64,000 nucleotides of DNA. Origin: Caballeronia sp. LZ062 (lineage in GTDB: Bacteria; Pseudomonadota; Gammaproteobacteria; Burkholderiales; Burkholderiaceae). The stretch lies in NCBI RefSeq assembly GCF_031450785.1, contig NZ_JARTWB010000001.1, forward strand, positions 372,001 through 436,000, read 5' to 3'. Below are positions 1 through 64,000 of this stretch, one piece after another. Under the pieces are notes generated by a model. It saw nothing but the letters and a program-made list of their open reading frames with translations, was not told where the DNA came from and searched no databases. Made by a program: the position numbers and the translations under genes. The first letter of the stretch is position 1, and every line of letters begins with the position of its first letter.

Positions 1-585
1 TTTTTGCGGATCGAGCCATACACGCATCGAGTAATCGCCCGAGCCCCACAGTTGCACTTCGCCCACGCCGGCAATGCGTTCCAGCCGGTCCTTCACGTTG
101 ATCAGCGCGTAGTTGCGCAGATACGTCATGTCGTAACGGCCGTTAGGCGAGTTCAGGTGAACCACCATCGTGAGCGTAGGAGACGACTTGATCGTCGTGA
201 CGCCGAGCCGCTGCACGTCTTGCGGAAGACGCGGCAACGCCTGATTCACGCGGTTCTGCACGAGCTGCGTGTTCTTGTCCGGGTCGGTGCCGAGCTTGAA
301 CGTGACCGTGGTCGTGAGGTTGCCGTCGCTATTCGCCTGCGACTGCATGTAGAGCATGTCCTCTACGCCGTTGATCTGCTCCTCGAGCGGCGAAGCGACG
401 GTCTCCGCGATCACCTTCGGATTCGCGCCGGGATACTGCGCATGCACGACGACCGAAGGCGGCACGACTTCCGGGTACTCGGAAATCGGCAGCCTGAACA
501 TCGCGATGATGCCGGCCAGCAAAACGATCACCGATAGCACGCCCGCAAAAATCGGGCGGTCGATGAAGAATTTGGATATGTTCAT
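1..585 (-). CDS. bpeF: RND multidrug efflux permease, N-terminal part (cut by window edge)
   Basis: Inner-membrane proton/drug antiporter subunit of a tripartite RND pump. The visible 195 residues start MNISKFFIDRP, the classic AcrB/MexB-type N-terminus, followed by a first membrane helix (FAGVLSVIVLLAGIIAMF) and the start of the periplasmic porter domain (ISEYPEVVPPSVVV, then GVEDMLYM and VTFKLGTDPDKNTQLVQNR). The reading frame is open to base 1, so the C-terminal four fifths lie outside. It starts 31 bases after the stop of the fusion-protein gene, in one operon. The symbol rests on gene order (LysR, lipase-like, MFP, RND), which matches Burkholderia bpeT-llpE-bpeEF and ceoR-llpE-ceoAB; ceoB is the equivalent name. 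The substrate is not readable from sequence; homologues export chloramphenicol and trimethoprim. Confidence 0.93.
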   Translation of the reverse strand, partial: MNISKFFIDRPIFAGVLSVIVLLAGIIAMFRLPISEYPEVVPPSVVVHAQYPGANPKVIAETVASPLEEQINGVEDMLYMQSQANSDGNLTTTVTFKLGTDPDKNTQLVQNRVNQALPRLPQDVQRLGVTTIKSSPTLTMVVHLNSPNGRYDMTYLRNYALINVKDRLERIAGVGEVQLWGSGDYSMRVWLDPQK

Positions 586-616
586 GACGGGTTCTGTTCG
601 TTACGAATGACGCGCA

Positions 617-1813
617 TCACTGTGCCGATGCCGTCTTCACCACGGGCGCATCGCCGCTGTTATTCATGGCGACGGCGTTGACCTTCACGACATCGTTCGG
701 ACGCACACGCTGCAAGCCGTTCACGACAATGCGCTCGCCGGGCGCGAGTCCCTTCGAGATGACGCGCAAGCCGTCATGCGTCTGGCCGAGCGTCACTTCG
801 CGGTATTGCACGCGGCTGTCCTTGTCCACGACCATCACGTACTTCTTGTCCTGATCGGTGCCGATGGCGGCATCGTCCACGAGCACGGCCGGATGTGGCG
901 TCCCTCCGCCCACCTTGATGCGCGCATAAAGCCCCGGCACGAGCGAGCCATCCGGATTGTTGAAGCGCGCACGCACGCGGATGGTGCCGGACGTCGTGTC
1001 GAGCCGGTTATCGACCGAATCGACGACGCCTTCGCGCGAATAGCCGTCTTCGTTGGCAAGACCGAGCGAGACCGGCACGGTGCTGCCCGCATCGCGGCCC
1101 AGATAACGCAGGTACGTTTGCTCGTCCACATCGAACGATGCATAGATGGGCGACACGGAAACGAGCGTCGTGAGAAGCGGCGCGTTCGCGCCCGTCGAGA
1201 CGATGTTCCCGACAGTCAGCTCCGCGCGCGACACGCGGCCCGACACGGGCGCGACGATATGCGTGTACGCGAGATTGATCTTCGCGGCTTCGAGCGCGGC
1301 CTGCGCGGCCTTCAGGTTCGCGACGGCTTCGCGCGCGGCGTTCTGCTTCTCGTCGTAGTCGCGCTTGGCGATGGCGTTGTCGGAGAGCAGACGTTCCGCG
1401 CGCGCGGCATCCGTCGATGTATAGCCGTTGCGCGCCTGCGCCGCCGCGAGTTGCGCCTGTGCGCGATCGACCTCGGCCTCATAGGGACGCGGATCGATGG
1501 TGAAGAGCGGATCGCCCTTCTTCACCAGCGCGCCGTCCTTGAAATGCACCGCGACGATCGTGCCGGGCACGAGCGGGCGAATGTCCACGTGATTCACCGC
1601 TTCTAGCCTGCCGGAATAGCTTTGCCAATCGGTGATGGTCTTCGACACGACGGTCGCCACGTCGACTTCGGTGGCGGTCGGGGCGTGTGCCGCGGCGTGC
1701 GCTTCATTGATGGCCGCGTCGCCGTGGCCGCGCCAGGCGGTATAGCCGCCCGCGCCTGCGATGATCAGCGTCGCGCCTAGCGCGGCGTAGATGCGTTTGC
1801 GAGTGAACATCAT
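617..1813 (-). CDS. bpeE: RND efflux membrane fusion (periplasmic adaptor) protein
   Basis: 398-residue HlyD/AcrA-family adaptor bridging the RND permease and an outer-membrane channel. The N-terminus has a membrane-anchor/signal helix (IYAALGATLIIAGAGGYTAW). A lipoyl half-motif follows (VDIRPLVPGTIVAVHFKDGALVKKGDPLF), then a coiled-coil hairpin around residues 110-175, the second lipoyl half (INLAYTHIVAPVSGRVS) and the beta-barrel/MP domain. No lipobox cysteine is seen, so it is probably anchored by the N-terminal helix. The ATG at 1813 (MMFTRKR) is chosen because the signal helix starts there and a GGAG lies upstream; the frame stays open further but without a convincing start. It lies between the hydrolase gene (55-base gap) and the permease. 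Confidence 0.92.
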   Translation of the reverse strand: MMFTRKRIYAALGATLIIAGAGGYTAWRGHGDAAINEAHAAAHAPTATEVDVATVVSKTITDWQSYSGRLEAVNHVDIRPLVPGTIVAVHFKDGALVKKGDPLFTIDPRPYEAEVDRAQAQLAAAQARNGYTSTDAARAERLLSDNAIAKRDYDEKQNAAREAVANLKAAQAALEAAKINLAYTHIVAPVSGRVSRAELTVGNIVSTGANAPLLTTLVSVSPIYASFDVDEQTYLRYLGRDAGSTVPVSLGLANEDGYSREGVVDSVDNRLDTTSGTIRVRARFNNPDGSLVPGLYARIKVGGGTPHPAVLVDDAAIGTDQDKKYVMVVDKDSRVQYREVTLGQTHDGLRVISKGLAPGERIVVNGLQRVRPNDVVKVNAVAMNNSGDAPVVKTASAQ

Positions 1814-1868
1814 GATGGAAAGCTCCGGTTGCGTTGAGTTCGTATTGTTGTGGTGCGTGGCTTTGCGC

Positions 1869-2687
1869 TTATGTGGTGCGCGCAAGCCGTTTCCTGAAGA
1901 ACGCGACGACATCGTTCAATGCCGCGGAATGCGCGGCGAGCGCCTGATGCGATGCCTTGCAGTGGCGCGTGACTTCGGTCGGCACGCCGGCGGCAATCAA
2001 TTCGGCCGCGTATTTCTCGGCTTCGATATGCAGAAGGTCATGCTCCGCGCTCGCGATCAATGCAGGAGGCAGGCCAGCGAGACGGCGCGATTCGAGCGGC
2101 GCGGCATAAGGATGCAAACGTTGCGACGGATTCGGCAGATACGCGCGATAGCATCGCGCGCATTCACTCAGTTCGAGATCGGGACACAGCACCTTGCGCT
2201 CGTCGGCCACGCGCGTCATGCTCGGATCGAGCAACGGCGCCAAGAGCACTTGCGCGGACATGCGGATGTCACCTCGGTCGCGCGCAATGGCGGCCACGCA
2301 AGTAGCGAGATTGCCGCCTGCATCGTGACCCGCTACGCCCATGCGCTGCGGGTCCGCGCGCTGTCCGCGTGCATGAGCGACTGCCCATTGCGCCGCACGA
2401 TAACCGTCTTCGGGCGCGGCGGGAAAGGGAAACGCGGGCGCGAGCGAATAGCCGACCGACACGACCCACGCCGGTGTATCGCGTGCGATGGTCGAGGCCG
2501 CGATATCGGCGTCATTCAAATCGCCGTGTGTAAAACCACCGCCATGAAAGTAGAGCACGATGGGCAGCACGGTGCCGTCCGACGCCGGGCGATAGCTGCG
2601 CAGCACGATGGGCTGGACGTGCCCCGCGATGCGCACCTCTTCGATGCACAGTCTCGGACGTGACTCCTGATCCAGCAGTGTTGCCAT
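1869..2687 (-). CDS. llpE: LlpE-like alpha/beta hydrolase of the efflux operon, nucleophile Ser replaced by Asp
   Basis: 272-residue protein of the hormone-sensitive-lipase (HSL/alpha-beta hydrolase_3) fold. HGGGFTHG near residue 61 is the oxyanion-hole motif. The nucleophile elbow, normally GDSAGG, reads GHDAGGN near residue 137, with GAT (Asp) at the nucleophile position. A C-terminal SAEHDLL segment and a late His (KASHQAL) match the acid and base positions. First gene of the efflux operon and divergent from the LysR gene. In Burkholderia the homologue llpE is co-transcribed with the pump and has been reported as not needed for efflux. The ATG at 2687 is preceded by ACGGA; a longer open frame exists but lacks a start signal. 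Without Ser, classical esterase chemistry is doubtful. Confidence 0.85.
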   Translation of the reverse strand: MATLLDQESRPRLCIEEVRIAGHVQPIVLRSYRPASDGTVLPIVLYFHGGGFTHGDLNDADIAASTIARDTPAWVVSVGYSLAPAFPFPAAPEDGYRAAQWAVAHARGQRADPQRMGVAGHDAGGNLATCVAAIARDRGDIRMSAQVLLAPLLDPSMTRVADERKVLCPDLELSECARCYRAYLPNPSQRLHPYAAPLESRRLAGLPPALIASAEHDLLHIEAEKYAAELIAAGVPTEVTRHCKASHQALAAHSAALNDVVAFFRKRLARTT

Positions 2688-2902
2688 GGTTATTCCGTTG
2701 CACGGCCTTGATAACAAAGCCTTAGCGCATGAGTTGCGATGGTGCGAATTCTGGAGTCCACGCCTTTTTAGATAAATGCCTATAATCCGGCAACACAATT
2801 CGGTCGCACCGAACAATCGTGGCAACTGTGGCTAGGCCGCGCAGCGATCTTTTTTAGCCACCGCTTAATTCCTCGCTCACTCAGCATCGAAGGTACGAGA
2901 AC
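2688..2902. promoter_or_regulatory. Divergent llpE / LysR promoter region
   Basis: 215 bases between the divergent hydrolase and LysR genes. It contains a perfect TATAAT at 2781-2786 in + orientation and a 6-bp inverted repeat TTCGGT-CGC-ACCGAA at 2799-2813. This fits the dyad of a LysR-type site (T-N13-A variant) and is the best candidate operator of the neighbouring regulator. Composition is more AT-rich than the flanking genes. Start points are not determined. Confidence 0.5.
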
Positions 2903-3913
2903 ATGGATCGGCTACAAGCAATGCAGGTCTTTACCCGCGTCGTCGACACGAATAGCTTTTCGCGGGCGGCGGATACGCTGAATCTGCCGCGCGCTTCGGT
3001 GACGACGATCATTCAAAACCTGGAAGCGTTTCTCAACGTGCGTCTGCTTCAGCGCACGACGCGCAGGCTCAATCTCACGCCCGACGGCGCCGCGTATTAC
3101 GAGCGTTGCGTGCGCATTCTCGCGGACATCGAAGAAGCGGAGAGCACCTTCTCGAATAACGGCAAAGGTCCGCACGGCAAGTTGCGCGTGGACATGCCCG
3201 GCGCAATCGGGCGTCTCATCGTCATGCCGCAGCTATGCGATTTCCACACGCGCTACCCGGATATCGAGTTGATGATGGGTTTCGGCGACAAGCCCGTGGA
3301 TCTCATTCAGGAAGGCGTCGATTGCGTGATTCGCGTGGGCACGCTGCAGGATTCGAGTCTTGTGGCGCGGCGCATCGGCGTGTTTCAGGGCGTGACGGTG
3401 GCAAGCCCGCAATATCTCGAACGTCATGGCACGCCCCGAACGCTCGATGATTTGCAAAACCATACGGCAGTGAATTATTTCTCGAGCCGCACGGGCCGCA
3501 TCATGGACATGGACTTCGTCGTGGACGATGAAACCATCGAAGTGAAGATGCGCGGCATGATCGCGGTGAACGATGCCGAAGCGTATCTGAGTTGCGGGCT
3601 GAAGGGCGTCGGCATCGTGCAGGTAGCGCGTTTCATGGCGCTGCCTTATCTGCGCTCGGGCGAGCTGGTCGAAGTGCTGCCGCAATGGAATCCGCTGCCG
3701 ATGCCTATTTCCGCGGTCTATCCGCACAATCGGCATTTGTCGCCGAAAGTGCGTGTCTTTGTCGATTGGGTGGCGGAGCTGTTCGAGCGTTGCCCGCTGC
3801 TGCAAGGCCAGAGAGATGCGGAAGAGCGTTGCCTGCCGACGAGCACCGCATCGCCGATGATCGTGCGTCACGGCACGCCCGAAGTGGCAGGCACGGCGGA
3901 CGTCGTCGTCTAA
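2903..3913 (+). CDS. bpeT: LysR-family regulator of the RND efflux operon
   Basis: 336 residues. The N-terminal winged HTH (residues 1-60) reads MDRLQAMQVFTRVVDTNSFSRAADTLNLPRASVT, with LLQRTTRRLNLTPDG marking the wing. It is typical of the CrgA/DsdC-like LTTR subgroup. The C-terminal substrate-binding domain spans about 90-300. Divergent transcription from llpE-bpeE-bpeF matches bpeT/ceoR, LTTRs that activate this pump. The last 30 residues are low-complexity and probably disordered. The effector cannot be read from sequence. Confidence 0.88.
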   Translation: MDRLQAMQVFTRVVDTNSFSRAADTLNLPRASVTTIIQNLEAFLNVRLLQRTTRRLNLTPDGAAYYERCVRILADIEEAESTFSNNGKGPHGKLRVDMPGAIGRLIVMPQLCDFHTRYPDIELMMGFGDKPVDLIQEGVDCVIRVGTLQDSSLVARRIGVFQGVTVASPQYLERHGTPRTLDDLQNHTAVNYFSSRTGRIMDMDFVVDDETIEVKMRGMIAVNDAEAYLSCGLKGVGIVQVARFMALPYLRSGELVEVLPQWNPLPMPISAVYPHNRHLSPKVRVFVDWVAELFERCPLLQGQRDAEERCLPTSTASPMIVRHGTPEVAGTADVVV

Positions 3914-3940
3914 CGCAATCGCTGTTGTTCTCTTTTCTCG

Positions 3941-3971
3941 AATGCTTTCCATCGCCATGATGGAAAGCATT
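3941..3971 (+). terminator. Hairpin terminator after the LysR gene
   Basis: Perfect 13-bp inverted repeat AATGCTTTCCATC / GATGGAAAGCATT with a 5-base loop (GCCAT), 28 bases after the LysR stop, followed by the pyrimidine-rich run GTTCTCTTTCCCC. The T tract is weak, so termination may be partial. Confidence 0.6.
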
Positions 3972-4164
3972 GTTCTCTTTCCCCACGCGCTTACATGACG
4001 ACGCCGCAAGCGATTATTCGCTGACGTCGATAAATCTATTCGCAGATCGGGCATTTATCCGCGGGCACCACGCGACTACATTTCGTCCTGCCACGACGCA
4101 TCGCTCAACGAATGCAATGCGCCGTATCCCGATGCTTAAGGAATGGATCGAAAGGAGTCGCAAC

Positions 4165-4509
4165 ATGAAAAGCTATCTGATCAAGAGCCTGTCGCTCGCC
4201 GCTGTCTCGGTCGTGATCTCTAGTACGGCGTTCGCCGATGGCGGTCAAGGCATCGGCCGTGCAGGCACGTATCTGACGCCGACTCAAACCACGTCGAGCG
4301 CGAGCGAAGCGCCGAAGACGCGTGCGCAAGTGCGTGCGGAATTGGCCGCCGCCTATTCCAACGGCTCGCTGCCGGCTCTGAATCGCAATACGTATCCTTC
4401 GCGCAGCATGTGGGGCGACGCGGTGGCCGCGCAGGCCGAAGCGCACAATCGCGCGATCGTGGAGTATGCGAACGGTTCGCCGGCGCAGAACAACGTCGCC
4501 GCACGTTGA
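4165..4509 (+). CDS. DUF4148 small secreted protein
   Basis: 114 residues. The start at 4165 follows a strong AAAGGAG 7 bases upstream. A Sec signal peptide (MKSYLIKSLSLAAVSVVISSTAFA) predicts export after residue 24. The mature part has the Burkholderia DUF4148 signature KTRAQVRAELAAAYSNGSLPALNRNTYP. Members are abundant in this family and usually of unknown function, often in stress or envelope contexts. A 48-residue ORF follows 37 bases downstream and may be co-transcribed. Confidence 0.85.
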   Translation: MKSYLIKSLSLAAVSVVISSTAFADGGQGIGRAGTYLTPTQTTSSASEAPKTRAQVRAELAAAYSNGSLPALNRNTYPSRSMWGDAVAAQAEAHNRAIVEYANGSPAQNNVAAR

Positions 4510-4546
4510 TTTGATTCGCTTACCTAACTAAATAACGAGGTCGACC

Positions 4547-4693
4547 ATGTTCGACGACACGTCGTTCGAGCAGTATTCCATGCTCGATGATTTCGCGCTC
4601 ACCGCGCCGGTGTGGCGGCCGTTCGTGCAGCCCGCATCCGCTGACGCGCCGAAGTCCGCGCAGGACTGCGGCGAATCCATCACGCTTTCCTAA
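4547..4693 (+). CDS. Small 48-residue protein downstream of DUF4148
   Basis: ATG at 4547 with AACGAGG a few bases upstream; ends TAA at 4691-4693. The product MFDDTSFEQYSMLDDFALTA... is acidic and soluble, with one Trp and one Cys. There is no signal peptide or recognised domain. It follows the DUF4148 gene by 37 bases, and its last 4 bases overlap the convergent MocR gene. Good ribosome site and spacing argue for a real gene; no family was recognised. Confidence 0.45.
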   Translation: MFDDTSFEQYSMLDDFALTAPVWRPFVQPASADAPKSAQDCGESITLS

Positions 4694-6213
4694 GCCACTT
4701 CCACCGCCGTCAAGGCACGCTCGATCACGCCCGCCAGCTTCTCGAAGGCGGGCGCGATGTCCGCATTAGGCACGCATGCGTAACCGAGCATCAAGCCTTT
4801 GCGCGCCGCATCGCGATTCAAGTAGTACTGCACGAGCGGACGCGTGACCACGCCCGCCGCCAACGCGGCGTCGGCAATGGCGCGATCGTCGGCAGCGTCG
4901 GGCAATTCCAGCACGAAATGCAGACCCGCTTCGTCGCCGCGAACCGCGAGTGAATCGCCGAAACGCGCCCTGATGGCGTTGATAAGCATCTCGCGCCGCT
5001 CGCCATACAGGCCGCGCATGCGCCGCACATGCGACGTGAGATGGCCGTCGAGAATGAACTCGGTCAGCACGGCCTGCTGCATGAGTTGTCCCTCGCGATA
5101 CAGCTCCGCAACGCCTGTGCGAAACGTATCGACAAGATTTTCCGGCACGACCATGTAGCCCATGCGCAGACCGGGAAACAGCATCTTGCCGAGGCTGCCG
5201 ACATAGATGACCTGTCCCGCGTCGTCGAGTCCCTGTAGCGAGGACAGCGGCCGGCTGCCATAGCGGAACTCGCTGTCGTAATCGTCTTCGATGATCCACA
5301 CGCCATGCTGCCGCGCGAATTCCAGCAGCGCGCGCCGTCGCGCGAGACTCATCACCATGCCGAGCGGATACTGATGCGAAGGCGTGACGAGCGCGATGCG
5401 CGGGGGCGTGTTCATGTCGCGCGGCGTCGGGTTCAGCCCTTCGGCATCGACGGGCACCGGCACGAGCGACAAGCCCGACGATTGCAGCACGCTGCGCACG
5501 CCCCAATAGCACGGCTCTTCCACCCACGCGCGATCGCCGGTATCCGTCAGAAGGCGCACCGTCAAGTCGATCGACTGATGAATACCCGTCGTAATGATGA
5601 TCTGGTCCGGACTGCACTTCACCGAGCGCGCGACGCGCAGGTAGTCCGACAACGCGCGGCGCAGCGGCCGGTAGCCGCCGCCCGGCGCATACGTGAGCAA
5701 CTCCGGGCCCGCGCGCTTCCAGAGCCGCGCCTGCAAACGGCTCCACGTGCGCGCCGGGAACTCCGAGACATCCGGCACGCCCGGCATGAACGCGCCCCAC
5801 TGTTTCGGCGCCACACCCGCCTGCGCGATGAGCCGCTCGCCGCGCTTCGAGAGAATGCACGGCTTGCGCGGTGCCTCCTCGAGCGGCTCGCGATTCTTGC
5901 GCGACAACGCCCCGTCGTCCGGCGCGGTGTCGGCCACATAGGTGCCGCTGCCCGTCGTCGAGGTGACATAGCCTTCCGCCGTCAACTGGTCGTAGACGTG
6001 CAGCACGGTGTTGCGTGCGATGCCGAGGTCGAGCGCGAGCGTGCGCGAACTCGGCAGCTTCGTCCCCGACGCGAGGCGGCCGGTCAGAATGGCCTGCTGC
6101 ATCAGCGCCAGCACTTGCCGGTACATCGGTTCGTCGCGTTTGCGGTCCAGTTGCGTGCTCAGCCAGTCCGCGAGGATGATCGTGTCCAAGGCATTCTTCC
6201 CCTGAGGAGCCAC
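4690..6213 (-). CDS. MocR/PdxR-type regulator: GntR HTH fused to a class-I aminotransferase domain
   Basis: About 500 residues. The N-terminal GntR winged helix (about 30-100) contains MYRQVLALMQQAILTGRL and LPSSRTLALDLGIARNTV. A linker leads to a fold-type I aminotransferase domain carrying the PLP-lysine signature YVGSLGKMLFPGLRMGY and the PLP-ring Asp motif IIEDDYDSEFRY. Members sense PLP plus an amine or amino acid (GabR-like) and usually control an adjacent transport or catabolic operon. Here it is divergent from a polyamine-type ABC importer, its likely target. The start is uncertain: GTG at 6213 lacks a ribosome site, while TTG at 6189 follows AGGGGAAG and is at least as likely. Confidence 0.9.
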   Translation of the reverse strand: MAPQGKNALDTIILADWLSTQLDRKRDEPMYRQVLALMQQAILTGRLASGTKLPSSRTLALDLGIARNTVLHVYDQLTAEGYVTSTTGSGTYVADTAPDDGALSRKNREPLEEAPRKPCILSKRGERLIAQAGVAPKQWGAFMPGVPDVSEFPARTWSRLQARLWKRAGPELLTYAPGGGYRPLRRALSDYLRVARSVKCSPDQIIITTGIHQSIDLTVRLLTDTGDRAWVEEPCYWGVRSVLQSSGLSLVPVPVDAEGLNPTPRDMNTPPRIALVTPSHQYPLGMVMSLARRRALLEFARQHGVWIIEDDYDSEFRYGSRPLSSLQGLDDAGQVIYVGSLGKMLFPGLRMGYMVVPENLVDTFRTGVAELYREGQLMQQAVLTEFILDGHLTSHVRRMRGLYGERREMLINAIRARFGDSLAVRGDEAGLHFVLELPDAADDRAIADAALAAGVVTRPLVQYYLNRDAARKGLMLGYACVPNADIAPAFEKLAGVIERALTAVEVA

Positions 6214-6231
6214 GCGCCGAAGCGGTCTAAG

Positions 6232-6289
6232 TGGTTCCCCGATGAATATTGAAATGGTTCCTCATTGTAGAACCCTGTCAGGCTATAGT
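6232..6289. promoter_or_regulatory. Candidate MocR operator repeats between regulator and ABC importer
   Basis: Two direct repeats TGGTTCC at 6232-6238 and 6255-6261, 23 bases apart (about two helical turns), and one inverted partial copy AGAACC at 6269-6274. A TATAGT at 6284-6289 could be the -10 element of the importer operon. Direct repeats two turns apart are the usual binding pattern of GabR/MocR dimers. Inferred, not measured. Confidence 0.5.
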
Positions 6290-6384
6290 TAGCGGAAACG
6301 GTGGAAAAAATTTCCGGTTCTTCAAGATTTCGGACAACAGCGGCAACCGCGCCACGCGGCACGCTTGACCAGGGAGACAGAGCG

Positions 6385-7482
6385 ATGAAATCCGATCAGG
6401 TGATCGTCAGCTTTCGCGGTGTTCGGAAGACCTATGACGGCGAAACGCTCGTCGTGAAGTCTCTCGACCTCGACATCTATCAGGGCGAGTTCCTCACGCT
6501 GCTCGGGCCGTCGGGGTCGGGCAAGACCACGTGCCTCATGATGCTGGCGGGCTTCGAGTTTCCGACGGGCGGCGAGATCCGGCTGGACGGCAAGCTGCTC
6601 AACAAAGTGCCGCCGCACAAGCGCGACATCGGCATGGTGTTTCAGAACTACGCGCTTTTTCCGCACTTGTCGGTGCAGCAGAACGTCGAATATCCGCTGA
6701 CGGTGCGCAAAATGTCCGCCGAGGAACGCGCGCATCGCGTGAACGACGCACTGCGCATGGTGCGCATGGAGAGCTTCGCGAAGCGTTATCCGGCGCAGCT
6801 TTCGGGCGGCCAGCAGCAGCGCATTGCGCTTGCCCGCGCGCTCGTGTTCGAACCGAAGCTCGTGCTGATGGACGAGCCGCTCGGCGCGCTCGACAAGCAA
6901 TTGCGCGAGCATATGCAGTACGAGCTGAAGTCGCTGCACGAGAAGCTCGGCGTCACGTTCGTCTATGTCACGCACGATCAGGGCGAGGCGCTCACCATGT
7001 CGGACCGCGTCGCCGTGTTCGACAAGGGCATCGTGCAACAACTCGACACGGTCGATCACCTCTACGAAGCGCCCTGCAACGAGTTCGTCGCGAACTTCAT
7101 CGGCGACAGTAACCGGCTGCGCGGCACCATCGAACAGACACAGGGCGATTACTGCCAGATTCGTCTGGCGGACGGCACCCGGCTCTCGGGGCTTAACGTC
7201 GCGAAGGCCAAGGCCGGAGCGCAGGCCATCGCGTGTATTCGTCCCGAGCGGATGAAGCTCGCGGCAAGCGCCGGGCGTGCCAACGGACACGGCAACGCGC
7301 TCGCGGGCGAAGCAAAAAGCCTCATCTATTTTGGCGACCACGTGCGTATGCGTTGCGGCGTGCGCGACCAGGACGAATGCTTCGTGAAGGTGCCGCTCGG
7401 CACCACGGCGCTTGACGGCTTCACGCCCGGCGCGCCGGTCGCGCTGGAATTCGCTCCCGAGCATCTGCGCGTATTCGCCTGA
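6385..7482 (+). CDS. ABC transporter ATP-binding protein, polyamine (PotA/YdcT) type
   Basis: 365 residues and first gene of a four-gene importer operon. Walker A GPSGSGKTT near residue 44, Q-loop (GMVFQNYALFPHL), signature LSGGQQQR, Walker B LVLMDEPLGALD and H-loop VTHDQ are all present, so the ATPase is intact. The C-terminal TOBE domain (about 280-360) is the regulatory part typical of CUT1/PotA-like ATPases. The ATG at 6385 has GGGAG upstream. It energises uptake through the two permeases downstream and is probably controlled by the divergent MocR regulator. Confidence 0.92.
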   Translation: MKSDQVIVSFRGVRKTYDGETLVVKSLDLDIYQGEFLTLLGPSGSGKTTCLMMLAGFEFPTGGEIRLDGKLLNKVPPHKRDIGMVFQNYALFPHLSVQQNVEYPLTVRKMSAEERAHRVNDALRMVRMESFAKRYPAQLSGGQQQRIALARALVFEPKLVLMDEPLGALDKQLREHMQYELKSLHEKLGVTFVYVTHDQGEALTMSDRVAVFDKGIVQQLDTVDHLYEAPCNEFVANFIGDSNRLRGTIEQTQGDYCQIRLADGTRLSGLNVAKAKAGAQAIACIRPERMKLAASAGRANGHGNALAGEAKSLIYFGDHVRMRCGVRDQDECFVKVPLGTTALDGFTPGAPVALEFAPEHLRVFA

Positions 7483-7560
7483 ACCCGCCTTCATGCGTGC
7501 GCGGCCACGCCGTTCCACTTGCCGTCATCCGATAAAACCAAGCAGACAGAGGAAACCATC

Positions 7561-8601
7561 ATGAAGAAGTTCGCACTGTGTTCCATCGCGGCCGCAGCCG
7601 CACTCGCTTGCGCGTCGGGCGCATCGGTGGCGGCGGAAATCACCGTCGTCAATTTCGGCGGCGCGAACGGTGACGCGCAGAAGGTCGCGTTCAACCAGCC
7701 GTTCGAGCAGTCGACCAAGAACAAAGTGACTGCCGTCGAGTACAACGGCGAGCAGGCCAAGGTCAAGGCGATGGTCGAAGCCAAGCACGTGAATTGGGAC
7801 GTGGTCGAAGTCGAATCCGGCGATCTCGGGCGCGGCTGCGACGAAGGCCTTTACGAAAAGCTCGACTGGTCGAAGATCGCGAAAAAATCGGATCTCGTGC
7901 CCGAGTCGCCGCAAACATGCGGCGTCGGCTTCTTCGTGTGGTCGACGGCGCTCGCGTACAACGCCGACAAGCTGAAGAGCGGCCCCGCCAACTGGGCGGA
8001 TTTCTGGGACACGAAGAAATTCCCTGGCAAGCGCGGGATGCGCAAGGGCGCGCGCTACAACCTCGAATTCGCGCTGATGGCCGACGGCGTCGCGCCGAAA
8101 GACGTCTACAAGGTGCTCGGCACCAAAGCCGGCGCGGACCGCGCGTTCAAGAAGCTGGACGAACTGAAGCCGAGCATCCAGTGGTGGGAAGCGGGCGCGC
8201 AGCCGCCGCAGTTCCTGGTCGCGGGCGACGTCGTGATGTCCACCGCCTACAACGGCCGCATCGACGCGGCGCGCAAGGAAGGCAAGAACCTGAAAGTGGT
8301 CTGGACCGGCAGCATCTACGACCTCGACTACTGGGCCATTCCGAAGGGCTCGCCCAACAAGGACGTGGCGACGCAATACATCGCGTATTCGGTATCGCAG
8401 AAGCCGCAGGAAACCTATGCGCAGCACATCGCCTACGGCCCGGTGAACAAGAAGGCGATCGCCGCGCTCGATGCCAAGACGCAGGCCGACATGCCGAACT
8501 CGCCCGCCAACGCGAAGGACGCCGTGTTGCAGGACATGGCGTTCTGGACCGATCACGGCGACGAACTGGAGCAGCGGTTCACGGCTTGGGCGTCCAAGTA
8601 A
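7561..8601 (+). CDS. Periplasmic polyamine-type ABC substrate-binding protein
   Basis: 346 residues of the PotD/PotF/YdcS binding-protein family (SBP_bac fold). The Sec signal peptide MKKFALCSIAAAAALACASGASVAA is followed by mature EITVVNFGGANGDAQ. Conserved features include the aromatic-rich pocket segments WSTALAYNADKL and NWADFWDTKKFPGKRGM. Two cysteines (near residues 96 and 119) could form a disulfide. It captures the substrate, probably putrescine, spermidine or a related amine such as GABA, and delivers it to the downstream permeases. The exact ligand cannot be read from sequence. Confidence 0.9.
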   Translation: MKKFALCSIAAAAALACASGASVAAEITVVNFGGANGDAQKVAFNQPFEQSTKNKVTAVEYNGEQAKVKAMVEAKHVNWDVVEVESGDLGRGCDEGLYEKLDWSKIAKKSDLVPESPQTCGVGFFVWSTALAYNADKLKSGPANWADFWDTKKFPGKRGMRKGARYNLEFALMADGVAPKDVYKVLGTKAGADRAFKKLDELKPSIQWWEAGAQPPQFLVAGDVVMSTAYNGRIDAARKEGKNLKVVWTGSIYDLDYWAIPKGSPNKDVATQYIAYSVSQKPQETYAQHIAYGPVNKKAIAALDAKTQADMPNSPANAKDAVLQDMAFWTDHGDELEQRFTAWASK

Positions 8602-8670
8602 AGCAGGCTGAATCGCGGTCGCGCGACCTCGAGCGCGACCGCGAGTAACGACGTTGCCGGAGACTTAACC

Positions 8671-9942
8671 GTGAACACCATGACGATCGCCGCGGACGAG
8701 TCGCGCGAATCCAGCGCGCGCCTGAAACGCGAACTGAAGCTCGTCGATGCGAAAAAGCGCGCGATGGCGCTCGCGCTCATCGCGCCGCTCGCTATCTTCC
8801 TGTTCCTGATTTTCGTGGTGCCGATCGGCGCGCTGCTCACGCGCGCCGTGCAGAATCCCGAAGTCGCGGGCGCGCTGCCGCACACCGGCGCGGCACTGTC
8901 CGGCTGGGATCGCAAGGCCGCACCGCCGGACGCCGCGTATGCCGCGCTCGCGCAAGACCTGACGGCGATTCAGGAAGGCGAATCGCTCGGCGCGCTCGCC
9001 CGGCGTCTGAACACGGAGATTCCCGGCTATCGGTCGCTCGTGGCAAAGACGGCCCGCGCGATGCCGCTCACCGATGACGACGGCAAGCCGCTCACCGCGT
9101 CGCAGGTGCGCGCGAAGATCGTCGAAATCGACGAAAGGTGGAACGATCCGGCGTATTGGCAAGCCATTGCGAGAAACGCGGGCCACTACTCGCCGTTTTA
9201 TCTGCTCGCATCGCTCGATCACAAGCAGGACGGATTCGGCAGCATCGTCCATGCGGACCCGGACCAATCCATCTATTTGAACGTCTTCGGGCGCACGTTC
9301 GTCATCGGCTTCGCCGTGACCTTCTTCGCGCTGTTGCTGGGCTACCCGCTTGCCTACTGGATTTCGACGCTGCCGGCCCGGCGCGCGAACCTCGTCATGG
9401 TGCTCGTGCTGATTCCGTTCTGGACGTCCGTGCTGGTGCGCGTCGCCGCGTGGATCGTGCTGCTGCAAAGCGAAGGGCTCGTGAACAAGGCGCTGATCGG
9501 CAGCGGGCTGATCGGCTCGCCGCTCGCGCTGCTGTTCAATCGCGTGGGCGTGTATATCTCGATGACGCATATTCTGCTGCCGTTCATGATCCTGCCGCTC
9601 TACAGCGTCATGAAGTCGGTGCCGCCCACGTATCAACGCGCCGCCGTGTCGCTCGGCAGCCATCCGTTCGCCGCGTTCTGGCGCGTGTACGTGCCGCAGA
9701 CGTATCCGGGCATCGGCGCGGGCGTGCTGCTCGTGTTCATTCTCGCGATCGGCTACTACCTCACGCCCGCGCTGCTCGGCGGACCGAACGACCAGATGGT
9801 CAGCTATTACATCGCCTATTTCACGAACGTGACGATCAACTGGGGCATGGCCTGCGCGCTCGGTGCACTGCTGCTCGCGGCGACGCTCGTGCTGTACGTG
9901 GTGTATGGGCGCTTCACGCGCTCGAACGTGAGCCTGGGGTGA
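8671..9942 (+). CDS. ABC importer permease 1 (PotB/YdcU type) with large insertion after first helix
   Basis: 423 residues against about 290 for PotB. TM1 lies near residues 31-54, then a hydrophilic stretch of about 140 residues precedes the usual BPD_transp_1 core starting at NVFGRTFVIGFAVTFFALLLG. The EAA-like coupling loop is AAVSLGSHPFAAFWRVYVPQ. GTG at 8671 is preceded by CCGGAGAC; an in-frame ATG at 8680 is possible. The insertion should be periplasmic by topology. Its stop is 3 bases before the second permease start, so the two are translationally coupled. Confidence 0.9.
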   Translation: MNTMTIAADESRESSARLKRELKLVDAKKRAMALALIAPLAIFLFLIFVVPIGALLTRAVQNPEVAGALPHTGAALSGWDRKAAPPDAAYAALAQDLTAIQEGESLGALARRLNTEIPGYRSLVAKTARAMPLTDDDGKPLTASQVRAKIVEIDERWNDPAYWQAIARNAGHYSPFYLLASLDHKQDGFGSIVHADPDQSIYLNVFGRTFVIGFAVTFFALLLGYPLAYWISTLPARRANLVMVLVLIPFWTSVLVRVAAWIVLLQSEGLVNKALIGSGLIGSPLALLFNRVGVYISMTHILLPFMILPLYSVMKSVPPTYQRAAVSLGSHPFAAFWRVYVPQTYPGIGAGVLLVFILAIGYYLTPALLGGPNDQMVSYYIAYFTNVTINWGMACALGALLLAATLVLYVVYGRFTRSNVSLG

Positions 9943-9945
9943 GAC

Positions 9946-10785
9946 ATGAAATTCGCTAAACCGATGTTCGCGCCGCATACGTCGGTCGTCGAACGCATCT
10001 GGTATTTCGCGTTGCGCATCTTTTGCGTGCTGACGTTGCTGTATCTGATTCTACCGGTGCTGGCGATCGTGCCGCTTTCGTTTTCGTCGAGCACGTTCCT
10101 CGTCTATCCGATCCCCGGCTTCTCGCTGCGCTGGTACCAGAACCTCGCGATGTCCGACGAATGGCGCATGGCGGCGAAGAACAGCTTCATCGTGGCGCCT
10201 TCCGCGACGATCGTCGCGACGATACTCGGGACGCTCGCCGCCGTCGGGCTGACAAAGGCGAATTTCGCCGGCAAGGGCTTGCTCATGGCCGTGCTGATTT
10301 CGCCGATGATCGTGCCGGTGATCGTCGTCGGCGTCGGCATGTATCTGTTCTTCGCGCCGCTCGGGATTGCGAACACCTATTTCGGGCTGATTCTGGCGCA
10401 CGCGGCGCTCGGCGTGCCGTTCGTCGTGACGACGGTCGGGGCGACGTTGCAGAACTTCAACACGAATCTGGTGCGCGCGAGCCAGTCGCTCGGCGCGAAT
10501 CCGCTGACGACGTTTTTCCGCGTGACTCTGCCGGTCATTGCGCCGGGCGTGATGTCGGGCGCGCTGTTCGCCTTCGCCACTTCGTTCGACGAGGTCGTCG
10601 TCACGCTGTTCCTCGCCGGCGCGGACCAGACGACGCTGCCCCGCCAAATGTTCACCGGCATTCGCGAGAACATTAGTCCGACGATTGCCGCGCTCGCGAC
10701 TATCTTGATTGTGTTTTCGACGGGGTTGCTGCTCGTGCTCGAATGGCTGCGCGGGCGCGCGGCGGCGCGAGCGGTGGCGGGCTGA
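9946..10785 (+). CDS. ABC importer permease 2 (PotC/YdcV type)
   Basis: 279 residues with about six membrane helices. The N-terminal TM reads FCVLTLLYLILPVLAIVPLSF, and the coupling (EAA) loop reads ASQSLGANPLTTFFRVTLPVIAPG, as in PotC. It is the last gene of the importer operon and forms the heterodimeric channel with permease 1. The ATG at 9946 lies 3 bases after the previous stop. No nearby catabolic enzyme shows the substrate. Confidence 0.9.
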   Translation: MKFAKPMFAPHTSVVERIWYFALRIFCVLTLLYLILPVLAIVPLSFSSSTFLVYPIPGFSLRWYQNLAMSDEWRMAAKNSFIVAPSATIVATILGTLAAVGLTKANFAGKGLLMAVLISPMIVPVIVVGVGMYLFFAPLGIANTYFGLILAHAALGVPFVVTTVGATLQNFNTNLVRASQSLGANPLTTFFRVTLPVIAPGVMSGALFAFATSFDEVVVTLFLAGADQTTLPRQMFTGIRENISPTIAALATILIVFSTGLLLVLEWLRGRAAARAVAG

Positions 10786-11497
10786 GGGCGCACTGGCGGA
10801 CCGGCGCGCGGCCTTGCCGAGTGCGGGACTGGCGTGGGCCATATGCTTTGGTCCTGGTCCGGTCCGAGCGACGCCGACACCTCATGGATCGCGCCCCTCA
10901 CGCGACTGACGCAGGCTTTGCACGCGTTCCCCGATGATTCGCACGTCGTCCGTGACAGGCAGACGCGCTGTTCGCGCGGCAGTCATCCGTTCAACAGCCC
11001 AGTCTGATCCGGCCTCCGCCCGATCCCTCAACCCGGGCTAAGCCTTGCTGCGCAAGGCTACGCCCGGGGCCAGCGGTCTGCCGGCGGTCCGCTGCGATCC
11101 ACTTCGGCGCTGCTGTTGAAATAGCGTTGGCCGGGCGCTCGAACCTCGGCTGCGTTTGACACGGCGGCACCTCACGGCTTCCGCCTCTTGCGGCGGACGC
11201 AGGTCTAGCCTCCGTTTCGCCGCAAATCCGACGTCGGGCGTGCGGGCAAGCCGACCTCTTCGTCTCCCGATGGCGGCTCAGAAGCCCCCGCCCGCCTCCC
11301 TCCGTCTAACACGAAAGCCTACGCGGAGGTCCGCAGCACAAGGCTCTGAGCGGGGCCGACGGTGTATCGGCGGTCCGCCGAGCGACGCTCTTTCGGATTA
11401 TTCGTAACAGCGGGACAGTGTTTTCACCTATACCGTATTTATCGGAATATGCTGAATGACGTACGTTCTAGGTCGAGTCAAAGCCTGGAACAATGCC
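10786..11497. other. 712-base stretch without a recognised gene; several hairpins
   Basis: No frame on either strand gives a recognisable protein. The sequence is dense in inverted repeats, including a large hairpin at 11032-11068 and TCCGCC-TCTTGC-GGCGGA near 11190-11207. A 34-codon ORF on the minus strand (10882-10986) resembles the first helix of an XRE HTH but is very short. It could be decayed coding DNA, an interspersed repeat, or a structured RNA. Confidence 0.4.
11032..11068. repeat. Long interrupted palindrome (REP-like hairpin)
   Basis: CCCGGGC-TA-AGCCTTG-CTGCG-CAAGGCT-AC-GCCCGGG: two perfect 7-bp stems stacked with a 2x2 internal loop and a 5-base loop. It has no T tract, so it is not a classic terminator. 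It resembles REP-type extragenic palindromes; copy number elsewhere in the genome is unknown. Confidence 0.6.
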
Positions 11498-11962
11498 ATG
11501 ACAGCTTTTTCGAAAAGAGCGGACCCGTGGTCACAGACCGTCCACCAACTTGAAACGGCGCCCGCCGAAACAGGGCGCAGTGCGCCGTCGCAGAAAACGG
11601 CTCGTGCCGAGAGCGCATTCCTCGAGCGCCTGACGCGCGACTGGAATCGCACGCACCCGCGCGAGTCCAACGACCGCCTTCCGTTCCCCCAAGCCATCGT
11701 CCGTGTGATCGAGCGGCCGAGCAGCGCCACGGCGCTCGTCTATTGGTCCGACCCCGGCACCTGCCATTACGGTTATCAGGGCTGGCGCGCCACCACGGCG
11801 ACCGGCGAGGGCGTTTGCTCGCTCTCGGGGATGCCGATTCATCGCGGGGATCAGGTTTATCGGCCGTCGCAGCGCGATCCGAAGCCACAGAACGCATCGG
11901 CGATGATTCTCGCCGCCGCGATGCCCAAGACCGAGGAAGCGGAGGCTGACGTTCACGGCTGA
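11498..11962 (+). CDS. DUF3331 domain protein
   Basis: 154 residues from the ATG at 11498; an in-frame ATG at 11456 would add 14. The N-terminal DPWSQTVHQLE and the central VYWSDPGTCHYGYQGW ... GVCSLSGMPIHRGDQVYRP are the DUF3331 signature of Burkholderia proteins. The conserved CxxS/GxxI block with paired Cys, and the acidic/Ala C-terminus, are also seen. Function is unknown in the family. There is no signal peptide or membrane helix. A hairpin overlaps its stop codon. Confidence 0.75.
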   Translation: MTAFSKRADPWSQTVHQLETAPAETGRSAPSQKTARAESAFLERLTRDWNRTHPRESNDRLPFPQAIVRVIERPSSATALVYWSDPGTCHYGYQGWRATTATGEGVCSLSGMPIHRGDQVYRPSQRDPKPQNASAMILAAAMPKTEEAEADVHG

Positions 11963-11969
11963 ACGTCAG
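11946..11969 (+). terminator. Hairpin overlapping the DUF3331 stop codon
   Basis: Perfect 10-bp inverted repeat CTGACGTTCA / TGAACGTCAG with a 4-base loop (CGGC); the TGA stop lies in the 3' arm. There is no clear T run, so termination is probable but weak. It lies between convergent genes. Confidence 0.5.
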
Positions 11970-11996
11970 CGGAGGCGGTCTCGCCGTCTCTGTTGG

Positions 11997-12611
11997 TCAA
12001 TATCCGACCGTGAACCGCTGTTTGATATGCGCCCCGCGCTCGAATTCGTCGAGAAACGCGATGGCGAAATCGTCGAAGGAAATCCAGCTTCTGCCATTGG
12101 CGTCGACGAGCAGTTCGTCGACACCAATGCGGAAACGCTGCGTGCGCGGGCCGCTCACGAACTCCGCCGACGGCGACACGAACGTCCAGTTCAGATCGCG
12201 CTCCCGGCGAAGGGCATCGAGAAATGCGGCGCCCGCCGTCGCTTCGGCGCGGTAGGCGTCGGGAAAGCCGGGTGCATCGAGCACGCGCTGGCCCGGCGCC
12301 ACATATAAGCTGCCCGCCCCGCCCACCACGAGCAAGCGCTCCACGCCCGCGCGCTTGACCGCGCCGACGATCGCGCTCTCGGTCACGGTCGCGAAGCGCG
12401 TCGCGCTGAACACGGCGTCGTGGCCGGCGACGGCGTCGGCGAGCGCGTCTACGTCGAGCGCATCGACGTTCCGCGCGCTGACACCGTCGCGAACTTCCAG
12501 TTTCGATGTATCGCGAGCGAGCGCCGTCACGGTGTGTCCGCGCCGCAACGCTTCGTGCGTGATCCGGCTTCCGACATTGCCCGTCGCGCCGATGATCGCG
12601 ATCTTGCTCAT
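11997..12611 (-). CDS. NAD(P)-binding SDR-like protein (NmrA/YwnB type)
   Basis: 204 residues. The N-terminal Rossmann motif GATGNVGSRI (near residues 7-16) and the second strand ALARD indicate NADP preference as in atypical SDRs. VVGGAGSLYVAPG near residue 105 is characteristic of the NAD(P)H-binding family of YwnB-like proteins. There is no Tyr-x3-Lys catalytic pair of classical SDRs. The ATG at 12611 has AAGGAG at good distance. Monocistronic; substrate unknown. Confidence 0.85.
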   Translation of the reverse strand: MSKIAIIGATGNVGSRITHEALRRGHTVTALARDTSKLEVRDGVSARNVDALDVDALADAVAGHDAVFSATRFATVTESAIVGAVKRAGVERLLVVGGAGSLYVAPGQRVLDAPGFPDAYRAEATAGAAFLDALRRERDLNWTFVSPSAEFVSGPRTQRFRIGVDELLVDANGRSWISFDDFAIAFLDEFERGAHIKQRFTVGY

Positions 12612-13049
12612 GTTTTTTCTCCTTGTTTTTGCCGCGCGCACAGGGTGGCCGCACGCGCCTCTCTGGCCGGATGCGAGAAAGGAAAGCTCGATCAACGGAT
12701 CCTGATCGTTCGGATTCCTTTCTGCGAACAGCCGTTCGTGAGGACGATCCGACCGGGACGCTGCCTCGCCGAACGACGCTCAGCGTCCGACAGATGCAAT
12801 TTCCGCGCCGCTTTCGTAGCATCGGGCGCGATACCGCCACGCGGCCGTCATAACGCAAACGCGCCTCTCCCGGCTCGCGCCGCCTTTACACTAGAGCCCC
12901 CGCGCCCTTTGAAACCGCGTCATGACGGCGAATACCGGCGCGCCGGACGCGCATGTTTCGAAAGAGTGCTTAATGGAAGTCGTCAAGTTGTCATGACATT
13001 GGTTTATCTTGCAGGTCCTCGCCGCTCCATTACCGGAAAGGAGTTAACC
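12612..13049. other. 438-base intergenic stretch
   Basis: No supported gene. The minus-strand promoter of the NAD(P)-binding protein should lie in the left part, and the promoter and GAAAGGAG ribosome site of the 65-residue gene at the right end. The right part (about 12960-13020) is relatively AT-rich. Confidence 0.4.
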
Positions 13050-13247
13050 GTGAAGAATCCGCAATTGCAGGGTGCCATCGAAGGACGCAACAATCCGGCA
13101 GGCGAGACTGCCTACGAGCCGATTCCGGTCGGCGCCGCGCCCGCCGAGTCAGCCGAACAAACGGGCTACTCGGATTCGCTGGACATTCCGCTCAATTACG
13201 GCATCGTGATGGACGCTGTCAGGGACGCAGTGCGCGCGAATCCCTGA
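13050..13247 (+). CDS. Unrecognised 65-residue protein
   Basis: GTG start at 13050 with a strong AAAGGAG 6 bases upstream, TGA at 13245, and a strong intrinsic terminator 22 bases later. This forms a complete monocistronic unit. The product (VKNPQLQGAIEGRNNPAGE ... LNYGIVMDAVRDAVRANP) is soluble, Pro/Ala-rich and acidic, with a predicted helix at the C-terminus and no recognised domain. A weakly similar sequence follows after the terminator. Confidence 0.65.
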   Translation: MKNPQLQGAIEGRNNPAGETAYEPIPVGAAPAESAEQTGYSDSLDIPLNYGIVMDAVRDAVRANP

Positions 13248-13269
13248 GCGTTCGAATCCCTCGTGCAAA

Positions 13270-13298
13270 AGCGCCCCGGCTCGGGGCGCTTTTTTTTT
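13270..13298 (+). terminator. Strong rho-independent terminator
   Basis: 8-bp GC-only stem GCGCCCCG / CGGGGCGC, loop GCT, followed by nine T in a row. It terminates the 65-residue gene. Confidence 0.95.
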
Positions 13299-13309
13299 GC
13301 TGCGCGGCT

Positions 13310-13642
13310 TCGATCGCGTTCGGCGCTGAATGGACGTCAACTTGCGGCGAATCGGGCCGGGTACTGGATTCGCAGGGCATTTCGCTCGATGACGGCATCG
13401 CGTTGGACGCGGTCCGTGCAATTCTGGGCGTTTCAATCTTCAAGGGAATGCGCGGCTTCAATCGGCGGGTTGCGTCTGCGTCAGCGCCTATTCTCGTGCC
13501 GGGCCAGCCGGATTCTTCTCTTTACGAGGCACGCTGCTCGCGTGTAGCCCGCGCACGCTCCGACCGTCGTGCAGAGGCGGTTCGACGCGGAGCGCCTAGC
13601 GCTTACGCAAAAAAAATCACGGGTTGCTCCGCCGGCACCTAG
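13310..13642 (+). pseudogene. Possible decayed relative of the 65-residue gene
   Basis: One open frame reads through LDSQGISLDDGIALDAVRAIL, which resembles SDSLDIPLNYGIVMDAVRDAV at the end of the 65-residue protein. It then runs on as low-complexity Arg/Ala sequence to a stop at 13642. There is no start codon with a ribosome site. Interpreted as a partial duplicate that lost its 5' end. The match is short (about 20 residues), so this is a suggestion. Confidence 0.3.
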
Positions 13643-13856
13643 TTCTACGCGGTTCAGCGATACGTCGCTCCGCGCGTCAGACAGATGGGACACGCGGCGC
13701 TTTTCGCCTACGATGTAGAAGGACGAGACGCGTGCACCGGATGCAGGTGTCGTTTCGCAAAAGGCATCGGCTCATGGCAATGCGCCGGACGTAGTCGGGC
13801 GTTGCACGCACGTTCGTCTCGCACGAAGCCACGCGCGCCGGCAGCATTCAAGCGAC

Positions 13857-14504
13857 ATGAACTCCATTTTCAGAGACCGGCGCGAGGCCGGCCGCGAACT
13901 CGCCGCGCTGCTTTCGGACTACGCACACCGCGACGACGTCATCGTGCTCGGACTGCCGCGCGGCGGCGTGCCGGTCGCGTTTGAAGTGGCGAGCGCACTC
14001 GGCGTCGAGATGGACGTGCTCGTCGTGCGCAAGCTGGGCGTGCCGTATCAGCCGGAGCTCGCTATGGGCGCCATCGCATCCGGCGACGCCTTTTATCTCG
14101 ATGAGCGCATCGTCGACTATGCGGGCGTGAGCACATTCGAACTCGACGCCGTGATCGAACGCGAGCGCGCGGAACTGGCGCGACGCGAGGCGATGTATCG
14201 CGGATTGCGCCCGCCGCTCGATACGGCAGGCAAAGTGGCAATCGTCGTGGACGACGGCATGGCCACCGGCGCCACGCTGCGCGCCGCCGTGATGTCGCTG
14301 CGTAACGGCGACGCGCCGCCCGCGCAAGTGGTCGCAGCAGTGCCGGTGTCGCCCGAAGATGCCGCAACGCGCTTGGCGGGCGTCGTCGACGCATGTGTCT
14401 GCGTGCTCCAGCCGCGTCATTTTCTGGGCGTCGGCCAGTTCTACATCGACTTCGACCAGACGAGCGACGACGAAGTGCGCACGCTGCTGAAGCTGCGCGG
14501 CTAG
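13857..14504 (+). CDS. Phosphoribosyltransferase-domain protein
   Basis: 215 residues. The type I PRTase PRPP loop [19 protein letters not shown] lies near residue 123, and the N-terminal [15 protein letters not shown] segment is typical of stand-alone PRTase-fold proteins (COG1926) often found with stress genes. These may be hydrolases or regulators rather than nucleotide salvage enzymes. ATG at 13857. The last 4 bases overlap the convergent E1 gene. Confidence 0.85.
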
Positions 14505-17215
14505 CGCGTCCACGGTGCGTCGCGCTCGGGTTGCGCCACGCCGTACTTCTCGCGCGCACGCTCGAGCACCGCGCGCTCGACCACGCCGTCGTCCGCCAGC
14601 GCCTTCAGCGCCGAGAGCACGATCGCCACGCGGTCCACTTCGAAGAACGCGCGCAGCGACTGCCGCGTGTCGCTGCGCCCGAATCCGTCCGTGCCGAGCG
14701 TCACATAGCGGCGCGGCACGTACGCGCGGATCAGTTCGGGCAACGCGCGCACGTAGTCGGTCGCGGCAATCACCGGCCCGCGCGACGCTTGCAGCGCACG
14801 GGTTACGTAAGGCGTCGGCGCCTCGTCGGATACGCGGTCGAGGCGCTCGCACGCCGCGCCGTCGCGATGCAGTTCCGCGTAGCTCGTCACGCTCCAGACG
14901 GCGGCGTCGACGTTCCAGTCGGCGTTCAGCATGGCGCGCGCGGCAATGGCTTCGTTGAGAATCGCGCCCGAGCCGAGCAGTTGCACTTGCGCGCCGCTCG
15001 CCTCTTCGTCGCTCGAAATGCGGTGGATGCCGCGCAGAATGCCTGCGCGCGTCGCGGGATCGAGCGTCTTGCCGGGCGCCGACGGCTGCGCGTAGTTCTC
15101 GTTGGTGACGGTGATGTAGTAGAAGACGTCGCGCTGCTGCATCAACATTTCCTGCATGCCTTCATCGACGATCGCCGCCACTTCGTATGCGAACGCGGGA
15201 TCGTAAGCGCGGCAGTTCGGAATGGTCGATGCCGTCAGATGACTCGTGCCGTCCTGATGCTGCAAGCCCTCGCCGCCGAGCGTCGTGCGCCCCGACGTCG
15301 CGCCGATGAGGAAGCCGCGCGAACGCTGGTCCGCCGCCGCGAAAATCAGATCGCCGATGCGCTGGAAGCCGAACATCGAGTAGTAGATGTAGAACGGCAG
15401 CATCGGCAGGTCGTGGACGCTGTAGGACGTGGCCGCCGCGATCCACGACGAAATGGCGCCCGCCTCGGAAATGCCCTCTTCCAGAATCTGCCCGCGCGTG
15501 TCCTCGCGGTAGTAAAGCATGGAGCCCATGTCTTCCGGCTCGTACAGCTGGCCGAGCGGCGAATAAATGCCCACTTGCCGAAACAGATTCGCCATGCCGA
15601 AAGTGCGCGCCTCGTCCGCGACTACGGGCACGATGCGCGGGCCGAGCGTCGCGTCTTTCATCAGGCTGCCGAGCATACGCACGAATGCCATGGTCGTGGA
15701 CATTTCCTTGCCGGCCGTGTCGAGCGCGAACTGCGCCCACGTGCCGAGCGCGGGCGGCACGAGCGATTCCGACGCCCTAGCGCGCCGCCGAGGCAGATAA
15801 CCGCCGAGCGCCGCGCGGCGTTCGTGCAGATACCGCATTTCCGGGGCATCGTCGGCGGGCTTGTAGAACTTCAGCGCCTCGACGTCGGCATCGGAAAGCG
15901 GCAAGCGGAAGCGGTCGCGAAATGCTTTGAGGTCGTCGAAATCGAGCTTCTTTTGCTGATGCGTCGTCATGCGGCCCTGCCCGGCCGTACCCATGCCGAA
16001 GCCTTTCATTGTCTTCGCGAGAATCACCGTCGGCTGGCCCGTGTGCGCCAGCGCTCGCGCGTAGGCCGCGTGCAGCTTGCGCACGTCGTGGCCGCCGCGC
16101 CGCAAACGGTCGATGTCTTCATCGGACAAGTGCGCAGCGAGCGCGGCCAGCTCGGGGTTCTGGCCGAAAAAGCGTTCGCGGTTGTACCGGCCGTCGTTGG
16201 CCGAAAACGTCTGGAACTGGCCGTCGACCGTATGCGCAAAGGCGCGCAGCAACGCGCCGGTGCGGTCGCGGGCGAAGAGCGCATCCCAGTCAGATCCCCA
16301 CAGCACCTTGATGACGTTCCAGCCCGCACCGGTGAACTGCGCCTCCAGCTCATCGACGATGCGCCCGTTGCTGCGCACCGGTCCGTCCAGCCGCTGGAGA
16401 TTGCAGTTGATGACGAAGACGAGGTTGTCGAGCCGCTCCCGCGACGCCAGCGACAGCGCGCCGATCGACTCCGGTTCGTCCATCTCGCCGTCGCCGAAGA
16501 AGCCCCAGACCTTGCGCCCCTCCGTCTGCTTCAGACCGCGGTTCTGCAGATAGCGCATGAAGCGCGCTTGGTAGATGGAGTTGATCGGCCCGATGCCCAT
16601 GGATCCGGTCGGAAACTGCCAGAAGTCGGGCATCAGCCACGGATGCGGATACGAGCACAGCCCCGGCCCGGCGATTTCGCGGCGGTAGTGCTGCAAATGC
16701 GTTTCATCCAGAAAGCCTTCGAGGAGGGCGCGCGCATAGACGCCCGGCGACGAATGCGGCTGGAAGTAGACCAGATCGCCGCCGTGCTTTTCGCCCGCCG
16801 CGCGAAAGAAGTGGTTGAAGCCGACTTCGAAGAGATCAGCGGCGGACGCGTAGCTCGCAATATGGCCGCCGAGTTCGCCGTAGGCGCGGTTTGCGCGCAC
16901 GACCATCGCCAGTGCATTCCAGCGCAGCACGCCCGCGAGTTTCTCTTCGATATCGAGATTGCCCGGATACGGCGGCTGCTGTTCGACGGGAATCGTGTTG
17001 GCATACGGGGTCGCCCGCGCCCGCGCCGATTCCACCCCGACCGACAGCGCGTGCTCCGCCAGCCGGTCGAACAGATACTGCGCGCGCTCCTTGCCGACGT
17101 GCGCGACGACCGCATCGAGCGCGTCCAGCCATTCGGCGGTTTCGCCGGGGTCGGCATCTTCGCGACCCCGCGCGAGAGAAAGAAGCTGGCTCGTTCCGTT
17201 CGACAAGTCCGTCAT
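14501..17215 (-). CDS. aceE: Homodimeric pyruvate/2-oxoacid dehydrogenase E1 component (AceE/MdeB type)
   Basis: 904 residues, near the AceE length of about 890. It has TPP binding in GDGEMDEPE followed by [18 protein letters not shown], and AceE blocks [18 protein letters not shown] and [15 protein letters not shown]. It decarboxylates a 2-oxoacid and passes the acyl group to an E2 lipoyl domain, but no E2 or E3 gene is adjacent. It stands alone beside a divergent Lrp-family regulator. This arrangement is known for mdeB (2-oxobutyrate, methionine degradation) in Pseudomonas, so an amino-acid-derived 2-oxoacid is a plausible alternative to pyruvate. ATG at 17215 (MTDLSNGT). Confidence 0.92.
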
Positions 17216-17233
17216 GGCGCGACTCCGCTGGCT

Positions 17234-17261
17234 GGCTGGTATCAATCGAGGATAACCAGCC
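17234..17261. promoter_or_regulatory. Inverted repeat between E1 and Lrp genes, candidate Lrp operator
   Basis: GGCTGGT at 17234-17240 and ACCAGCC at 17255-17261 form a perfect 7-bp dyad with 14-base spacing, inside the 138-base divergent promoter region. Lrp/AsnC proteins usually bind such dyads and control the divergent gene. Confidence 0.4.
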
Positions 17262-17353
17262 CCGCGCAGAATGTGCATCTCATTTGGCTGCCGGCGCGCT
17301 TTACGGTAGGGTGTTTATTCCTCGAAAACCCGCAAAACAGGAATCTTCCAACT

Positions 17354-17884
17354 ATGAGCTCGCAAGCGAAGGAGCGGCTGGACCGCACCGATATTGGTAT
17401 TCTCAATGCGCTTCAGCAGAATGCGCGCGTCACCAATTCGGAGTTGGCGCGTGCCGTCAACCTGTCGCCGACGCCGTGCTTCAACCGCGTGCGTGCCCTG
17501 GAAAAGGCCGGGTTATTCAAGCAGCACGTCACGTTGCTCAACCCCGAGGCGCTCGGCTTGAGCATCAACGTGTTCATTCAGGTGAGTCTGGAGAAGCAGA
17601 TCAAGGACGCGCTCGCGCGTTTCGAGCAGGCGATCAGCGAGCGTCCCGAGGTGATGGAGTGCTACCTCATGACGGGCGATGCTGACTACCTACTGCGCGT
17701 AGTGCTGCCCGACGTCGCGGCGCTGGAACGCTTCATTCTGGAGCGGCTCACGAAAATGCCGGGCGTGTCGAATATCCGCTCGAGCTTCGCGCTCAAGCAG
17801 GTGCGATACAAGACAGCATTGCCGTTGCCGGCGTCCGGTTTGACGTTGCCCGAGTCGAAACGGGGCGAGGAAGATTGGACATGA
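17354..17884 (+). CDS. Lrp/AsnC-family regulator
   Basis: 176 residues. The HTH at the N-terminus ([45 protein letters not shown]) is diagnostic. The C-terminal RAM ligand-binding domain (about 75-155) contains the typical [20 protein letters not shown] at 17354. It is divergent from the E1 gene and therefore likely its regulator, probably responding to an amino acid. The C-terminal tail (about 155-176) is unstructured. Confidence 0.9.
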
Positions 17885-17892
17885 CTTCGCCC

Positions 17893-17920
17893 AAGACAAA
17901 GGCTCCCGGAGCGGGAGCCT
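17893..17920 (-). terminator. Intrinsic terminator of the twin-peptide operon
   Basis: 9-bp stem AGGCTCCCG / CGGGAGCCT (17900-17908 and 17912-17920), 3-base loop. On the minus strand it is followed by TTTGTCTT, a usable U tract; on the plus strand the following bases are CTGAAG. It therefore terminates the minus-strand peptide genes, 39 bases after their last stop. Confidence 0.75.
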
Positions 17921-17959
17921 CTGAAGCACAGTCACGCTCTCACGAGGAGAGCGGCGACC

Positions 17960-18073
17960 TTACGCGGAGATGTTGATGTCCACGGTGGTGCTGGTCGAGG
18001 ACGAGCTCGACGCCTTGGCCGTGCCGCCAGAGATGTTTGCCTGAGCGAGAGCAGCGCGTTCGATCTTTTGCAT
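17960..18073 (-). CDS. Twin peptide B: 37-residue peptide with conserved N-half and Ser/Thr-rich tail
   Basis: ATG at 18073 with AAAGG 8 bases upstream; TAA at 17960-17962. Residues 1-17 are MQKIERAALAQANISGG, then TAKA, then a Ser/Thr run, ending TTVDINISA. It is a paralogue of the 37-residue peptide encoded 55 bases upstream: 14 of the first 17 residues are identical, and TAKASS is shared. The N-half looks like an amphipathic leader ending in Gly-Gly; the C-half is hydroxyl-rich with an alternating hydrophobic end. There is no signal peptide of Sec type. I do not recognise a family. Function unknown; a secreted or modified peptide is one possibility. Confidence 0.7.
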   Translation of the reverse strand: MQKIERAALAQANISGGTAKASSSSSTSTTVDINISA

Positions 18074-18128
18074 TTGAATACCTTTGTTGATTGCGATTGA
18101 AACGATGGTTCTACGGTGTCGAGCGGAC

Positions 18129-18242
18129 TTACCCCGTGATCGTGATCGTCACGTTGGTGTTGGACGAAGACGTGCTCGACGCCTTGGCCGTGCCACCAGC
18201 GATGTTTGCCTGAACCAGAGCAGCGCGGTCGATCTTTTGCAT
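18129..18242 (-). CDS. Twin peptide A: 37-residue paralogue, first gene of the pair
   Basis: ATG at 18242 with AGAGGC upstream; TAA at 18129-18131. Residues 1-17 are MQKIDRAALVQANIAGG, then TAKASSTSSSNTN and the end VTITITG. Same length and layout as peptide B. The conserved part (residues 1-22) and the divergent tail indicate duplication followed by selection on the N-half. Substitutions between the pair are conservative (Glu/Asp, Ala/Val, Ser/Ala), which argues for translation. No processing enzyme or transporter is encoded next to them. The neighbours are an Lrp regulator and Ap4A phosphorylase. Confidence 0.7.
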   Translation of the reverse strand: MQKIDRAALVQANIAGGTAKASSTSSSNTNVTITITG

Positions 18243-18581
18243 GATGTGCCTCTTGATAGAAACGAAATAAATTGAGGTGATACGCCGTGGAGGAGAGCCA
18301 CATGTTGTGAACCGGTTCCTTGCGTGCCTTTGCAGCAGCGTCCGACGCGCTCAGTCATGCCGCGCATTCGTTAAGCATAGCGAATGATTAACTGCATCCG
18401 CGAACGACCAAGTGGCAGGAAGTCTATCCAAACGAATGCCGGAATTGAACGCTGAAAAGTCCGAACTATCGAGGCGCATTGATGCGCTACGTACGGAAAG
18501 CGGCTACCCAGCAAGCAGCTCCCAAACGCAAGGTGATCAAAAGCAGCAAAATGCTCGCTTCAGCAATCACTCGTCAGACAC
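18243..18581. promoter_or_regulatory. Divergent region upstream of twin peptides and Ap4A phosphorylase
   Basis: 339 bases. It carries an inverted repeat CATTCG-N10-CGAATG at 18365-18386, which could be an operator or a hairpin in the peptide leader mRNA. The part nearest the peptides is AT-richer (about 18255-18285). Promoters could not be placed with certainty. No further gene is seen. Confidence 0.4.
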
Positions 18582-19484
18582 ATGAGCCAATCACAACGAC
18601 CCGTACTTCAGGCGCCTTCGTGGCAAGCCGTCGTCGAGCAAACCGGGCGCGCGCTCGCGTGCGGCGCGCTACGTCCCTTCGATACGGTGCAGCACGTCAT
18701 CGAAGACGCTGGCGTATCCTTTCTCGTGCGGCAGGCCGCGAACCTCGCGCGCAAGGACGAGGCGGCGAAGCTCGCGGCCAAGTCCGCCACCGATGCCGCC
18801 AGCGCCTGGCGCGATCCGTTTTCGCCATGCGAGGACGTGCTGCGCGTAGGCGATATCGGCGAGCGGCACTTCCTGTTGCTGAACAAGTTCAATGTGCTTC
18901 CGTATCACCTGCTGATTGTCACGGCGCAGTTCGAGCCACAAGAGTCTCTGCTCGATACCGACGACTTCGCCGCGCTCTTCGCATGCGTGAGCGAATTCGA
19001 CGGCCTCGGCTTCTACAACGGCGGCGCCATCGCCGGGTCGAGCCAGCCGCATAAGCACATGCAGATGGTCCGGCTGCCGCTCGACGGCTGCGCGGCGCCG
19101 ATCGAGCCGTTGATCGAAGCCGCGCGCGGCGACGCCATCTTTCGCGTGCCGCAGCTCGCGTTCGGGCACGCGGCGGCGTGGCTCGGCGATGCATCCGGCA
19201 TCACGCCGCAGGCCGCGCAACGCACGTATCGCGCAATGCTCGACGCGATCGGCGTCGAACCGCTCGACGTTGCCGGGGCGACGCATCAGTCGGCACCGTA
19301 CAACCTGCTCGTTACACGCCGCTGGATGCTCGCGGTGCCGCGCTCGGTGCCCGAGGTCGAAGGCATCGCGATCAACGCGCTTGGCTTCGCCGGCTCGCTT
19401 TTCGTGCGCGACGATGCACAACGCAGCATCGTCGAAACGCTCGGTCCGATGACGCTGCTCGCCCGAGCTTCGCGCCCCGTCTAG
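18582..19484 (+). CDS. ATP adenylyltransferase (Ap4A phosphorylase)
   Basis: 300 residues. The Apa1/2-type HIT motif QPHKHMQM lies near residue 150, preceded by FYNGGAIAGSS. The C-terminal half contains the family block SAPYNLLVTRRWMLAVPRS. These enzymes cleave Ap4A by phosphorolysis to ADP and ATP and help control alarmone-like dinucleotides. ATG at 18582 (MSQSQRPV). It is followed after 69 bases by the protease gene on the same strand. Confidence 0.88.
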   Translation: MSQSQRPVLQAPSWQAVVEQTGRALACGALRPFDTVQHVIEDAGVSFLVRQAANLARKDEAAKLAAKSATDAASAWRDPFSPCEDVLRVGDIGERHFLLLNKFNVLPYHLLIVTAQFEPQESLLDTDDFAALFACVSEFDGLGFYNGGAIAGSSQPHKHMQMVRLPLDGCAAPIEPLIEAARGDAIFRVPQLAFGHAAAWLGDASGITPQAAQRTYRAMLDAIGVEPLDVAGATHQSAPYNLLVTRRWMLAVPRSVPEVEGIAINALGFAGSLFVRDDAQRSIVETLGPMTLLARASRPV

Positions 19485-19553
19485 GGCCGCCGCGCGGCCT
19501 TGAAAAGCGTCCGGGCGGCCCGCATGTCGGCTCTCGAACATCCGGAGTCCACC

Positions 19554-20618
19554 ATGGGAAGCCGACCTCAATTCATCGACGATCTTGCGCGCGGCTCGCA
19601 AGACGCCGCGCTGTCGCAATCGCGAACGCAGACGCAAACGCAAACGCAAACGCAGCCGCTCGACGACACCGCGTTGCTCGATGCGTATTCGCGCACCGTG
19701 ATCGGCGCGCTCGAGCGCGTGCAGCAAGCCGTCGTTTTCATTTCGGTCGAGCGCGAACTGGCCGATGCCCGCGGTGCGCGCCGCCACGCGGGCGGCACCG
19801 GCTCGGGCTTCATCTTCACGCCCGACGGCTATCTGCTGACCAATAGTCACGTGGTTCACGGCGCAACGCGCATCACCGTGACGCTCGCGGACGGCGCGCA
19901 CTTCCACGCTGATCTCGTCGGCGACGATCCGGGCAGCGATCTGGCGGTGCTGCGTATCGGCTCGCCCGAACCGCTGCCGCACGTCGAACTGGGCGAATCG
20001 GGCAATCTGCGCGTGGGTCAGATCGCGATTGCGGTCGGCAATCCGCTCGGGCTTGCGCAGACTGTGACGACGGGCGTCGTGTCGGCGCTCGGACGGTCGC
20101 TGCGCTCGACGTCCGGCCGAATGATCTACGACGTCATCCAGACCGACGCCGCGCTCAATCCCGGCAATTCGGGCGGGCCGCTCATCAATTCGGCGGGACA
20201 GGTGATCGGCGTGAACACGGCCATCATTTCGGGCGCGCAGGCCATTTCCTTCGCGACCGCCATCGATACGGCCAAGTGGGTCATCATGCAGATCTTCGCA
20301 TATGGACGCGTGCGGCGCGCCTATATCGGCGTCGCCGGAACGACCGCGCCGGTGTCACGGCGCGTGCAGCGCTTCTTCGGGCTGACGTCGGCGAGCGCAG
20401 TGCACGTGATGGAAGTCGTCAAGGGAAGCCCGGCCGCGCTCGGCGGGCTGCGCACGGGCGACCGCATCGTCGCGGTGGATGGCGTGAACGTCGATAGCGT
20501 CGACGGCTTGCAGCGCGCGCTGGATGCGTCGCGTATCGAACGCGCCGTGAAGGTCGCGGTGCTGCGCGGGACGCAGCTGCTCGATCTCGAAGTGACGCCG
20601 GTCGAGCAGATCGGCTGA
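19554..20618 (+). CDS. S1C (HtrA/DegP-like) serine protease with one PDZ domain, no signal peptide
   Basis: 354 residues. The catalytic triad is complete: His in TNSHVVHG, Asp in GSDLAVL, Ser in NPGNSGGPL. One C-terminal PDZ domain (about 255-345) contains GSPAALGGLRTGDRIVAVDG. Family members normally carry a signal peptide or a TM anchor, but here the N-terminus is soluble (MGSRPQFIDDLARG) with a (TQ)5 repeat, so the protein is predicted cytoplasmic. The ATG at 19554 is preceded by GGAG at 6 bases; a weak TTG upstream (19500) does not add a signal peptide either. Confidence 0.87.
   Translation: MGSRPQFIDDLARGSQDAALSQSRTQTQTQTQTQPLDDTALLDAYSRTVIGALERVQQAVVFISVERELADARGARRHAGGTGSGFIFTPDGYLLTNSHVVHGATRITVTLADGAHFHADLVGDDPGSDLAVLRIGSPEPLPHVELGESGNLRVGQIAIAVGNPLGLAQTVTTGVVSALGRSLRSTSGRMIYDVIQTDAALNPGNSGGPLINSAGQVIGVNTAIISGAQAISFATAIDTAKWVIMQIFAYGRVRRAYIGVAGTTAPVSRRVQRFFGLTSASAVHVMEVVKGSPAALGGLRTGDRIVAVDGVNVDSVDGLQRALDASRIERAVKVAVLRGTQLLDLEVTPVEQIG
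19626..19655 (+). repeat. Five 6-bp units encoding (Thr-Gln)5
   Basis: Units ACGCAG, ACGCAA x3, ACGCAG inside the protease gene. The unit length is a multiple of three, so slippage would change the linker length without a frameshift. Confidence 0.9.
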
Positions 20619-20627
20619 TGCCTGTGT

Positions 20628-20669
20628 CTCGAAGACGGCGGCCATGTTGCGATGCCCGCCGTCTTCGAG
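20628..20669 (+). terminator. Hairpin after the S1C protease gene
   Basis: Perfect 14-bp inverted repeat CTCGAAGACGGCGG / CCGCCGTCTTCGAG with a 14-base loop, starting 10 bases after the stop codon. There is no T run, so it may stabilise the 3' end or terminate weakly. Confidence 0.6.
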
Positions 20670-21000
20670 CGCCTATGTTCCCTGCTTCCGGTCTCCCGCG
20701 CCGGCTCTTGTCCTTGTCCATCGCGCGCCATGCGGCCGCGTCAATGTCTATCCCGTGCAGTGCTAAACGACTGAGCGCAATGGCTTATTCCGCGCAGGCA
20801 AACTGACGCGCGGCCTTCAGGCCCACGCTTTGCGTCATGTCAAGCGTTCTGGTGACTATGTGCGCTAGCAGCCGGTCAGGATCACCGTGATCCGGCCTAA
20901 TGATGAAAGCAGCAGGCGCATGAACGGGTCACCGTTCGGCCAGCCTGCCCTCCGGGGAAGGTCCCAAGGTCCACTGAGAACCAAGCAAAAAGGGATTGCC
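20670..21000. other. 331-base intergenic stretch
   Basis: No supported gene. It contains a short palindrome GATCACCGTGATC near 20879-20891 and, at its end, the AAGGGA ribosome site of the 55-residue gene. Confidence 0.4.
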
Positions 21001-21168
21001 ATGACCAAGCATATCAACAAGCATTCCGTACCGCGCCGCGAAGCCTTTCGCTGCAGCGGCCAGCAACTCGACGCCATCATGCGGTTTGCCGAAGAGCGCA
21101 AGCTCGACGAACGCCCGCTGCAATGGGTCGTCGCGCAGTACTGCCGGGCCCGCGCCAAAGCCGCGTGA
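21001..21168 (+). CDS. Unrecognised 55-residue basic protein
   Basis: ATG at 21001 with AAGGGA upstream. The product MTKHINKHSVPRREAFRCSG ... EERKLDERPLQWVVAQYCRARAKAA is basic and probably helical, with two Cys and no signal peptide. The good ribosome site and the compact single domain support it as real. Size and charge suggest a nucleic-acid or protein-binding role, but nothing specific is seen. Confidence 0.5.
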   Translation: MTKHINKHSVPRREAFRCSGQQLDAIMRFAEERKLDERPLQWVVAQYCRARAKAA

Positions 21169-21179
21169 GCGCTCGTTCG

Positions 21180-21563
21180 TCACTGTCCTGACAGCACGCG
21201 CTGTTTCAGCACCCAGATTGCCGTCGGCACGGCGTAATACGCGCTCACGTTGCCGGTGACGAGCTTGCCCGTGAGTTGAACGCGCGCGCGCTCCGCGGGT
21301 TCAGCGTCGATGATCTGCACTGCCGACACGTTCGACTGCTGCCGTCCGCCCTGCCCCGTGCCCGCGCTGGTTACGCAAACCGGACTTGCCAGTGACAGCA
21401 CCAACGCCGGTTTCGCGTCCGCATCGGCCTGATGCGTCGCCTGGCGCGTCACCGTGCCTTCGAGCGTGACGACATCGCCGTCGCTGTAGCACTGCGCCGC
21501 CCACGCCGGACTCGCGCCCACTGCGGCCAGCACGAACATCCACGCGGACGCTTTCGCCGTCAT
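21180..21563 (-). CDS. Secreted DUF4431 domain protein
   Basis: 127 residues. Sec signal peptide MTAKASAWMFVLAAVGASPAWA, mature AQCYSDGDVVTLEGTV. An OB-like beta-rich domain follows, with SPVCVTSA and VQLTGKLVTGN, as in DUF4431. Two Cys can form a disulfide in the periplasm. Monocistronic, convergent with the 55-residue gene. Function unknown. Confidence 0.72.
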   Translation of the reverse strand: MTAKASAWMFVLAAVGASPAWAAQCYSDGDVVTLEGTVTRQATHQADADAKPALVLSLASPVCVTSAGTGQGGRQQSNVSAVQIIDAEPAERARVQLTGKLVTGNVSAYYAVPTAIWVLKQRVLSGQ

Positions 21564-21837
21564 TCGGGCCTCGCGAAGAGCGCGCCGGTGCCGGCACGCG
21601 GGTTCTAAACGAAGGACACACTTTAGGCGATCCGCGATGGGGTCGCAACCCGGCTCATCTCCAGTACGCCGAACGGTCGCGTCCGCACGTGCGGGAACGG
21701 CCGTTGCTCAAATCGTAAGACGATCAACACAAGCGCGCGTTTCGGGAGCGCCGTCGTTCGATCATCGGTCAGCGACGCTCGCCCGTGACACGGAGCGTAA
21801 TACGCGACCCGCGCAGGCGGGCCGGCGGAGGGTGACG

Positions 21838-22293
21838 ATGATTCAAACGGCTAATCAGACGAGTCAGGTGATTGTGGGTGTGTTCGAGTCGTATCGCGAT
21901 GGACACGAGGCGCTCCGGGCGCTGCAAGAAGCAGGACTTTCGCGCGACGACGCGCATTTGTACCGCGCGGGACAGCACGACGCGACGCTCGACGCGTTTC
22001 CGATGCTGTCGCACGAAGAAGACGAAGCGGAATACGTCGCGCACGGCGAGCATCAGGGCGTGATCGGGGCGCACAACCGCTTCGCCACCCGTGAACTCGC
22101 GACGCCGCGCCCGCCCGCGCCTGCCTCATCGGACGACTGCTGCCGCGAGCGGACGCTGCTTGTCATCAAGATGACGGATGAAATCAAGCCCGGCGCACTG
22201 GGCGACATGCTGCACGAACACGGCGCCATCGCCGTGAAAGACCCGGCCGGTCACTGGCGTTTTTCGCCCTACCGGAACCACGCACGCGCCTGA
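21838..22293 (+). CDS. General-stress-17M-like domain protein
   Basis: 151 residues. The N-terminal VIVGVFESYRDGHEALRALQEAGLSRDDAHLY resembles the YflT/GsiB-adjacent '17M' fold found in stress proteins. The C-terminal half repeats a related ferredoxin-like pattern (TLLVIKMTDEIKPGALGDMLHEHGA). A Cys-Cys pair sits in the linker. The ATG at 21838 has GGAGGG at good distance. Probably a soluble stress protein; biochemical role unknown. Confidence 0.65.
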   Translation: MIQTANQTSQVIVGVFESYRDGHEALRALQEAGLSRDDAHLYRAGQHDATLDAFPMLSHEEDEAEYVAHGEHQGVIGAHNRFATRELATPRPPAPASSDDCCRERTLLVIKMTDEIKPGALGDMLHEHGAIAVKDPAGHWRFSPYRNHARA

Positions 22294-22310
22294 CAGACGC
22301 GCTTCCCGAC

Positions 22311-22526
22311 TTAATGCATCCGCCGATGCGCGGCCTGCGGGCAACGCGCCTCGGTGTCGCCGGACGAGCTGGAATTGCGCTCGGTCTCGCTGGCTTCTTC
22401 CTCTTCCGCCTCTTGCTGCGCCCGGCGCATGGCTTCCTGCGCCGCCGCCGCGCGCAGCGCGCGGCATTGCGCCGAACGCCGCAGCGTGGCGAGCAGGCGC
22501 ACCATCTCTTTCGGTCTCGTTCTCAC
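22311..22526 (-). CDS. Small 71-residue helical, Glu/Ala-rich protein
   Basis: GTG start at 22526 with GGAGG 5 bases upstream. MRTRPKEMVRLLATLRRSAQCRALRAAAAQEAMRRAQQEAEEEEASE forms one long amphipathic helix, then a Ser-rich tail. No family recognised. Low complexity lowers confidence, but the ribosome site is good. Confidence 0.4.
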   Translation of the reverse strand: MRTRPKEMVRLLATLRRSAQCRALRAAAAQEAMRRAQQEAEEEEASETERNSSSSGDTEARCPQAAHRRMH

Positions 22527-22838
22527 TGTCGCCTCCGCGCCGCAGGTTGAGAAACCACTTTAAGTCTAGGCGGCAAATAGCGACAGGCAAAGCAAATCAC
22601 GAGCACAATCACGAGCACAATCGAGCGCAGCGTTGAGCTTTTTACAGGGCGGCGGAAATCGCCCTGCGCCTTTGAAAGCGAACCGTCTAGTACATTTTCG
22701 ACCGCCGTGACCTCTGCACAACAGCATCGCGCGGAACATTACTGCCGCCTTGTCAGCATGTGTTCATGTCCGCAAAATGCAAGCAACGGCTTAAAAGCGC
22801 CGGCCCGAATTCGCGGATGACAACCCGGTGGACACTCG
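22527..22838. other. 312-base intergenic stretch
   Basis: No supported gene. It holds the promoters of the flanking divergent genes and a 12-bp tandem repeat at 22595-22618. Confidence 0.4.
22595..22618. repeat. 12-bp unit AATCACGAGCAC, two perfect tandem copies
   Basis: Copies at 22595-22606 and 22607-22618, then a partial third copy (AATC). About 220 bases upstream of the DMT transporter start. Confidence 0.8.
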
Positions 22839-23774
22839 ATGGCGACCTTAGAGGGCAAGACGCGTTTCTCGATTGGTACCGAGACCACCGGCGCTGGCAT
22901 CGCCGTCATGATCCTCACCACGGCGGCATTCGCGGCGAGCGATTCCACCGTCAAGCTCATCGGCGCCGCGGTGCCGATCGTCGCGCTGTTATGGGTGCGC
23001 TACCTGTTTCAGATGATCGTGCTCGGCGTCTGGCAGGCGCAGCGCGGCGCATTCGGCCTCTTCCGCACCTTCCGCACCGGCACTCTTAAGCTGCAAGTCG
23101 TCCGCGCGCTGCTGTTGCTCGCCAATTCGGCCTGCACCTTCGCGGGGTTGAGATACCTGCCGCTTCCCGTGACGACTTCCCTTGCGATGCTCGCGCCGCT
23201 CATCTCGACGCTGCTCGCCGCACTCGTGCTGAAGGATCACGTATCGCGCAGCAAATGGGCGATGGTCGTGCTCGGGTTCATCGGCATGTTGCTGATCGTG
23301 CGGCCGGGCGGCAGCGACTTCACGTGGACGGTGATTCTGCCGATCGGCTCCGCGACAACCTTCGCCTGCTTTCAGGTCGTGTCGAGCCATCTATCGCGCG
23401 TGGACGACGCAATCACGACCAACTTCCTGACCGCCCTCGTCGCGACGCTCGTGCTGTGCGCGCTCGTGTGGGCGGATCAGGCGCGGCTTCTGCCGGAACT
23501 GGCGCGCGTCGGCGTGGGGAGCTGGCTTCTCGTTGCATTCATGGCGACGATGGCGACCGGCGGCCAGTTGCTGATGCTTCAGGCGTTGCGCCGCGCGCCG
23601 CTTTCGGTGCTCATGCCGTTCTCATACGCGCAACTGGCGTTCGCGTCGTGCTTCAGCTGGCTGCTGTTCGGGCAGGCGCCGGATGCGTGGATGACGGCGG
23701 GCATGTGCGTGATCGCGGCGAGCGGGATCGGGACCGTGCTGATGCACGGGCGCAAGGCAGCGGAGGCAACCTAG
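22839..23774 (+). CDS. EamA/DMT-family transporter
   Basis: 311 residues with ten hydrophobic segments in two EamA repeats (about 20-145 and 165-300). The usual motifs are seen, such as LRYLPLPVTTSLAMLAPLISTLLAALVLKD at the end of the first repeat and LSVLMPFSYAQLAFASCFSWLLFG in the second. Members export metabolites such as amino acids; the substrate cannot be assigned. ATG at 22839. Monocistronic. Confidence 0.88.
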   Translation: MATLEGKTRFSIGTETTGAGIAVMILTTAAFAASDSTVKLIGAAVPIVALLWVRYLFQMIVLGVWQAQRGAFGLFRTFRTGTLKLQVVRALLLLANSACTFAGLRYLPLPVTTSLAMLAPLISTLLAALVLKDHVSRSKWAMVVLGFIGMLLIVRPGGSDFTWTVILPIGSATTFACFQVVSSHLSRVDDAITTNFLTALVATLVLCALVWADQARLLPELARVGVGSWLLVAFMATMATGGQLLMLQALRRAPLSVLMPFSYAQLAFASCFSWLLFGQAPDAWMTAGMCVIAASGIGTVLMHGRKAAEAT

Positions 23775-23790
23775 CGTCCGCGACCGCGCC

Positions 23791-24075
23791 TCATGAAACG
23801 TGCGAGGCCGCGTGCGTTTGACCGGTACAAAGCCAGTGCACGTCGACATCGAGCGCGTTGGCGATTCGCCTGAATGCGTGAAGTGGCGGCACCGTAATGC
23901 CTCGCCGCCAGAATTGGACGTCGTCTTCGCTAGCGTCGACCCATTTGGCCGCTTTGGCGGAACTGACGTTGGCGCGCTGCATGGCGCGGTCGAGGCGCGC
24001 GGCGATTGCGCGCCGCAGTACGTTGTCTTCGTGACTGCGTTCCAGGTGTCCGATGGTTCGGGTATGTCGGCCCAT
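23791..24075 (-). CDS. Small HTH (XRE-like) DNA-binding protein
   Basis: 94 residues. AIAARLDRAMQRANVSSAKAAKWVDASEDDVQFWRRGITVPPLHAFRRIANALDVDVHWLCTG matches a Cro/CI-type helix-turn-helix, where ITVPPLHAFRRIANALDV is helix 4-5. ATG at 24075. There is no partner toxin gene beside it. The target is unknown. Confidence 0.65.
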   Translation of the reverse strand: MGRHTRTIGHLERSHEDNVLRRAIAARLDRAMQRANVSSAKAAKWVDASEDDVQFWRRGITVPPLHAFRRIANALDVDVHWLCTGQTHAASHVS

Positions 24076-24417
24076 TCTGCTTCAACTCTCTCGATTTATA
24101 TTTTCGCCGTTCAGCGCCGGCTGATATTCGCGCACGTCGGAATCATACGAAGTCACGATGACGAGGCAGTGACACGAGGAATCCAATCTGCGCTGCGTTA
24201 TGAAACCGCAGGCCGGATTCTTTCAAAACGAGGGGATCAACGTCAAGTGGGAAAACAACGCACTAACGCGATATACGTTAAGTGTTTACCCGCTTACTGA
24301 GAACAGTCAGACGACTGCGGGCATTATCGGACGGACGATCGTGCGATTAATTGTCTCATTACGCTTTTAGGTAGCGTTTAAAAAAGCCGCTCCTATTAGC
24401 AGCCCGGAAAATCGCAA
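24076..24417. other. 342-base AT-richer intergenic stretch
   Basis: No supported gene. GC falls clearly below the neighbours, especially 24320-24417. It holds the promoter of the HTH gene (minus strand) and leads into the phasin promoter. Confidence 0.4.
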
Positions 24418-24445
24418 TTGACAGCGATTTTCTCTTGTCTAGAAT
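24418..24445 (+). promoter_or_regulatory. Sigma-70 promoter of the phasin gene
   Basis: Perfect -35 TTGACA (24418-24423), 16-base spacer, and -10 TAGAAT (24440-24445), 63 bases before the phasin ATG. One of the strongest consensus promoters in the window, consistent with abundant phasin expression. Confidence 0.8.
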
Positions 24446-24507
24446 GAACCGCTCGCTGCACCGCACCATCACGCCCAGTTCAAAGGCAATTTCCCATGGA
24501 GTCGAGC

Positions 24508-25086
24508 ATGAGCAGTCTTGCGCCAGAAAACTTTCTCGCAACCCAGCGGGCCGGCTTGGATGCCACCTTCGGATTCGCCACTCAGGCCGTTCAGGGTTTC
24601 GAGAAACTCGTCGATCTCAATGTGAACACGTTGAGGACCGCCCTTTCGGAACATCAGGATTTCATCGGCAAAACACTTGCCGTGCGAGATATTCAGGAGT
24701 TCTTCGCCATCCTGAACGGCCGGATGCAAGCCAACGCACAGCGCGCGCAAGCGTACTGGCAAGGCGTCAACGATATTGCCACCAGCGTGCGCGGCGCTTA
24801 TATGCAGGCGGCTCAGGATCAACTCGAAAAATCGCAGCGCAACGCGCAGGCGTTCGTCGAAAGCCTCGTCACGAACGCTCCGCTCGGCAGCGAAGCCGTA
24901 GTGTCGGCGTGGAAGTCCGCTATCGACTCCGCGACGCAATCGGCCAATTGCGCTTACGAGGCGGCGCGCAACGCAACGCGCCAGGTGGTTCAGGCCGCGC
25001 AGACCGAAGCGTCCACCGCCGTCACCGTGCCGGCGCCGACTGCCGTTCGCGTCGTGTCGAGCAAGCCGGCGAACGCCAAGAAGTAA
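24508..25086 (+). CDS. phaP: Phasin-family PHA granule protein
   Basis: 192 residues. MSSLAPENFLATQRAGLDATFGFATQAVQGFEKLVDLNVNTLR and the helical body with EFFAILNGRMQANAQRAQAYW match the Phasin_2 family of Burkholderiales. Phasins coat polyhydroxyalkanoate granules and control their size. ATG 24508 is preferred over the in-frame ATG 24496 because GGAG lies 6 bases upstream and the family N-terminus starts there. The tail is Ala/Lys-rich. Driven by the strong promoter at 24418. Confidence 0.9.
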   Translation: MSSLAPENFLATQRAGLDATFGFATQAVQGFEKLVDLNVNTLRTALSEHQDFIGKTLAVRDIQEFFAILNGRMQANAQRAQAYWQGVNDIATSVRGAYMQAAQDQLEKSQRNAQAFVESLVTNAPLGSEAVVSAWKSAIDSATQSANCAYEAARNATRQVVQAAQTEASTAVTVPAPTAVRVVSSKPANAKK

Positions 25087-25102
25087 GCGCGGCCGAAGCG
25101 CT

Positions 25103-25483
25103 TCAGCCTGTAAAGGCCGTGAGCACGAGTTCGTGCGAGCGGCCGATCCACACCGCCGAATCGCGATGGTCGCGCAGATCGTCGCCCGTATTCGGATGCA
25201 TGAAGATATCGAGCGCGCCGTGGTTGAGCGCGAGCCATTCGAGCATCGGCGTGAGTCGCTCGCTGCCGAAGCCGAGTTGGAACGACCATAGCGGATGCGG
25301 TCCGACCGGGCGTTCGTGAAAGCGCCCGATCGCAAGCGCGCCGCGTTCAAGCTCGCCTGCGAACTGCTCGGCGATCACCTGCCTGAACTGCCAAGCCGCG
25401 TCGCGGCTCGCGGCGTCGAAATAGACGTGGGCGTGCCAGCCTGATACCGCGGGGGTGTCGTGTGCTTCCATCGTTTCATCCAT
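25103..25483 (-). CDS. DOPA 4,5-dioxygenase-family protein
   Basis: 126 residues. GWHAHVYFDAASRDAAWQFR (metal-ligand His pair), GRFHERPVGPHPLWSFQLGF and ALNHGALDIFMHPNTGDD are the signature blocks of the short DOPA 4,5-dioxygenase family. Many bacterial members lack a defined substrate. In-frame starts are at 25483 (ATG) and 25471 (ATG); 25483 is used. Monocistronic. Confidence 0.85.
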   Translation of the reverse strand: MDETMEAHDTPAVSGWHAHVYFDAASRDAAWQFRQVIAEQFAGELERGALAIGRFHERPVGPHPLWSFQLGFGSERLTPMLEWLALNHGALDIFMHPNTGDDLRDHRDSAVWIGRSHELVLTAFTG

Positions 25484-25540
25484 GCGCGGCAATATTGAGA
25501 CACGTCCGATTTTAGCGAAACGGTCCGCGCGGCGCGCGTT

Positions 25541-25678
25541 TCAATACGCGCCGCCGCTGCCGCTGCTGCTTCCACTGGACGAGCGGTTGTACGACGCGCC
25601 GCCGCCGTCCGTCTGACACCCGGCGAGCGTCGCGGCGAGTAGCGCCAACGCGACCAAGGCGATTCTTGCGAGCTTCAT
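25541..25678 (-). CDS. Small lipoprotein
   Basis: 45 residues. MKLARIALVALALLAATLAGC is a lipoprotein signal peptide with lipobox LAGC (Cys 21). The mature part is short and Gly/Ser-rich (QTDGGGASYNRSSSGSSSGSGGAY). The ATG at 25678 follows GGAGG. Similar tiny lipoproteins are common in Burkholderia; function unknown. Confidence 0.7.
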   Translation of the reverse strand: MKLARIALVALALLAATLAGCQTDGGGASYNRSSSGSSSGSGGAY

Positions 25679-25770
25679 AAAATGCCTCCGTTCGATTCGA
25701 TGGCGGCACCCGAGCGACGCCGCTTCCACTAAACGCACCGCCGAAGCCCGTTATTCCGCGTGCTAGACTA

Positions 25771-25786
25771 CTGTACATGCGTACAG
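25771..25786. promoter_or_regulatory. LexA (SOS) box covering the helicase start codon
   Basis: CTGTACATGCGTACAG is a perfect CTGT-N8-ACAG palindrome. The ATG of the helicase is bases 7-9 of the box, so bound LexA would sit on the translation start region. A second box of the same form lies upstream of uvrA in this window (57569-57584). Confidence 0.8.
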
Positions 25787-28086
25787 TCTCCGAGCCTGCC
25801 TACACCGTCGCCGTGCGCGCGCTATGCGAGTTCACCGCGAAGCAAGGCGATCTCGATCTGCGTTTCACGCCGACGCCCACGGCGCAAGAAGGCGTAGCGG
25901 GCCACGTCACCGTGACGGGCCGCCGGCCGGCGGGCTATCTGAAGGAAATCGCGCTATCGGAAGATTTCGGTTCGCTGCGCGTGCGCGGCCGCGCCGATGG
26001 CTATGATCCCGCGCTCAATCGGCTGGAAGAAATCAAGACGCATCGCGGCAACCTGGAATCCTTGCCGCAGAATCATCGGCATCTGCATTGGGCGCAGGCG
26101 CGCGTGTACGGGCATCTCATGTGCCGCAAGATGGGCCTCGGCAGCATCGAGATTGCGCTCGTGTACTTCGATATCGTCGAACAGACGGAAAGCGTCCTCA
26201 GCGAAATGCAAACCGCGGACGCGCTCAAGGAACATTTCCAGGCGCAGTGCCGGCGGTTCATCGCGTGGGCGGAACAGGAAATGGCGCACCGCGCCGCCCG
26301 CGACGCGTCGCTGTCCGCGCTCGGTTTCCCGCACGGCGCGTTTCGGCCCGGCCAGCGCGCGCTCGCCGAAGCGGTCTATCGCGCGGCAGTTTCCCAGCGA
26401 TGTGTCGTGGCCGAGGCGCCGACCGGCATCGGCAAGACCATCGGCACGCTGTTTCCGCTGCTGAAGGCGTGGCCCGCGCAGCAACTCGACAAGATCTATT
26501 TTCTGACCGCGAAAAGCGCGGGCCGCCAGCTTGCGCTGGACGCGCTGAGAACGCTCGGCGCGTCGGCAGAGAAGCCGCCGCGCGTCGTCGAACTCGTGGC
26601 GCGCGACAAGGCGTGCGAGCATCCGGACCGGTCGTGCCACGGCGAATCGTGCCCGCTTGCGCGCGGTTTCTACGACCGCCTGCCCGCCGCGCGCGCCGCC
26701 GCGCTGCAACGCGTGCATCTGGATCGCGCGTCGGTCGCGCTGACCGCCCGGGAGCACGCCGTCTGTCCGTACTATCTGAGCCAGGAGTTGACGCGCTGGG
26801 CGGACGTGATCGTCGGCGACTACAACTATTACTTCGACACGAGCGCCATGCTTTTCGCGCTTGCGGACGCGAATCGCTGGCGCGTGGCCGTGCTCGTCGA
26901 CGAGGCGCATAACCTTGTCGAACGGGCGCGCGGCATGTATTCGGCGACGCTCTATCAGGCCGCTTTCAACGCGATGCGCCGTAGCGCGCCGCCTGTCTTC
27001 AAGCGAACGCTCGCACGCCTCGCGCGCAGTTTCGGCGATGCGAGCCGCGATCAACTGGCGGCAGGCATCGACTACGCGGCCCACGAGGAACCGCCCGCCG
27101 CGCTCTTGAGCGCGCTCGGACAAGCGGTTTCCACGCTCACCGAGACAATGGCCGAGCAGCCGGACATGTTCACCCCCGACGTGCTGCGCTTCTATTTCGA
27201 CGCCGTGCATTTCACGCGCATCGCGGAACGTTTCGGCGCGCATTCCATCTTCGACATCACGCTGTCCGGCAAAGGCCGCGCCGTGTTTTGCCTGCGCAAC
27301 GTGATTCCCGGCCCGCATCTCGCGCCACGCTTCGCCCGCGCTCACAGCGTCGCGCTCTTTTCGGCAACGCTCACGCCCGCGCATTTCTACGCCGACACGC
27401 TCGGCCTGCCCGCGACGAGCGTGCGCATCGACGTCGAATCGCCGTTCACGGCCGATCAGCTCGACGTGCGCGCCGTCGCCGATGTATCCACGCGCTTTCG
27501 CGACCGCGAACGCTCCGTCGACCGCATCGCCGATCTGATCGCCGCGCAATACGCCCGCGCGCCGGGCAACTATCTAAGCTTTTTCAGCAGCTTCGACTAT
27601 CTCGCGCAAGTGGCAGCGGCGCTTACGCGTCGCCATCCGTCGATTGCGTGCTGGCAGCAATCCCGCGCGATGAGCGAAGCCGAGCAACAGGCGTTTCTCG
27701 CGCGCTTCGAACCGGATGGGCGCGGCATTGGCTTCGCGGTGCTGGGCGGCGCGTTCGGCGAGGCGATCGATTTGCCGGGAACGCGGCTCATCGGCGCATT
27801 CGTCGCGACGCTCGGCTTGCCGCAACTGAACGCGGTCAACGAGCAGTTCAAAGCGCGGATGCATGACGCGTTCGGCGACGGCTACGCCTATGCGTATCTC
27901 TTTCCCGGGCTGCAAAAGGTGGTGCAGGCGGCCGGGCGCGTGATTCGCGGCCCGCAAGACCGCGGCGTGCTGTATCTGATCGACGACCGTTTCGCCCGCG
28001 CGGACGTGCGGCGGCTGTTGCCCGCGTGGTGGGACGTCAAGCTCCTTCGCGAACGGGACGCGCCGGGCATCGCTCTTGCTGAATGA
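25777..28086 (+). CDS. XPD/DinG-type DNA helicase with N-terminal nuclease-like domain, SOS-controlled
   Basis: 769 residues. The N-terminal 1-180 region has a PD-(D/E)XK-like pattern (RVRGRADGYDPALNRLEEIKTHRG, then LHWAQARVYGHLM), as in Cas4/RecB-type nucleases. The helicase core has Walker A EAPTGIGKTIG near residue 213 and Walker B DEAHNL near 374. A Cys cluster (ACEHPDRSCHGESCPL ... VCPYYL, about 282-331) marks the Fe-S domain of XPD/DinG helicases. Motif VI-like QAAGRVIRGPQDRG is near the end. It unwinds damaged or structured DNA, probably with nucleolytic activity. A perfect LexA box covers its ATG, arguing for SOS induction. Confidence 0.9.
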   Translation: MRTVSEPAYTVAVRALCEFTAKQGDLDLRFTPTPTAQEGVAGHVTVTGRRPAGYLKEIALSEDFGSLRVRGRADGYDPALNRLEEIKTHRGNLESLPQNHRHLHWAQARVYGHLMCRKMGLGSIEIALVYFDIVEQTESVLSEMQTADALKEHFQAQCRRFIAWAEQEMAHRAARDASLSALGFPHGAFRPGQRALAEAVYRAAVSQRCVVAEAPTGIGKTIGTLFPLLKAWPAQQLDKIYFLTAKSAGRQLALDALRTLGASAEKPPRVVELVARDKACEHPDRSCHGESCPLARGFYDRLPAARAAALQRVHLDRASVALTAREHAVCPYYLSQELTRWADVIVGDYNYYFDTSAMLFALADANRWRVAVLVDEAHNLVERARGMYSATLYQAAFNAMRRSAPPVFKRTLARLARSFGDASRDQLAAGIDYAAHEEPPAALLSALGQAVSTLTETMAEQPDMFTPDVLRFYFDAVHFTRIAERFGAHSIFDITLSGKGRAVFCLRNVIPGPHLAPRFARAHSVALFSATLTPAHFYADTLGLPATSVRIDVESPFTADQLDVRAVADVSTRFRDRERSVDRIADLIAAQYARAPGNYLSFFSSFDYLAQVAAALTRRHPSIACWQQSRAMSEAEQQAFLARFEPDGRGIGFAVLGGAFGEAIDLPGTRLIGAFVATLGLPQLNAVNEQFKARMHDAFGDGYAYAYLFPGLQKVVQAAGRVIRGPQDRGVLYLIDDRFARADVRRLLPAWWDVKLLRERDAPGIALAE

Positions 28087-28144
28087 CGGCACCCCATGAG
28101 CCTGCGGCTGTCCGAAGCCCGGCCCACACATAAGGAGAAGCCCG

Positions 28145-28636
28145 ATGTCCACCGCACAAACCCCGCTCGACGCGCTCAAGATTCTCGAAGAAGACCATCG
28201 CGACGTCGAACAGTTGTTCGAAGCCTTCGACCGCGCGCCGAAGGACGATCTCGAACGCAAGTCGACACTCGTTCAGCGCGCCTGCGAGCTGCTGACCATC
28301 CATGCGATGGTCGAGGAAGAACTGCTCTATCCGGCGGCGCGCGAAGCCTTCGGCAGCGACGACGAGAAGATCGACGTCGAGGAAGCCTACGTCGAGCATT
28401 TTCTCGTGAAGACGCTGATCGAAAAGTTCACGCAATTGAAGGCCGGCGACGAGGGCTTCGACGCGACCTTCCGCGTGCTCAAGGAAAACGTGATGCATCA
28501 CGTCGAAGAAGAGGAATCGGAGCTGTTCAAGGAAATCCGCAAGACGAAGCTCGACGTCGCGGCGCTCGGCCGGAAGATCGAAGCGCGCAAGACGGAACTG
28601 CAAAACCGCATTACCGAAGTGGCGACCCCGCGCTGA
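28145..28636 (+). CDS. Hemerythrin HHE-domain protein
   Basis: 163 residues. The HHE pattern is EEDHRDVEQLF, IHAMVEEELLYPAARE, EHFLVKTLI and MHHVEEEESELF, giving His/Glu ligands for a di-iron site. Members sense or bind oxygen or nitric oxide, or protect iron. ATG at 28145 with AAGGAG upstream. It follows the helicase by 58 bases on the same strand and precedes an iron-dependent oxygenase. Confidence 0.88.
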   Translation: MSTAQTPLDALKILEEDHRDVEQLFEAFDRAPKDDLERKSTLVQRACELLTIHAMVEEELLYPAAREAFGSDDEKIDVEEAYVEHFLVKTLIEKFTQLKAGDEGFDATFRVLKENVMHHVEEEESELFKEIRKTKLDVAALGRKIEARKTELQNRITEVATPR

Positions 28637-28718
28637 ATGCAACAGCAAGACCCGGAGTGCGCGCGCGGCGCGTGCGGCGCAAAGTGGGACGTGGCACACG
28701 CACATCCGGAGTAATTGC

Positions 28719-29465
28719 ATGAAGGCGATGGACGGCGCGCTCGCGACCGATGCGAGCGCGGATATTCACGAGCGCATCGACGCGCTCGACTGGTCCGGGA
28801 TCGAGAGACAGCTCGACTGCCAAGGCTCGGCCATCGCGCCGGGCCTTTTTTCGCGCGACGAATGCACGGCGCTCGCCGCGCTGTACGACGACGACGCGCG
28901 CTTTCGCAGCCGAATCGTGATGGAGCGGCATAGCTTCGGGCGTGGGGAATACAAGTACTTCGCGTATCCACTGCCGGCCACGCTCGACGCCGTTCGCGGC
29001 ACGGCGTACCGGCATCTCGCGCCGATTGCGAATCGCTGGAACGAGGTCATGCGCATCGAGACGCGCTATCCGGAAGCGCACGCGGCGTTTGTCGAGCGAT
29101 GCCATCGTGCCGGACAAACGCGCCCGACGCCGCTGCTACTGCAATATGTCCCGGGCGACTATAACTGCCTGCATCAAGACCTATACGGCGAGCACGTGTT
29201 TCCGATTCAGATGGCGATTCTTTTATCCGCGCCAAAACGCGATTTCACGGGCGGCGAGTTCGTGATGACGGAACAGCGGCCGCGCATGCAGTCGCGCGTG
29301 GAAGTGGTGCCGCTCGCGCAAGGCGATGCAGTTTTCTTCGCGGTGCATCAGCGGCCGGTGAACGGAACGCGCGGGGTGTATCGCGTGAATATGCGGCATG
29401 GCGTGAGCCGCCTGCGCTCGGGCAAGCGGCACATGCTGGGCGTGATTTTTCACGACGCGCGCTGA
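28719..29465 (+). CDS. 2-oxoglutarate/Fe(II)-dependent oxygenase
   Basis: 248 residues. The cupin core has the iron ligands His-x-Asp in LHQDLYGEHVF near 150 and a distal His in FFAVHQRPVNG. The 2OG-binding Arg is in GVYRVNMRHG. The N-terminus is a helical region. It resembles the proline-hydroxylase-like group of Burkholderia 2OG oxygenases. ATG at 28719 with GGAG upstream. The substrate (protein, small molecule or nucleic acid) is not defined. Confidence 0.88.
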   Translation: MKAMDGALATDASADIHERIDALDWSGIERQLDCQGSAIAPGLFSRDECTALAALYDDDARFRSRIVMERHSFGRGEYKYFAYPLPATLDAVRGTAYRHLAPIANRWNEVMRIETRYPEAHAAFVERCHRAGQTRPTPLLLQYVPGDYNCLHQDLYGEHVFPIQMAILLSAPKRDFTGGEFVMTEQRPRMQSRVEVVPLAQGDAVFFAVHQRPVNGTRGVYRVNMRHGVSRLRSGKRHMLGVIFHDAR

Positions 29466-29483
29466 GGAGCGAGCGCCCGCGCG

Positions 29484-30152
29484 TTATTCGTTCTCGTCGA
29501 AGTAGTGCCCGAAGCGGGCCTGCTTCGTTTTGATATAGCGTTCGTTTTCCTCGCGCATCGGAATGGCGAGCGCCACGCGTTCGCTCACGGGAATGTCGTG
29601 GCGCAGAAGCGTATCGAACTTCGACGGGTTGTTGCTCATCAGCCGGACCGACTTCACTTTCATCGCGCGCAGGATGGCGGCGGCGGAGTCGTATTCGCGA
29701 GCGTCGTCGGGAAGGCCCAGGTGCAGGTTGGCATCGACGGTATCGAGTCCCTGTTCCTGCAACGCATACGCGCGAATCTTGTTCGCCAGGCCGATGCCGC
29801 GGCCTTCGTGCCCGCGCAGATACAGCAGAATGCCGCGGTTCTCAGCGGCGATATAACGCAGCGCGAGGTCGAGTTGCTCGCCGCAATCACAGCGGTACGA
29901 ACCGAACACGTCGCCGGTCACGCATTCCGAATGCAGGCGCGTGAGCACGGATTCGCCGTTGCTCACGTCGCCCATGACGAAGGCAATGTGCTCGACATCC
30001 GTCTCCTTCACGCGATAAACGTACGAACCGAAGGTGCCGTAGCGCGTCGGAATGGTGGCGGTCGCGGCCAGTTCGACGTCCGCGCATTCGGCGCATTCGC
30101 CGAAGCGGTGTTGAGAGTTCTGCACGTCCAGCGAGGGAGAAGCGGTTTTCAT
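29484..30152 (-). CDS. ribA: GTP cyclohydrolase II (riboflavin pathway)
   Basis: 222 residues. Zinc ligands are in [20 protein letters not shown] (Cys-x10-Cys-x-Cys). The catalytic and GTP-binding blocks are [15 protein letters not shown] and [17 protein letters not shown]. This is the stand-alone cyclohydrolase, not the fused RibBA. It opens the imidazole ring of GTP at the first step of riboflavin synthesis. ATG at 30152; an upstream TTG at 30158 is less likely. Convergent with the 2OG oxygenase gene. Confidence 0.95.
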
Positions 30153-30295
30153 AGTCAATCAGCGAGTCCATGATGCCGGGAACGGCGGCGGTGTGCGCCG
30201 CGCCCGCCCGGCCTGTCATGGTAAAGCCCATCGGGAAAGTTTTCAGATTGTCGCACGGCGCGCGCCGGCTTTACTCCTTTCCCCTAGGTCGAGGC

Positions 30296-30991
30296 TTACG
30301 CCGGATTCTCGAACGTGCCGGGACTGCGGTCGGTCGCGCGCCATTCCGGCTTGCGCACCGGGTCGGCCTTTTTCAGCGCCTCGCGCACGCCGGCGGCGTC
30401 GAGGTCCGCCGTGTAGACCGGCGTCGCGGGCTGCTGACGCCAGGAATCGTCGATTTCGCCGTTGTCCACCGCATCGAAGCCGATCTCGTCGATCAGCTTC
30501 ATCACGATGCTCTTCGCGCGATGGTCGTCGCCCGACACCGGCAGCGCGATGCGTCCCTTCGTGCCCGCGGGCTTGCCGCCCTTGCGCAGATGCGCCGCGT
30601 AGATGTTGTTGAACGCCTTCACCACCGGCCGGCCGATCTGCTGCTCGACCCAGCGGCTTTCCGGCACGCCCTTTTCGATGTCCTCGATGCGCCCGTCGCG
30701 CTGCTGCGGATAGTAATTGCCGGTATCGACGACGACCACGCTCGACGGCACGCCCGCGAACAGATCCTTCGGCAGATCCGGCACCTTCGATTCCGGAATC
30801 GTCACGACGATGAGTTCCGCGCCCTTCACCGCGTCGCGCGTCTCGACGGCAGTCGCGCCGGTCGTGCGCTCGATGTCGCGCAGCGACTCCGGCCCGCGCG
30901 AGTTGGCAATATTCACGTCATGGCCGCACTTCGTGAAGTGCTCGGCGAGAACTTGTCCGATGTTTCCCGCTCCAATGATCCCGATCTTCAT
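30296..30991 (-). CDS. NADP-binding reductase of the NpdG/F420-dependent NADP reductase fold
   Basis: 231 residues. The N-terminal Rossmann motif GIIGAGNIGQVLAEHFTKCGHDVNIANSRGP shows an NADP-type second strand. The family blocks ELIVVTIPESKVPDL and VVVDTGNYYPQQRDG are present. F420 is not expected in this organism, so the partner cofactor is probably NADP(H) alone. The ATG at 30991 has a strong AGGAGG. Confidence 0.87.
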   Translation of the reverse strand: MKIGIIGAGNIGQVLAEHFTKCGHDVNIANSRGPESLRDIERTTGATAVETRDAVKGAELIVVTIPESKVPDLPKDLFAGVPSSVVVVDTGNYYPQQRDGRIEDIEKGVPESRWVEQQIGRPVVKAFNNIYAAHLRKGGKPAGTKGRIALPVSGDDHRAKSIVMKLIDEIGFDAVDNGEIDDSWRQQPATPVYTADLDAAGVREALKKADPVRKPEWRATDRSPGTFENPA

Positions 30992-31096
30992 CAACACCTC
31001 CTGTTTGCTGGTTAAGACAGACGTCATCGCAAACCGAGTGCCGCAGCGCGGCAGCTATGGATCGACACCATAGCCCAGATCAATTAGAATGATAAA

Positions 31097-31120
31097 ATCA
31101 ATCCACTTCCAAGGATTGAT
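31097..31120. promoter_or_regulatory. Inverted repeat upstream of ahpC, candidate redox-regulator site
   Basis: ATCAATCC (31097-31104) and GGATTGAT (31113-31120), perfect 8-bp dyad with 8-base spacing, in an AT-rich stretch 58 bases before the ahpC ATG. A CATAAT at 31131-31136 could be the -10. It fits an OxyR-type activated promoter by position, but the bases differ from the classic OxyR motif. Confidence 0.4.
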
Positions 31121-31177
31121 AGTTTTAGTTCATAATTCATTCACTCCTTCAACAACACAGCTAGAGGAATCTGCTAA

Positions 31178-31741
31178 ATGCCGATCATCAACAGCCAAGT
31201 CAAGCCGTTCAAGGCTACCGCTTATCACAACGGCGATTTCGTGACCATTACCGACGAAAACCTGAAGGGCAAGTGGTCCGTGTTCGTGTTCTATCCGGCC
31301 GACTTCACGTTCGTCTGCCCGACGGAACTCGGCGATCTGGCTGATCGTTACGAAGAATTCAAGAAGCTGGGCGTCGAAATCTACGGCGTCTCGACCGACA
31401 CGCACTTCACGCACAAGGCATGGCACGACACGTCGGAAACCATCGCCAAGATTCAGTATCCGATGATCGGCGACCCGACGCTCGCGATCTCGCGCAACTT
31501 TGACGTGCTGATCGAAGAAGAAGGCCTGGCGCTGCGCGGCACGTTCGTGATCAACCCGGAAGGCGAGATCAAGCTGTGCGAAATCCACGACAACGGCATC
31601 GGCCGTGACGCCGGCGAACTGCTGCGCAAGGTGCAGGCTGCTCAGTACGTCGCAGCGCACCCGGGCGAAGTCTGCCCCGCCAAGTGGACGCCGGGCGCTG
31701 AAACCCTGACGCCGTCGCTGGACCTCATCGGCAAGATCTAA
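31178..31741 (+). CDS. ahpC: Alkyl hydroperoxide reductase, peroxiredoxin subunit
   Basis: 187 residues, typical AhpC length. Peroxidatic Cys in [16 protein letters not shown] near residue 47; resolving Cys in [14 protein letters not shown] near 166. It reduces hydrogen and organic peroxides with electrons from AhpF encoded 149 bases downstream. ATG at 31178 ([11 protein letters not shown]) with GAGGAA upstream. AT-rich promoter region with a dyad at 31097. Confidence 0.97.
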
Positions 31742-31890
31742 GCCTCGTTTCGACGAGCGCATCACGGACCTTGCCGCTGAATCGGCGGCAGGTCAAAGCT
31801 CCAAAACACGCTTTCGATGCGGCGCTTCGTGCGCCGTGCCGGAGCGTGTCCGCAACATCCCAAGAACAACGCCACGGAACGGACAACGCC

Positions 31891-33477
31891 ATGCTGGACG
31901 CCAACCTCAAGAATCAGTTGAAAGCCTATCTGGAAAAGGTCACCCGGCCCATCGAGCTCGTCGCCTTCCTCGACGACAGCGAGAAGTCGCGTGAGCTGAA
32001 AGGCCTGCTCGACGAAATCGCATCGCTGTCGACGCGCATCAGCGTCGTCGAGAAAGATGATGCCTCCGCGCGTCGTCCGTCGTTCACCATCGGCGAGCCG
32101 GGCAAGGCCTCGGGCATCCAGTTCGCGGGCATTCCGATGGGTCACGAATTCACGTCGCTCGTGCTGGCGCTGCTGCAAACCGGCGGCCATCCGATCAAGC
32201 TGGATGACGCGACCATCGAACAGATTCGCAACCTCGACGGCGACTACCGCTTCGAGACGTATTTCTCGCTGTCGTGCCAGAACTGCCCGGAAGTCGTCCA
32301 GGCGCTGAACGTGATGGCGATCATCAATCCGCGCATCAAGCACGTCGCCATCGACGGCGCGCTGTTCCAGAAGGAAGTGGAAGAGCGTCAGGTGATGGCC
32401 GTGCCGACCATGTTCCTCAACGGCGAGACGTTCGGCCAGGGCCGCAGCGGCGTGAAGGAAATCCTCGCGAAGCTGGATACCGGTTCGGCTGCGCGCGCCG
32501 CAAAGGAACTGGAAAAGAAACCGGTGTTCGACGTGCTGATCGTCGGCGGCGGCCCGGCTGGGGCGGCTGCCGCAATCTACGCAGCGCGTAAGGGCATCGC
32601 CACGGGCGTCGTCGCCGAGCGGTTCGGCGGTCAGGTGCTCGACACCATGGCGATCGAGAACTTCGTCTCCGTGCAGGAAACGGAAGGACCGAAGTTCGCC
32701 ACGGCGCTCGAACAGCACGTGAAGAGCTATGAAGTCGACGTGATGGACGTGCAACGTGCCGAGAAGCTCGTGCCGGGCCGCATCCACGAAGTGCAACTGG
32801 CGAGCGGCGCGGTGCTGAAGGCGAAGACCATCGTGCTCGCGACCGGCGCGCGCTGGCGCGAAATCAACGTGCCCGGCGAGCGTGAATATCGCGGACGCGG
32901 CGTGGCGTACTGCCCGCACTGCGACGGCCCGCTCTTCAAGGGCAAGCGCGTTGCCGTGATCGGCGGCGGCAATTCGGGCGTCGAGGCGGCGATCGATCTG
33001 GCCGGCGTGGTGGCGGCGGTGACGTTGATCGAATTCGGCGCGGAACTGCGCGCTGACGCAGTGCTGCAGAAGAAACTGCGCAGCCTGCCGAACGTGACCA
33101 TCGTGACGAGCGCGCAGACCACTGAAATCACCGGCGACGGCAAGAAGGTCAACGGCCTGAACTACACGGACCGCGCGACAGGCGTGAGCCATCGCGTGGA
33201 ACTGGAAGGCGTGTTCGTGCAGATCGGTCTCGTGCCGAACACCGAGTGGCTGAAGGGCACGGTCGAGTTGTCGAAGCACGGCGAGATCGTCGTCGACGCG
33301 AAGGGCGCGACCTCTGTTCCGGGCGTGTTCGCCGCCGGCGACGTGACCACGGTGCCGTTCAAGCAGATCGTGATTGCGGTGGGCGAAGGCGCGAAGGCAT
33401 CGCTCGGCGCGTTCGATCACCTGATCCGCGCATCGGTGGAAGACGAAGCGCAGGCCGAGGAAGCGGTCGCAGCGTAA
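31891..33477 (+). CDS. ahpF: Alkyl hydroperoxide reductase flavoprotein subunit
   Basis: 528 residues. The N-terminal glutaredoxin-like domain carries a CxxC ([13 protein letters not shown], about 129-132). It is followed by a thioredoxin-reductase-like part with FAD motif [18 protein letters not shown], the redox pair [10 protein letters not shown] and the NAD motif [17 protein letters not shown]. It transfers electrons from NADH to AhpC. ATG at 31891 ([11 protein letters not shown]) is the conserved start. Confidence 0.97.
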
Positions 33478-33492
33478 GCACGAAGGCCGGAC

Positions 33493-33527
33493 AAAAAGGC
33501 GAACGGAGCGATCCGTTCGCCTTTTTT
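33493..33527. terminator. Bidirectional intrinsic terminator between ahpF and the kinase gene
   Basis: AAAAAGGCGAACGGA-GCGA-TCCGTTCGCCTTTTTT: 10-bp GC-rich stem flanked by A and T runs, so it works on both strands. It ends the ahpCF operon and the convergent histidine kinase gene. Confidence 0.93.
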
Positions 33528-33540
33528 CATTTGCAGAAGC

Positions 33541-34770
33541 TCACTCCGCGCTCGCGCTCTTCGGCGTAAGAACCAGCGGAAACGTGACTTCGAACACGCT
33601 GCCCTGTCCCTTCGACGAGTGAAAGCGCAACTCGCCGCCAAGCGTGCGCGACAGTTCCTTCACGATGGCGAGGCCGAGCCCCGCGCCGGGAATGTCGTCG
33701 GCGGCGGCGCGCTCGAACTCTTCGAAGACGCGCTCCTGATCCGCTTCGCTGATGCCCACGCCCGTGTCCGCCACGCGCAAGCGCCAGCGGTCATCCGGCG
33801 CCGCGGTGATCGACAGCACGATCTCGCCGGACGTCGTGTATTTGACCGCGTTCGACAGCAGGTTCAGCGCGACCTGCTTGACCTTCAGCCGGTTCGAAAC
33901 CACTGCGTCCAGCGTCGTGTCCAGATGCCCGACGAGCTTGAGCCCTTTCGCCTCGGTCGCGACGCGGCTCGACTGCATCAGCTCGTCGAAAAGGCCGATA
34001 AGATCGAAACGCTCGACCGTCAGCATCGAATCGTCACTTAGCAGCTTCGAATACTCGACCATCTCGTCGACGAGCGTCGCCATGTCCACCACTTGCCGGT
34101 TCGCGAGGCCGAGCGCCGTATCGCGTTTGGTCGGCGAGCGCGCCGCCAGTTGCAGCGCGGTCGAGAACACGTTCAGGAAGTTGCGCAGGTCATGCGCGAC
34201 GCGGCGCGTGACCTGCATACGCGATTCGTAGAGATCGCTGATGAGTTGCTGACGCAGCGTCAGTTCGTAGTTCGCGCGTTCCAGCATGCCGGTGTATTCG
34301 TCGATCTTGCGGTCGCGCTCGCTCACCGCCTCGCGAACCGACGCGAGCGTGACGAGGCTCACCACATCGTCCGTCATGAGGCGCGCGTACTCCTCGTCGG
34401 CGCGGCTCAGGTCTTCATGCGAAGCCGCATACTCGCCGATTGCCGACAGCAGAACTTGCCTGAAGAGATCCAGTTCGCGCACCAGTTCGTCGATGCGATA
34501 GCCCTGCTGCCAGCGCCATTGACCATGCTGGCGGGCGTCCTGCTCCAGTGCGCCTTCCTGTCCGCCCAGATTGCGCGTTTCGAGCACGGTGCAGATTTCA
34601 TCCAGAATACTCGGCAGATGATCCGCGAGCTGGCGATACGTGAGCTGATCAGAATGCTCGACTTCGTGGTCGCCGAACACGAGCTTCATCCATCGTTCGG
34701 TCAGCGCCGTCTGCTCACTTCGCAGCGCGGCGACGAGACCGTTCATGCCGTCGGCAGGAATGTCGCACAT
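33541..34770 (-). CDS. Soluble sensor histidine kinase with RsbRD-like N-domain
   Basis: 409 residues with no membrane helix. The N-terminal helical domain (about 10-160) resembles the RsbRD N-terminal module, followed by a coiled coil. HisKA H-box is RVAHDLRNFLNVFSTAL near 193. The ATPase domain has N-box NLLSNAVKYT, G1 DTGVGIS and G2 GAGLGLAIVKEL. It autophosphorylates on the His. No response regulator is adjacent, so the partner is elsewhere. The ATG at 34770 has GGAG upstream. Confidence 0.9.
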   Translation of the reverse strand: MCDIPADGMNGLVAALRSEQTALTERWMKLVFGDHEVEHSDQLTYRQLADHLPSILDEICTVLETRNLGGQEGALEQDARQHGQWRWQQGYRIDELVRELDLFRQVLLSAIGEYAASHEDLSRADEEYARLMTDDVVSLVTLASVREAVSERDRKIDEYTGMLERANYELTLRQQLISDLYESRMQVTRRVAHDLRNFLNVFSTALQLAARSPTKRDTALGLANRQVVDMATLVDEMVEYSKLLSDDSMLTVERFDLIGLFDELMQSSRVATEAKGLKLVGHLDTTLDAVVSNRLKVKQVALNLLSNAVKYTTSGEIVLSITAAPDDRWRLRVADTGVGISEADQERVFEEFERAAADDIPGAGLGLAIVKELSRTLGGELRFHSSKGQGSVFEVTFPLVLTPKSASAE

Positions 34771-35040
34771 AGGCGATTCTCCAATTTTGTGTGCGCCGGA
34801 GACGGCGCTAAGGGACCGGCCGTCGGACCGGAATAGCGACGCCTTGCGACGCTTTGCGACATTTCGCGGATACAGCGGCAGTATAGGCCGGCGCAAACAC
34901 ATTCAGCGCAAGTCCGACCGATCTCTTCAGGCACTAGGGGTAAATCTTTACCTGCCACGGGTCTTCCACGCTTGCCCGACGCTGGTCCACGCGGCAACAT
35001 TGCGCCGTTTCCGGCCAACACGGGAACCGCAGGAGCGAAC

Positions 35041-35764
35041 ATGACTGCATCAGCCAACTGGCAGGCGCATCAATACAGCCTGTTCGAAGCAGAGCGCACG
35101 CGCCCTGTGCGCGACCTTCTTCACGCAGCGGTGGATCTGGGTTCCGGCCCCGGCAATTCGACCGAGACGCTTCTCGCGTATGCGCCTCATGCGCGCGTCG
35201 TCGGCATCGACAGTTCCGCCGACATGATCGACGCGGCGCGCAAACGTCTGCCGCAGGTGCGCTTCGAGCTGGCGGACAATTCGATCTGATTCTCGCGAAC
35301 GCCTCTCTACAGTGGGTGCCCGATCCGAGACGCTGCTGCCGCGCCTCGCCGACATGCTCGTGCACAACGGAAGGCTCGCGATCCAGATGCCGGACAACCA
35401 CGACGAGCCCTCTCACCGGCTCATGCGCGACGTGGCGGCCAATGGACCGTGGCGGAGCGGCTCGGCGGCACGGAACGCACGCTTTGGCACGATGCGCAGT
35501 GGCATTACGCGCGGCTCATGCCGTATTGCGAGCGCGTCGATGTAATGCGCACGACTTATCACCATCCGCTCCCGGGCGGCGTCGACGCGGTGACCGAATG
35601 TTTTGAGGGCAGCGCGCTGCGGCCCATGCTCGGGAAGCTCTCAGCGCACGAGCAGACCGCGTTTCTCGACCGATCCCGCGAATCGCTGAAATCGCCTAGA
35701 CGGTGCTCGCCGACGGTGCCGTGCTGCTGCCGTTCCCGCGCCTCTCATCGTCGCGACTCGCTGA
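35041..35764 (+). pseudogene. tam: Decayed trans-aconitate 2-methyltransferase gene
   Basis: Parts of a Tam-like SAM methyltransferase are spread over several frames: [21 protein letters not shown] with [10 protein letters not shown] and [17 protein letters not shown] in the first frame, ending at a TGA (35287-35289). [16 protein letters not shown] follows in another frame, then [18 protein letters not shown], then [19 protein letters not shown], then LLPFPRL. Compared with intact Tam, several short stretches are missing (before DLGSGPG and before FDLILANA) and at least four frame changes are needed. It cannot give a working enzyme. Confidence 0.85.
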
Positions 35765-35773
35765 GGCCGCGCG

Positions 35774-36709
35774 CTACTGCGGCCGGCCGTTGTCTCGCAA
35801 CATCTGCACGAACTGACGCGCCGCCGGCGAAAGCGCGCCGCCCTTGCGCGTGACGACGCCATATGTCTGCGATTTCAGCTTCATGCGGATCGGCAGCACG
35901 CGCAGCATACCGTGACGCTCGAACACGCGGGCGACGCTTGCCGGCAGAATCGACACGAGGTCCGGGCTTTCCTGAAGCAGCGTCACGGTGACAAAGGGCG
36001 ATGCCGTCGAAATGGGGTTAGCGGGCATCGGCAGGCCGGCGAGATCGAGTTCGCGTTCGAGCAGCGCGCTCATCGGCAGATAGCTCGGGTACGTCACCCA
36101 ACGGCGGTTTTCCAAATCCCCTAGCGCGACCTCGCGCGCCTGCCCGTCGCCGTGCGCGCGGCCGGCCACGATGCAAAGCGGCTCGTCGGTCAGCGGCTGA
36201 TAGTGATATTTGGACGGCTGATCCGACACGCTCGCGCGGCCGATCACCAGATCGACGCGGCCGTCGTCGAGCATCGCAAGCATGTTCGCGCTCGTGTCCT
36301 CGACGATCTCGACGGCGAGATCCGGATACTTCGCGTGCATCTCGTTGACCATCGGCGCGACCACGCCCGGCACCGCGCCCATGATCGTTCCGACCGTCAG
36401 CCGCCCGCCCGTGCCCGCGCGAATCTGCGCGACTTCCTGACAGAGCGCGGAAAGATCGGCGGCGAGCACACGCGCATAGCGCACCACGCAGCGGCCGAAC
36501 GGATTCGGAATGAGTCCGCTCTTCGCGCGCTCGAAAAGCGGTGCTTCAAGCATGGATTCGAGCTCGGCGAGCGCCTTGCTCGCGGCGGACTGGGTCATCG
36601 CCATGGCGCTCGACGCCTTGTGCAGCGACTTGTGATCGTCGAGTGCAATGAGCAGTTGAAGCTGCTTCATGCGCAGCCGCGACATCAGGACATCGAGGGT
36701 GGTCTTCAT
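35774..36709 (-). CDS. LysR-family regulator (GbpR-like)
   Basis: 311 residues. The HTH starts MSRLRMKQLQLLIALDDHKSLHKASSAMAMTQSAASKALAELE, with LFERAKSGLIPNPFG as the wing; this form is typical of GbpR-type LTTRs that control sugar or uronate catabolism. C-terminal effector domain about 95-300. ATG at 36709 (MKTTLDVLMSRLRM). It is divergent from the semialdehyde dehydrogenase and is its likely regulator. Confidence 0.88.
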   Translation of the reverse strand: MKTTLDVLMSRLRMKQLQLLIALDDHKSLHKASSAMAMTQSAASKALAELESMLEAPLFERAKSGLIPNPFGRCVVRYARVLAADLSALCQEVAQIRAGTGGRLTVGTIMGAVPGVVAPMVNEMHAKYPDLAVEIVEDTSANMLAMLDDGRVDLVIGRASVSDQPSKYHYQPLTDEPLCIVAGRAHGDGQAREVALGDLENRRWVTYPSYLPMSALLERELDLAGLPMPANPISTASPFVTVTLLQESPDLVSILPASVARVFERHGMLRVLPIRMKLKSQTYGVVTRKGGALSPAARQFVQMLRDNGRPQ

Positions 36710-36860
36710 CGTGCAGAACGAGCGCGGGTGATTCCGAAAAGCGATCAAGCGATGGAAAGCTTTCACTATACAGGCGCGCTCGCCGGGTCGTATAGTCGGC
36801 GCAGCACGACGCTCGCTCGAGGAAGCGTCGCGACCCCATACCAAGGAAGGAAGAGACACC

Positions 36861-38444
36861 ATGGAACTCACAGGTAATCTGCTCATCGGCCAACAATCGG
36901 TGCGCGGCACCAACGGCACGATCAAGGCCGTCAACGCATCGACGGGCGCGGCCATCGAACCCGGATTCGGCGGCGCGACGCTCGACGATCTCGACCGCGC
37001 GTGCGCGCTCGCATGGGCCGCATTCGACGTCTACCGCGAAACCGCGCCGGAAGCGCGCGCGAAGTTTCTGGAAGCCATTGCGCAGAACATTCTCGATATC
37101 GGCGACGACCTGATCGAACGCTGCATGATCGAAAGCGGTCTGCCGCGCGGGCGTCTGGAAGGCGAGCGTGGCCGCACGGTCGGCCAGCTGCGCATGTTCG
37201 CGGACGTCGTGCGCAACGGCGATTACCTCGGCGTGCGCATCGACCCGCCGCAGCCCGAGCGCAAGCCGATGCCGCGCGTGGACTTGCGTCTGCGTCATAT
37301 CGGCGTGGGTCCCGTCGCCGTGTTCGGCGCGAGCAATTTCCCGCTGGCGTTCTCGGTCGCCGGCGGCGATACGGCGTCCGCGCTGGCCGCAGGTTGCCCG
37401 GTGATTGCGAAGGCGCACTCCGCGCATCCGGGCACGGCGGAACTCGTCGGCCGCGCGGTGCAAAAGGCCGTGAAGGATTGCGGCATGGCTGAAGGCACGT
37501 TCTCGCTGCTTTTCGACAGCGGTCGCGACATCGGTCAGGGTCTCGTGAAGGACAACCGCGTGAAGGCGGCCGGTTTCACGGGTTCGCGGGGCGGCGGCAC
37601 GGCGCTGATGAAGCTCGCCGCCGAGCGCGCCGAGCCGATTCCGGTGTACGCGGAAATGAGCAGCATCAACCCGGTTCTGCTGTTCCCGGCGGCGCTCGCC
37701 AATCGCACGGAAGCCATCGCGCGCGGTTTCGTGCAGTCGCTCGTGCTGGGCGCGGGCCAGTTCTGCACGAATCCGGGCCTCGTGCTGGCCGTCGACGGTC
37801 CCGACCTCGACACGTTTATCGCAGCGGCATCGGCGGCACTGAAGGAAACCGCCGCGCAGACCATGCTCACGCCGGGCATCCACAAGGCATACGAAGGCGC
37901 GGTCGAGAAAATCGCGTCGCACGGCGGCGTCGAGACCGCGGCGCGCGGCCTGCCGGCGCAAGGCGGCAATCAGGGTCAGGCGGCGCTTTTCGTCACGACC
38001 GCCGATGCGTTCCAGAAGAACCACGCGTTGCAAGACGAGATTTTCGGCGCGTCGTCGCTCGTGGTGCGCTGCCCGGACCTCGCCACGATGCGCGAACTGA
38101 TCGAATCGCTCGAAGGGCAGCTCACTGCCGCGCTGCAGATCGACGAAGCCGATTACGCCGACGCGCGCAGCTTCGTTGCTCCGCTCGAACGCCGCACGGG
38201 CCGGATTCTGGTCAACGGCTTTGGCACGGGCGTCGAAGTGGGCCATGCCATGGTCCACGGCGGCCCGTATCCGTCCACTGCGGATGGCCGCTCGACGTCC
38301 GTCGGCAGTCTCGCGATCAACCGCTTCCTGCGGCCCGTGAGCTATCAAGACCTGCCCGAGGCACTGCTGCCGGACGCGGTCAAGTCGGATAACCCGCTCG
38401 GCCTGAACCGCCGTATCGACGGCAAGCTGCAACTCGCAAGCTGA
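36861..38444 (+). CDS. 2,5-dioxovalerate (alpha-ketoglutarate semialdehyde) dehydrogenase
   Basis: 527 residues, aldehyde dehydrogenase fold. Catalytic Cys is in GQFCTNPG near 302, and general base Glu in [10 protein letters not shown] near 267. The N-terminal [12 protein letters not shown] and the [30 protein letters not shown] cofactor segment are typical of the KGSADH/DOPDH group. It oxidises 2-oxoglutarate semialdehyde to 2-oxoglutarate in arabinose, glucarate or hydroxyproline breakdown. ATG at 36861 with AAGGAAGG upstream. No other pathway enzyme is adjacent. Confidence 0.92.
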
Positions 38445-38454
38445 TCGTTTCGCC

Positions 38455-38476
38455 GGAGCGCCCTTCGGGGCGCTCC
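38455..38476 (+). terminator. Hairpin after the dehydrogenase gene
   Basis: GGAGCGCCC-TTCG-GGGCGCTCC, 9-bp perfect stem with a TTCG tetraloop, 10 bases after the stop. The T run is missing, but the stem is very stable. Confidence 0.7.
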
Positions 38477-39029
38477 ACGCAGCTTGGCGCGATCGATTCG
38501 GAATCCCAAATATATCCAGGGGCGTAGCATACCCCACGCCCGAGCCGATGCAAAAACAACACGGCGCGCGCACCGGAACGTCTTTCGCATCAGCGGGTTA
38601 GCGAGCGGCCATCCGTCCTTGTCGGTTATCGGCTAAAGAATGGCGTCTCACCACCGCGGCCTGACGCCCAAAATGTCCCGAATAGTAGAGAAGCGTGGCG
38701 CTGTGCGCGCACCGGACGGTGTCGCGGCTGCATCCATCCGCTTTCGCATCCGACGAGGGCCGCGCGCCGCCATTTCACGGCAGCGCAAGACGACATGCAC
38801 GTGAATTGCGCGTAGCCGACGCTGCCGAGCGGCCCGAGGTAGGTGCGAAACGCGATTGACGTCCGGCGATGGTTGACGCCATAGTCGGATTTCGTCTTCC
38901 GCCCGGTGTTATGGCCGGGCGAGGAAATAATACGAAGGATTGCTGCCGCCCAGACGCCGTGGCGTTCGCCGCGCTTAAGTCGGGCGCACGGCGGCCACGT
39001 AATCGCATATGTCCTTCGAGGGCTTCAGC
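38477..39029. other. 553-base stretch without a recognised gene
   Basis: No convincing frame with a ribosome site on either strand, and no tRNA-like fold seen. The promoter of the zinc-ribbon gene should lie at the right end. Composition is slightly lower in GC than the flanks. Confidence 0.4.
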
Positions 39030-41033
39030 ATGACCACGCGTTTGTCGTTTCCCGCATCCATGTTCTCGGTCGTCTGCCAACGCTGCGGCAGCACGGTGCG
39101 CAAGAACGCCGACAGTTGTCCGAACTGCGGCGCCGATCGCAGCGCGACTTTCGGCCGCAAACGCGGCGGCGCGGCGGCACGGCCTCGCGCCAACATGTTT
39201 GAGCAGCAAATGTCGAATCCGCCGTTCGTACCGGCGTCGGCTTCCACTTCCACACCCGTTGACGATGGCGAACCCGGCCTGCGAGACGACTGGTCCGGCG
39301 GCTGGGACCCGAAGCGCGCGAGCGAACGCATTGCGCAGAAAGCGGCCGAGCACCGTGCGAAGCGCGTCGAGCAATCGGCGCGCAACGCTTATGCCGATCC
39401 GAGCAACGACCCCGACGCCCTGCCCGGCTCCGACAAATGGGGCGGCAAGAAGACGCTCATCGCCGGCGCATGCGCACTGGCGCTCGTGGCGGGCGGCGTC
39501 GCCTACATGCGATACGGCGCGGACGACCGCGCGCCTGCCACCGATCTGAGCGCATCCGGCTCCATCGATGCGAAGTTCGGCCCGTTCGGACGCGGCGCGA
39601 CAGATGCCTCCGGTTCCACCGACGCGACCGACGCGACCTCTTCCGCCGACCAGTCCGCACAGCAAACGCCGAGCGCGCCGAAGGCCAGCGCACTGACGCT
39701 CGCCCCCGGCGACGCGCTGCACGGCATGCGCGCGGCGCTGGACCAGCACGATCTCACGCTGGCGCGCGCCCGGATGAAAGCGCTGCCGGCTAATCAGCAA
39801 GCGCGCCCCGAATTCGATGCACTGAAAGACGAGCTCGTCAAACGCGAACTGCAGCGCGACGCGGCACTGCAACTCGCGCGCGCCTGCGAACGCACGTCAG
39901 CGTGGGCCTGCGTGCAGCAGAACGCGGCCGAGGCGCTGGCACTGGATGGCGGCAACGGCGAGTCGCAGGCCATGCTCGAGCGCGTCATCACGCACGCCGG
40001 CTGGCTCGTCGCGACGCCGCAAGGCGCGAAGAAAGCCGCGCCCGCCGTCAACGCAACCGACGACACCAACAGCGGCACGGCGGCAGCCGGCAGCGTCACG
40101 CCAGCGCCCGCTCCCGTCGCAAACGCGCCTGCTGCCGCGCCCGCGCAGGCAAACGTTGCATCGGCGCCGCAGGCGGAAAAGACCGACGCGCTGGCCGCGA
40201 AGCCCGCGCCCGACAAGCGCAGCGCGCAACGCAACGCGAACGCGGCAGCCGCCGCGGCGGCGGCAGCGGCGGCTCGCCAGGCAGCGCTGGACGACGCCCG
40301 CGCAGCAGGCGAATACACGTCGCGTGCGGAGAAGCTCGCGCGTGCGCAAGCCGCGACCAACGCGATGGTCGCGGCCACGATTCTTCAGCCGCCGCCGGGC
40401 ACCACGACGGCGGCGAAGCCCGCCACGCCGACCGCTCCAGAGTCCGTCGCCGCAGCGCCCTCTGCGCCGAAGCCGGCGACCGCTGCGCCGACGCACGCGG
40501 CGGAATCGAATAACGGCATGTACGTCGCGACGAGCCCGCCGAACAGCAACGGCATGTACGTCGCGCCGAGCAGCGCACAGAGCGACATGTACGTGGCCCC
40601 GGCCGCCCCGAACGGCATGTACGTCGCGCCGGCCGCGCGGACTGCGCCTGCGCCCACGCAAGCGCCGTCGCCCGCCCCGGCCGCCGCGCCCGCGCAGCGC
40701 GCAACGCCCGCCGGCGCCCAGTCGTTCGTGCCGCCCGTCCTGCCGCAGACAGCGTCGGTTCAGCCGCAAGGGGCGCACACGTTGCCGACGGGCTTGCAAA
40801 GCGTCCGGCCCGCGAGCATCGAGCGTCCCGCCGTTGCGACCACCACGGCAGTCACGACCGCTCCGAGTCCGCTGCCTACCGCGCCCATCAGCGGCGCTGC
40901 CCGCCCGGCGACCGCCTTCGCGGCATCGAACGTGACGGCGCGCATGGACGCCGACAAGACCGACGACGTCGAGCGCGCCATCAAGCAGTACGGCTGGAGC
41001 AGCGGCAACCAAACGCCCGCGCCCGCTCGCTGA
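39030..41033 (+). CDS. Zinc-ribbon membrane protein with Ala/Pro-rich and GMYVAP-repeat tail
   Basis: 667 residues. The N-terminal zinc ribbon CQRCGS ... CPNCGA (about 18-36) is followed by a disordered linker. One membrane helix (LIAGACALALVAGGVAYM, about 145-165) comes next, then a helical domain with Cys pairs (about 225-300), and a long Ala/Pro/Thr-rich tail with four copies of a (N)GMYVAP motif. The topology suggests a cytoplasmic ribbon and a periplasmic tail. ATG 39030 is preferred over 39009 because GAGGG lies upstream. No known function; it may be an envelope or secretion-associated protein. Confidence 0.75.
   Translation: MTTRLSFPASMFSVVCQRCGSTVRKNADSCPNCGADRSATFGRKRGGAAARPRANMFEQQMSNPPFVPASASTSTPVDDGEPGLRDDWSGGWDPKRASERIAQKAAEHRAKRVEQSARNAYADPSNDPDALPGSDKWGGKKTLIAGACALALVAGGVAYMRYGADDRAPATDLSASGSIDAKFGPFGRGATDASGSTDATDATSSADQSAQQTPSAPKASALTLAPGDALHGMRAALDQHDLTLARARMKALPANQQARPEFDALKDELVKRELQRDAALQLARACERTSAWACVQQNAAEALALDGGNGESQAMLERVITHAGWLVATPQGAKKAAPAVNATDDTNSGTAAAGSVTPAPAPVANAPAAAPAQANVASAPQAEKTDALAAKPAPDKRSAQRNANAAAAAAAAAAARQAALDDARAAGEYTSRAEKLARAQAATNAMVAATILQPPPGTTTAAKPATPTAPESVAAAPSAPKPATAAPTHAAESNNGMYVATSPPNSNGMYVAPSSAQSDMYVAPAAPNGMYVAPAARTAPAPTQAPSPAPAAAPAQRATPAGAQSFVPPVLPQTASVQPQGAHTLPTGLQSVRPASIERPAVATTTAVTTAPSPLPTAPISGAARPATAFAASNVTARMDADKTDDVERAIKQYGWSSGNQTPAPAR
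40512..40640 (+). repeat. Four GMYVAP-type coding repeats
   Basis: The frame reads NGMYVATSPPNS, NGMYVAPSSAQS, DMYVAPAAP, NGMYVAPAA. The shared core ATGTACGTCGC/GTGGC is conserved at DNA level, so the repeat probably arose by duplication. Confidence 0.85.
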
Positions 41034-41140
41034 CCGGTTTCGCGGCCTCAGTTTCGCATTACCGCATCACCCGTTTCACGCGACGCCCGCGCGTCGCGTG
41101 ACTTTCCAAGAACCCGTCCTACTCGACTCAAGGGTCAAAC

Positions 41141-42277
41141 ATGGTCTCCAGCCAATTCATGCGGAATGCCGCGCGGGGGGCGCTCGCCCTTTGCGCGCTC
41201 ATCGGACTCGCCTGCGCGGCGCAATCGGGCTACGCCGCCGATCCCGTGCCTTACAAGATCACCACGGGCCAGGAGCGCGGCACGTATATCCAGATCGGGC
41301 AGGACCTGGCGAAGTACGTGGCCGAACCCGCCGGCATGGACCTCGAAGTGCTGCCGTCCAAGGGATCGGCGGAAAACGTGCAACGCATGCGCTACGAGCC
41401 GGGCGTGAAGTTCGCGCTGGTTCAGTCCGACGTGTATCAGGCGTATCTCGACATGGCCAACTCCGGCAACGCCGAAGCCGGCCGCATCATCCAGCCGCTG
41501 CGGCTCATCATGCCGTTGTATGACGAGGAGATCTATTTCGTCGTGCGCTCGGATTCGCCGCTCAAGAACATCAACGAAATCAAAGGCAAGAACATCAGCG
41601 TCGGGCCGATCGGCAGCGGCACGGCGCAATCGGCGGAGACGCTGTACCGGCTGATGTTCGGCGAGCCGATTCCCGACGCCAACGAGCAGCACTACAACAA
41701 CGAAGACGCGCTCGCGAAGCTGATCGTGCGCAAGATCGACGTCGCGGTGATCGTCGCCGGGCAGCCCGCGAAGCTGTTTCAGGACATGAATCCCGAACTG
41801 CTCCAGCAGATCAAGCTGCTGCGTCTCGACCCGGCCGCGCCCGAAACGGCGCGCGCGAAACAGACGTATTTTCCCGCGACCATCCGCACGACGAGCTACC
41901 CGAACTGGATTCAGGAAGACACGCCGACGCTCACGGTCAAGGCGTTCCTCGTCACCTACGACTACGGTTTGCGCGGCACGGTCGGCGCGCTGTCGAAGTT
42001 CGCGGATTCGCTGTGCACCAACTTCGACACGCTGCAGGCGAGCGGGCATCCGAAATGGAAGCAGGTCCATCTTGAATTGCCGCCGCTCACGCGCGGCTGG
42101 AAATACTATCCGCCGATGGAAAAGCACTTGCGCGCGTGCATCGCCAAGCGCGCGGCGGTCGCGCAGTCTCAGGGTTCGGCTGAGACCGTGTCGGCACGCG
42201 GCAGCGACGCAGCCGCCCAAAAGAAGAAATCGAGCTGCACCGCGCAGGAGAAACTGCTGCTGCTCTGCGATCAGTAG
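41141..42277 (+). CDS. TAXI-family TRAP-type solute-binding protein
   Basis: 378 residues. Signal peptide RNAARGALALCALIGLACAAQSGYAA, mature DPVPYKITTGQERGTYIQIGQDLAKYV. The TAXI family blocks KGSAENVQRM, ALVQSDVYQAY and NISVGPIGSGTAQSAE are clear. No TRAP membrane subunit is adjacent; it may be an orphan or serve a pump elsewhere. Four Cys in the C-terminal third suggest disulfides. ATG at 41141 with AAGGG upstream; ATG 41159 is also possible. Confidence 0.88.
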   Translation: MVSSQFMRNAARGALALCALIGLACAAQSGYAADPVPYKITTGQERGTYIQIGQDLAKYVAEPAGMDLEVLPSKGSAENVQRMRYEPGVKFALVQSDVYQAYLDMANSGNAEAGRIIQPLRLIMPLYDEEIYFVVRSDSPLKNINEIKGKNISVGPIGSGTAQSAETLYRLMFGEPIPDANEQHYNNEDALAKLIVRKIDVAVIVAGQPAKLFQDMNPELLQQIKLLRLDPAAPETARAKQTYFPATIRTTSYPNWIQEDTPTLTVKAFLVTYDYGLRGTVGALSKFADSLCTNFDTLQASGHPKWKQVHLELPPLTRGWKYYPPMEKHLRACIAKRAAVAQSQGSAETVSARGSDAAAQKKKSSCTAQEKLLLLCDQ

Positions 42278-42347
42278 CGCGCGACGCTACGTTCGAAGCG
42301 TCGGTTAAGGTCTGGATGTCGGACACCAGGCGTTCGACGCCGGCGCG

Positions 42348-42767
42348 TCAGGCGGGCTCGAAGGGCAAATACCGGCGATACGCCGAGATCGAGGTCCATT
42401 CCCGCGCCGTCGCGTGCGAGCCGCACCGGCGTTGCGCCTTGCGGCCGCATCCCGGCGCGGATCTCTGGAGCGCGCGGTGACGCGCCCGCGACCGCGCCTC
42501 GAGCCGGCGCTCGAGCGCGGCCGCGCCGGAGAACCAGTGGTCGATGGCGCCGCCGAGCGCGGCCAGTATGCCGACGCCCGCTATCCAGCCGGCCGCGATG
42601 CTGTCGAACGCGCAGGTGACGCATGCGCCGCCGCACATTGCCGCGACGAAGACGAGCATGACCCACGCGAACGGCGGGCTCTCCTCGTGCTCGGTGCGGC
42701 AAGGAGGCTGCGGGCCGTATCCCGCCGCGGCCTGTCTCATGTCGTACGCACTCGCTGATCGGTTCAT
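42348..42767 (-). CDS. Small two-helix membrane protein
   Basis: 139 residues. Two close hydrophobic segments FAWVMLVFVAAMCGGACVTC and AAGWIAGVGILAALGGAIDHWF form a helical hairpin; the C-terminal third is basic (RRLEARSRARHRALQRS). The ATG at 42767 has GGAGAG upstream. No family recognised; convergent with the TAXI gene. Confidence 0.6.
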   Translation of the reverse strand: MNRSASAYDMRQAAAGYGPQPPCRTEHEESPPFAWVMLVFVAAMCGGACVTCAFDSIAAGWIAGVGILAALGGAIDHWFSGAAALERRLEARSRARHRALQRSAPGCGRKAQRRCGSHATAREWTSISAYRRYLPFEPA

Positions 42768-42895
42768 GCTTCTGCTCTCCAAAGCGCCACACATTTTCGT
42801 CTGCACAAATTACGCAGATGGAGAGAACAGCGATATAAGACTTATCCGAACAAAGCGGGCACCTTGTTGCTGCGGTCGAATTGGCTGCTGCCCGG

Positions 42896-45631
<2,736 letters not shown>

Positions 45632-45715
45632 GGGCGTCTCCTCGTGCGGCCTCGTGCGTCGTGCGGGAAACGGCTAATTTAGCGCGTTTTCGCGACCGGA
45701 CGCACAATCGACGGC

Positions 45716-47629
45716 TCATGCGCCGTCCAGCAGCTTCTCGACGCGCAGCAGTTCCGCAAGAGACCACGCCTGAAACGGCGCGCCGCCGGGCGTATGCGGC
45801 GCGTCCCCGTCCGCGACTTCGCTCACGTGATGGAGCCCGTAGTGGTCCAGATGCGCGTAAAGCGGCGCGAGAAAGCGCTCGCGCACGCCCGCCGCGCCGT
45901 GCACACGCAGCCACGCTTCGACGAACGGCCCCATGAGCCACGGCCAGACCGTGCCCTGATGATAGGCGCCGTCGCGCTCCAGCACGCCGCCTGCATAGCG
46001 CCGCCGATACGCCGGGTCGGACGGCGCGAGCGTGCGCAGGCCGAGCGGCGTCAGCAGATGCGCTTCGACTTGATCTAGCACGGCGCGCGCGATATCGCCC
46101 TCGACAAGCGGATACGGCAGCCCGCCGACCGCGAAGATCTGATTCGGGCGAATGGAGCGGTCGATCTTTCCCGGCTCGTGGTCGGCATCGACGACATCGT
46201 AGAGCGCGCGGGTCTGCGGGTCCACGAAGCGCGCGGCGAAGCTCTGCCGCGCGCGGGCGCACAGCGTCTGCCAGCGCGGATTCCACGCGGAGGCGATCGC
46301 GAGCGCATTGATCCACAGCGCCTGCACTTCGACCGGCTTGCCGATGCGCGGCGTCACCACCCAGTCGCCCGCTTTCGCGTCCATCCACGTCAGTTGCACG
46401 CCGGGCTCGCCCGCGCGCAACAGGCCGTCGTCGTCGGCGGCGATCCGGAAGCGCGTGCCGCGCGCGTAGCCTTCGAGGATCGTATCGACCGCGCGTTGCA
46501 GGCGGCTCGCCGTCGCCGCGAGCGCGTGGCCGGTCGCCAGATAGTCGTGCACGGCGATCACGAACCACAAGGACGCATCCACCGAGTTGTACTCCGGCTG
46601 GCCGCCGCTGTCGGGAAAGCGGTTCGGCAGCATGCCTTCGGAGAGCGCGTCGGTCCATTCGAGCAGAATCGATTCGGCATCCTGATGACGTCGGCTTGCG
46701 ATCAGCAAGCCGCGCATCGAGATGAACGTATCGCGGCCCCAGTCGGTGAACCACGGAAAGCCCGCGATGATCGTGCGCCCCTCTTTGCGGTTGACGACAT
46801 ACGCATCGGCGGAACGGGCGAGGCGCGAGGGGAATGCCGCGCGGCGCTCCGATTCGCGCGCCGCGAGCCGCGACGCATGCGCGAGCGCATCGGCTGCGCG
46901 TGGCACGGTGTCGCCGATGTCGGCATGCAGAATCATGACCGCCTCGCCGCGCGTCAGATCGAACGAGAACACGCCGGGCGTCGCCAGGTCCTCGATGAAG
47001 TCGAGCCCGCGCTCCCGTTCGCGCGCGTAGCTGAAATTGCGATACCAGTCGGGCGCGTGCCGATACGCGCCGTTCGCCGTCGCGCCGATGGCCGGCAGAT
47101 CGGCATACGGCCGCCAATGAACGCGCTCGCCGTCCGTCGTGGCATCGAAACAGAATGCCGGATTCTCGCGATGCAGCGCGTGATAGTCGCGCCCCGACAG
47201 CAGCGGGCGCACGTGCAGCGTCGCGCCGCTCGGCGGCTGTCCGCCGTAGAGACGCCAGCGCAGCACCGTCTCGCCGCTCTCCTTCGCGACGAAGACTTCA
47301 GCCACGACCGTGTGCGCGTCGCCGACGCGATAGCGCCATGTCGGCCACGGCGAGGTATCGAAGGAAACGAGGCTCGCGCAGGCGTCCGGATACAGCACGT
47401 CGGGCGCGTAGCGTTGCATCGTCAATGGAAAGCGGTCGCCGCCGATCTCGACCCACGCCTCGATGCCGTTCACCAGCACCACGCGGCCCGCAGGCGGTTG
47501 CGTCGCGGCAAGCAACAGCGCCTGATAGCGGCGCGTGCGCATGGTTCCCACCGTGCCGGATGCGAAACCGCCGTGCGCGTCCGCTTCCAGCCATTCGTCT
47601 TCGAGCCGCGCCGCGTCGATCGCTGTCAT
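45716..47629 (-). CDS. Amylo-alpha-1,6-glucosidase (glycogen debranching enzyme)
   Basis: 637 residues. The N-terminal beta domain (DEWLEADAHGGFASGTVGTMRTRRYQALLLAA) and the barrel with GFPWFTDWGRDTFISMRGL, PEYNSVDASLWFV and AYHQGTVWPWLMGPFVEAW are the signature blocks of the bacterial GDE_C/GH133 family. It hydrolyses alpha-1,6 branches of glycogen-like glucans. ATG at 47629; the last 4 bases of the upstream gene overlap (ATGA), so the two are coupled. Confidence 0.93.
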   Translation of the reverse strand: MTAIDAARLEDEWLEADAHGGFASGTVGTMRTRRYQALLLAATQPPAGRVVLVNGIEAWVEIGGDRFPLTMQRYAPDVLYPDACASLVSFDTSPWPTWRYRVGDAHTVVAEVFVAKESGETVLRWRLYGGQPPSGATLHVRPLLSGRDYHALHRENPAFCFDATTDGERVHWRPYADLPAIGATANGAYRHAPDWYRNFSYARERERGLDFIEDLATPGVFSFDLTRGEAVMILHADIGDTVPRAADALAHASRLAARESERRAAFPSRLARSADAYVVNRKEGRTIIAGFPWFTDWGRDTFISMRGLLIASRRHQDAESILLEWTDALSEGMLPNRFPDSGGQPEYNSVDASLWFVIAVHDYLATGHALAATASRLQRAVDTILEGYARGTRFRIAADDDGLLRAGEPGVQLTWMDAKAGDWVVTPRIGKPVEVQALWINALAIASAWNPRWQTLCARARQSFAARFVDPQTRALYDVVDADHEPGKIDRSIRPNQIFAVGGLPYPLVEGDIARAVLDQVEAHLLTPLGLRTLAPSDPAYRRRYAGGVLERDGAYHQGTVWPWLMGPFVEAWLRVHGAAGVRERFLAPLYAHLDHYGLHHVSEVADGDAPHTPGGAPFQAWSLAELLRVEKLLDGA

Positions 47630-48102
47630 GTTGCCGCCCGCTTGCGATAGTCGCTGAGCGCGCGCCGCGCCTTGGTACGGATCGCGGTCTGCATCCGCGG
47701 CGTCCAGCCGAACAGCCAGCCGGACACGCCCAGCGCCTGCCGGCTCCAGCGCCAGAGATCGAAGCTATCGGTCTGCTCGGCGATCAGCCCGTCCCGGATC
47801 GCAAAGCGCGTGGCGATCTCGTTGACGACCGCGCGGCCCGTCGCCGAGTACGTATAGCGCGCGACGGCCTTCGCGCTCGCGGTCTGCCCAAGCGTGCCGA
47901 TGCCGTCCACCGTCAGCGCGAAGTCGGTCGCGCGACCGAGCAGCAGGCGCCACATGTCGCCGACTTCGCGACCGTGCAGCAAACCGAACGCGGGGTCCTC
48001 GAAGCGGACGTCCGGCGCATAGCACGCGGCCATCGCATCCGCGTCGGCGCGCTGGAAGGCAGCGTAGAAGCGTTCGATGAGTTCGACGTTCTGGTTTGTC
48101 AT
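47626..48102 (-). CDS. NTF2-like (SnoaL) protein, first gene of the glucan operon
   Basis: 158 residues. MTNQNVELIERFYAAFQRADADAMAACYAPDVRFEDPAFG and the beta-rich FDLWRWSRQALGV match the SnoaL/NTF2 fold, often found in small isomerases or ligand-binding proteins. The C-terminal 30 residues are basic. It is translationally coupled (4-base overlap) to the debranching enzyme. Its role in glucan metabolism is not obvious. Confidence 0.85.
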   Translation of the reverse strand: MTNQNVELIERFYAAFQRADADAMAACYAPDVRFEDPAFGLLHGREVGDMWRLLLGRATDFALTVDGIGTLGQTASAKAVARYTYSATGRAVVNEIATRFAIRDGLIAEQTDSFDLWRWSRQALGVSGWLFGWTPRMQTAIRTKARRALSDYRKRAAT

Positions 48103-48532
48103 GGGTGTCTCGGCAGTGATCGGGCCGCGCGGAAGTTGGCATTTTGGCGCGACTGCGGGCGGTTTGCAGGGGGTCGTCCGTACTTCTTGCGTCGCCGGAC
48201 GATTTTTACTGAAACTTGTTTGTTTAGATGATTAGCGACGAGCCGCCTGCGTTTATTAAACAAGCGAAATTCAAATCGTGAAGAAACCGGTTTCACAGCA
48301 TTGTTTTTAAGACAGTCTTAATCATTTCAGGAAACGTCTTAATAAGCTCTGTTTCGAACGTGTGAGATATTAATTGACGTCGAATTATTCTTAACTTAAA
48401 TTCCTAGAACGGTCGTTCTAATCACAAAGATTCGACGTTCGCACTTCAGCGGCGGCCCGCGCGCACGCATGGCCCGCCTTTGCCCCAACCTTGAAAAGCC
48501 AGCGCCCGCTTAAAGGCCGCACGCCGCGCACC
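48103..48532. promoter_or_regulatory. AT-rich divergent region upstream of the five-repeat protein
   Basis: 430 bases, clearly AT-richer than the window, especially 48230-48430. It contains the dyad at 48405-48420 and presumably promoters for both flanking transcripts. No gene seen. The sudden drop in GC suggests acquired or fast-evolving DNA. Confidence 0.5.
48405..48420. promoter_or_regulatory. 16-bp palindromic operator, TetR-type
   Basis: TAGAACGGTCGTTCTA: 7-bp perfect arms TAGAACG / CGTTCTA around GT. The form is typical of TetR-family operators. No TetR gene is in the window, so a distant regulator would act. It lies 113 bases before the ATG of the five-repeat protein. Confidence 0.5.
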
Positions 48533-49939
48533 ATGAGAATCAGGCCTCGAATCAGCACGCTTTCTTTGGCGTCCGCCGATTATTTCTTGACGGACTTACG
48601 CACCGGCATTATTAGCCGCGCGATTCATCCTCAATCACCCGACATCATTATTTATGTTTTGAAAACCGGAGACGAGTCCGAGTATTGCGCGCAACTGGAT
48701 TACCGGGAACATCCGGCGCGAAATGACCTTCTCATGGCGGCGCTCGAATTGGGGCTGACCGTCACCATTCGCGCGGATGCCACGCACCATATCACCGACG
48801 TCGCGGCCACGCTGCCTGATGTCGTCCCGCTTCCCGCGCTCGGCCACACGTGGCGCCTGCTGGAAGACGTGCGCACGGGCACAGTCGTGCAAGTGGAAGA
48901 GGCCAACATGCTCGGCAGCATGGCGTACATCATCCGCAGCCCGGACGGCTCGCACTTCTGCGCCCAAATCTGCCCGAAGGGACACGGCTACCGAAGCGCG
49001 CTCCTCATGGCAGCGTTCAGAGCGAAATTGCCCGCGACAGTCGCCGGCGACGCCGATTACTACCTGACCGCGCTCTCGGTCGGGTCACGGGCGTTCGGGC
49101 CGAACATCAACTGCGCGCCCGGACTGATTTCGACGACACCGCGTTCCGGCGTCATCGACGAGATCATCGACAAGGAAGCGGCCGAGACGCTGAGCGTCAT
49201 CGTCAAGACGCCGGAGGCCGCGCGCTACCACGTGCGGATGGACCGCCAGGAGCACGCTAACCGGCACAAGCTCGCCCTGCTCGCGTTGCGGTTCGGCCTG
49301 CCGGTCACGGTGAGCGGCAATGACGAGCACTACGTGACCGGCATCGCGGTCGGCGCGTTGGCGACGGGCGCCGCGCCCTCCATGATCCTGTTCGGCCAGA
49401 AGCTGACGGACATGCAGACGGGATCGCTCGTGCACATCATCGACTCGGACGCGCTCGACGAAATCCGCTATGTGCTGCGCGCCCTGGACGGCACGCACTA
49501 CTGCGCACAAATGAACACGACGAAGCACGCAAGCCGGCACCAGATGCTGATGACGGCGCTGGCGCTGCACTTGCCGGTGAGCATTACCGCCGACGCGAAC
49601 TCGACCATCACGGGCGTTTCGGTCGGTCTGCCGCACCGGGGCAGCCCCACGTTTTATTGCCAGACCACGCGCTTTCCGAAGACCGAGACAGGGAGCATCG
49701 TGCGCATGATCGATTCGGACACGCTCGGTCCCGACACCCGTTATGTGCTCGCGACGGCGGACGGCGACGAATGGGCCGTGCCGGCGTTCGCGCGGGGCCA
49801 GCCGGGGCGCGGCCCGCTGCTCGCGCTCGCGTTGACGGGCGGGCTCGCGGTCACCGTCAACGGCTTCGAGAACAGCGAAGGCAGCGAGGGCGGCGAGGCG
49901 CTGCCCAAGGCGGGAAGCGTGGTCGTCGCGCGCCGATAG
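48533..49939 (+). CDS. Protein of five tandem 90-91-residue repeats, no recognised family
   Basis: 468 residues with no signal peptide. The anchor pair [TS]G occurs at residues 24, 115, 205, 296 and 386, that is every 90-91 residues. Each unit then has I-x-x-[IV]I-x-x-[DE], a strand with YVL-x-x-x-DG-x-HYCAQ, RH-x-LLMAAL, LPVTV and ITGVSVG. Units 2 and 4 are closest; units 1, 3 and 5 have lost the second Cys or the tail. It is a repeat scaffold or binding protein of unknown function. The ATG at 48533 lacks a clear ribosome site; a TTG at 48491 is in frame. The first 40 codons have lower GC than the rest, as does the upstream DNA. Confidence 0.75.
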   Translation: MRIRPRISTLSLASADYFLTDLRTGIISRAIHPQSPDIIIYVLKTGDESEYCAQLDYREHPARNDLLMAALELGLTVTIRADATHHITDVAATLPDVVPLPALGHTWRLLEDVRTGTVVQVEEANMLGSMAYIIRSPDGSHFCAQICPKGHGYRSALLMAAFRAKLPATVAGDADYYLTALSVGSRAFGPNINCAPGLISTTPRSGVIDEIIDKEAAETLSVIVKTPEAARYHVRMDRQEHANRHKLALLALRFGLPVTVSGNDEHYVTGIAVGALATGAAPSMILFGQKLTDMQTGSLVHIIDSDALDEIRYVLRALDGTHYCAQMNTTKHASRHQMLMTALALHLPVSITADANSTITGVSVGLPHRGSPTFYCQTTRFPKTETGSIVRMIDSDTLGPDTRYVLATADGDEWAVPAFARGQPGRGPLLALALTGGLAVTVNGFENSEGSEGGEALPKAGSVVVARR

Positions 49940-49941
49940 CG

Positions 49942-51222
49942 TCAGGCGGCGAGCACCGTGACCGCGTGAATCAGCAGCCCGACGGCGCCGCCCACAAGCG
50001 TGCCGTTCAGGCGGATAAATTGCAGGTCGCGGCCGATATTCAGCTCGACGTCGCGCACGAGCGTGGCGTCGTCCCATTGCTTGACGGTCGCGGCAATGTG
50101 CTTCGCAATGCCTTCGCGCAACTCCGGCGCCAGCGCCTTGAGCGCGTCGCGCATGTGCTCGTTGATCGAGTCGCGCAGCAGCGGGTCGCCGCCCAGCGCC
50201 TGCGCGAAACCCGCCGCGACTTCGACCACTTTCGCGTGCAGCGCGGAATCGGGGCGTTTCAGGTCAGCCGAAAGCCACGCGGTGAACTCGTCCCACAGGC
50301 CGTCCACGTAACCGCGCAGTTCCGGCCTGTCGAGCCATTCGCGCTTATGTTCGTCGATGCGCGCCTTGAACGCGGGATCCGTCTTCAGCCGCTCGACGAA
50401 GCGTTCCACTGCGGCATCGAAGGCCTTGCGGCGTTCGTGCTCCGGGTCGCTCGTCACGTCGTGCAGCCACTGGTTCGCGCCGCGCACGAGGCCCGCCGCG
50501 AACTTGTTGCCGAGATCGCCCGCATCCAGCCCGACGAAGCCAAGCATGCCGATGAGCTTCGGATACTCCTCGCCCGCCACGGCGACGATGCGCGCCGCGA
50601 GCATCTCCTGCACTTCGGGCTTGTCGAGCCACCCCGCCATTTGCTTGAGGCCCTCGTCGAGCAGCAACTGGTGCCGCCGGTCAGCGGTGAGCGTCGACAG
50701 CAGGTTGCCGGCGGCGGCGGAAAGATCGAAGGCGTCGGCGCGGCGGCGAATCGCGTCGTGGAGCATCGACTTGATGCGCGTGTCGTCAATGAAGGACAGC
50801 AACTGGCCGACCGCCCCGACCGCGCGGTTGCCGAGCAACTCCGCATTCTTCGGCTCCGCGAGCCAGACCGAGAGACGGCTCGCCGGATCGAACGCATTCA
50901 CGCGCTCGACGAGCGCATCCGTGCCGAGAAAGCGGTCACGCACGAACACGGCGAGGTTGTCGGCCACGCGCGCCTTGTTCGCGGGCAGAATCGCCGTGTG
51001 CGGCACCGGCACGCCGAGCGGATGGCGAAACAGCGCGACGACCGCGAACCAGTCCGCGAGCGCGCCGACCATCGCGGCTTCCGCGAACGCGGACACCCAC
51101 GCCCACGCGCCCGCGTCGTGCTGGCTCTTCGCGATGGCGAATAGCACGCCCGCGCCGACGAGCAACGCGGCGGCGAACCACTTCATCCTTCTCAGTGCTA
51201 CGGCTTTATCCTGCGTTTCCAT
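49942..51222 (-). CDS. DUF445 membrane-anchored protein
   Basis: 426 residues. The N-terminal TM helix (MKWFAAALLVGAGVLFAIA) is followed by AFAEAAMVGALADWFAVVALFRHPLGVPVPHTAILPANKARVADNLAVFV, the DUF445 signature. The long helical body contains repeated LLDEGLKQM / FVERLK segments, and a C-terminal TM helix (LVGGAVGLLIHAVTVLAA) closes it. It is probably anchored at both ends with a coiled-coil region between. Function unknown in the family. ATG at 51222; same strand as the ACT gene and uvrA. Confidence 0.9.
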   Translation of the reverse strand: METQDKAVALRRMKWFAAALLVGAGVLFAIAKSQHDAGAWAWVSAFAEAAMVGALADWFAVVALFRHPLGVPVPHTAILPANKARVADNLAVFVRDRFLGTDALVERVNAFDPASRLSVWLAEPKNAELLGNRAVGAVGQLLSFIDDTRIKSMLHDAIRRRADAFDLSAAAGNLLSTLTADRRHQLLLDEGLKQMAGWLDKPEVQEMLAARIVAVAGEEYPKLIGMLGFVGLDAGDLGNKFAAGLVRGANQWLHDVTSDPEHERRKAFDAAVERFVERLKTDPAFKARIDEHKREWLDRPELRGYVDGLWDEFTAWLSADLKRPDSALHAKVVEVAAGFAQALGGDPLLRDSINEHMRDALKALAPELREGIAKHIAATVKQWDDATLVRDVELNIGRDLQFIRLNGTLVGGAVGLLIHAVTVLAA

Positions 51223-51262
51223 CTACTTGTCGCTATAGAAGTGATCGAAGCGCGCAAGCATA

Positions 51263-51664
51263 TCAACGCCCTTGCTGCAACTTCAAGAGCGCGTCCATGG
51301 CGCGGCCGGCGGCCTCCACCGGCACGAAGATGTGATCGTGACAGGCGGCCGCCATCACATTGCAACTGATGCCCGCGTCGCCGAGCGCGCGCGCGAATGC
51401 GGCGGTCAGCCCGACCGCGTTCAGGTCGGAATGCACGGTCAATGTGATCCACGCTGCCCGAAAGAGCGGCGTGACGCCAGCCGCTTGCGCCGCGCCTTCT
51501 TCCATGACGACGGTTACGCCTTCGCGCTCGCGAAACGTCGCGACGATGCCCGCGCCGCCCGGCGCGGCATGATCCGGCAGTGACGCGAACACATAGACGC
51601 CGGGCTGAAGCTCGGGCTGCAAGGACGCCAGCAGCGTCTGCAGATCGGAGACAGGCGGCGACAT
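51263..51664 (-). CDS. ACT-domain protein
   Basis: 133 residues. LQTLLASLQPELQPGVYVFASLPD opens the first half; WITLTVHSDLNAVGLTAAFARALGDAGISCNVMAAACHDHIFVPVEAAGRAMDALLKL is the ACT_7-type small-molecule binding domain. Its ATG overlaps the uvrA stop by one base (TGATG-type), so it is translated after uvrA. Substrate unknown, probably an amino acid. Confidence 0.85.
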   Translation of the reverse strand: MSPPVSDLQTLLASLQPELQPGVYVFASLPDHAAPGGAGIVATFREREGVTVVMEEGAAQAAGVTPLFRAAWITLTVHSDLNAVGLTAAFARALGDAGISCNVMAAACHDHIFVPVEAAGRAMDALLKLQQGR

Positions 51665-54600
51665 CAGGCGGCATCCTCCGCAGGCGGCGTCCTGCCGAGC
51701 ACCGGCCTCAGCGCCGTGCCCGTGTGGCTGCGCGGATGACTCGCGAGCGTGTCCGGGTCCGCCGCCGCGACGATGGTCCCGCCGTTCACGCCGCCTTCCG
51801 GTCCGAGATCGAGCACCCAGTCGGCTTCGGCGATCACGTCGAGATCGTGCTCGATCACGATCACGCTATGCCCGCCGTCCACCAGCCGGTGCAGCACGCG
51901 AATCAGCTTCGCGACGTCCGCCATGTGCAGGCCGACGGTCGGTTCATCCAGCACGTACAGTGTATGCGGCGGCTTCTGGCCGCGCCGCGTGATGTCGTCA
52001 CGCACCTTCGACAACTCGGTGACGAGCTTGATGCGCTGCGCCTCGCCGCCCGAGAGCGTGGGCGACGGCTGACCGAGCGTCAGATAACCGAGGCCCACGT
52101 CCTTCATCAATTGCAGCGGATGCGCGATGCTCGGCATCGACGCGAAGAACTCGACGGCCTCGTCGATCTCCATGGTCAGCACTTCGCCGATGTTCTTGCC
52201 CCGCCACGTCACCGCGAGCGTTTCGGGATTGAAGCGCTGGCCGTGGCACACGTCGCACGGCACCTTGACGTCCGGCAGGAAATTCATCGCGATGGTGCGC
52301 ACGCCTTGCCCTTCGCACGCCGGGCAGCGCCCGTTGCCGGTGTTGAACGAGAAGCGCGACGGCGTATAGCCGCGCGCGCGGGCTTCCAGCGTGTCGGCAA
52401 AGAGCTTGCGAATGGTGTCCCACATGCCGATGTAGGTCGCCGGACAGGAACGCGGCGTCTTGCCGATCGGCGTCTGATCGACTTCCAGCACGCGGTCGAT
52501 GGACTCGAAACCGGTGACGCCCGAGCAGCCCTGCCATGCGTGGACCACGTCGAACTTCGGGCGCGGCGTTTCGCGGGCGAGCACGCTGGCGCGCGATTTC
52601 GCCGCTGGAGCGTCCGCCTGCGCCGCCTTGCGCGCGCGCCGCTCCGCAGGCGACGACAGCACCGAGCGGCCGACCGCGTCGAGCAGATTGGTCATGAGCA
52701 CGTCGCGGGCGAGCGTCGATTTGCCCGAGCCCGACACGCCCGTGATCGCGACGAGCCGGTTCAGCGGCACGCTCGCCGTTACATTGCGCAGGTTATGCAG
52801 CGTCGCGTTTTCGACCGTGAGCCATTGCTCCGGCACCGCGGGGCGCTTGCCGACGGCCGCGCGCACTTCGCGGCGCGGCTGCAACGGATGCACGATCGGC
52901 CTCGCGAGCATCTGCCCGGTCAGCGACGCCTTGTGCGCCGCGAGATCCGTCACGCTGCCCTGCGCGACGACGGTTCCGCCGCGCTTGCCCGCGCCCGGCC
53001 CGATATCGATGATGTGATCCGCGCGACGGATCGTGTCTTCGTCGTGCTCGACGACGACGAGCGTGTTGCCCTTGTCGTTCAGCTTCTTGAGCGCGCTCAG
53101 AAGAATCAAATTGTCGCGCGGATGCAGGCCGATGGTCGGTTCATCCAGCACGTAGCAGACGCCTTGCAGATTGCTGCCGAGCTGCGCGGCGAGACGGATG
53201 CGCTGCGCTTCGCCGCCGGAAAGCGTCGGCGCGGCGCGGTCGAGACTCAGATAACCGAGCCCGACTTCCTCCAGAAACTGAAGGCGCCCTTCGATCTCGC
53301 TGACGACGTCGCGCGCGATGTCCGCATCGCGGCCCGTGAGCTTCAGCGTCGAAACCCACTCGCGCGTGTCAGTCACGGTCCAGCGCCCCACTTCCGTGAT
53401 CGGGTAATTGCCGAACGTCACGGCACGCGCGACGTCGTTAAGGCGCGTGCCTTCGCATTCCGGGCACGGCTGATCCACGATATCGTCCGGCTCCTGATCC
53501 ACCGAGCCGATGCTCTGCTCGCGGCCGCGATCATCCTGCGCGAAGACGGTGTCATCGAAAGCGGCGCGCTGTTCGCGCGTCAGCTTGACGCCCGTGCCGA
53601 CGCACGTGTTGCACCAGCCATGCTTGCTGTTGTAGGAGAACATGCGCGGGTCGAGTTCCGGGTAGCTCGTGCCGCAGACCGGACACGCGCGCTTCGTCGA
53701 AAACACGATGCTTTCTTCCTTGCCGCGCCGCTTGCCGTTCGAGAGCGCGCCGTGCAGTTCGTCGAGCGGCGCGCACAGATGCATGACGCCCTTGCCAATT
53801 TCGAGCGTCTCGTCGAGCAGACGCCGCAGGTCCGCTTCGTTTTCCGCCGACACGACGAGATCCGCGACCGGCAGTTCGATGGTGTGTTCACGGAAGCGGT
53901 CGAGCTTCGGCCACGGATCGACCGGCAGGAAGTCGCCGTCCACGCGCAGATGCGTGTTGCCGCGCGCTTTCGCCCACTTCGCGAGATCGGTGTAGACGCC
54001 CTTGCGGTTCACGACGAGCGGCGCGAGCAGCCCGACGTGCTGGCCTTTGAAATCGCGCAGAATCTGCGCGGCGATCTGCTCGGAGCTTTGCGCCTGAACC
54101 GGCGTGCCGTCGTGAATGCAATGCTGGATGCCGAGCTTCACGTAAAGGAGGCGCAGGAAGTGCCAGACTTCCGAAGTCGTCGCGACCGTGCTCTTGCGCC
54201 CGCCGCGCGACAGCCGCTGCTCGATCGCAACCGTCGGCGGAATGCCGTAGACCGCATCGACTTCGGGCCGACCCGCCGGCTGCACGATGGAGCGCGCATA
54301 CGCGTTCAGCGACTCCAGATAACGCCGCTGTCCTTCGTGGAACAGAATATCGAACGCGAGCGTGGACTTGCCCGAGCCGGACACGCCCGTCACCACGTTG
54401 AACTTGTTGTGCGGGATATCGACATCGAGCGATTTCAGATTGTGCTCGCGCGCATTCACGATGCGCACCACGTCCTCGCCCTGCAACGCGCGCCGCGCGC
54501 TCGCCACTTCCGCCGCGAGTTGCAGCGGCACGCCCGCGTGCTTCTCCGCCGCGCCGGGCGTCATGGCTTCTTCGTAGTCCAGCAACGCGCGGCCCGTATG

Positions 54601-57474
54601 CGACTGCTCGCAAGCCGCGACGTCATCCGGCGTGCCGACGCAGACCACTTGACCGCCGCCGTCGCCGCCTTCGGGACCGAGATCGATGATCCAGTCCGCC
54701 GCGCGAATCACGTCGAGATTGTGCTCGATGACGATCAGCGAATGCCCGCGCTCGAGCAGCCTGCGCAACGCCTGCATCAACTTGGCGATGTCGTCGAAAT
54801 GCAGGCCCGTAGTCGGCTCGTCGAACATGAAAAGCCGCGCTTTCTGATTCGGCGACGCGGTTTCCGCGAGAAAACCCGCGAGCTTCAGGCGCTGCGCTTC
54901 GCCGCCCGAGAGCGTCGGCACGGGCTGGCCGAGCTTCACATATTCGAGGCCGACATCGACGATCGGCTGTAGCACGCGCAGCACGTCCGCGTCCGCGGCA
55001 AAGCACTCGACGGCTTCGCTCACGGTCAGTTCCAGCACGTCCGCGACGCTCAGCTCGCGCCCGCCGCGCTCGATCTTCACATCCAGAATCTCGGCGCGAT
55101 AACGCCGGCCGTCGCAATCCGGGCAACGCAAGTAGACATCGGAGAGGAACTGCATTTCGACGTGCTCGAAGCCCGAGCCGCCGCAGGTCGGGCAGCGGCC
55201 ATCGCCCGAATTGAAACTGAACATGCTCGCGCCGTAGCCGCGCTGCGCCGCCAGCGGCGCTTTCGCGAAGAGCTTGCGGATTTCGTCGAACGCGCCGACA
55301 TAGCTCGCCGGATTCGAGCGCGCCGTGCGGCCGATCGGCGACTGATCGACGAACACGACGTCGCTCAGTTGGTCCGCGCCTTTCAGCGCACGGAACGCGC
55401 CGGGCGCTTCGGTCGCCTTGCCGAAGTGACGCATGAGCGCGGGCGCGAGCACGTCCTGAATCAGCGTCGATTTGCCCGAGCCGGAGACGCCCGTCACGCA
55501 GACGAGGCGCTCGAGCGGAATTTCGACCGTCACGTCCTGCAAGTTGTGATCGCTCGCGCCTTCGAGGACGAGGCGCGGCGTGTTCGCATCGACCACGCGG
55601 CGCGTCCAGTTCGACGCATGCGCGACGTGCTTGCGCCCGCCGAGGTACGCGCCGGTGAGCGTATCGCTCGATTGAATGTCGTCGGGCGTGCCGTCGTAGA
55701 CGATTTCGCCGCCGCGTTCGCCCGGTCCCGGTCCCATGTCGATCAGGCGATCCGCCGCGAGCATCACGGAAGGATCGTGCTCCACGACGACGAGCGTGTT
55801 GCCCGCATCGCGCAGACGGTGCATGGCCTCCACGATGCGGTTCAGATCGCGCGGATGCAGCCCGATGCTCGGCTCGTCGAGCACGAACAGCGTGTTCACG
55901 AGCGACGTGCCGAGCGCGGTCGTGAGGTTGATGCGCTGCACTTCGCCGCCCGAGAGCGTGCGGCTTTGCCGGTCCAGCGTCAGATAGCCGAGCCCGACGT
56001 CGCACAGATACTTGAGGCGCGTGCGCACTTCGGCGTGCAGCAGCTTCAAGGCCTCGTCGAGCAGCGTGGACGGCAGCGTGAGCGAATCGAAGAAGCGGCG
56101 GATGCGCTCGATCGGCATCAGCATCAGGTCGTGCACGGTCAGGCCTGGCAACGCTTCCAGTTGATCGCGCGTCCAGTCGACGCCCGTCGGCATGAAGCGG
56201 TCGGCGGGCGCGAGCACCGCGTCGGCCTGTTCCTTCGTGCCGAGGCGCCACAAGAGCGACTCGGTTTTGAGCCGCGCGCCCGCGCAGGCCGGGCACGTCG
56301 TATAGCTGCGGTACTTGGAGAGCAGCACGCGAATGTGCATCTTGTACGCCTTCGACTCCAGATAGTCGAAGAAACGCTGCACGCCGTACCACTGGCTGCC
56401 CCACTTGCCGGTCCAGTCGGGCGATCCGTTGATGACCCAGTCGCGCTCTTTCTGCGTCAGTTCGCTCCACGGCACGCCGAGCCGGATGCCCGCCTTCGCG
56501 CCGTAGCGCACGAGGTCGTCCTGATTCTCTTTCCACGCCGGCGTTTGCAGCGTCTTGATCGCGCCTTCGCGCAGCGTCTTTTTCTCGTCCGGAACGACGA
56601 GGCCGTAATCCACGCCGATCACGCGGCCAAAGCCGCGACACGTCTCGCACGCGCCATAGGCCGAGTTGAAGGAAAAGAGCGCCGGCTGCGGATCGGCGTA
56701 ACGCAAGTCGCTTTCCGGGCTGTGCAGGCCGGTCGAGAAGCGCCAGATATCGGGTTCGGCTTCGTCCTTCAGCACGTAGACGTTCACGCGCCCGCTGCCG
56801 CGCAGCAGCGCGCCTTCGATGGCCTCCAGCGCGCGCGAGCGCTCCGTGCCCTGCAAGCGGAACCGGTCGGCGACGACATCGAGCACTTGCCGCGCGCCCG
56901 CTTCCGTTTGTACGTGGCGCTTGGCCTGCACGCGCGTGTAGCCGCTCGCGGAAAGCCACTGCGCGACTTCGTCGTCGCTCGTGGTATCGGGCAATTCGAC
57001 GGGAAACGTCACGGCGAGGCGCGGATCGCCGTCGCGCGTGCGCTCCAGCAGTCGCGCATAGATGGTCTCGGGCGTGTCGTGCTGCACGCGGTGCGCGGTC
57101 TTCCTGTCGAAGAGTTCGGCGGCGCGCGCGTAGAAGAGCTTGAGGTGATCGTTCAGCTCGGTCATCGTGCCGACGGTCGAGCGCGAGCTGCGCACCGGGT
57201 TCGTCTGGTCGATGGCGATGGCGGGCGGCACGCCGTCGACGCGATCCACCTGCGGGCGGTCCATCCGGTCCAGGAACTGGCGCGCGTAGGCGCTGAACGT
57301 TTCGACGTAGCGGCGCTGGCCTTCCGCATAGAGCGTGTCGAAGACGAGGCTCGACTTGCCGGAACCGGACGGTCCGGTCACGACCGTCATCTGGCCGGTG
57401 TGCAGGTCGAGATCGAGATTCTTGAGGTTATGTTGACGGGCGCCGCGAATGCGGATTGCGTTGTTCGATGCCAA
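51664..57474 (-). CDS. uvrA: Double-length excinuclease UvrA (two UvrA units in one chain)
   Basis: 1936 residues, about twice normal UvrA. Four Walker A motifs lie near 34 (GPSGSGKSS), 661, 1027 and 1577 (GVSGSGKST), and four LSGGE signatures near 506, 856, 1418 and 1806. Four Cys-pair zinc modules are also seen (CETC/CPAC, CPTC/CPDC, CNTC/CPEC, CPAC/CDVC). The halves (about 1-985 and 1010-1936) each look like a complete UvrA with intact ABC sites, joined by a short linker. It is the damage-recognition subunit of nucleotide excision repair. A perfect LexA box lies 95 bases upstream of the ATG at 57474. The fused form should act as an intramolecular dimer. Confidence 0.95.
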   Translation of the reverse strand: MASNNAIRIRGARQHNLKNLDLDLHTGQMTVVTGPSGSGKSSLVFDTLYAEGQRRYVETFSAYARQFLDRMDRPQVDRVDGVPPAIAIDQTNPVRSSRSTVGTMTELNDHLKLFYARAAELFDRKTAHRVQHDTPETIYARLLERTRDGDPRLAVTFPVELPDTTSDDEVAQWLSASGYTRVQAKRHVQTEAGARQVLDVVADRFRLQGTERSRALEAIEGALLRGSGRVNVYVLKDEAEPDIWRFSTGLHSPESDLRYADPQPALFSFNSAYGACETCRGFGRVIGVDYGLVVPDEKKTLREGAIKTLQTPAWKENQDDLVRYGAKAGIRLGVPWSELTQKERDWVINGSPDWTGKWGSQWYGVQRFFDYLESKAYKMHIRVLLSKYRSYTTCPACAGARLKTESLLWRLGTKEQADAVLAPADRFMPTGVDWTRDQLEALPGLTVHDLMLMPIERIRRFFDSLTLPSTLLDEALKLLHAEVRTRLKYLCDVGLGYLTLDRQSRTLSGGEVQRINLTTALGTSLVNTLFVLDEPSIGLHPRDLNRIVEAMHRLRDAGNTLVVVEHDPSVMLAADRLIDMGPGPGERGGEIVYDGTPDDIQSSDTLTGAYLGGRKHVAHASNWTRRVVDANTPRLVLEGASDHNLQDVTVEIPLERLVCVTGVSGSGKSTLIQDVLAPALMRHFGKATEAPGAFRALKGADQLSDVVFVDQSPIGRTARSNPASYVGAFDEIRKLFAKAPLAAQRGYGASMFSFNSGDGRCPTCGGSGFEHVEMQFLSDVYLRCPDCDGRRYRAEILDVKIERGGRELSVADVLELTVSEAVECFAADADVLRVLQPIVDVGLEYVKLGQPVPTLSGGEAQRLKLAGFLAETASPNQKARLFMFDEPTTGLHFDDIAKLMQALRRLLERGHSLIVIEHNLDVIRAADWIIDLGPEGGDGGGQVVCVGTPDDVAACEQSHTGRALLDYEEAMTPGAAEKHAGVPLQLAAEVASARRALQGEDVVRIVNAREHNLKSLDVDIPHNKFNVVTGVSGSGKSTLAFDILFHEGQRRYLESLNAYARSIVQPAGRPEVDAVYGIPPTVAIEQRLSRGGRKSTVATTSEVWHFLRLLYVKLGIQHCIHDGTPVQAQSSEQIAAQILRDFKGQHVGLLAPLVVNRKGVYTDLAKWAKARGNTHLRVDGDFLPVDPWPKLDRFREHTIELPVADLVVSAENEADLRRLLDETLEIGKGVMHLCAPLDELHGALSNGKRRGKEESIVFSTKRACPVCGTSYPELDPRMFSYNSKHGWCNTCVGTGVKLTREQRAAFDDTVFAQDDRGREQSIGSVDQEPDDIVDQPCPECEGTRLNDVARAVTFGNYPITEVGRWTVTDTREWVSTLKLTGRDADIARDVVSEIEGRLQFLEEVGLGYLSLDRAAPTLSGGEAQRIRLAAQLGSNLQGVCYVLDEPTIGLHPRDNLILLSALKKLNDKGNTLVVVEHDEDTIRRADHIIDIGPGAGKRGGTVVAQGSVTDLAAHKASLTGQMLARPIVHPLQPRREVRAAVGKRPAVPEQWLTVENATLHNLRNVTASVPLNRLVAITGVSGSGKSTLARDVLMTNLLDAVGRSVLSSPAERRARKAAQADAPAAKSRASVLARETPRPKFDVVHAWQGCSGVTGFESIDRVLEVDQTPIGKTPRSCPATYIGMWDTIRKLFADTLEARARGYTPSRFSFNTGNGRCPACEGQGVRTIAMNFLPDVKVPCDVCHGQRFNPETLAVTWRGKNIGEVLTMEIDEAVEFFASMPSIAHPLQLMKDVGLGYLTLGQPSPTLSGGEAQRIKLVTELSKVRDDITRRGQKPPHTLYVLDEPTVGLHMADVAKLIRVLHRLVDGGHSVIVIEHDLDVIAEADWVLDLGPEGGVNGGTIVAAADPDTLASHPRSHTGTALRPVLGRTPPAEDAA

Positions 57475-57568
57475 TTTTTCAACCGGTTCAATGAGATGGA
57501 CGGCGTGTCAGGCCGTGGGCGGCGCCGCGCAAGGGTCTGGCGGCAGGCGCCTGCCGCTGCGAACGGTA

Positions 57569-57584
57569 CTGTACACCCATACAG
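57569..57584. promoter_or_regulatory. LexA (SOS) box of uvrA
   Basis: CTGTACACCCATACAG, a perfect CTGT-N8-ACAG site, 95 bases before the uvrA ATG. It matches the box on the helicase start codon at 25771 and explains SOS control of excision repair. Confidence 0.8.
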
Positions 57585-57649
57585 TATCGGTCGCAAAAAG
57601 CGGGCGGCTGCGTTCGCTTGCCGCCTGCAAGTAGCTCGCCCGGTCGCTG

Positions 57650-58543
57650 TCAGCCGAGATGGGCGACGAGCGCATCCGCGACGGCATCGGGCGCTTCTCG
57701 CGGCGGAAAGTGCCCGGCGCCGTCGATCACGACGCGCCGGTAGCCCGCTGTAAAGCAGCTTTCCTGCCCTTCCGACGTCGAAGGATCGTCGCAGAAATCC
57801 GAGCCGCCCTGAACCATCAGCGCCGGAACGCCGATGCGCTCGATGGTCGCAAGCCGCTCGTACAACGGTTCGAGCGCCGGGTCGGACGGCTGATCGCTGC
57901 GCCAGCGGCGGCGGTAGGCGTTCAGCGTGATCGTCACCCAGTCCGGGTTCTCGAACGCGCGCGCGGTGGCGGCGAACTCGGCTTCGTCGAACCAGCCGGG
58001 CGGCGACCACGTATCCCACTGAATGCGCGCGAAGCCTGTCGGATCGGCGGCGACGGCGTCGGGCGCGTCGTCGAGCGACATGAACCACTGGTACCAGAAG
58101 CGTCGCGCCTGCGCGAAGTCCGCCGGCAGCTTGAACTTGCCGCGCGGCTGAAATGCCAGCGCGATCGCGGCCATCCGCCGCACGCGATCGGGAAAGAGCG
58201 CAGCGAGCGTGTAGGCGGCGCGCGCGCCCCAGTCGTGCCCGACCACATCGAACTGGGCGATGCCGAGCGCATCCGCCAGATCGATAGCGTCTTGCGCCAG
58301 CGCGACGCCGGAACCATCGCGGATGGTGCCCGCGCGCAAGAAGCGCGTGCCGCCCGCGCCGCGCAATTCCGGAACGATGGTCCGGTAGCCCGCCGCGTTC
58401 AGGCGTGCGGCGACTTTCGTCCAGGCGCGAGCCGCGTCGGGCCACCCATGCAACAGCAGGACGGGCGGTCCGTCGGCGGGACCGGTGTGGGCGTAGGCGA
58501 TATCGAGCGTCGGCGTCTCGACGTGATGGTCGAAGGTCAGCAT
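57650..58543 (-). CDS. Alpha/beta hydrolase, epoxide-hydrolase/dehalogenase type
   Basis: 297 residues. Oxyanion HGWPDAARAW near 32; nucleophile Asp in VVGHDWGARAAYTLA near 103; general base His in GAGHFPPREAPDAVA near 275. This Asp-nucleophile layout fits epoxide hydrolases and haloacetate/haloalkane dehalogenases. A central FWYQWFMSLDDAPD block is common to soluble epoxide hydrolases. The ATG at 58543 has a near-perfect AAAGGAGG upstream. Confidence 0.9.
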   Translation of the reverse strand: MLTFDHHVETPTLDIAYAHTGPADGPPVLLLHGWPDAARAWTKVAARLNAAGYRTIVPELRGAGGTRFLRAGTIRDGSGVALAQDAIDLADALGIAQFDVVGHDWGARAAYTLAALFPDRVRRMAAIALAFQPRGKFKLPADFAQARRFWYQWFMSLDDAPDAVAADPTGFARIQWDTWSPPGWFDEAEFAATARAFENPDWVTITLNAYRRRWRSDQPSDPALEPLYERLATIERIGVPALMVQGGSDFCDDPSTSEGQESCFTAGYRRVVIDGAGHFPPREAPDAVADALVAHLG

Positions 58544-58849
58544 GGCTCCTCCTTTGGGCGAAGCGGAAGCGTCAATTTTAGAGCCGCGCCGAATTCGACG
58601 TTGGAGGCTTGCGGCAATAGTGACACATGATGTCGTATGAGAAGCGCCGCTTCGAGTAATCGATTCCTTACGGGAAATTCCCCACGTGAACGCTGGCGGA
58701 TAACGCTTGACGCCCTTGTTACAAGCTCGCTATCGTCGCTCAAGGAAAACGATTTCTTTACCGGCTGGTTAAACAAGCCAGCAGCAATGTCGTATGACGT
58801 CGTTCGAAGTTCGCACATTAAAACCGGACACACCGGAATGGAGACAAGG

Positions 58850-60847
58850 ATGAAACAGCGCCTCACCGCCCCCGCCTCGGCCCGCCGTCGCACCCTCCTC
58901 AAGTTCGCAGGCGCTTCGGCGAGCGCGCCGCTCATTGGCGGACTCGGCAGCTTGAGCGTGCTCGCCGGCTGCGGCGGCCACGACAGTTCCGGCTCGCCCA
59001 GCACGCCAGCCACGGCGGAAGACCCGATCTGGGGCCCGTCCGGTTCCGCGACGCAAATCATCAACGCGCTGAAAAACGTGTCGACGTCGATGGTGCCGAG
59101 CCGCCGGTTCCTCGTCACCGACTACGGCGCGAAACCGTGCACCGTCATTGCGGCGACAAGTCCGTACACCGATCCGACCAAGTCGCCGCTCAGCACCGGC
59201 GCGGACCAGACACAGGCGCCCGGCTCGTTCGACTCGCGCCCCGCGTTTCTCGCCGCCATCGCGGCGTGCAGCGCGGCGGGCGGCGGCCGCGTGGTCGTAC
59301 CGGCGGGCAACTGGTATTGCGCAGGGCCGATCATTCTGCTGTCCAACGTCGATTTCCATCTGAGCGCGAACTGCGAGATTTTTTTCAGCCCGAACCCGGC
59401 GGACTACGCGAAGGACGGCCCCATCGACTGCGGCGCGAACGGCAAGCTGTACTACAGCCGCTGGCAAGCGAACGACTGCCTCAATTATGGTCCGCCGGTC
59501 TACGCGCGCAATCAGACGAACATCGCGATCACCGGCGAAGGCGATACCTCGGTGCTCAACGGTCAGGCCATGACGCCGTTCGCCGGCAGCGGCAACACGG
59601 CAACGTGCTGGTGGACATACAAGGGCAACAGCGGCGCATACGGCTATGCGGGATCGTCGACGCCTTCACAGGCCTTCGCCAACCCGAACAACGTCGACCT
59701 GAAGACCGCTGTGCCCGGCATTTCGGATGCGCTCTACGCCAAGCTCACTGACCCGGCCACGCCGTGGCAGCAGGACCAGAACTACTTGCCGGCGCTGTCG
59801 GAAGCAGGCGTGGCAATCGAGAAGCGCATCTTCGGCATCGGGCATTATCTGCGGCCGAGCATGGTGGAATTCATCGGTTGTACGAACGTTCTGATGCAGG
59901 GCTATCGCACCATCAATACGCCGTTCTGGCAGCACCATCCGACCGATTGCAAGAACGTGGTGATCACCGGCGTGACGGTGGACAGCATCGGGCCGAACAA
60001 CGACGGCTTCGATCCCGACGCCTGCGACATGGTGCTCTGCGACAGCGTCACGTTCAACACCGGCGACGACTGCATCGCGATCAAATCGGGCAAGGACCTC
60101 GACACGCAATACGGCCCCGCGCAGAATCACGTCATTCAGAACTGCACGATGAACAGCGGCCACGGCGGTATCACGCTCGGCAGCGAAATGGGCGGCGGCG
60201 TGCAGAACATCTACGCGCGCAATCTGCAGATGCTAAACAAGTTCTGGGCGACGAACTCGCTCAACATCGCCATTCGCGTGAAGACGAACATGAATCGCGG
60301 CGGCTTCGTGAAGAACTTTTATGTGGACAACGTCACGCTGCCCAATGGCGTGAGCCTGACGCCATCGGGCTACGGCAGCAGTCTGCTGGCGGGCAGCCCG
60401 ATCAATGCGACGGTGCCGCTCGGCGTGGTGACGGCGAGCGCGGCGAATCCGTCGGCGGCGCAAGGCGGCATCATCACGTTCGACTGCGACTATCAGCCGT
60501 CGAAGGACGCCATTCGCACGCGCCCCGCACTGGTGCAGAACGTCAATATTTCGAATGTGAAGGCGAGCAACGTCACGCTCAACGGCGTCACGGGATCCTG
60601 TTTTCAGGCGATCGTCGCGCAAGGACCCGTTGCGTTCGACTACAACGGCCCCGCGCCGACGCCCGCCATTCCCGCGATTGCTGGCGTAACCATCACCAAC
60701 TGCGATTTCGGCACGCCTGTCGCCGCGGGCCCCGCAACGGCGACGACGCCGGGACCGATCTACGCGTACAACGTGCACGACATCGTGCTGAATAACACGG
60801 TGATTGCAGGCACGACGTTGAATCAAACCATCACCGACGCTCGGTGA
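58850..60847 (+). CDS. GH28 polygalacturonase-like enzyme exported as Tat lipoprotein
   Basis: 665 residues. The N-terminus has RRRTLLKFAGAS (twin Arg) with a hydrophobic stretch ending in lipobox LAGC, so export by Tat and lipid anchoring are predicted. The parallel beta-helix has GH28 motifs: NNDGFDPDACD and NTGDDCIAIKSGKD (catalytic Asp pair), GHGGITLGSE (His) and RVKTNMNRGG. It should hydrolyse homogalacturonan or another uronic-acid polymer. The ATG at 58850 is preceded by GGAG and is chosen over the in-frame ATG 58838. The region 58544-58849 upstream (306 bases) holds only its promoter and that of the hydrolase. Confidence 0.9.
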   Translation: MKQRLTAPASARRRTLLKFAGASASAPLIGGLGSLSVLAGCGGHDSSGSPSTPATAEDPIWGPSGSATQIINALKNVSTSMVPSRRFLVTDYGAKPCTVIAATSPYTDPTKSPLSTGADQTQAPGSFDSRPAFLAAIAACSAAGGGRVVVPAGNWYCAGPIILLSNVDFHLSANCEIFFSPNPADYAKDGPIDCGANGKLYYSRWQANDCLNYGPPVYARNQTNIAITGEGDTSVLNGQAMTPFAGSGNTATCWWTYKGNSGAYGYAGSSTPSQAFANPNNVDLKTAVPGISDALYAKLTDPATPWQQDQNYLPALSEAGVAIEKRIFGIGHYLRPSMVEFIGCTNVLMQGYRTINTPFWQHHPTDCKNVVITGVTVDSIGPNNDGFDPDACDMVLCDSVTFNTGDDCIAIKSGKDLDTQYGPAQNHVIQNCTMNSGHGGITLGSEMGGGVQNIYARNLQMLNKFWATNSLNIAIRVKTNMNRGGFVKNFYVDNVTLPNGVSLTPSGYGSSLLAGSPINATVPLGVVTASAANPSAAQGGIITFDCDYQPSKDAIRTRPALVQNVNISNVKASNVTLNGVTGSCFQAIVAQGPVAFDYNGPAPTPAIPAIAGVTITNCDFGTPVAAGPATATTPGPIYAYNVHDIVLNNTVIAGTTLNQTITDAR

Positions 60848-60853
60848 AGGCAC

Positions 60854-60886
60854 GCGCGTGACGAAGCTTCGCGCTCCGTCACGCGC
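60854..60886. terminator. Hairpin at the convergent end of GH28 and deacylase genes
   Basis: GCGCGTGACG / CGTCACGCGC, 10-bp perfect stem with a 13-base loop. The 3' arm overlaps the end of the convergent deacylase gene. No T run, so bidirectional but weak. Confidence 0.5.
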
Positions 60887-62012
60887 CGATCAATACGCCG
60901 GTCCTGAACGCCGTTGCGCCGGTGACTCTTCCCAACGGCGCACCCGCGTAGACGAAGCGAATGGCGCGCCGCATATAAAACACGCCATTGTTCTTCGTGG
61001 TCACGGTGGTCACGGCGTCCGTCAGCGGATCGATGATGTCGAAGACCGCATCGCCCGCCTTCAGCATCGCGCCGACTTGCGCGCGATACACGACGATGCC
61101 GCTCACCGGCGCTGTCAGTTGCTCGCTGCCCGCAAGCGGCGTCGCGGCCTGCGCGAGCGGCGGCAGTTCGCGCGCCTCGCCTTCGATCACGCCGCGCGCG
61201 ATCAGGAAGTCGACGATAGCCTCGGCATCATTCGATGCGTACTCGTCACTCACATCCCGCTGGCCGCGATGTTCCAGCGTCGCCGCGATATTCGGCGCCG
61301 CGAGCGGCACCTCTTTGCCCAGTAACGCACGCAGTTCGTTCCACAGCAGCGCGTGAATCTCGTCGAAGGACTGGCCGCCCGAATCCGTCGCGAGCAAAAC
61401 GCTTTTCGCGCCGAGATAGCGCGCCAGCGGCTCGATGGCGGGCCAACTCGCCGGACTGGTGTACAGATGCATCGTCGCTTCGAGCGAGCAATGCAGATCG
61501 AGCACGATATCCGCGTCCGATGCGTGCCTGAGCAGCGCAAGCCGCAACGATTCGAACTCGTTGCGCGCAGTCATCTCGCCGAGCATCTCGCACACGGCCG
61601 CGCGCAAGAGTCGCGTGTTGTGCGTGGCGTCCGTATTCGACATGCGCGGGCGAATGCGTTCTATCAATTCGCTTGCAGGCGGCATCGGAAAGTTGCGGTT
61701 GAAGTTGTGCCCGCTGTTGCTCTCGAAGCGTCCGACGAACTGGCCCAGCACGTGCTGCGATAACCCGATGGGATTGGCCACCGGCACGAGCACCACTGCG
61801 CCGCGCACGCGCCCGCTCGCTTCAAGTTCTCTGAGCCGCTGCTTGAGCCGCCATGCGGCGAGCATGGCGGGCGTTTCGTCTGCGTGAAGCGATGCCTGAA
61901 TGTAGACCTTTTCGTGCGTATCCGCTGCATGCGGTGCGCCGAAATGGAAACTGACGAGTTCGCGTGCGGTGCCGATGGTTGCCGAGACGAGCGGCGTGCT
62001 TTTGATGCGCAT
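60879..62012 (-). CDS. Succinylglutamate desuccinylase/aspartoacylase-family hydrolase
   Basis: 377 residues of the AstE/AspA (M14-like) family. Zinc ligands are in QASLHADETPAML (His, Glu) and in DLHCSLEATMH (His); a second block SGHNFNRNFPMP is also typical. The C-terminal domain is a beta-barrel with GIVVYRAQVGAMLKAGDAVFDI. It removes an acyl group from an amino-acid derivative; which one is not seen. It overlaps the terminator and lies 27 bases downstream of a binding-protein gene on the same strand, so the two may be one uptake-and-use operon. Confidence 0.9.
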   Translation of the reverse strand: MRIKSTPLVSATIGTARELVSFHFGAPHAADTHEKVYIQASLHADETPAMLAAWRLKQRLRELEASGRVRGAVVLVPVANPIGLSQHVLGQFVGRFESNSGHNFNRNFPMPPASELIERIRPRMSNTDATHNTRLLRAAVCEMLGEMTARNEFESLRLALLRHASDADIVLDLHCSLEATMHLYTSPASWPAIEPLARYLGAKSVLLATDSGGQSFDEIHALLWNELRALLGKEVPLAAPNIAATLEHRGQRDVSDEYASNDAEAIVDFLIARGVIEGEARELPPLAQAATPLAGSEQLTAPVSGIVVYRAQVGAMLKAGDAVFDIIDPLTDAVTTVTTKNNGVFYMRRAIRFVYAGAPLGRVTGATAFRTGVLIGA

Positions 62013-62039
62013 TACTTAGTCATCCGTATCAATACAAGG

Positions 62040-62819
62040 TCAATCGCCGTACACATCGAAGTCGAAATACTTGCGCGCGATTCGCCGATAGGTGCCATCC
62101 GCGCGCATGTCCGTCACGGCTTTGTCGACCTTGGCCTTCAGAATGGTGTCGTCGAGACGCAAGCCCATGCCCACGCCGTGATCGCCCATGGAGAGCGGCG
62201 CACCGACAAATGCGAACCCCGCACCGCGCGGCGTCTTCAGGAAGCCGTTTTCCGCTTCGACTGACCCGAGCAATGCGGCGTCGATGCGGCCTGCGACGAG
62301 ATCGTTGAACACGCCTTCCTGGCTTTGATACGCCACCACTTCGACACCGCCCGGCTGCCAGTTCTTGAGCGCATAGGTTTCGAACTGGCTGCCGCTCTGC
62401 ACGCCGACGCGCTTGCCGCGCAAGCCGTCCGCGCTCGCGCTCAACGGTGCGCCGCTTCGCGCGATCAGGCGCGAGCGAAACTGAAAGAGCTTCGTGGAGA
62501 ACGCGATCTGCTTCATGCGCTTGTCGGTGATCGCCATCGACGACATGATGCCGTCGATCTTGCGCGCCTGCAGTGCGGGAATCATCCCGGAGAATTCGAG
62601 TTCGACCCATTCGCAACGCATCGCGATGCGTCGGCAGATTTCGTCGCCCAGATCGACGTCGAAGCCCGCGACGTGACCGTCGGGCGTCTTGACGTCCATC
62701 GGCGGATAGCCCGGATCGATACCGAGGCGCAAGAGATTGGCGTCGCGCGCTGCGACGGGCGACGAAGCGAGCATGCTCGCGAGCAACACGGCGAGTAACG
62801 ATGAAGTGGCTTTGAGCAT
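62040..62819 (-). CDS. Amino-acid-type ABC substrate-binding protein
   Basis: 259 residues of the SBP_bac_3 family. Signal peptide MLKATSSLLAVLLASMLASSPVAA; mature LRLGIDPGYPPMDVKTPDGHVAGFDVDLGDEICRRI and the diagnostic GIMSSMAITDKRMKQIAFSTKLFQF are seen. Ligand is probably a polar amino acid or an acylated derivative. No permease or ATPase is adjacent in the window. ATG at 62819; ribosome site weak. Divergent from the LysR gene. Confidence 0.92.
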   Translation of the reverse strand: MLKATSSLLAVLLASMLASSPVAARDANLLRLGIDPGYPPMDVKTPDGHVAGFDVDLGDEICRRIAMRCEWVELEFSGMIPALQARKIDGIMSSMAITDKRMKQIAFSTKLFQFRSRLIARSGAPLSASADGLRGKRVGVQSGSQFETYALKNWQPGGVEVVAYQSQEGVFNDLVAGRIDAALLGSVEAENGFLKTPRGAGFAFVGAPLSMGDHGVGMGLRLDDTILKAKVDKAVTDMRADGTYRRIARKYFDFDVYGD

Positions 62820-62936
62820 GAACGCGAAGTCGGCGAGGAAAGGAAACGAACCCACCGATGGTACGTGCGCAAAACGCCCGCAAATAGAGGCCTTTTGCTT
62901 ATCATGATCACTTTTTGCGATCAGCCGGAACACATC

Positions 62937-63866
62937 GTGGAATTGACTCTGACGCAGTTGCGCGTGTTCCTCGCGGTCTCCGAGGCCGGCAGTCTGCGCG
63001 CCGCCGCGCGCAAGCTCGCCATCGCGCAAAGCGGCATCACGCAGCAATTGCGCAAGCTCGAAGCCTATGCAGGCGGGCCACTTCTGGAGCGCGACGTGCG
63101 CGGCGTGCGCCTGACGCCCGTCGGCGAACGCCTGCGCGTGCGCGCCGAGCTCATCCTCGGCGAATGCGAGAAGACAGAAGAAGAAATGCGTCAGTTGCGC
63201 GGCGAATTGACGGGCAGCGTTGCCCTCGGGCTCGCGGCCGAAGCGACGCTGCGCCTTTTCCCCGCGCTGCTCGGCAGCTTTCGCGAGCGGTGTCCGCGCA
63301 TCGACGTGCATCTGACGAGCGCGACGTCGCGCGTGCTGACATCATGGGTGCGCGGGGGCCGGCTCGACTTCGCGCTGGCGTTGGTCGCACCGGACGCCGA
63401 CGTGCACGACATGGAGATCACGCGCTTGTTCGATTCGGAAGTCGCCGTGATGGCGCGGCGCGGACATGCGTTGTCGGGCGCGCGCTCGCTCGCCGATCTG
63501 CGCGATGCGCAGTGGGTCAGCACGCGACACAAGCAGCAGCGCGGCAACAAGTTGCTCGCACTCTTCGACGACGCGGGCCTGCCTGCGCCAAACATCGCCG
63601 CGACGACCGAGGCCGTCTTCGACACGATGCACTGCATCGCCGCGAGCGACTATCTTGCCCTCGAACCATCGAGCCTCGCACAGCATCCGTTCTTTCGCGA
63701 GCACGTCGTGACCGTACCGATCGCCGAACGCGCCGCACCGACGCCGCTGTGCATGGTGCGCCGCGTGGGCGTGCCGTTGACGCCCGCCGCGCAAGAACTG
63801 GCGACCATGGCCGTCTCTTTCGCGCGGATGCTGCCCGCGCGAACGCTGCCTCAACGCGATGCGTGA
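62937..63866 (+). CDS. LysR-family regulator of the binding-protein/deacylase pair
   Basis: 309 residues from GTG 62937 (GGAA upstream); ATG 62904 in frame would add 11. The HTH is LTLTQLRVFLAVSEAGSLRAAARKLAIAQSGITQQLRKLE, with LLERDVRGVRLTPVG as wing. C-terminal effector domain about 90-290. Divergent from the binding-protein gene, so probably its regulator. Its 3' end overlaps the convergent edge gene by 16 bases. Confidence 0.9.
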   Translation: MELTLTQLRVFLAVSEAGSLRAAARKLAIAQSGITQQLRKLEAYAGGPLLERDVRGVRLTPVGERLRVRAELILGECEKTEEEMRQLRGELTGSVALGLAAEATLRLFPALLGSFRERCPRIDVHLTSATSRVLTSWVRGGRLDFALALVAPDADVHDMEITRLFDSEVAVMARRGHALSGARSLADLRDAQWVSTRHKQQRGNKLLALFDDAGLPAPNIAATTEAVFDTMHCIAASDYLALEPSSLAQHPFFREHVVTVPIAERAAPTPLCMVRRVGVPLTPAAQELATMAVSFARMLPARTLPQRDA

Positions 63867-64000
63867 CGCGAAGCGGAACCGGACTTCTTCCCCGCAGCCT
63901 GAGCGCGCCGCGTGGCCCAGCCTTTCTTCGCGGCAGCAGAACGGTCGGCGGCGGAACGGCGGCTTGCACTGGCGTGTGCCTGCTTCGACAACGACTTGTG
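63851..64000 (-). CDS. Basic Lys/Arg/Ala-rich protein, C-terminal part (cut by window edge)
   Basis: The last 49 residues of an open frame that continues past base 64000: HKSLSKQAHASASRRSAADR, then SAAAKKGWATRRAQAAGKK, ending in TGA at 63851. Strongly basic and low complexity, like histone-type or nucleic-acid binding tails. Without the start it cannot be assigned, and it overlaps the LysR gene by 16 bases. Confidence 0.4.
   Translation of the reverse strand, partial: HKSLSKQAHASASRRSAADRSAAAKKGWATRRAQAAGKKSGSASRHASR

Follow-up and report, generated by a model that had tools for sequence, protein, structure and literature searches.

Do two very short, closely similar reading frames on the minus strand of a Caballeronia sp. 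LZ062 contig encode precursors of exported peptides, and if so, where is the machinery that would process them? The frames, here called A and B, lie in a window of 64,000 nucleotides (the whole stretch of DNA analyzed), and an initial annotation had described them as two 37-codon genes of equal length, each with its own ribosome site. Both ORFs are present, 55 nt apart, with an AG-rich stretch upstream of each ATG (Table 1). The likeness described between their products is also borne out: the first 17 residues are identical at 14 positions (D/E5, V/A10 and A/S15 differ), and the TAKASS block that follows is identical in A and B. Each precursor consists of a leader followed directly by its core.

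Table 1. Features of the tandem pair (window positions) and the further family members in the same genome (contig positions)
Feature	Position	Strand	Remarks
Precursor peptide gene A, first of the tandem pair	18129..18242	-	37 aa
Precursor peptide gene B, second of the tandem pair	17960..18073	-	37 aa
Leader of A, MQKIDRAALVQANIAGG	18192..18242	-	C39 cleavage predicted after Gly17
Core of A, TAKASSTSSSNTNVTITITG	18132..18191	-	20 aa; Lys at +3, alternating strand-like tail
Leader of B, MQKIERAALAQANISGG	18023..18073	-	
Core of B, TAKASSSSSTSTTVDINISA	17963..18022	-	20 aa
Ribosome-site-like stretch AAGAGG before A	18243..18256	-	read from sequence
Ribosome-site-like stretch AAAGG before B	18074..18088	-	read from sequence
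Hairpin 17920-17900 with T-rich tail, probable terminator	17891..17920	-	fold z -3.9 (17885-17960)
Family member, 74 aa	within C1:1296170-1296911		own genome, in front of exporter operon
Family member, 40 aa	within C1:1296170-1296911		own genome, in front of exporter operon
Family member, 43 aa	C2:197242		own genome, orphan
Family member, 69 aa	C1:504366		own genome

Of the intrinsic terminator claimed to be shared by the two genes, the hairpin 3' of B (9+3+9, then TTGTCTT) and its T-rich tail stand, and the segment folds better than its shuffles (none of 200 equally good), whereas a simple pattern scan for terminators does not list the hairpin and it may serve a second gene as well. It separates B from an asnC-like gene that runs towards it (17354-17884, plus strand) and, because it is flanked by convergent genes, may terminate transcription in both directions; we regard it as a probable, possibly two-way, terminator. 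No sigma-70-like promoter was found within 17800-18700, and an Rfam search over 17000-19500 returned two matches, both at chance level. The flanks of the pair resemble ordinary housekeeping genes, with an E1-type dehydrogenase nearby (TIGR03186, 1717 bits) and, by inspection, an Lrp/AsnC-type regulator, an ATP adenylyltransferase-like protein and a DegP-like protease, near whose N-terminus a short run of CAGACG-type hexamers (19600-19680 of the window) encodes QTQTQTQTQ. Neither peptide matched a family in Pfam and NCBIfam scans, and peptide A matched none in PHROGs and PADLOC scans.

A and B are real genes under purifying selection. A search of the genome with A found six family members (E 2.1e-17 to 1.3e-3), all with a 17-residue leader ending in GG; the 40-aa member has an additional ATG two codons upstream. 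Homologues also occur outside this strain: the A-B pair has the same neighboring genes in five sister loci (L060-L064, chosen because the pair is present), one of which holds three peptides, and the sixth locus compared (L065) carries a single peptide at a contig edge, without the A-B neighbors. Synonymous changes dominate the comparison that the initial annotation had proposed, with an overall pN/pS of 0.19 for A (six sequences) and 0.14 for B (five sequences, leaving aside the longer copy in G132). Variable columns at the three codon positions number 5/3/17 for A and 1/3/11 for B, and this third-position bias together with the low pN/pS means that the codon positions do not change at equal rates. 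The proposed freedom of the C-terminal half holds for A, whose core is freer than its leader (pN/pS 0.30 vs 0.04), but not for B, whose core is as conserved as its leader (0.13 vs 0.16). At E<=1e-3 the family alignment had no match in the 368 other genomes of a class-wide sample, the own genome standing alone among 369, and the family is therefore narrow in the sample drawn. Database names of 71 matches read 'hypothetical' or 'uncharacterized', with one automatic name starting 'Six-cysteine peptide' (among the matches listed, many of them without a name), and no paper among the matches listed from the open PubMed Central literature was recognized by title or abstract as describing the family. 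A 2004 screen by Dirix and others reportedly surveyed GG peptides in Gram-negatives, and a family member could be listed there.

The expectation that a partner would act in trans agrees with what the same genome encodes, namely a cognate C39 peptidase-ABC exporter with intact catalytic residues. The exporter operon (C1:1296170-1302691) lies about 906 kb from the A/B pair (C1:389960-390242) and comprises, in order, the 74-aa and 40-aa precursors, a 311-aa protein, an HlyD-type adaptor (HlyD_3, 1.2e-11), the exporter itself (G000:C1:1299247-1301364; Peptidase_C39 8.8e-24, ABC_tran 3e-29) and then an outer-membrane factor, assigned in this genome by position and resemblance. A scan of named genomes, in which three further weak rows were ignored, found 62 exporter loci at 62-95% identity in Caballeronia, Paraburkholderia, leaf-nodule symbionts and also Rhodanobacter and Dyella; to judge by their names, some of the Caballeronia and Paraburkholderia carriers are associated with plants or insects. 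The catalytic C39 residues are invariant among the rows aligned. The 311-aa protein and HlyD are each present in 61 of the 62 loci, a few of them broken, and an OEP-type outer-membrane factor in 59 (Pfam was run on three), one of the three loci without it ending at a contig edge. The 311-aa gene is kept but stands behind the exporter in Rhodanobacter, in Dyella and at one Paraburkholderia locus.

Several features of these loci deserve separate mention. An usher gene lies upstream of the exporter operon in the own genome as well as in 17 of the 62 named loci, and 13 named loci have a chaperone gene there; the arrangement is also seen in Rhodanobacter (L112), and the fimbrial-type usher/chaperone region of the own genome spans L007:155-6045 (G000:C1:1290154-1296044). 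On a tree of 53 of the 63 exporters (ten were omitted for stops or short pieces), the usher label changes at least four times, and the link is therefore recurrent or repeatedly lost. Broken, split or truncated genes occur in six exporter loci (L108, L125, L128, L132, L137, L138), some of them in leaf-nodule symbionts. Lanthipeptides and other classical RiPPs were considered and rejected, as no maturase of known kind is found among the ORFs kept in nearly all exporter loci.

The distant pair shares its type of leader with precursors in these operons. A leader profile, built from 79 leaders of the fetched loci with three core residues included, which makes it lean towards its own kind, found 75 precursors in 58 of the 62 named loci, every one upstream of the exporter, on the same strand and within 5 kb; a core-blind pattern gave 71 unique GG sequences in these loci and none on the minus strand. 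In the profile set, from which precursors below 16 bits (L112, L130) were excluded and in which the leader/core pattern left two of 73 unique sequences undivided, the leader is exactly 17 aa long in 70 of 71 exporter-linked and in all 25 orphan unique sequences, in line with the proposal of a leader ending in Gly-Gly plus a core. 'Orphan' here means not on a fetched exporter stretch and includes the G173 peptides on short contigs. The notion of a free second half fails at core position +3, where Lys is nearly invariant (66/71 exporter-linked and 25/25 orphan sequences; 65/71 by the core-blind pattern). Cores otherwise vary in length from 14 to 51 aa and split cleanly at position +1, with Cys in 55 of 71 exporter-linked sequences vs none of 25 orphans. 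The alternating hydrophobic end noted initially for A and B is unlikely to be due to composition (p 0.008 and 0.004, respectively, vs 500 shufflings of core residues +4 onward), and p falls below 0.05 in 14/22 orphan cores, 9/29 non-CC exporter-linked cores and 3/43 CC-type cores, tests that are not mutually independent because many cores are orthologues; the eight longer orphan cores and 40/43 CC-type cores do not reach that level. We predict that the leader of A and B is removed after the second Gly by a C39 peptidase. The longer orphans (63-69 aa; L073-L077 and L006), found in the own genome and five fetched sister genomes, end in a tail that resembles a hairpin, of the type TSVITVNGQQVINQTVTF. 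The orphan on contig C2 (L009:5219-5350, minus strand) has a KDPG-aldolase-like gene on one side and, on the other (L009:5945-8458, plus strand), a long Ser/Leu/Thr-repeat protein resembling a trimeric autotransporter.

Peptides and exporter also travel together across genomes. Among 200 genomes of the family, the peptides occur in 21 and exporter orthologues (62-100% identity) in exactly those 21, two of them partial or split (G173, G128), and all other C39-ABC matches at E<=1e-80 are at most 33% identical. The 311-aa protein is found in 20 of these 21 and nowhere else among the 200, the one genome lacking it being a fragmented assembly. In a sample of 58 genomes of the genus the association is looser, with peptides in 20, the exporter in 17 (E<=1e-130) and both in 16. 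Four genomes have a peptide without the exporter, namely G201 (a weak peptide match), G214 (60% complete) and G227 and G228 (fragmented genomes of 3.8-3.9 Mb). Conversely, G234 has a truncated exporter with no peptide match. Operon linkage and shared ancestry explain part of the co-occurrence, which makes this evidence strong but not independent.

The predicted structure of the 311-aa partner compares as a PatA/LpxM (PatA/LpxL/LpxM) fold. At the sequence level the protein had no Pfam match, a weak NCBIfam match to PRK07920 (5.4e-4) and no match in a profile search of PDB sequences; Pfam Lip_A_acyltrans did not match four partner homologues at E<=10, and the partner profile gave no support for a relationship with six LpxL-type rows, perhaps because both alignments are shallow. 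In an alignment of 59 partner proteins (one 168-aa and two broken proteins omitted), His133 is present in all 59, and the position five residues on is Tyr138 in 58 and Cys in one, not Asp/Glu, leaving the catalytic HX4(D/E) pair without its acid throughout. The partner thereby differs from PatA, the mycobacterial PIM acyltransferase, and from the lipid A acyltransferases LpxM and LpxL, as it also does in falling below Pfam detection and in occurring only with the peptide exporter in the 200 genomes. Based on the predicted fold, it could be a candidate for attaching a fatty acid to the peptides.

We propose that A and B are very probably orphan precursors with double-glycine leaders, cut and exported in trans by the distant C39 exporter, the peptide possibly being acylated. 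Both would be translated in the cytoplasm, and their shared 17-aa leader would dock on the C39 peptidase-ABC exporter and be cut after Gly17, whereupon the 20-residue core starting T-A-K would exit through the HlyD adaptor and the outer-membrane factor of the exporter operon. The PatA/LpxM-fold protein would most likely either acylate the peptide, our best guess being the core Lys at +3 or the new N-terminus, or modify the envelope for producer tolerance. Counting against the proposal, the hydrophobic spacing of the leader differs from the microcin-type pattern.

What the mature peptides, predicted to be small, hydroxyl-rich and strand-prone, would do outside the cell is a separate matter. A role at the cell surface or in the matrix, with self-assembling peptides resembling EbfG, is our tentative preference, somewhat short of an even chance and slightly likelier than a microcin-like toxin, because of the alternating strand-like tails, the lack of an immunity-like ORF, the conserved cores and the recurrent upstream usher genes. 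Such a role is established for the GG proteins EbfG1-4 of Synechococcus elongatus, small GG-motif proteins of which EbfG1-3 form amyloid and whose efficient secretion requires the cysteine peptidase of PteB, as described in PMC4997328 and PMC9981879. The A/B family shares with them, as general features, the small GG-motif proteins and strand-prone tails, and differs in its short cores, which are Ser/Thr- or Cys/Pro-rich, and in having an acyltransferase-fold gene as part of the system.

A family of microcins or bacteriocins, whose exported cores would inhibit related bacteria while the acyltransferase-fold protein modifies them or protects the producer, challenges the proposed function and not the export, and we hold it to be a serious possibility, of roughly one chance in three. 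The export architecture is that of class II microcins, described in PMC10233263 as short precursors with a GG or GA leader of 15-18 aa, a C39-ABC exporter, a membrane fusion protein as adaptor and an outer-membrane factor, and the variable core lengths would suit such a family. However, no membrane-type small ORF that could confer immunity is present in 17800-18620 or L007:6040-7030, which cover the surroundings of A and B and the gaps in the own operon (top 19-residue hydropathy mean 1.01), and locus L098 leaves just 65 nt between the peptide and the next gene. Moreover, cores are conserved among orthologues instead of being diversified, and a genome holds several paralogues without partners. 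Compared with the microcin V type (CvaA/CvaB/TolC), the A/B family has the same short GG-leader precursors and C39-ABC/adaptor/outer-membrane-factor export, and it differs in that neither leader nor peptides match NCBIfam or Pfam, in its orphan precursors distant from the exporter and in the PatA/LpxM-fold gene of its operon. PMC10233263 also mentions GG peptides that are not toxins.

The remaining alternatives are less favored. Exported GG peptides could be signals to which kin or a host responds, again a rival for function only, and one that we judge unlikely. Known pheromones are of similar size and GG-exported, and some carriers have names of species that live with plants or insects. However, the PatA/LpxM-fold protein, HlyD, C39-ABC and the outer-membrane factor are the only ORFs of at least 110 aa shared by almost every exporter locus compared (shadow frames aside), no sensor stood out among them, and low-complexity Ser/Thr cores would be unusual receptor ligands. 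The initial annotation had also allowed for peptides acting inside the cell, with the leader-like half as a binding motif that has no part in export. The window locus itself encodes no export function, as such a reading would have it, but the same leader stands in front of exporter genes in most named loci and the presence of the peptides is tied to the exporter in the 200 genomes (more loosely in the genus), which disfavors an intracellular role and makes it quite improbable. Least probable by our reckoning is departure through the other C39 system of the genome, which has a domain at C1:269099-269482 (E 5.3e-41) but also its own putative precursor, whose leader differs from that of A and B, whereas the A/B leader family tracks orthologues of the C1:1299247 exporter. 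That second locus (G000:C1:262000-276000, L165) is unrelated and holds a 1019-aa ORF with the C39 domain and, by inspection, adaptor-like and FHA-like proteins; the leader of its putative precursor, picked by eye among small ORFs, holds MSGIMGGGG.

NHLP/NHLM systems provide a further point of comparison, since TIGR03796 is the exporter's best NCBIfam match; its score of 340 bits lies below the cut-off of 853.3, and NHLP/NHLM leaders are of the long nitrile-hydratase/Nif11 type, vs 17 aa here. GG peptides exported by C39 systems are a known kind, and the private leader, the orphan arrays and the partner of LpxM/PatA fold with an altered motif set the A/B family apart within it. Taken furthest, these features would define ribosomal lipopeptides of a new class. 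Precursors with the private 17-aa GG leader would be encoded beside the exporter or in distant orphan arrays, a dedicated H-x4-Y enzyme of PatA/LpxM fold would acylate them at the near-invariant core Lys (+3) or at the new N-terminus, and a single C39 system would afterwards cut and export them all; we advance this possibility speculatively and with rather more doubt than confidence.

If the proposed export in trans is true, one dedicated C39 exporter of a Gram-negative genome can serve a number of peptide genes that are not linked to one another. Because unlinked precursors would share it, searches of exporter neighborhoods would miss part of the output, in this genome four of the six precursors. 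With a constant LpxM/PatA-fold companion and a near-invariant Lys, the acylation of peptides by a lipid-A-type enzyme becomes directly testable, and the small secreted peptides could matter in colonization by the plant- and insect-associated carriers.
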